This document shows, piece by piece, positions 1 to 21,147 of a stretch of 21,147 nucleotides of DNA; position 1 is the first letter of the stretch; each line of letters starts with the position of its first letter. Where the stretch lies: IMG/VR virus record IMGVR_UViG_3300010400_000215, positions 1 to 21,147 of that record; one strand, given 5' to 3'. The stretch is from a virus. Below the pieces are notes generated by a model. The model was not told where the DNA came from and ran no database searches. It saw only the letters and a program-made list of their open reading frames with translations. Position numbers and translations under genes: made by a program.

Positions 1-731
1 ACAGTCGCGTATTGCCGGACCGCCGCGGCAAACGTCAAGGCATTGAACGGTTTCCAGATCGCGCCGACTGCGCCCATCGCCAACACTTCTGTCGCGGTGA
101 AGATATGTCCGCTACACAACACGATGGGAATCTCGCGCCACCGCGGTTCCTGCTGGAGCCACGCCGCCAATCTCGGGCCGCTATCATGCCCGAGTTCCAA
201 ATCCAACAGGATCACATCGGGCCGCACGGCCATCAGCGCCTTCAGGATGTCCTGTTGATTCGCCACCGCACGTACCTGCATGTTGTCGCCGCTGAGAATC
301 AGCCACACCAACTTCACATCGGTCTGATTGTCGTCCACATGCAGCACCGAGAGCGGCGGATTCAACCGTGCGCTGACAGCCTTGTCCATGCGGGTGATAA
401 TCGAATCGGACAGCAACGACGCTTCAGTCGACGTCAACGCGCGGCCTTCCGCAACCCCCGCCGCCCGCGACAACTCGCGCTCATGGACAGATGCCTCTTC
501 CAGTCGCATCTTGAATTCATCGATTCGACTGTTGACCACGTGGTAGGTCTCTTGCGACTTCATGAATGCCAAGAGACTCACCGTCGTGGGGACCACGAGA
601 CTCGCCACCGCCGCGATCAGCGCCGTGTTGTCGCTAGTCGGCCGCATGATGACGACGGTCATAATCGCGAACAATCCAAGACCGGCCATGATGACAACAG
701 CAATTAGGTATGGGACATTGGAAGGCTTCAC
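1..731 (-). CDS. Membrane-anchored receiver-domain (REC) protein, 3' end cut off
   Basis: I translated the minus strand by hand: it is open for 243 codons from a GTG at 731 to the window edge, so the C-terminus is missing. The GTG overlaps the upstream stop as GTGA. Residues 7-29 and 37-57 are two hydrophobic helices, and 58-100 is a charged, coiled-coil-like stretch containing VNSRIDEF, a motif I associate with small phage membrane proteins. Residues 127-243 match a CheY/response-regulator receiver: acidic pair D133-D134, phosphoacceptor D177 in VILLDLEL, switch Ser S207 in VLCSG, and K227-P228 in WKPF. The spacings (D134 to D177 43, D177 to S207 30, S207 to K227 20) suit the fold. No output domain is visible before the cut. 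Family knowledge says such a domain accepts phosphate from a histidine kinase on Asp. A role in host signalling or lysis timing is inference. Confidence 0.85.
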   Translation of the reverse strand, partial: MKPSNVPYLIAVVIMAGLGLFAIMTVVIMRPTSDNTALIAAVASLVVPTTVSLLAFMKSQETYHVVNSRIDEFKMRLEEASVHERELSRAAGVAEGRALTSTEASLLSDSIITRMDKAVSARLNPPLSVLHVDDNQTDVKLVWLILSGDNMQVRAVANQQDILKALMAVRPDVILLDLELGHDSGPRLAAWLQQEPRWREIPIVLCSGHIFTATEVLAMGAVGAIWKPFNALTFAAAVRQYAT

Positions 732-1327
732 AAGGTGGCCAGCCTGACCAACTCCTCAGCCGCCACCGCAATCCGCGTCAGCAGTGAGATGACTTCCGAC
801 GACGGCGGAATCGGATCGGGGCCCGGTCCCGGCGTCGGTGGCACCGTGCCATCAAACGTGAATACGCCGGAGTCATGCACCGGCACCGGCAACGTCACGA
901 TGTTGCTGCGCTCTTCCACCGAGCGAATGTCTTTCCGCCGCTGGTCCCCTGCACACGCGAAGAACCCCACCTGCTCGCCGGGGCCAGGCTGATGATTCAT
1001 CTCGGGCACGAAGTAGTACCAGTCCTGCCGCGCTGCGGAGAAGGGGCCGCCGACGCCTTCCCGGTCGTTCCAGAACTCGATACAGCCCGTGGTGAACCAT
1101 TGGCCGTCCACCTTGACCACCGCCCACAGCGTCCACTGGATGGGACCATCCCAGCCCGGCGGCACGACATCCGGCCACCGGCCCGGCCCGTGCTGTTTGG
1201 TGAATTCCACCCGCACATCGTTCGGGAGAAATTCAATCCGCGTGATGGCCGCGGTGATGGCCCAGTCGCGGACGTCGGGACTACCCCCGACCACCTGCAC
1301 CGTCCCCGGATCGATCATGTCCTGCAT
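728..1327 (-). CDS. Conserved-looking phage protein of unknown function
   Basis: This 199-residue protein starts at ATG 1327, two bases after the stop of the holin-like gene. A longer reading from 1606 is possible but would run through that gene in another frame and has low-quality sequence, so I reject it. The first 150 residues are rich in Trp, Gly and aromatic strands (for example IEFWNDREGVGG and DWYYFVPEMNHQPGPGEQ), suggesting a beta-sandwich. A Pro-rich linker (TVPPTPGPGPDPIPPSS, about 162-178) then leads to a C-terminal amphipathic helix ending in EELVRLATL. There is no signal peptide, membrane helix or recognisable lysozyme or amidase motif. It sits between a holin-like protein and the receiver protein and is probably co-translated with both. 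The function is unknown; it may be a binding or assembly factor with a helix for oligomerisation. Confidence 0.75.
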   Translation of the reverse strand: MQDMIDPGTVQVVGGSPDVRDWAITAAITRIEFLPNDVRVEFTKQHGPGRWPDVVPPGWDGPIQWTLWAVVKVDGQWFTTGCIEFWNDREGVGGPFSAARQDWYYFVPEMNHQPGPGEQVGFFACAGDQRRKDIRSVEERSNIVTLPVPVHDSGVFTFDGTVPPTPGPGPDPIPPSSEVISLLTRIAVAAEELVRLATL

Positions 1328-1329
1328 GG

Positions 1330-1548
1330 TTATCCAATCCGCAACGTGGGGCTGCCGATGCCGCCCATCATCTGCACCAACCAAAGAACCACGAATAAAA
1401 CGATGAGCACAAAGATCACCGTCTGGATTGGCTGGGGCAGATTGAACGCGGCCATGAGGGCCCGCGCGGCCCAGATGATCACACACAGCACAATCAACCA
1501 GAGCAACAACGCGATCGGGTTCAGCGTCAACGCAAACAATGACATCAT
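1330..1548 (-). CDS. Small two-helix membrane protein, holin-like
   Basis: This is a 72-residue, highly hydrophobic protein. One membrane helix spans about residues 10-30 (NPIALLLWLIVLCVIIW), followed by a short turn with NLPQPI and a second helix at about 40-62 (TVIFVLIVLFVVLWLV), then a short polar tail. I chose ATG 1548 because GGAAAGG lies eight bases upstream; a second ATG follows directly at 1545. Size and topology fit class II-type holins or the small inner-membrane proteins often seen beside phage lysis genes, but no holin family signature can be claimed. It follows the last internal-protein gene after a gap of about 100 bases and precedes two genes at 2-base and minus-4-base spacing. 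No endolysin is visible in the window. Confidence 0.7.
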   Translation of the reverse strand: MMSLFALTLNPIALLLWLIVLCVIIWAARALMAAFNLPQPIQTVIFVLIVLFVVLWLVQMMGGIGSPTLRIG

Positions 1549-1563
1549 GAGAAAGACCTTTCC

Positions 1564-1674
1564 ATGAACTGGACGCAACGGGAAACGTGGCTGCAGTGGC
1601 TGGCACTCGGGCTCTTACTCGCGGCGTGTTCTCGCATGATCTGGAACACGCTAGGGCTCCTGCTGGGTTTCTGA
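1564..1674 (+). CDS. Candidate antisense 36-residue lipoprotein-like peptide
   Basis: This is the only plus-strand ORF I would consider real. It encodes 36 residues: a short N-region (MNWTQRETW), a hydrophobic core (LQWLALGLLL) and a lipobox-like LAAC with Cys22, followed by 14 residues ending LGLLLGF. It fills the otherwise empty space between 1549 and 1650 and overlaps the 3' end of the preceding minus-strand gene by 24 bases. About three quarters of codons end in G or C, like the neighbours. There is no strong ribosome binding site; GAGAAAG eight bases upstream is weak. Its place next to a holin-like gene recalls outer-membrane spanin lipoproteins, but those are usually longer and on the same strand as the lysis genes. 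It may be chance. Confidence 0.3.
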   Translation: MNWTQRETWLQWLALGLLLAACSRMIWNTLGLLLGF

Positions 1675-2904
1675 GACGGCTTGCACCGCCGCACGAGCTA
1701 CGTCCGAGATCACCGCGGCAGGCACTTTCTCCGCGATGCGTGAGGCCAACAGCGCAGCCCGTGTCGCCACGGCGGGATGGAGTCCGACTCGCATCGCCAA
1801 TGCCGTGGCTGCCGCGGAATAGGGATTTTTCGTCCGTCCATACTCTTCAGCGCCCGCCATGCCTGAGATGATCGACGGCACCCCGAAAAAGGCGTTCTTG
1901 TTCGCTTCCCGCCCAGTGGCCTGCCGGAGCGACCGCGCGAGATCAATCAACCGGCTCTCCCGCATGTTGAGCGACCCCACCTCCGGGGCTTTCGCTTCAA
2001 TCGCCGTCCGCATCTCGCTGGCGCCAACCTTCTCCGCGGTCTTGCCCGCCTTGCTCGGGATGCCGTATTGCGACGTTCCCACGCCTTCCTGGAGGTCACG
2101 CTTCACGGTGTTGGCTGTCGGGAGGTCCACGATGTCCTGCCGCGCCATGGGTGGTGTGGGCGCCATGGACGGGTGGTTGTCGATGCGCTCCGCCACCTGC
2201 AGTGCGGCGTCGAGATCCTCCGGGGCCCGTCCCGCGCGGCCATACATCGCCCGCGCCCACGTCCGCACCTTATCGGCCACGGTGTGCAGATCGACATCGC
2301 CGGTCGCACTCGCGAGCAGCGCATCCACCCGCGCCTTCAGTTCCCCAATCCGCCGGCCCGCTTCCGTCACCGCGCCATGCGAAATGGGCAGGTTCTCCTT
2401 GAAGGCGGTATCGATGATCTGGGTGGCCTTCCCGATGTTGATCTTGGCCAGTGAGGGCTTCAGGTAACCGCGGTAGACCGCCTTGGCCACAGGGGTGGCC
2501 GCTGCGGAGATCCCCTGTCCTGCGCCTTCCAGCGCCCCCTGCACGCCGCCCTGTAGCGCAATGTCGCCGGCTGCCGCGCCCGGTGTGGCTGGCACCTCTG
2601 CACCTCGCGCGCGGTTGATCAGTTGCTTCACCGCTTCGCCACCAGCTCCGAGGGCGCCCGCCCCCGCAATGGCCCCCGGCACGGACCCGAGGCCGAGCGT
2701 GGGAATGCCCGACGCGCCACCGAGGAATCCTCCCACCGCGCCACCGATCATCGGCAGGGCATCCACGCCCATATCCACCCAGCCGCGCCGGGGAGCATCC
2801 GGCTTTGTTGGTGGCGCCGTCAGGGCCGCGCTGATTTCCTGATCGGTCGCATCATCAGGGAACTCGTGGATGACACCATCCGGGCCTTTGACATGTCGGG
2901 CCAT
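1651..2904 (-). CDS. Putative internal virion / DNA-ejection protein with Gly-zipper segment
   Basis: 417 residues, starting at ATG 2904 in a TGATG overlap with the upstream stop. The N-terminus VKGPDGVIHEFPDDATDQEI resembles a short module (…PDG…..FPD.…..I..AL) that I associate with the start of many phage ejected or internal proteins. Residues about 45-95 form a Gly/Ala-rich hydrophobic stretch (IGGAVGGFLGGASGI, then AIAGAGALGAGG), suited to insertion in a membrane. The rest is largely helical. The C-terminal half contains TANTVKRDLQEGVGTSQYG and EAKAPEVGSLNMRESRL, which I recall from uncharacterised phage virion proteins. Together with the two preceding genes it probably forms the proteins that leave the capsid during DNA entry and build a channel across the host envelope. 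That role is inferred from position and composition, not from a catalytic motif. Confidence 0.65.
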   Translation of the reverse strand: MARHVKGPDGVIHEFPDDATDQEISAALTAPPTKPDAPRRGWVDMGVDALPMIGGAVGGFLGGASGIPTLGLGSVPGAIAGAGALGAGGEAVKQLINRARGAEVPATPGAAAGDIALQGGVQGALEGAGQGISAAATPVAKAVYRGYLKPSLAKINIGKATQIIDTAFKENLPISHGAVTEAGRRIGELKARVDALLASATGDVDLHTVADKVRTWARAMYGRAGRAPEDLDAALQVAERIDNHPSMAPTPPMARQDIVDLPTANTVKRDLQEGVGTSQYGIPSKAGKTAEKVGASEMRTAIEAKAPEVGSLNMRESRLIDLARSLRQATGREANKNAFFGVPSIISGMAGAEEYGRTKNPYSAAATALAMRVGLHPAVATRAALLASRIAEKVPAAVISDVARAAVQAVSETQQEP

Positions 2905-4490
2905 CAGCCGCCCACTTTCCGGAGTTTGCCGTCAGGGCCACGTTCCCACTTCTCAATGGGCGGATCCTTCTTATCCCCGTAGATGCCTTCCTCGTTCACG
3001 ATGGACTGTTTCCGGTTGACGAGGAACTCTTTCACGTTCTCCATCGCCGCCTTGAACTGCTCCGGTCCGAGATTCGGATCGACCACGTCCAACCCGAGTT
3101 GCAGTTTCATGTCGCTCATCGCGCCGGCCCCGAGGGCCACGCCGAGTTCGTCTCCGATGAGCTTCTGCATCTGCCTGAAATTCGTCACCTTCCGATTGCC
3201 CAACTGGAAGCGCGTCCGATTCAGGAGCGCATTCCATGACGGCAGATCCGAGCGCTGGATGGTGTCCGACAGGGCAATCACCTTGTCGATGTTCGGCAAC
3301 ACGTTGTTGACTGCGGCCAGCGCCATCCGGGTCTTCGGATTCACCGCGAACCGGAACCCGATTTCGAAGGCCGCCGGGTTGAAGTTCGGATTCAGTTCGG
3401 ACGCGAGCTGGTAGATCCCGAGCTTCTTGCTGGTGTCCCGACTGTAGGCATAGAGCGACCGGAACTGCTGAAACGTCATGTTGCCGTAGGCTAAGTCGCT
3501 CGCCACCTTGTATTCCGGCGTCCCGGCCGCAATCTTCGGCGCCCCATGCGTGCTCAGATTGATCTCATTACGCAGCTTCTGGAGCTCGAGCGCCTGCCGT
3601 TCCTTCTCTGCGGGGCTCTTCGGCGTCTGACTCGCCGTGTCGACCAGCTCCTTGAACTCGCGCGCATTCGGTTTGCGGTGGTTCTGGGCTATGAAATCGT
3701 CGATCGCCGCCTTCGTGCGGATCTTCATCTCCGAGCCGCTCAAGTCCTGCTCGGGCACATCCGCCACCAGCGGCTTGCCGTCCTGCCCCTGGAGCATCGG
3801 ATAGCCCGCCTGCTGCAACAGCACCCGCGCCGGATACCGCTGCGACGTCCCGGTATCCTGCAGATCGAAATCGATCATCGCCTTGTCGAGCAGCGTCGGG
3901 TCTTTCTTCAACGCCTCCCCGTTGAAGGCCATCCAGTCCTTTGCGGTCTTCGACAGCCGGTCTTCGGTGGACGTCGGCACGAACGGATAGCGCTGGCGGA
4001 GCAGTTGTGCGTTCACGCGCCCCTTCCCAATCCCGGCGAGGGCATCGGCCGCCTGCTGAATCGTCGCCTCGTATTGCTGCGGATCCTTCAGCGTCGGCAC
4101 CGTGGTATGGAGATCCGCCAGGACGCTCTGGGCGATCCGTTCCCGGTTCGCATCGGCCTGCTGCGCCCGCTGGTCCAGTTTGTCCTGCTGCGCCTGCTGG
4201 AGGGCCTGCGCGCGGGCCTGCAGTGCGGCATTGCGATCCGCCGTCTGCTGCAGTTGCTGTTGTCCCGCCATGATGCCACCGGGCAACCCGCCGAGCGGGG
4301 AACGCCGGCCGCCGGCAATGGCTGCCGCCAGCGCCGCGAGCATCATCAATTGCTGCTTCGGGTTCTGACTGACCGGCGGGGCCAGTCCCGGCGGCATCGG
4401 CGCCTGCGGCACCGCAGAGGGCACCGGCAGCGGCATCAACGCGCCTTGGGTCGGATCCTCTGCGAGCGGATCGTCAGCCGGGGGATACAC
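2904..4490 (-). CDS. Putative internal virion protein, large, coiled-coil
   Basis: 528 residues from a GTG at 4490, whose first base is shared with the upstream TAG stop (TAGTG). Residues 1-43 are Pro-rich, 46-60 form a short hydrophobic Ala-rich segment (QLMMLAALAAAIAGG), and 75-125 are Gln/Ala-rich and strongly coiled-coil-like. The remainder is charged and mostly helical, with no Cys-rich, metallopeptidase or lysozyme motif. Its C-terminus ends in a compact polar stretch (EKWERGPDGKLRKVGG). Its size, helical low-complexity start and place behind the tail genes are typical of podovirus internal or ejection proteins. It could also serve as an internal scaffold retained in the virion. No enzymatic role is suggested by the sequence. 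Confidence 0.65.
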   Translation of the reverse strand: MYPPADDPLAEDPTQGALMPLPVPSAVPQAPMPPGLAPPVSQNPKQQLMMLAALAAAIAGGRRSPLGGLPGGIMAGQQQLQQTADRNAALQARAQALQQAQQDKLDQRAQQADANRERIAQSVLADLHTTVPTLKDPQQYEATIQQAADALAGIGKGRVNAQLLRQRYPFVPTSTEDRLSKTAKDWMAFNGEALKKDPTLLDKAMIDFDLQDTGTSQRYPARVLLQQAGYPMLQGQDGKPLVADVPEQDLSGSEMKIRTKAAIDDFIAQNHRKPNAREFKELVDTASQTPKSPAEKERQALELQKLRNEINLSTHGAPKIAAGTPEYKVASDLAYGNMTFQQFRSLYAYSRDTSKKLGIYQLASELNPNFNPAAFEIGFRFAVNPKTRMALAAVNNVLPNIDKVIALSDTIQRSDLPSWNALLNRTRFQLGNRKVTNFRQMQKLIGDELGVALGAGAMSDMKLQLGLDVVDPNLGPEQFKAAMENVKEFLVNRKQSIVNEEGIYGDKKDPPIEKWERGPDGKLRKVGG

Positions 4491-5689
4491 TACTTCCCTC
4501 CTCCGTAGAGCTGGGCAATGAGCGCGGCAATCTGGGCGTAGTAGTTCTGATCCTGCTGCTGTTGCTGTTGCCCTTGCTGCTGGAACATCCCGAGGTTACT
4601 GAACAGCCCCGGATTCACCTGCCCACTCCCCAGCGTCTGCAGCGCCAACTGGAGCCGGGTATTCGCGAACTGCGGCAACTGGAACAGCATCGACACCGCC
4701 TGATTCGCCCGCTGTTCATCGCCGCTCGCCATCCCCGCTTCCAGGCCCGCGAGTTGCCCGCCCACCGCGAGGGCCCGATCCTTGTTCGACTTGTTCAGGT
4801 CGATTTCGTTCAGCGCAAAATCCGCCTGTGTCTTCGTCCGGAGTTGTTCGAATTGCCGATCGACATCCTGCAACGCCTTTTCCACCACGCCGGAGCTCGG
4901 GGCAATCCCCCGTGCCGCGAGCCGTTGAATCACCTGCTGATGCGCCGCTTGCCGCTGCCGCTCCAGCGGATCCAACGTCTGCGTCTGAATCAGATCCTGC
5001 TGTTCCGCCGTATGCCCCGGTTGCTTCAACTGCTCGATGTACTGCCGCATGTAATCGACCAGCGGCTGGTAGTCGGGGAGATTCGTCGGCTTGTTCAGCC
5101 GGTCCACCATCGCGCGGAGCGCTTGTTCCCATTCCTTCGTGGCCGGGTCAGAAAAGACGTTCGGGTTGTTCCCGACGGTCGGGGCGGGCGTGAAGGTCGG
5201 AGCCGGGGTGGTCGTGGTGGTGGTCGTGCCACCTTCTGGTGCCCCTTCCGGCCGCTGCGTCAACTTGCGCCAGTATTCGAGATTGTCCGCTCCGAGCCCG
5301 CCCGTTTCCTTGATCCGTCGGAGCCAGTAGGCCCGGTCTTTCATCACCGAGGGGTTCGCGCCGGGTGCCGCGCCCCAGACGTTCAACCAGTCATTGATGA
5401 AGTTCTCGTCCATCCGCGAGACGGCGGTCTTCCCATCAGGATTCCCCGTCGGCTTCCCGCCCGCGACATGCTCGAGATTGTCATCGGTCAGTTCTGGACC
5501 CGGTGTCGGGGCTGGTGTCGGCGTCGGAGTCGGTGTGGGTTCCGGTTCGGGGTCCGGGTTGGATTCATCGCCCCTCGTGGTGTGGAACAGATTCTTCCCA
5601 CCGAACAGGTTTTCCCCCAGCACATTGCCGGCCCCCTGCCCGACGATGCGATCGTTCCGGTCGTCTCCGGCGAGCCCGATGTAAGCCAT
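4490..5689 (-). CDS. Putative internal virion protein with Pro-Thr linkers and Gln-rich tail
   Basis: 399 residues from ATG 5689, in a TAATG overlap with the upstream gene. Residues 1-40 are Gly/Asn-rich; 45-65 are a Pro-Thr/Glu linker (PEPTPTPTPTPAPTPGP). A small folded section (about 68-150, with WLNVWGAAPG and YWLRRIKETGG) is followed by a second Thr-Pro linker (155-171). The rest is an extended amphipathic helical region (about 190-345, for example EQALRAMVDRLNKPTN and LERQRQAAHQQVIQRLAARG). It ends in a poly-Gln stretch (about 370-380) and a short hydrophobic helix plus GGGK. The repeat IAPSSGVVEKALQD region resembles proteins that I have seen annotated only as phage hypothetical proteins. 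The alternation of flexible linkers and helices fits a protein that must unfold to pass the tail. Function is inferred from context. Confidence 0.65.
   Translation of the reverse strand: MAYIGLAGDDRNDRIVGQGAGNVLGENLFGGKNLFHTTRGDESNPDPEPEPTPTPTPTPAPTPGPELTDDNLEHVAGGKPTGNPDGKTAVSRMDENFINDWLNVWGAAPGANPSVMKDRAYWLRRIKETGGLGADNLEYWRKLTQRPEGAPEGGTTTTTTTPAPTFTPAPTVGNNPNVFSDPATKEWEQALRAMVDRLNKPTNLPDYQPLVDYMRQYIEQLKQPGHTAEQQDLIQTQTLDPLERQRQAAHQQVIQRLAARGIAPSSGVVEKALQDVDRQFEQLRTKTQADFALNEIDLNKSNKDRALAVGGQLAGLEAGMASGDEQRANQAVSMLFQLPQFANTRLQLALQTLGSGQVNPGLFSNLGMFQQQGQQQQQQDQNYYAQIAALIAQLYGGGK
5495..5557 (-). repeat. Low-complexity Pro-Thr coding tract
   Basis: This stretch encodes alternating Pro-Thr/Glu (residues 45-65 of the 4490-5689 gene) from GGTGTC/GGCGTC-type hexamers. 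A second Thr-rich tract lies at 5177-5227 and a Gln-rich one at about 4553-4585. They are probably flexible linkers of a virion protein; the DNA could be prone to slippage. Confidence 0.6.
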
Positions 5690-6366
5690 TACTCGTCCTC
5701 CCAGCCCGGCACCGGGTCACCCGAGGATCCGGGGAACATATCGGGACCAACCCCCCCCGTGCCGCCGCTCCCGTAGCTCTCCGGCCACTGGTCGAGGAAC
5801 TCGTTGGTGTTCACGTCGGGCCGCATCGGATTCGGCTCAGTCGGCATGAACCCCGGAAACATATCCGGGTTCAACAGGTTGGGATTCTGGAGCAGATCAT
5901 CCAGCGACGGCCCCGTCTCCTGTTGTGGTCCCGTGAACGTGCCGTCCTTCTTCGCAAACAACTTCTTGAGGGCGTTGATTAGCTGCTGGAGCGGCAGATT
6001 GCCCCCGCTGCCCGGTTTCCCCAACAGGCCTGCTAGCGCTCCAAGACCGCCGGCGGCCAACGCGCCCCCAGGCCCCATGCCGCCGCCGCCGCCCCCCGAC
6101 ACCTGCGGCACACTGGTGCCCATCGAGGGACCGAGCGTGTGGCCCGCCTTCGCATAGTCCGGGAGTCCCGCGAGGGCCTGCCCGGTCACCGCTTCGAACA
6201 ACGGATTCTGATAGGCACTCCGCTGCGTCTGCTGTGCTAGGAGCTGCCGGAGTTCCGGCGGCACGTTCGAATTCGCATCCGGCCCATAGATCCGCGCGAG
6301 GATGCCGGGAAGCGCCCCCGCCGCCAACGCAATCGCTTTCTGGGTATTGGACGGGTCTTCAGCCAT
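5689..6366 (-). CDS. Gly/Pro-rich virion-associated protein of unknown function
   Basis: 225 residues. I chose ATG 6366, one base after the stop of the previous gene; a longer start at 6423 would lie wholly inside that gene and adds an unlikely Arg-rich leader. The N-terminal third is helical (AIALAAGALPGILARIYG, then ELRQLLAQQTQ). A Gly-rich hydrophobic middle section follows (poly-Gly then GGALAAGGLGALAGLLG, about 111-140), and then a short helix with LINALKKLFAKK. The C-terminal 75 residues are acidic and Pro/Asn-rich with the repeated phrase PDMFPG (two copies). Composition matches the other candidate ejection proteins that follow it. No known domain was recognised. Confidence 0.65.
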   Translation of the reverse strand: MAEDPSNTQKAIALAAGALPGILARIYGPDANSNVPPELRQLLAQQTQRSAYQNPLFEAVTGQALAGLPDYAKAGHTLGPSMGTSVPQVSGGGGGGMGPGGALAAGGLGALAGLLGKPGSGGNLPLQQLINALKKLFAKKDGTFTGPQQETGPSLDDLLQNPNLLNPDMFPGFMPTEPNPMRPDVNTNEFLDQWPESYGSGGTGGVGPDMFPGSSGDPVPGWEDE

Positions 6367-6367
6367 A

Positions 6368-7282
6368 TCATCCCTGCTGCGCGACAAACTGCGCGCGGTG
6401 CAACTGATCCTGCCAATCGGCACTCAGCGCCGTCAGGTAAGCCAGTTCAATCTGGATCGTGCTCGCCTTCTCCCGGCGCACGAATGGTGGCTGCGACGGA
6501 TCCTCGCCCGGCTGTTCGAACTGCACCCAGGGGGACCATGTCGGCCGCGCCATCAGCGCTTTAATCAGCCGGTTCTTCTTCACTTCCACCTTGTGCAGTT
6601 CCCACTTCAGCGGCTCGAGATGCGCATCCGGTTTCGGGTCGAACGCATACTGGAAGTTCTCCCGCAGAATCGGAGAGGCTTCCGGCACCACCACTAATCC
6701 GTGCGCCGTTTCGAAGTAGCGCTTCCCCTCCCGCACGGTGGTGGTGATCTTCCCCGGTCCCAACACACGGCCAATCAGGAATTCGAAGTTGGGTCGCTGC
6801 TTCACGTATTCGAATTCGGTGGCCAAGTGGATGCCGTAGATATGCACTTCCTTCGCACCGTTCAGGATGGCGTGCGCAAGCATCCAGCCGGGGCTGGAGG
6901 TGAAGTAGCGCCCGAAGTGGGCCTCGATCTCCGCTTTCGGAAACGGACGCGCCAGGGGCCATCCTGCGGCCTCGGGGTGCTGGGTCTTGAAGTCAGGATG
7001 CAGCCAGACGGGAATGGAGTGCGCCTGCTTGGCCAGCCACTCCAGATGGCCCTGTGGCCGAGCGTAGAACCCGGCCGGGATCTGATGGGCGAAGACGGGG
7101 CGCCCTTCCTGCGGATAGAAGAACTTGTCGAGGGGATGAAAATCTACCCACGCATCGGCGCGGCGAAACCCTTTCATCCTATACGCGTCGTTCAGGCTGA
7201 CCAAGTGAAGCGTCGGGTCATCCCACGGAGTTAAATTCCAAGACTCGGCAGTGCCGATGATAGCCACACGTTCCTGATTCAC
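6368..7282 (-). CDS. Rossmann-type phage protein, possibly DUF115/GT42-like
   Basis: 304 residues from a GTG at 7282 that overlaps the upstream stop as GTGA. The N-terminus is a beta strand plus Gly-rich loop (VAIIGTAESW, 6-15), then SLNDAY (29-34) and WVDFHP (45-50). A second conserved-looking block at 126-171 reads YFTSSPGWMLAHAIL, HIYGIHLATE and EFLIG. This arrangement resembles the nucleotide-binding half of DUF115/MptE-like and GT42 sialyltransferase-like proteins, and I recall similar proteins in many phage tail-gene regions where they remain unassigned. The last 80 residues are helical and charged, probably coiled-coil. It lies between the ADP-ribosyltransferase gene and the ejection-type genes, which suggests a virion or early-entry role. 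An enzymatic activity is not demonstrable from the sequence. Confidence 0.6.
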   Translation of the reverse strand: MNQERVAIIGTAESWNLTPWDDPTLHLVSLNDAYRMKGFRRADAWVDFHPLDKFFYPQEGRPVFAHQIPAGFYARPQGHLEWLAKQAHSIPVWLHPDFKTQHPEAAGWPLARPFPKAEIEAHFGRYFTSSPGWMLAHAILNGAKEVHIYGIHLATEFEYVKQRPNFEFLIGRVLGPGKITTTVREGKRYFETAHGLVVVPEASPILRENFQYAFDPKPDAHLEPLKWELHKVEVKKNRLIKALMARPTWSPWVQFEQPGEDPSQPPFVRREKASTIQIELAYLTALSADWQDQLHRAQFVAQQG

Positions 7283-8412
7283 TGCTGCTCCTGTCCCATT
7301 TGTGACCCTGCCCCGAGGCTGGCCGCAATCGCCACGCCATACTTCCGGAGAATGTCGATCAGGTTGTCGTTGAACACGACGTAATTGCTGGTCCCTTGTC
7401 CGGCGGCCCGTGAACCCTGATCGAGAAACTTCAGACCCGGAATCCCTTTCGATTTCAGAAATTCACTCGCCGCCTGATCGCCGCCCAACTTGGTCGACAG
7501 CGCCTGATATCCGGCGCGGCCTTCGGTGCCTTGGCTCAACATATTCGCGACGTCACTCTCAGAGAGACGGTATCGCGAGCCCCCGATCTCCATGAAGTAG
7601 CGCTTCCCGAAGTCCGGATCCTCTACCACTCGCAGCACGCCACCGCCCGTGAAGTGGACGCCATCCGCCGGAGAAACAGGCTGCAATCCGCCCAGCGCAT
7701 CCTGAATCTGTGGCGACTGCTGACCAACGGGCTTATCCCAATCCAGCATCTGATCGGGATGGGCCTTGATGTTCACTTCGTACACCTTGCCAGGGTTCGC
7801 AGGCGTTACCCGGCCTCGATACTTATCCACCGCTTGCTCATACTCGGCAGCGAACTGCGGAAGGAACCCACGCCTGACCGCCTCGATGTTCTCGCGCCCC
7901 TTCGATAAGTCCGCGATCGCCATATCAATCGGTGACTCCGAATTGAGCGCCCGAAAGGGCTGGCCATCCACAAGGACACCCTGCGGTGCGAGTGCATCAC
8001 GGTAGGCTTTCGCCGTGCCCTCCCGATCCGCGAAGTACAACCCATGCCCGTAGGCCTGCGCCCCTTCCCCTGTATGACTCGTCCGCGGCGACAGTTCAAA
8101 CTTCTCGAAATCATGCGGGGAGCCGTGATACGCCCGAATCCCCTGCGTGGCCTCTGTCCCGGCCCGTTCTGCCGCACTTGCTGCTGCTGCTGCCTTCAAC
8201 CCCTTCGCGCCTGCCGCGAGCGGTAATCCCGCCGCGAGCATCTGCCCGAACCGATTTGGCTGCGAGGCGTCATTGCCCAGCCCCAGCAACCCCAAGAGCC
8301 CCTGAATCCCGCCTTCCAATGGCGCCTGCAGGAACGCCAGCGGCGGCTGTTGCGCCCGCTGCTGCTCCGCGAGCATCCGAAGCGCGGCGGCTACTTGGGT
8401 TTCGTCAGGCAT
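7279..8412 (-). CDS. ADP-ribosyltransferase-domain protein (polyvalent-protein ART type)
   Basis: 377 residues from ATG 8412 (TGATG overlap). The first 90 residues are Ala/Leu/Gly-rich and hydrophobic, resembling the ejection proteins nearby. From residue 93 the sequence matches the ART-PolyVal pattern known from phage and plasmid polyvalent proteins: AYHGSPHDFEKF with H96, GEGAQAYGHGLYFAD with Y126, then VYEVNIKAHPDQMLDWDKP (210-227), GIPGLKFLDQGSRAAGQG (333-340 region) and SNYVVFNDNLIDIL (342-355). His and Tyr fit the NAD-binding positions of H-Y type ADP-ribosyltransferases. Residues about 245-298 look like an insert between two normally adjacent blocks. The family transfers ADP-ribose from NAD to a target molecule. 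The likely role is a virion-carried effector injected with the DNA to modify a host protein or nucleic acid; the target is unknown. Confidence 0.8.
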   Translation of the reverse strand: MPDETQVAAALRMLAEQQRAQQPPLAFLQAPLEGGIQGLLGLLGLGNDASQPNRFGQMLAAGLPLAAGAKGLKAAAAASAAERAGTEATQGIRAYHGSPHDFEKFELSPRTSHTGEGAQAYGHGLYFADREGTAKAYRDALAPQGVLVDGQPFRALNSESPIDMAIADLSKGRENIEAVRRGFLPQFAAEYEQAVDKYRGRVTPANPGKVYEVNIKAHPDQMLDWDKPVGQQSPQIQDALGGLQPVSPADGVHFTGGGVLRVVEDPDFGKRYFMEIGGSRYRLSESDVANMLSQGTEGRAGYQALSTKLGGDQAASEFLKSKGIPGLKFLDQGSRAAGQGTSNYVVFNDNLIDILRKYGVAIAASLGAGSQMGQEQQ

Positions 8413-8777
8413 CAGGCTTCAATGAAGACCGCAAACACCGCACTAGTGCTCGGGCTTCGCAAATAGATCCGGTTGTTATCCGCCGCCCGCGTGACCGTCA
8501 ACGGCACAATCTGCGACCCCACCTGATCCAGAAACAGCACCGGATAGATCGCCGTCGGGCGCTGGGCCAATCCATGCGGAATCGAAAACTCCGTATTGGC
8601 CACGCTCGCTGTCGTGGACGTCCGCAGGTAGAGCTGAAAGTTCGTCGCCCGGCGCCCCTCGTCCGGTTGCCCGAACCGCAGGTTGTCCATCACATACTTG
8701 ATGGCCTGCCCCACCGGTCCCCGTGTCTCCACCGGGAGCGTGTTCAGATAGAGGTCGACGCTACCTTTATCAGCCAC
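8412..8777 (-). CDS. Small tail-associated protein, fibre-tip or fibre-accessory type
   Basis: 121 residues from a GTG at 8777, directly after the TAA of the preceding fibre gene. The first 35 residues are helical (LPVETRGPVGQAIKYVMDNL), followed by a beta-rich part. This contains FSIPHGLAQRPTAIYPV (64-80), a pattern I associate with a beta-structured element found in many phage tail-fibre or tail-tip proteins, and it ends in FAVFIEA. Immediate adjacency to the larger fibre-like protein suggests the two act together, for example as fibre and adaptor or chaperone. The product is assigned by motif resemblance and context only. Confidence 0.6.
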   Translation of the reverse strand: MADKGSVDLYLNTLPVETRGPVGQAIKYVMDNLRFGQPDEGRRATNFQLYLRTSTTASVANTEFSIPHGLAQRPTAIYPVLFLDQVGSQIVPLTVTRAADNNRIYLRSPSTSAVFAVFIEA

Positions 8778-9419
8778 TTACTTGCTGCTCACATACTGCG
8801 CCCAGAAGTTGCAGCCGAAGTTCGCACCGACCGCAATCGATTGCGTCGACCCGGAATCCTGCAGCACCCGCACCGTGACGTAATCCGTGGTCGACGCCGC
8901 CACCACATGCGCCACGACGTTCTGCGCCCCGCCGCCGCCCGCATCGGCATCTTGAATCGGGATCCGCTGCGCCGCGATGTTCAGGGTGTCGTTCTGCATG
9001 ATCTTCACAATCCGCTGTCCACCTGTGGACCCGGCGGACCATTCCACCTGCGCCCCGACCAGATAGAGCCCCGTGCTGGCGGTAAAGGTGATCCGCGAGG
9101 AATTCACCGACGTCGAATGCATCCCCTGCGAGTCGTAGGATTCTCCGTCCCAGTTCAACCCGGTATAGGCCCCACTCGGCACCGCCTGGATCGCGGAATT
9201 GATGACCCGGCAACACGGAAAGATGCCCGCCACCAGCCCCGTCACGTTCAGCGTGACCATCGTGGAGCCGGACGAATTCAGCGGGGCGGTGCCATTCAGC
9301 AGCCCGCCTTCAATCGCCGTCACTTCCGCCTGCAGATCGTTGACGTGCGCCGCCTGGATGATGTCGCCCGTATTTTTGCTGGCGGGCGAATAGACGGAGG
9401 TCGGATAGCTCGCTGGCAT
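8778..9419 (-). CDS. Putative tail fibre with C1q/TNF-like beta-sandwich
   Basis: 213 residues from ATG 9419, three bases after the nozzle-gene stop. The N-terminal 45 residues (YPTSVYSPASKNTGD, then AAHVNDLQAEVTAIEGG) resemble the virion-attachment leader seen in many phage fibre proteins. The C-terminal 140 residues look like a compact jelly roll of C1q/TNF type: ITFTASTGLYLVGAQVEWS, RIVKIMQNDTLNIAAQ, and a terminal VGANFGCNFWAQYVSS. Such domains trimerise and bind cell-surface ligands. The likely role is therefore receptor recognition at the tail. There is no lyase or sialidase motif. The fold assignment rests on pattern recognition and would need a structure prediction. Confidence 0.65.
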   Translation of the reverse strand: MPASYPTSVYSPASKNTGDIIQAAHVNDLQAEVTAIEGGLLNGTAPLNSSGSTMVTLNVTGLVAGIFPCCRVINSAIQAVPSGAYTGLNWDGESYDSQGMHSTSVNSSRITFTASTGLYLVGAQVEWSAGSTGGQRIVKIMQNDTLNIAAQRIPIQDADAGGGGAQNVVAHVVAASTTDYVTVRVLQDSGSTQSIAVGANFGCNFWAQYVSSK

Positions 9420-9422
9420 AGG

Positions 9423-11339
9423 TCAGTCCGAGAAATCTCTGCTGCGGGTTTCGGGCTGGATGCCCGGTTGATAACTGAAGAGCTTGAAACGTTCCTGCCC
9501 TGCGTACGTGATCTTCTGCACGTAGCTGCGGCCGTTCGCACTGATCGGCAACATCTTCGTGAACTGTTTGCGCCCGGCGCCGGCATACCGCGCCGTGCCA
9601 TACGTGCCCGTCCCGTAGACCGCCAGCCCCGCGCCGATGTTCACGCTCTGGGTGCCCTGCGAGATCCCGTCCACGACGGCTTCAATCGTCAGGTTGCCGG
9701 CGTGTGGCTCATACTCGCCCCGGATGTCGGTCCACCGTCCCACGAAGGCCCCCAGCGTCAATCCTGGGCCCTCATAGTCCGCCTGGAGGTTGCTGCTGTT
9801 GGCAGACATCCCGGTCGCTTCCTCGTAGACCCGAGACTGCGTGGAGTGCCACGAAAACAACCGCCCACGATTCCCCGCCACTGTCTCCGGCCCGTCCCAC
9901 TGGATGAACCCGCCAATCGGCCGATCGGTACAGGTCCAGGCCGGGGTGTTGGTGGTGCGTGTCCGGTTCAGATCCAGAATCCACTCCCCATCGGTGCCAC
10001 TCGGGAACCGCCGCGGCACGGAGACATGGAGTTCTTTCCGCTTCTGGTGATACGCCACCGCCACCCGTGCGAGGGCATCGGACGCCGTGTTCTGCACCAA
10101 GTCCTGCCAGCCGGGATCCAGATCGAACGTCAACAACCGGTCCTGATTGCCATCGAAGATGTAGACGCCGGAGGCAGAAGCGTGGACGACGCCGTTTTCA
10201 ATCGCGGCCACCGCGCGTGGCCCGAACGCGCCATCCTCGCTGCCAATCGTCGGCCGCACTTCGAAGTCCAGCGACGTCTGCCCGATGATCACGAAGATCT
10301 TGGTGGCCCCGAAGATGAGCAGCGCATCCCCGAGCGGCAACAGCGCGGTAATCGAATCGCCCCGCTCAAACGGAATGTCGATAAAAAATAAGGCCGGCCA
10401 GCTTTGCGGCTGAAAGAGCTGCGTGAAATACAACCGGTTCGTCCGAGTCGCACTCCGCGCCCACCACCGATTCTTCCACACCACCCCGAACGACAGCACC
10501 GGGGGTGTGTCATGGTCCGTCGGCTCTTCGTCGTTCGTGGTCCAGACCGAGCTCGTAATCGTGAACGTCGAATGCGCCCCACCCTGCTGCGCAAAGCTCG
10601 ACACCTTCCGCCTGACACTCTCGCCGCTCGTCTTGTTGCGGGCGTAGACGATGATCGCATCCACCTGCGGATCGGTGCTGTTCGCTGCCTGCACTTCAAT
10701 CGAGCCGTTCGCGGTGGACGTCAGTGAAATCGTGGACGCCGCAGACGAGGCGTTGCTCTCCGTCACCAACCCACGGCTCTTGTAGGTGAAGTTGACTTCG
10801 AACTCCGAGGTGCTCAACGCCCCGCCCGCTTTGCTGCTCAACGTCGAGACGGCTTGTGGCGACACGATGCCCATCCGGGTCCAACTGCTGCCGTTGGTGC
10901 TCTTCCAGGGGTTCGTGCTCCCGTCCATCACTGCGACCAGATCCCGATCCGCCGGAAAGAAATACTCGTTGGTGCTCAGGTTCGACAGTACCGCCGCACT
11001 GACGCCGCCTGAATCGCTCAACACCTTCAACTGCCCCGCCACGCCGATCATCGTGAAGATGGTCGAATTCGCCGTGGGCAATGCGGTGTTGAGATAGACC
11101 CGCTGCCCGCCCTGAATCCGCGATACGCCCAGCGTGCCGCTCGAGAACAGCACGAACCCCGGCCGCACCACCAACGCGCCCGGTTCCTCGAGACTCCAGT
11201 TCGTGAGCGTGCGGGCCCGTTCGTTCGCCATCAGCGTCGGGGACGTGCGCAAGTCCATCCCAGCAGAGGGTCCAATGACCGGCACCTGCTGGGCGACCCG
11301 ACGCACCGTGACCGGCCGCGGTTTGGCCTGGGAGGGCAT
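9423..11339 (-). CDS. Tail nozzle / DNA stabilisation protein (P22 gp10-like type)
   Basis: 638 residues from ATG 11339 (TGATG overlap). After a basic leader, residues about 23-62 read GPSAGMDLRTSPTLMANE, then LTNWSLEEPGALVVRPG. This is the usual opening of podovirus tail-stabilisation or nozzle proteins (virion substrates, fibre, DNA retention). The body consists of repeated beta segments resembling propeller blades, for example FGPRAVAAIENGVVHASASG then VYIFDGNQDRLLTF (about 365-400), and LLPLGDALLIFGATKIFVI. The length is near that of tail nozzle proteins in SU10-like and related podoviruses. It lies downstream of an adaptor gene, in the order expected for a head-tail connector series. It should form the hexameric part that closes the DNA channel and holds the fibres. 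Confidence 0.75.
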   Translation of the reverse strand: MPSQAKPRPVTVRRVAQQVPVIGPSAGMDLRTSPTLMANERARTLTNWSLEEPGALVVRPGFVLFSSGTLGVSRIQGGQRVYLNTALPTANSTIFTMIGVAGQLKVLSDSGGVSAAVLSNLSTNEYFFPADRDLVAVMDGSTNPWKSTNGSSWTRMGIVSPQAVSTLSSKAGGALSTSEFEVNFTYKSRGLVTESNASSAASTISLTSTANGSIEVQAANSTDPQVDAIIVYARNKTSGESVRRKVSSFAQQGGAHSTFTITSSVWTTNDEEPTDHDTPPVLSFGVVWKNRWWARSATRTNRLYFTQLFQPQSWPALFFIDIPFERGDSITALLPLGDALLIFGATKIFVIIGQTSLDFEVRPTIGSEDGAFGPRAVAAIENGVVHASASGVYIFDGNQDRLLTFDLDPGWQDLVQNTASDALARVAVAYHQKRKELHVSVPRRFPSGTDGEWILDLNRTRTTNTPAWTCTDRPIGGFIQWDGPETVAGNRGRLFSWHSTQSRVYEEATGMSANSSNLQADYEGPGLTLGAFVGRWTDIRGEYEPHAGNLTIEAVVDGISQGTQSVNIGAGLAVYGTGTYGTARYAGAGRKQFTKMLPISANGRSYVQKITYAGQERFKLFSYQPGIQPETRSRDFSD

Positions 11340-11890
11340 CAGTACTCGCGATTCTTCCCGCGACCCGTGTTCCCGATCCCGCCGCCGAAGAACACCTTCT
11401 GCTTGTCCTGCGTCTGCGTCGTTTCCTCCCCCACCGGGTCGGGATAGTCCACGGGTGCCGGGTCGTCCTTTTTCGTCTCGATCCTCGGCGCGGGCGCTGT
11501 CGTGGTCCCGCTAGCGACATTCACCCCGGCATTCGGCATCCCGAACACATTGGCGAGCGGGTTGTTGAGCGTGTTCTGACTAGTCCCGCCGCCACCACCG
11601 CCCCCGAGCGCGCCCATCCCCGGATCGGACAGGCCGACTTGCCCCTGGAGATGCTGCAGGAGGGCTCTGAGAAGGGCCTGCATGTCCGGCACCCCAGACC
11701 CCCCTGCCGCCGTCAGGAGTTGCGGGGCGGCCGGCGCAGAGGCGCCAAAGACCCGCGGCTGGCGCAGACTCAGGATCTGGATGGCCTGTTGGACTGGGGA
11801 GACGTTCCCGCCGCCATAGGCCCCGTTGGGCTGCTGCTGCGCGTTCGGCTGGTCCAGCGGGGCAAACGAGAGACCGAAGGTATCAGGCAT
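11339..11890 (-). CDS. Gly/Gln/Pro-rich protein of unknown function
   Basis: 183 residues from ATG 11890, sharing one base with the upstream TAA (TAATG). The first 60 residues are Gln/Ala-rich with one amphipathic helix (VSPVQQAIQILSLRQPRVFG). A second helix follows (PDMQALLRALLQHLQGQVG), then an eight-residue Gly run, and then a disordered acidic, Thr/Pro-rich tail ending in KVFFGGGIGNTGRGKNREY. No domain was recognised. Its place between the adaptor/zinc-ribbon group and the nozzle gene suggests a minor virion or assembly protein. The low complexity could be used as a flexible linker or to aid assembly. Confidence 0.6.
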   Translation of the reverse strand: MPDTFGLSFAPLDQPNAQQQPNGAYGGGNVSPVQQAIQILSLRQPRVFGASAPAAPQLLTAAGGSGVPDMQALLRALLQHLQGQVGLSDPGMGALGGGGGGGTSQNTLNNPLANVFGMPNAGVNVASGTTTAPAPRIETKKDDPAPVDYPDPVGEETTQTQDKQKVFFGGGIGNTGRGKNREY

Positions 11891-12588
11891 TAGATCATCA
11901 CCCGTGAGAGGGCCTTTTTCACGATGTCCTCGATGTCCACCGACTGATCGTCCGGATAGTCCTTCGGATTCTTCTGATCATTCGGCGGGGAATAGGTGCC
12001 CGGCGATGGATAGTCCGTCGGCGACGGAATCTTGTCCGGCGGCAACCACGGCGGCGTGCTCCCCGGCGGCATGTCACTGGGCACCGGATCCGGCACGCCA
12101 ATGCCTCCGGGGCCATTTCCCCCGATGCCCGTATTCGGGAGTTGGTAGGGATTCGTGCCCGCTGTCGCGCGCGGCATCGCCGGGAACTGCCAGCCCGCGG
12201 GAAGGACATTCGCCGGAGCCGTGCCCGCCACCGCCTGCGCGCTGTTCGATTGGCTGTTGGAGTGATACGGATCAATCCAATCCAGCCCCCACTGCCCTTG
12301 TCGCGCATCCCAATTCGTGTTGCGATCGTTCGGGCGCACGCCGATGGTGCCATCGCCGTTCCCGAGGTCGATGGTGTCGGGATTCACCAGACTCAACTGC
12401 GGAAACCGTGCCTTCAGGGCGTTGAAGATCTGCTCCGCGATGTTCCGGTCGGGGTTGAACAGGTTGATGTGGTTCTTGATCGCCCAATCGGCAATCGCGT
12501 ATTTGGTGTTGTTGCCCGCTTCCCCGAGCCGGGAGGGATCCCACCCGTGCCCCCCGTTGAACCAGCCCGGAATCTCGTCATCAGCCAT
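11890..12588 (-). CDS. Protein with small folded N-terminal domain and Pro-rich tail
   Basis: 232 residues from ATG 12588, overlapping the preceding zinc-ribbon gene by eight bases. Residues 1-105 look folded and hydrophilic: DEIPGWFNGGHGWDP, a helix with EQIFNALKARFPQ, then DTIDLGNGDGTIGV and WDARQGQWGLDWIDP. The remaining part is rich in Pro, Gly and Asn (about 112-215) and ends in a short helix (IEDIVKKALSRVMI). The N-terminal block resembles a recurring unassigned domain I have seen near phage tail genes, but I cannot name it. It lies in a coupled group of adaptor, zinc ribbon and nozzle genes, so a virion or morphogenesis role is likely. Confidence 0.6.
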   Translation of the reverse strand: MADDEIPGWFNGGHGWDPSRLGEAGNNTKYAIADWAIKNHINLFNPDRNIAEQIFNALKARFPQLSLVNPDTIDLGNGDGTIGVRPNDRNTNWDARQGQWGLDWIDPYHSNSQSNSAQAVAGTAPANVLPAGWQFPAMPRATAGTNPYQLPNTGIGGNGPGGIGVPDPVPSDMPPGSTPPWLPPDKIPSPTDYPSPGTYSPPNDQKNPKDYPDDQSVDIEDIVKKALSRVMI

Positions 12589-12817
12589 GGTCGTCTTCTT
12601 TCAACAGCGGACCCTTCGGCGCCGCATCACTCACCACTGCGCCGGGAAGGGCCTCTCCGTCCGCATAGGGGCCTCGACAGCCCTTGAAGCGAGGCGGGCG
12701 ACTGGTCGACACTCGCGCCACCTGGCTATTGCCACAGAGGGCACAGGAAGGCTCTCCGGTCACCGTATCGTCCAGTTCGACCACGTGCCCACAGGCGAAG
12801 CGCAGGGTGATACTCAT
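12581..12817 (-). CDS. Zinc-ribbon-like microprotein
   Basis: 78 residues from ATG 12817; the start and the upstream stop share ATGA (12814-12817), so an earlier ATG at 12841 is unnecessary. The N-terminal 30 residues form a compact metal-binding pattern: FACGHVVELDD then EPSCALCGN, giving Cys9, His11, Cys25 and Cys28. Another Cys lies at about 47 in FKGCRGPYAD. The rest is polar and probably disordered. It is between the head-tail adaptor and a protein of unknown function in a tightly coupled cluster. Small zinc ribbons of this kind occur in phage morphogenesis blocks, but no specific function is known. It may act as a structural or nucleic-acid-contact component. Confidence 0.7.
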   Translation of the reverse strand: MSITLRFACGHVVELDDTVTGEPSCALCGNSQVARVSTSRPPRFKGCRGPYADGEALPGAVVSDAAPKGPLLKEDDHG

Positions 12818-13605
12818 CGGCGTGGATCCTGCTGCTGCCAACTGCCCCTGCCCCGTGCACGACTGAAGTAGTTCCCCGCGCTCTGCACCATGTGCCCCCC
12901 CTTGCGCCGGGTGTTCTGCAGAAACCGCGTCACATAGCCGAGAAACTTCTGGAGCTGCCGGTCGGACGCCTGATCGTCCCGCCGCAACTTCTCCAGTTGA
13001 TGTGCTGCGTAATGCACCGCCGCCTGATGGAACGGTCGAAGGTCACCCCGCACGGAACTGTTCACCGTATAGGGTTCGCCCACGGTGCTAGCCGGCGGCA
13101 GCGCGATGTAGGGCACCCGCGCGATCGCGGCCTCACTGGACCCGGTCGACGGCGGCGGCCAGAACCCCAAGAACAGATTCCCGCCGTCCGGCCGCAGGTA
13201 GTAGACGCTCGGCATCTGACTGATGCTGCTGGCCACCGTCGACAGCCGCCAACCCGGCTCGTTCGCATCCAGCCACTTGATGTCGACCAGCGGCAGATCG
13301 TCCGGCCCCGCGAGAATCGTGACGTTGCTGCTCTTGTCGGTGTGCTGAAATTCCACCGGCGTCATCGCCAGCCGGATGAAGTCCCCGTCCGGAATCACCG
13401 TCGTGGAGTTCAGGTTGTATTCGGCCGTGCCCCCCGCGATGGTGATCGTCTGCCACCGTTGAAAGCATTCCGTCAATTCGGCAAATTCCCGCACGCCACG
13501 GGTAATCCCCGCCTTCCGCCGGGCGGTGGTGAACAGCACGCTGGCGTCATCAGTGCCGAGTTCCTCATCCAGCCGTGCGCTATAAAGGCTTGAAAAAAGT
13601 GTCAC
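12814..13605 (-). CDS. Head-tail adaptor protein (SU10-type adaptor)
   Basis: 263 residues. I chose the GTG at 13605, which overlaps the upstream stop as GTGA; a longer reading from 13686 lies in the previous gene and adds only a Gly/Arg-rich leader. Near the N-terminus, residues 5-45 (SLYSARLDEELGTDDAS, TARRKAGITRGVREFAEL) form helices. A beta-rich middle (TITIAGGTAEYNL, DFIRLAMTPVEF) follows, then PSVYYLRPDGGNLFLGFWPP. The C-terminal helices read LRPFHQAAVHYAAHQLEKL. This layout matches podovirus adaptor proteins that sit under the portal and link it to the nozzle, as in SU10-like phages. The nozzle candidate is four genes downstream, which agrees with that role. No enzymatic motif is present. 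Confidence 0.7.
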   Translation of the reverse strand: MTLFSSLYSARLDEELGTDDASVLFTTARRKAGITRGVREFAELTECFQRWQTITIAGGTAEYNLNSTTVIPDGDFIRLAMTPVEFQHTDKSSNVTILAGPDDLPLVDIKWLDANEPGWRLSTVASSISQMPSVYYLRPDGGNLFLGFWPPPSTGSSEAAIARVPYIALPPASTVGEPYTVNSSVRGDLRPFHQAAVHYAAHQLEKLRRDDQASDRQLQKFLGYVTRFLQNTRRKGGHMVQSAGNYFSRARGRGSWQQQDPRR

Positions 13606-14225
13606 TGCACGCCCACCAAGGTCATCGAGGCCACACCTTTCGAGGCCGCGCCACCGCCGCCCCCCGCGACGTCGCCACCCTCCCACGACGTCATCTGCAC
13701 GCCCCCATCGGAGTCGAACCCACAGACGCCCGCGGACCCCGCCGACAGAGCACTCTTACTCGTATAGGTGGCTGTCAGCGACCCGTTCCGCTTGAAGAGG
13801 ATCGTGGTGGCCGTGGTCGGATCCACGCCGATTTCGATGGTGTCCCCAGCGGCAATGGTCTGCCCGGAATCCCAATCCGTGCCGGTGCCGGTGATGCACT
13901 CCCCATTGAACGCTTTCGGCCCCGTGCCGAAGGTCACGCAGTAGTAAAAACTCGAGGCACCCGACTGGCACCGGATGGCCGGACCTACTCCCGCTGACGC
14001 ATTCACCCCCGGCGAGACGTCGGTGGCCACGCCCTTCGCATAGTGCTTATCCGCGAAGGTGTCGGCATTCCACCGATACCCTGAGAAGTTCGACGCATTG
14101 TCCGGCCGGATCCCCGGCGAAATCGTGATCCGGATCGTGCCCACGACGTTCGACCAGTTCGCGCTATACGTGGTCAACGTGTCGTTGAACGTGCCGTTGA
14201 AGCTGTCCGTGGCCGGGAGTGCCAT
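13602..14225 (-). CDS. Concanavalin-like/jelly-roll virion protein candidate
   Basis: 207 residues from ATG 14225, immediately after the previous TAA. The sequence is beta-rich with little helix: TDSFNGTFNDTLTTYSANW near the start, GVGPAIRCQSGASSFYYCV in the middle, IEIGVDPTTATTILFKRNG, and SAGSAGVCGFDSDGGVQM. This string of strands with Gly/Asp turns resembles concanavalin-A-like (LamG-type) domains in phage proteins. The C-terminus is a Gly-rich linker (DVAGGGGGAASKG) with a short tail, which might anchor it. Three small virion-type proteins of similar character lie just upstream. A surface-binding or decoration role is inferred. Confidence 0.6.
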   Translation of the reverse strand: MALPATDSFNGTFNDTLTTYSANWSNVVGTIRITISPGIRPDNASNFSGYRWNADTFADKHYAKGVATDVSPGVNASAGVGPAIRCQSGASSFYYCVTFGTGPKAFNGECITGTGTDWDSGQTIAAGDTIEIGVDPTTATTILFKRNGSLTATYTSKSALSAGSAGVCGFDSDGGVQMTSWEGGDVAGGGGGAASKGVASMTLVGVQ

Positions 14226-14828
14226 TTACACCTCCACCGTCCCGACCTGAAACGTCTGATCCGCCACCTGATCCGCGAACGCTTTCAATGCCTGGCGCAA
14301 CGTCGTGGCGCCGGTCGCCGCCGATGTGTCCACGCCGAAATCACTGGCCGCATCCGCCAGGCGTTGACGGGCCGCCGCCGGCAATTCGCCTAGCGTCGTA
14401 TCCAGGGTCACCGTGCCCCCAAATAGCCGCCCCTCGGTGCGCCCCACGTAGCGGTTATGGACACGCCACATCGCATAAATCGTGCGGAGCACCTCACGAT
14501 AGGTCAACGCCGTGGACACCCAAGCGTTCGGGATGCGCCACGTCTCCAGTTGCGTCTGGGCCACAGTGACCGCCCCGGCAGACAGCGTCGTATCCAGATT
14601 CACCGGCACCGCGATCACGTCCGATTGCCCATTCAGAATCGTGTGCTGGGCTGGGGTCACATCGGCCGCCAACAGCCCGACGTCTTCCAAGAGATACGTT
14701 ACCCACGCCCACGCCAGCCCCTCGAGCCCCGTCGTGGCCGCCCGATGCCGATGCGGGACATATTTCGGAATCTCATAGGCTGGGGCTGTCAAGTGCTCCA
14801 CCGGGAGGAAATACAGCCGCACGGCCAT
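14226..14828 (-). CDS. Uncharacterised phage structural-region protein
   Basis: 200 residues from ATG 14828 (TGATG overlap). It begins MAVRLYFLPVEHLTAPAYEI, followed by KYVPHRHR and a helix (LEGLAWAWVTYLLEDVG). The second half has ALTYREVLRTIYAMWRVHNR, then GELPAAARQRLADAASDFGV and a terminal LRQALKAFADQVADQTFQVG. Mixed alpha/beta character without membrane helices. I recall similar unnamed proteins beginning with an RLYF-type strand next to phage jelly-roll proteins, but cannot name a family. Position between two lectin-like proteins suggests a virion or assembly role. Confidence 0.65.
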   Translation of the reverse strand: MAVRLYFLPVEHLTAPAYEIPKYVPHRHRAATTGLEGLAWAWVTYLLEDVGLLAADVTPAQHTILNGQSDVIAVPVNLDTTLSAGAVTVAQTQLETWRIPNAWVSTALTYREVLRTIYAMWRVHNRYVGRTEGRLFGGTVTLDTTLGELPAAARQRLADAASDFGVDTSAATGATTLRQALKAFADQVADQTFQVGTVEV

Positions 14829-15493
14829 CAGCGGGCCGCCCCGACACAGGTGAACGATGTGAACCCCGCGCCCGACAACGCCCCCGACGATCCCGCGTGC
14901 TTGAAGAACCCAATCCCCGGCGCCCCGTCCCGATACGTCGTATCCGTGCCTTGCAGCATCTGCACGTAGCCGCCGCCGCTATCGACAAACGCCGTGATGA
15001 CGCCCGCCGAACTCACCGTGGCCTTGACTCGGTAGCCGGTCTGCAGCTGCGGGCTGGTGCCATTCCCCAAAAACGCGATGCTGTGAAACTGATCAATCGC
15101 GGTGGACGTGCCTTCCCAGCGCATCAGTTCGACATAGGCATTCGTGGTGATCGAAAACAGGATTTCATACCCCTTGATTAACCCCGCGGTGATCGTCGTC
15201 AACAGCCGCAGTTCCACTTCCTGATTCACGCCGTTCTCGATGGCGTCGACCCGCACCGTGCCTTCCGCCGTCTGCACCGCGCCCCACACCCCACTCAGCA
15301 CCGAGGTCGGATCGTCGTAGGGCGGTGAGGAGCTCGGCCCCGCCCCAATCGCATAGCCGGGCGTGCAACGCGTGTTCTGGAAGTTCCCCGCGGTCACCGC
15401 CCCCTGCACCCACACCCCGCCTTCGCTGATCGGGTTTTCCGTCCCCGGAAAGGTGGTGGTATACCGCCGCGGGAGAAAGGTCATCGTGGCCAT
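14828..15493 (-). CDS. Concanavalin-like/LamG-type virion protein candidate
   Basis: 221 residues from ATG 15493 (TGATG overlap with the fibre-like gene). A short Thr/Arg-rich leader precedes a beta-sandwich-like body: VSVLSGVWGAVQ-type strand near 65, EVELRLLTTITAGLIKGYEI, NAYVELMRWEGTS, and YRVKATVSSAGVITAFVDSG. It ends with DTTYRDGAPGIGFFKHAG and GAGFTSFTCVG, strongly reminiscent of the C-terminal strands of LamG/concanavalin-like domains. Such domains bind glycans, so a role in binding the host surface or decorating the capsid is plausible. No catalytic residues of a glycosidase are evident. Confidence 0.65.
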   Translation of the reverse strand: MATMTFLPRRYTTTFPGTENPISEGGVWVQGAVTAGNFQNTRCTPGYAIGAGPSSSPPYDDPTSVLSGVWGAVQTAEGTVRVDAIENGVNQEVELRLLTTITAGLIKGYEILFSITTNAYVELMRWEGTSTAIDQFHSIAFLGNGTSPQLQTGYRVKATVSSAGVITAFVDSGGGYVQMLQGTDTTYRDGAPGIGFFKHAGSSGALSGAGFTSFTCVGAAR

Positions 15494-16668
15494 CAGGGCG
15501 CCCGGTAGTAACTCACACCCACATGCCAGCCCGTACCCGACGATCCCTTCGTCTGGAGCGTCAAGGCATCCGCCGCGCCAATCGTGCGGAAGAGATACCC
15601 CGGAGGGCTCACCGCGAGATTCACGCCCGTCACCGCACTCGAGATGGCCGCCAGCACCATCGGCCAGAGCACCACCCCCGAACTGTAGAAGGCAATCTTC
15701 GTGGGCCCGGCATTCGTGGTGAGGATGCTGTAGGCCGTGACGTAGGAGCGCAGCGCCGCGCCGGACGTCTGAATCACCAGCGACGTCGACACGAACGCAT
15801 TCGTGCTCGCCGTGGTGATGAGGTTGTCGACCACCTGCCGGACAATCAGCCCCGACGACCCCGACGACGGCGCGACCGAGGACTGCATCGTGTTGAAGTC
15901 CAACCCGACCGTCCCCGACAACTGCCCGTTCGTCTGCAGGGCTCCGGAACTATCGAAGTGGAACCCCGCCGAACTCGCCCACAACGTGCTGCCCGGCTGC
16001 GTCCGCCACGTCGATCCGGCAATCGGCTGCACCGAGGCGTTCAGTTCTGCGGCGGAGGACTGATAGACCGTGACGAGGTTATCCGCCTTGGTCGAACTGA
16101 ACTGCGCGCTGAAACTGCCCACCACCAACATTGCGCCGGAACTGTCGAAATGGAACCCCGCGGAGGAGGCCCAGAGCGTGGAGCCCGGTTGCGTGCGCCA
16201 CGTGGACCCCGCGACCGGCGTCACTGTCGCCTGCAGATCCCCCGCACTGCTCTGAATCGGGCGGACGTTCCACGTCGACCCGGCGCCAGGAAAGACCGTC
16301 GAATTCCCCGCGATGGTCCAGGGGTTGGTGCCCTGCGTGGCCGTCATCTGCAGATCGGCCGCCGACGATTGCACCGGCCGCACATTCCACGTGCTGCCTG
16401 CGAGCGGCGCCACGGTGCTGTTGCCCTGAATGACGACAATGCCGCCGAGACTGCTCAGCGTCCCGCCCGCTTCCCGCGTGACGAGGCCCCAAGCGGTGGA
16501 TGCCGGGACGGCATTCAGGACCGCCGCAATCGCGTTGGAGGTATCCGGATCCCCCAGACTCATGATCTCCTGATGCATGAGCGTGGAGTTCTGGTTGATC
16601 TTGACCGTGCGCAGTTCGAAGGTAACAGTGGAGGGTTCCGCGCCTTGGATGCTCCCAAACGTGGCCAT
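15493..16668 (-). CDS. Repeat-containing fibre-like virion protein
   Basis: 391 residues from ATG 16668, directly after the previous TAG. Residues 1-70 are a helical or mixed head region. Residues 80-245 hold short beta repeats built around GSTW: AGSTWNVRPVQSSAADLQ (90-107), AGSTWNVRPIQSSAGDLQ (129-146), and a 27-residue unit starting AGSTWRTQPGSTLW at 153-179 and again at 217-243, identical in protein. The C-terminal 130 residues form a separate Ser/Val-rich domain ending WHVGVSYYRAP; IAFYSSGVVLWPMVLAA and NLAVSPPGYLFRT look conserved. The architecture (head, repeated shaft, terminal knob) fits a head or tail fibre or a surface-exposed adhesin. No family was named. It lies among other beta-rich virion proteins. 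Confidence 0.65.
   Translation of the reverse strand: MATFGSIQGAEPSTVTFELRTVKINQNSTLMHQEIMSLGDPDTSNAIAAVLNAVPASTAWGLVTREAGGTLSSLGGIVVIQGNSTVAPLAGSTWNVRPVQSSAADLQMTATQGTNPWTIAGNSTVFPGAGSTWNVRPIQSSAGDLQATVTPVAGSTWRTQPGSTLWASSAGFHFDSSGAMLVVGSFSAQFSSTKADNLVTVYQSSAAELNASVQPIAGSTWRTQPGSTLWASSAGFHFDSSGALQTNGQLSGTVGLDFNTMQSSVAPSSGSSGLIVRQVVDNLITTASTNAFVSTSLVIQTSGAALRSYVTAYSILTTNAGPTKIAFYSSGVVLWPMVLAAISSAVTGVNLAVSPPGYLFRTIGAADALTLQTKGSSGTGWHVGVSYYRAP
15940..16401 (-). repeat. Intragenic protein-level repeats of the fibre-like gene
   Basis: Four GSTW-centred units lie at 16348-16401, 16231-16284, 16132-16212 and 15940-16020. The first two are nearly the same peptide (18 residues, two differences). The last two encode identical 27-residue peptides but differ at 18 of 81 bases by my hand alignment, all silent. 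The repeats therefore reflect protein-level constraint rather than a recent DNA copy. Confidence 0.8.
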
Positions 16669-17286
16669 CTATCGCACCCTCGCCGCGAAGCCTTGATACG
16701 CGAGTTCGGTCACCAGATTCAGTTCCGGATTACTGAGCGTGCTCGGCAGTGCCGTGTCCCGCACCAACACGCAGGCGTGCATGTGGCGATACATATTCTC
16801 CGCTTCCGGTTGACTCGCTCGAATCCGCCGCGAGAGTTGCACCCATGCCTCCGGCCGGTTGAATCCCAACGTGACGGCGGTCGCCCGCACGGCCTGCTTC
16901 GCCACCGGGAACGCCGCATGGTCCAGCGCATCCATCGTCCGTGCGAGGGCCGCCCGCTGTTCGTCATCGAACCGCCCGAGGGCGCCCACCGTGCGCAGCA
17001 GGAGCGGTCTGCGGGCTGCTGTGAGCGTCTGCAGCGTCGTCATCGTGCGTTCGACTTCCTGCCGCCTGAACCGCGACGTGTGCCACCAGAACCCCAGCAT
17101 GGTGCGCGTCCACACCAGCCAGTCGGTGAACACCGCCCACCAGATCGACAACCCCTGGAACCCGAACCCGCAGGTGAAGATGACCGCCGACTGCCACATC
17201 GGATAGCCGCCCCGTGTGATCCGGATCGGCGCCGCGTTGGTGTCGCTCGTGGCCCAGAAGTTCCGGTGAAACACAAAGGACGGCAC
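16669..17286 (-). CDS. Trp-rich membrane-associated protein of unknown function
   Basis: 205 residues. I chose the GTG at 17286 (TAGTG, one base shared with the upstream stop), with GGAG 11 bases before it; a longer start at 17352 would lie inside the preceding gene. Residues 31-69 are hydrophobic and Trp-rich (WQSAVIFTCGFGFQGL, SIWWAVFTDWLVW, MLGFWWHTS), with enough length for one or two membrane segments. The rest is charged and helical (RRQEVERTMTTLQTL, DDEQRAALARTMDALDHAAF). This is unusual among virion-structural neighbours. It might be a membrane protein of a lipid-interacting virion, or a protein inserted into the host envelope during entry. No known family was recognised. Confidence 0.6.
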   Translation of the reverse strand: MPSFVFHRNFWATSDTNAAPIRITRGGYPMWQSAVIFTCGFGFQGLSIWWAVFTDWLVWTRTMLGFWWHTSRFRRQEVERTMTTLQTLTAARRPLLLRTVGALGRFDDEQRAALARTMDALDHAAFPVAKQAVRATAVTLGFNRPEAWVQLSRRIRASQPEAENMYRHMHACVLVRDTALPSTLSNPELNLVTELAYQGFAARVR

Positions 17287-17675
17287 TAGGTCAACGGCTC
17301 CGCTGATATTTTCGCCGTCGCGAACCCGGTCACCGCGGCATTCAGCCGGCACCGCAGCCGATCGCCCTTCTCCAGTTTGTAGGTCAGTTGATACTGCCCA
17401 CTCTGGCCGCTCGGGGTCTGCACATAGGTCCGATCACTCACAGCAGCCGCCGCCAGGCTGGTCGACGTCGCCTGCTCCAACTGCCACGTGGCGTTGGTGC
17501 TGCAGCCGATGATCCAGTTGACCATGTAGGACTGCCCGCCCACGAGGATGCGCGCCAACTGTGTCGAGTCAATCTCTGCAATCAACGTGGACGTGGACGG
17601 ATTCACTTCGATCCCGTCCGCATTGGTGCCGCCGGTAGAGTTGACCGGCGTATTGCCCGAATCGCGCCACGCCAT
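17286..17675 (-). CDS. Small beta-rich virion protein, paralogue B of the tandem pair
   Basis: 129 residues. ATG 17675 follows the preceding stop by one base; an in-frame ATG at 17711 would overlap that gene and adds an unrelated leader, so I use the later start, which also aligns with the neighbouring paralogue. Shared phrases are GNTPVNSTG, TLIAEIDSTQL, GQS, TWQLEQATSTSLA and a terminal ISAEPL. It has no helix-rich section and no membrane segment. Placed just after the major capsid gene, it could be a small capsid decoration or head-spike protein forming trimers. Function is not known. Confidence 0.65.
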   Translation of the reverse strand: MAWRDSGNTPVNSTGGTNADGIEVNPSTSTLIAEIDSTQLARILVGGQSYMVNWIIGCSTNATWQLEQATSTSLAAAAVSDRTYVQTPSGQSGQYQLTYKLEKGDRLRCRLNAAVTGFATAKISAEPLT

Positions 17676-17676
17676 A

Positions 17677-18063
17677 TCACCCCAACGGCACGGCAGAAAT
17701 GTAGGCTGCACCCGTCGCCGCCGACGAGAACTGCCGCGCCCGAATCCGCATGTCTTTGGTCAGGTCATGCAGCGAGTGCAGTTCCTGCGATTGCCCCGCC
17801 AACGTCTTCGGAAAGAACACGTCCTGCCCATTCGCCAGCGCGGTAGATGTCGCCGTTTCCAACTGCCACGTGCAGGTGCTGTCCGCCCCGACAATCCATG
17901 TCACGGCATACAGCCGTGATTGACCGGTGACGAAGTTGACCGTGCCGAGTTGGCTGGAATCGAGTTCGGCGTAGAGCGTGGCCGTGGAGCCCGCGACCAC
18001 AGGAGCAAAGCCGGTCGAATTGACCGGCTTGTTCCCCAGATTCGCAAAGTCGTACAGACCCAT
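17677..18063 (-). CDS. Small beta-rich virion protein, paralogue A of the tandem pair
   Basis: 128 residues from ATG 18063, with AAGGG four bases upstream. The N-terminus MGLYDFANLGNKPVNSTG aligns with the next gene's GNTPVNSTG. Later blocks also correspond: TLYAELDSSQL, GQS, AVTWIVG, TWQLETATSTALA, DMRIRARQ, TGAAYISAVPL. By eye, at least one third of positions are identical across the full length. This shows a tandem duplication followed by divergence. Beta-rich composition and location beside the capsid gene suggest decoration or head-fibre subunits. The two copies could form a heteromeric structure. Confidence 0.65.
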   Translation of the reverse strand: MGLYDFANLGNKPVNSTGFAPVVAGSTATLYAELDSSQLGTVNFVTGQSRLYAVTWIVGADSTCTWQLETATSTALANGQDVFFPKTLAGQSQELHSLHDLTKDMRIRARQFSSAATGAAYISAVPLG

Positions 18064-18070
18064 ATGGCCC

Positions 18071-18565
18071 TTAACTGACAGCTCTTGTCGAGTCGATATA
18101 CCTGATGTAGCCCATCACCTGCATCTGCGGCAGGGTGGTGGCATCCGCATAGGAGGAGACCCACCGCAGCGTGCTCCCCGCCGGACACCACGTCCCCTCG
18201 AGTTCCCCCGCCGTCACCGCCGCGATGGCGTGGACGCCCATGTTGCTGCTGCCACCACTCGCGATGGTGAGGATGGTCGCCGCATTCGTGCTCGCGTTCC
18301 CGTTGGACCGCGGCACCGTCGTGGATCCCCCTTCGGTCTTCAGAATCCACTGCGCCGCCGCCACCACGGTGGAGACGGTCGAACAGGTCAGATACGCTTC
18401 GGTGACAAACCAGTCCTCATACGGCGGCACGACACGCTTGCCATACGCCGGCTGGAGGAAGGCGTTGACCGTGGACGCGCTCGTAGAAGCCGCCGCTGCC
18501 GGCCCGGTAACCCACAGGAGCCCCTTGGCCCCGTAGACCGGTCCTGAATTGCGTGTGAGTCCCAT
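18071..18565 (-). CDS. Small virion-type protein of unknown function, downstream of capsid
   Basis: 164 residues from ATG 18565, with AGGAG eight bases upstream inside the end of the capsid gene. Beta-rich and Ser/Thr-rich: NSGPVYGAKGLLWVTGPA, FVTEAYLTCSTVSTVVAAA, QWILKTEGGSTTVPRSNG, then LRWVSSYADATTLPQMQVMG. The QWILKTEGG phrase may be a distant counterpart of TWQLETATST in the pair downstream, but the similarity is too weak to call it a third copy. No membrane segment or catalytic motif. Likely a capsid-associated or decoration protein by location. Confidence 0.6.
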   Translation of the reverse strand: MGLTRNSGPVYGAKGLLWVTGPAAAASTSASTVNAFLQPAYGKRVVPPYEDWFVTEAYLTCSTVSTVVAAAQWILKTEGGSTTVPRSNGNASTNAATILTIASGGSSNMGVHAIAAVTAGELEGTWCPAGSTLRWVSSYADATTLPQMQVMGYIRYIDSTRAVS

Positions 18566-18568
18566 CGA

Positions 18569-19486
18569 TCACGCTCCTGCTGTTCCGTACAGGCCCACGT
18601 AGGTCCACGCGCCGACACTGAACCGATGCCGAATTTTGAAGATCCGGTTGTTCGTGCGCGCGTCGATCATCATCGGTTCCATCGTGATGGCGACCCGACG
18701 GTAGAACGTCAGCCCGTGCTGGCTCTTGTTGCTGGCAATGAGGAACCACGCATCCGGATCACTCAGCCTGGGGTTGACGACGATCTCCCAGGTGCGCCGC
18801 TTCAGCGGGTTCTTGTCGTTGTCCGCACTGCCCGGCAACTGAATCGAGTTGACCAGCCGATCCGCGAGGAACTCCAGGGCCGGCGGCACCACCAGCTTGA
18901 ACCCATGCACCGGATTCGCGAGGTGGCCGGCATCGTCTTTCTGATCCGTCTGGAAGTCGATCAGCGCCTGTGTGAGCGACGTCGCGGAGAGGTCCGCATC
19001 CGTGCTCGGGCGGTTCTTCGCCGTGCCGCCACCCTTCAGCGCGTGCGCCGTGTTGAACAGCGACACACCGTCCGGCGTCAGTTCGCTCGAGAACCCGTTG
19101 TTGAGCGGATTCGCCGCGCGCCCTTCTTCGACGTAGCGCGCACTGAACGCGAGCCACTCGCCGGCCCGGTTCAGAATGTTCTCGGTGTCGTCTTCCAGCG
19201 CCGTCTGGGTGACTTCGAACCCGAGGCCGTTTTCCGTGTGGTTGAAATCCTTCGTGTAGCCCTGCCGGATTTCATCCATCACGAATGCTTCGCCTTCGGG
19301 CTTGCTCTGCGTGTCCCCGAAGGGCACATAGGTCACGACGCGCTCGTACTTCCGGTCGGACGTGCGGACGTTGTAGTACTCGGTGTAGATCTTCGGCAGC
19401 TCTTTCAGCTGCTGTTTCATCACCGAGTAGAAGGTTTTGTCTATGCCATCGTAGAGATCGGGATTCGTACCGCGAACTTGGGCCAT
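18569..19486 (-). CDS. Major capsid protein (Mu gpT-like / HK97-fold type)
   Basis: 305 residues from ATG 19486, with AGAGG about five bases upstream. The N-terminal arm is helical (YSVMKQQLKELPKIYTEY), followed by ERVVTYVPFGDTQSKPEG. A conserved-looking loop at 139-155 reads DGVSLFNTAHALKGGGT, the signature region I associate with Mu gpT-like capsid proteins. The C-terminal half (VVPPALEFLADRLVNS, RRTWEIVVNPRLSDPDAWF, HGLTFYRRVAITMEP, FKIRHRFSVGAWTYVGLYG) fits the P-domain of HK97-fold capsid proteins. Its role is to form the icosahedral shell around the DNA. No separate prohead protease or scaffold gene lies in the window. The upstream 83-base leader holds an inverted repeat that may regulate translation. 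Confidence 0.85.
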   Translation of the reverse strand: MAQVRGTNPDLYDGIDKTFYSVMKQQLKELPKIYTEYYNVRTSDRKYERVVTYVPFGDTQSKPEGEAFVMDEIRQGYTKDFNHTENGLGFEVTQTALEDDTENILNRAGEWLAFSARYVEEGRAANPLNNGFSSELTPDGVSLFNTAHALKGGGTAKNRPSTDADLSATSLTQALIDFQTDQKDDAGHLANPVHGFKLVVPPALEFLADRLVNSIQLPGSADNDKNPLKRRTWEIVVNPRLSDPDAWFLIASNKSQHGLTFYRRVAITMEPMMIDARTNNRIFKIRHRFSVGAWTYVGLYGTAGA

Positions 19487-19546
19487 GAGAACCTCTTAGG
19501 GGGTGCGGGTTCTAGGAACGCGATTCGAGGTTCTCAATCGATCGCG
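19484..19546 (-). promoter_or_regulatory. Candidate SD-sequestering hairpin in the capsid-gene leader
   Basis: On the minus strand the capsid gene's ribosome binding site (AAGAGG) and the first base of its start codon lie in the right arm of a perfect 10-base inverted repeat: TGAGAACCTC (complement of 19527-19536) and GAGGTTCTCA (complement of 19486-19495), with a 31-base loop. A competing 6-base stem (CGCGAT at 19519-19524 and ATCGCG at 19541-19546) would place the left arm in its loop and free the ribosome binding site. This would allow switching of capsid synthesis. The pairing is read directly; the regulatory function is inference. Confidence 0.45.
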
Positions 19547-19569
19547 GCCCTGGAACGAACGCGCACCGG

Positions 19570-20148
19570 TTACTTGTAAAACGCCAGGAATCCGGAACTC
19601 TGGTTGAAGCGGAAGGTCACCGCTCCGCCCGAGTCGCCGGGGTTATCAATCAGACTGGTGACGATCACGCAGTTCGCCGGAGTCGCCAACGAGGACGTCC
19701 GCAGACTGACCAGATCGATGTTGAGCGTGGTGTCGCGCGTGAGTTCCTTCGGCTGCCCCACGATCGAACTCGTGATGAGGCCGAAACGAGTCCACGCCTT
19801 GTATTCGACCATCGGGTTGGCTTCCCACACGCTGATGGTGCCCTGCGTGCCCACCGTGGTGCTGGTGATGTTGAAGCCCGACCCCGGCACCGAACTCGAC
19901 GGGGTTTCCGCCGCCACACCGACAATCTGGCTCGCCACCGGATTCAGCGATCCGGAGGTCAAGGCGACCGGAATCACGCAATCCATGAACGCGGTGGAAC
20001 CGGCCGTATCGAGGCCAACCACCATCCCGACGAAGATCATGCGTGAGGAGATACCAGTGGAGAGTTTGCGACCGTAGACCGGAAACGCGCCCCACGGCGA
20101 CCGATGCGGGCGCATCGTATTGCCGGAGCTGAGTGTGAAATCCGCCAT
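19570..20148 (-). CDS. Capsid accessory or decoration protein
   Basis: 192 residues from ATG 20148 with GGAGG eight bases upstream. Beta-rich with Ser/Gly/Thr: DFTLSSGNTMRPHRSPW, MIFVGMVVGLDTAGS, ASQIVGVAAETPSSS, ISVWEANPMVEYKAW, VSLRTSSLATPANCVIV. It resembles the small proteins placed immediately upstream of phage capsid genes that stabilise the shell from outside (cement proteins). In particular the IVGVAAE...ISVWEA arrangement occurs in such proteins. It is the first gene of the capsid operon, 83 bases before the major capsid protein. The family is not identified. Confidence 0.65.
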   Translation of the reverse strand: MADFTLSSGNTMRPHRSPWGAFPVYGRKLSTGISSRMIFVGMVVGLDTAGSTAFMDCVIPVALTSGSLNPVASQIVGVAAETPSSSVPGSGFNITSTTVGTQGTISVWEANPMVEYKAWTRFGLITSSIVGQPKELTRDTTLNIDLVSLRTSSLATPANCVIVTSLIDNPGDSGGAVTFRFNQSSGFLAFYK

Positions 20149-20156
20149 GCGTTAAA

Positions 20157-20178
20157 CCTCCGGCTCAGGAATGAGCCG
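20157..20178 (-). promoter_or_regulatory. Hairpin abutting the ribosome binding site of the capsid operon's first gene
   Basis: Plus-strand bases 20161-20167 (CGGCTCA) and 20172-20178 (TGAGCCG) form a 7-base stem with a four-base loop. On the minus strand it ends exactly at the first G of GGAGG (complement of 20157-20161), which is eight bases before ATG 20148. There is no U-run, so it is not a normal intrinsic terminator. It could protect the 5' end of a processed mRNA or tune translation. Function is inferred. Confidence 0.45.
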
Positions 20179-20254
20179 AGCCACACGTGTTGTGCAGTGG
20201 AGGTCAGGACTTAGCCGAGTGGGTGCGCTGACCGTTCAACACCCAACTCCGACA

Positions 20255-20306
20255 ACGCCCGAACAGCGGCGGCCTGTGAGACGCCCGAGCCAGCGGCGGC
20301 CTGTGA
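20255..20306. repeat. Short direct repeat pair in the intergenic gap
   Basis: ACGCCCGA followed by one or two bases and CAGCGGCGGCCTGTGA occurs at 20255-20279 and again at 20281-20306. A weaker third copy (ACGCCCGA then ...CCGGCGGCAGG) begins at 20324. The two main copies are near-identical over about 25 bases. They lie in the 224-base gap between the glycosyltransferase and the capsid operon and might bind a regulator. No promoter could be recognised with confidence beside them. Confidence 0.6.
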
Positions 20307-20372
20307 TTCAGAATCGGTCGAACACGCCCGACGATCCCCGGCGGCAGGAGACTCCTGAATCTGAGTCAGAGT

Positions 20373-21147
20373 TTACGCCGATTGCAAGGCGGGCGCAACC
20401 GGATTCGCCACTCGGCTCACCGGATACACCGCATCCAAGAGCGGCAGATGCGCGACCTGGGTCACCACCGTGGCTACCCCTGCCCGGAGGGCCAGATCGT
20501 CCGCCAAATGCTTGTGCGCCACGCAGGTGCCTTCCCACTTCGTATAGAAGCTCACCGATGGCTTCCCGAGCATCAGCGCCAACTGCGAAAACCCGCCGTA
20601 GGTGCCCACAAACCCCTGCGCTTTCGCCAGAATCGCGCTCTGGACCGCCAGGTTGTTCTCCGGCGTAGTGGCCACCAAGTCACGCAGGTGGATAATGTTC
20701 GGCCCAGTCACCGGGAAATCGAGATGATCATCCACATGGATGTCCGCGTTGAGCAGAATCACCGGCTGCTGACTCGCCAGATGCCGCACCGTGGCCGCCA
20801 CAAACGCCTTGGTGGCCCCATCGTAGGGAAACGTGGCCCGGGCGTAGAACTTCACCGCCACGAACGTCTGGGGCAACGTGAGGCTCTCCGGGGGCACCAC
20901 CGTGGGCAGGGGAATCTGGAACGTCGTGTGGTCCAACAGCCGCGTCAGCCCGATCACCTGCTCCCAGAACGGCGTGAGCTGCGCATACATCCACTCGGGG
21001 TGAAGGATGATCGGATCCTGCACCCCCAACTGCGCCGTGGCATCGCGCAGCACCTCGCGATCCCATTCCGTGACATGCGTCTGCTTCAACATCCGGGTCT
21101 GGGCGTGCTGCCGGCGGTTCTCCACGCGCACCTGTTGCGGCGTCCGC
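20373..21147 (-). CDS. GT-B-type glycosyltransferase fragment, 5' end beyond window
   Basis: The reading frame is open to the right edge (257 residues visible), so the start is outside; a GTG at 21131 is possible but not needed. The C-terminal half has features of a GT-B nucleotide-sugar domain: FVAVKFYARATFPYD, QPVILLNADIHVDDHLDF, NIIHLRDLVATT, NLAVQSAILAKAQGF, VGTYGGFSQLALMLGKPS. The last block (Gly-rich loop before a Leu/Ala helix and GKPSVSFY) resembles GT families where the donor binds. Glycosyltransferases near phage capsid genes may modify the virion or change host surface glycans. Substrate and linkage are not deducible. It is followed by a 224-base gap before the capsid operon. Confidence 0.6.
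   Translation of the reverse strand, partial: RTPQQVRVENRRQHAQTRMLKQTHVTEWDREVLRDATAQLGVQDPIILHPEWMYAQLTPFWEQVIGLTRLLDHTTFQIPLPTVVPPESLTLPQTFVAVKFYARATFPYDGATKAFVAATVRHLASQQPVILLNADIHVDDHLDFPVTGPNIIHLRDLVATTPENNLAVQSAILAKAQGFVGTYGGFSQLALMLGKPSVSFYTKWEGTCVAHKHLADDLALRAGVATVVTQVAHLPLLDAVYPVSRVANPVAPALQSA

Follow-up and report, generated by a model that had tools for sequence, protein, structure and literature searches.

A phage membrane protein joined in frame to an intact receiver domain in an IMG/VR viral contig

Here we report an in-frame fusion of a membrane anchor, a stalk and an intact response-regulator receiver (REC) domain, encoded on the minus strand at positions 3-731 of the IMG/VR record IMGVR_UViG_3300010400_000215, a tailed phage contig analysed over 21,147 bases (hereafter the window). 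The architecture, which is firm, consists of a two-helix membrane anchor, a long helix and a REC domain and was assigned from the open reading frame, Pfam and AlphaFold. Phage REC domains were already known, as were, separately, lysis proteins with membrane and coil segments; their covalent join, of a phage membrane/coil protein to a REC domain, is new among the collections searched. The best explanation is that a phage membrane protein gained a cytoplasmic receiver domain. The virus is a soil-type bacterial virus with its genes on the minus strand, including a major capsid protein (18569-19486; Phage_capsid_4, Pfam) and further virion proteins.

The fusion protein and its receiver domain

The reading frame from 731 to 3 (minus strand) comprises 243 codons, begins with GTG and contains no stop codon up to the contig end. 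The start codon shares the sequence GTGA with the stop of the gene before it, an overlap also present in sister contig L002. Since the frame runs off the contig, the C-terminus of the protein lies beyond the sequence; the REC fold is complete by residue 242, and an extra C-terminal part could follow it. A frameshift between the membrane part and the receiver was looked for and none was found, homology to the phage membrane family (residues 3-111) and to REC (residues 129-238) lying in a single uninterrupted frame.

A sequence-only reading of the same DNA had described two membrane helices, a coiled-coil-like linker and a receiver with all hallmark residues at normal spacing, and each of these elements was recovered. 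The transmembrane helices span residues 10-28 (648-704, minus strand; hydropathy, and AlphaFold helix H6-29) and 38-56 (564-620, minus strand; hydropathy). Directly after the second helix lies the motif LAFMKSQET..VNSRID, conserved in 10 aligned members of the N-terminal family, and the 30 residues after that helix contain five K/R, yet seven D/E as well. A long helical linker, probably a coiled coil, follows at residues 57-123 (363-563, minus strand); it carries a short insertion relative to the stand-alone relatives (alignment A9). The AlphaFold model of the whole protein (mean pLDDT 81) consists of helices H6-29, H35-94 and H101-123, followed by the receiver.

The REC domain occupies residues 127-242 (6-353, minus strand). 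Pfam Response_reg (PF00072) matched residues 129-238 over profile positions 1-110 of 111 with 62 bits (E 7e-17), well over the curated cut-off of 30.2 bits. The acidic pair D133-D134 of the Mg2+ site (330-335; alignments A1 and A7), the phospho-acceptor D177 (201-203; A2 and A7), the switch residue S207 (111-113; A7) and the conserved lysine K227, followed by P228 (51-53; A7), are all present on the minus strand and align with phage RECs. AlphaFold folds this part as a complete (βα)5 receiver with pLDDT about 87-94, and Foldseek against DivK, CheY, PhoB and RR468 gave TM-scores to the target of about 0.84-0.88 with prob 1.00. The REC fold and active site are thus common to the window protein and to the single-domain response regulators CheY, DivK and RR468, which are soluble and cellular, whereas the window protein is viral and predicted to be membrane-anchored. 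No DNA-binding output domain follows the REC up to the contig end, beyond which the C-terminus lies, and no cognate histidine kinase gene was found among the scanned window proteins, a subset of the ORFs of a partial contig.

Relatives, neighbouring genes and the joint

When viral contigs were scanned with profiles, members of the family of the N-terminal half turned up on 16 further IMG/VR contigs, in agreement with the proposal that this half is a small phage membrane protein. Stand-alone members are 39-53% identical to the window N-terminus (tblastn, E down to 1e-28). The conserved core of the family reads 'PY..AVV.M ... PTTLSLLAFMKAQETHLSVNSRLDAF' and is accompanied by a short charged tail; as a protein of the LAFMKAQETHLSVNSR phage membrane family, the window protein has the two transmembrane helices and the conserved motif. 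Over its first 110 residues the window protein matches the PTTLSLLAFMKAQETHLSVNSRLDAF family with up to 53% identity, but the other members found end at about 100-160 residues without a REC, whereas the window protein continues into one. None of the members on the 16 contigs extends into REC (member L185 is cut by a contig end), and PF00072 is absent throughout the records that hold them. The N-terminal half thus matches a phage family whose members lack REC, and the window protein is therefore a member of this family plus a REC domain. The family itself has no match in Pfam or PHROGs; neither the window N-terminus nor its relative P0022 matched a Pfam or PHROG holin, and the window N-terminus did not match the XhlA family. 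In other phages the family genes sit near terminase, portal or tail-fibre genes. Because no lysis family occurred among the listed matches of their neighbours, we gave up the idea that these membrane proteins form a lysis family.

Searches for the same fusion in other phages were negative: viral contigs searched with six exact peptide patterns, drawn from the full length of the protein, yielded no second copy, and the fusion appeared in none of two N-terminal-family and two REC profile scans. A whole-protein scan of genome contigs returned only one distant REC, from a Muribaculaceae genome. The protein had been described as not a standard phage product, and the viral structure library indeed holds no protein of this architecture, its REC matches aligning over about 120 columns, which corresponds to the REC alone.

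The gene immediately upstream (728-1330, minus strand) encodes an unclassified protein of about 200 residues that is 99% identical in a REC-less sister contig, and the next one (1330-1578, minus strand) an 82-residue membrane protein with two helices, 98% identical in the sister contig; altogether three genes upstream of the fusion share 98-99% identity with it. The fusion had been placed beside a holin-like gene. A two-helix gene does exist, but it is one gene further away, with 728-1330 intervening, and its product gave no match to any holin family. No lysis gene was identified within the 21-kb window, including beside the REC protein. In L171, a homologue of the 82-residue protein adjoins a gene of the N-terminal family.

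The capsid, virion and other window genes match more than 10 further contigs of the same group. Bases 3-359, which encode the REC, are phage-like in codon usage (log-likelihood per codon 0.30; null mean 0.32, sd 0.10; 30th percentile), and their GC3 also matches that of the phage genes; such values would also fit a host of similar composition. A host-chromosome origin of this contig end was considered and set aside, as the codon usage of the REC matches the phage genes and composition lends that origin no support. When a host was sought through capsid relatives in bacterial genomes, none was found.

The fusion gene sits in a slot that follows the structural genes and closes the late-gene region, and the content of this slot varies between close relatives. 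In contig G062 (74% identity in the capsid), a 124-residue protein without REC, 40% identical to window residues 3-117, lies beside the homologue of the 82-residue gene. In sister contig IMGVR_UViG_3300005334_000115 the same GTGA overlap opens a 97-residue protein whose sequence shows a single hydrophobic helix and a coil. Three further relatives carry small helix/coil proteins and cell-wall enzymes in the region after the structural genes: Phage_lysozyme in G005 (E 5e-15), Cell Wall Hydrolase in G008 (E 4e-16) and Peptidase_M15_4 in G010 (E 5e-11). No REC was found in any of 84 related viral records, many of which are fragments.

Elsewhere in the window, three observations concern gene exchange and duplication. 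The gene at 7279-8412, between g121 and g304, shows a weak, below-cut-off match to ART-PolyVal (ADP-ribosyltransferase of polyvalent proteins); that place is empty in contig G003, where many of the genes around it are 98-100% identical, which points to a recent insertion or loss. The gene at 2904-4490 is 92% identical to that of G003 and only 30% to that of sister contig G001, with which most of its neighbours share 91-99% identity; this contrast suggests a recent allele swap. Two adjacent genes at 17286-18063 (141 and 128 residues) are tandem paralogues in this phage group, about 46% identical.

Stand-alone receivers in Alteromonas phages

A tblastn search of 50,697 phage records returned many response-regulator matches, most of which are probably bacterial contamination, possibly including the OR84xxxx records. 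The unverified Pseudomonas phage Y11 (OQ572412) and those human-fecal scaffolds (MT83xxxx) whose ORFs were inspected were rejected, since ordinary cellular genes adjoin the REC, and unannotated Listeria, Staphylococcus, Enterococcus and similar records were left out of the comparison. Contaminated phage records of this kind would mislead searches for phage signalling genes. In Stenotrophomonas phage Bhz63 (L107:3486-5032) a probable histidine kinase gene comes after a PhoP-like response regulator of the ordinary type, and the phage was set aside for that reason; the locus lies outside a lysis region.

Among well-annotated phages, only Alteromonas phages, in six lineages, have single-domain RECs. 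In every one of the six, the REC directly follows a gene of 93-125 residues with a membrane helix and/or coiled coil, and in five a holin, endolysin or spanin gene is no more than one or two genes away. The order is a helix/coil protein (121 aa), REC (150 aa) and GH108 lysozyme, with overlapping reading frames, in R9Y2; holin, a one-helix protein (98 aa) and REC (153 aa) in R8W and H4/4; an XhlA-like coil/helix protein (101 aa), REC (125 aa), M15 peptidase and holin in PB15; a coil protein (125 aa), REC (149 aa) and Rz-like spanin in V22; and a coil protein (122 aa), REC (147 aa) and Rz-like spanin in A5. In V19 a helix protein (93 aa) precedes a degenerate REC, and no lysis gene was identified nearby. 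The partner genes have a predicted N-terminal helix in R9Y, R8W and V19 and a C-terminal one in PB15, whose partner is XhlA-like (phrog_937, 'hemolysin'); the V22 and A5 partners fall below the hydropathy threshold for a membrane helix. A5 and V22 share their REC module by transfer, according to PMC10579305, and therefore count once. By a hand estimate made after the fact, and indicative only, a REC would lie within one or two genes of a lysis gene by chance in four independent lineages with a probability of order 1e-5.

Like the window REC, these are phage-encoded single RECs in a late-gene position with a membrane or coiled-coil partner, and the best viral fold match to the window REC is that of V22. 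The small membrane helix and coiled coil of phage XhlA-like and holin-type lysis accessories likewise recur in the window protein, whose N-terminus differs in matching neither of these families. The Alteromonas RECs are separate, soluble gene products from phages of marine hosts, whereas the window REC is fused to a membrane protein, and the two share 14-26% identity over the alignment. Homology of the window N-terminus to the Alteromonas membrane partners was not detected, and the likeness is therefore a parallel of architecture only, not one family. Single-protein Pfam scans of the Alteromonas REC proteins P0002, P0013 and P0018 found no DNA-binding domain. The phospho-aspartate site is conserved in the window and five other lineages, with D53, S83 and K103 invariant in alignment A2.

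The V19 receiver (L105:3498-3950), which follows the small membrane-helix gene, has lost the phospho-aspartate and the lysine and is a pseudo-receiver; its fold signature is kept (29.9 bits against the 30.2 cut-off). As this REC lacks the phospho-site, phosphorylation is not always needed. Two annotations look wrong: the V22 'hybrid sensor histidine kinase' (L100:3986-4435) has only 149 residues, and the R8W 'DNA-binding response regulator PhoB' (L103:3501-3962) has 153 residues and matches the REC model only.

The Alteromonas RECs (V22 gp30, A5 gp11, R8W g48, H4/4 gp44, R9Y gp12 and the PB15 'response regulator') have been named PhoB and an auxiliary metabolic gene (PMC8228385) or CheY-like class II auxiliary genes (PMC7289586, PMC10579305), and the available portions of these three papers state no link to lysis. 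No paper that connects phage receiver domains with lysis was found in the literature searched, which lay mostly outside subscription journals, nor does that literature appear to report that phage RECs recur together with a membrane partner and lysis genes.

Interpretation

Our preferred reading, which we hold tentatively, is that the membrane-anchored receiver lets host phosphotransfer tune a late membrane protein, probably one of the lysis region. The REC would be cytoplasmic, given the positive charges after the second helix and its need for phosphate derived from a kinase or metabolite. D177 could receive phosphate from a histidine kinase of the host or from a small phosphodonor; this would change the pairing or dimerisation of the REC, and the stalk would relay the change to the membrane hairpin. 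A membrane protein of the lysis region might thereby assemble, or form pores, more or less readily, and lysis, or another late membrane event, would respond to the state of the host. The window protein looks like a fused version of the Alteromonas pairs of REC and small membrane/coiled-coil protein, which may represent the same device split over two genes. As the RECs are paired with membrane/coil genes in Alteromonas lysis regions, control of a lysis-region membrane protein is the best single guess. Of the putative roles put forward in the sequence-only reading (phosphate sink, lysis timer or signal sensor), that in lysis gains indirect support from synteny, through the endolysins in the relatives' region and the RECs beside lysis genes in most Alteromonas lineages; against our reading stand the single fusion contig, the position of the REC at its very end, a window in which no lysis gene was identified, the neighbourhoods of the N-terminal family in other phages, an N-terminus without a holin match or detected homology to the Alteromonas partners, and the V19 receiver without a phospho-site.

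The REC might instead act as a membrane-bound decoy that drains phosphoryl groups from one host histidine kinase, or binds and blocks it, and so mutes a host programme during infection (e.g. an envelope-stress or phage-response system), the anchor only positioning it near membrane kinases. Many histidine kinases are membrane proteins, the catalytic residues of the REC are complete, no output domain is seen up to the contig end and no cognate kinase gene was noticed in the window. We consider a decoy rather unlikely, however, since a soluble REC would be enough, the link of the soluble Alteromonas RECs to a membrane partner gene and to lysis genes suggests that the partnership is specific, and the C-terminus of the fusion protein is off the contig. 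It is improbable that the REC serves as a protein-binding or dimerisation module which organises the membrane protein without phosphotransfer: the V19 receiver, in a similar position, keeps its fold signature without the phospho-aspartate and lysine, but the window REC and those of the five other lineages retain the phospho-aspartate site.

Two further alternatives concern the slot and the joint. A moron, that is an accessory or superinfection-type membrane protein which modifies the envelope of the host or detects a further infection and is unrelated to lysis, would fit the varied places of the N-terminal-family genes in phage genomes and the differing slot content of close relatives; it is no more probable than a pure binding module, as the slot lies at the late-gene end, where relatives carry endolysins. 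An assembly chimera, in which a REC gene from a bacterium became attached to the contig end, is very improbable. The REC does fill the last 353 bases, the fusion was seen on no second contig and the 84 related records are without REC, but the joint is in frame and at a domain border, and the codon usage and GC3 of the REC resemble those of the phage genes.

Returning to tuning by host phosphotransfer, a wider proposal, which we advance with more doubt than the reading for this one protein, is that a receiver-controlled membrane protein of the lysis region, fused in the window and in two genes in Alteromonas phages, is a general phage device that couples the host phosphorelay or acetyl-phosphate level to lysis timing. 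The Alteromonas pairs occur in cultured phages, and the idea is therefore directly testable. Descriptions of phage lysis timing have mostly ascribed it to the holin itself. If the proposal is true, host two-component signalling would be wired directly into phage lysis, and the 'PhoB' or 'CheY' genes that have been published as auxiliary metabolic genes would receive a new interpretation. With a REC attached to a lysis-region membrane protein, a phage could sense host physiology via host kinases. By analogy with unrelated marine viruses, in which the parts are neighbours, some viruses may take signals of the host into account in determining how the cell is burst.
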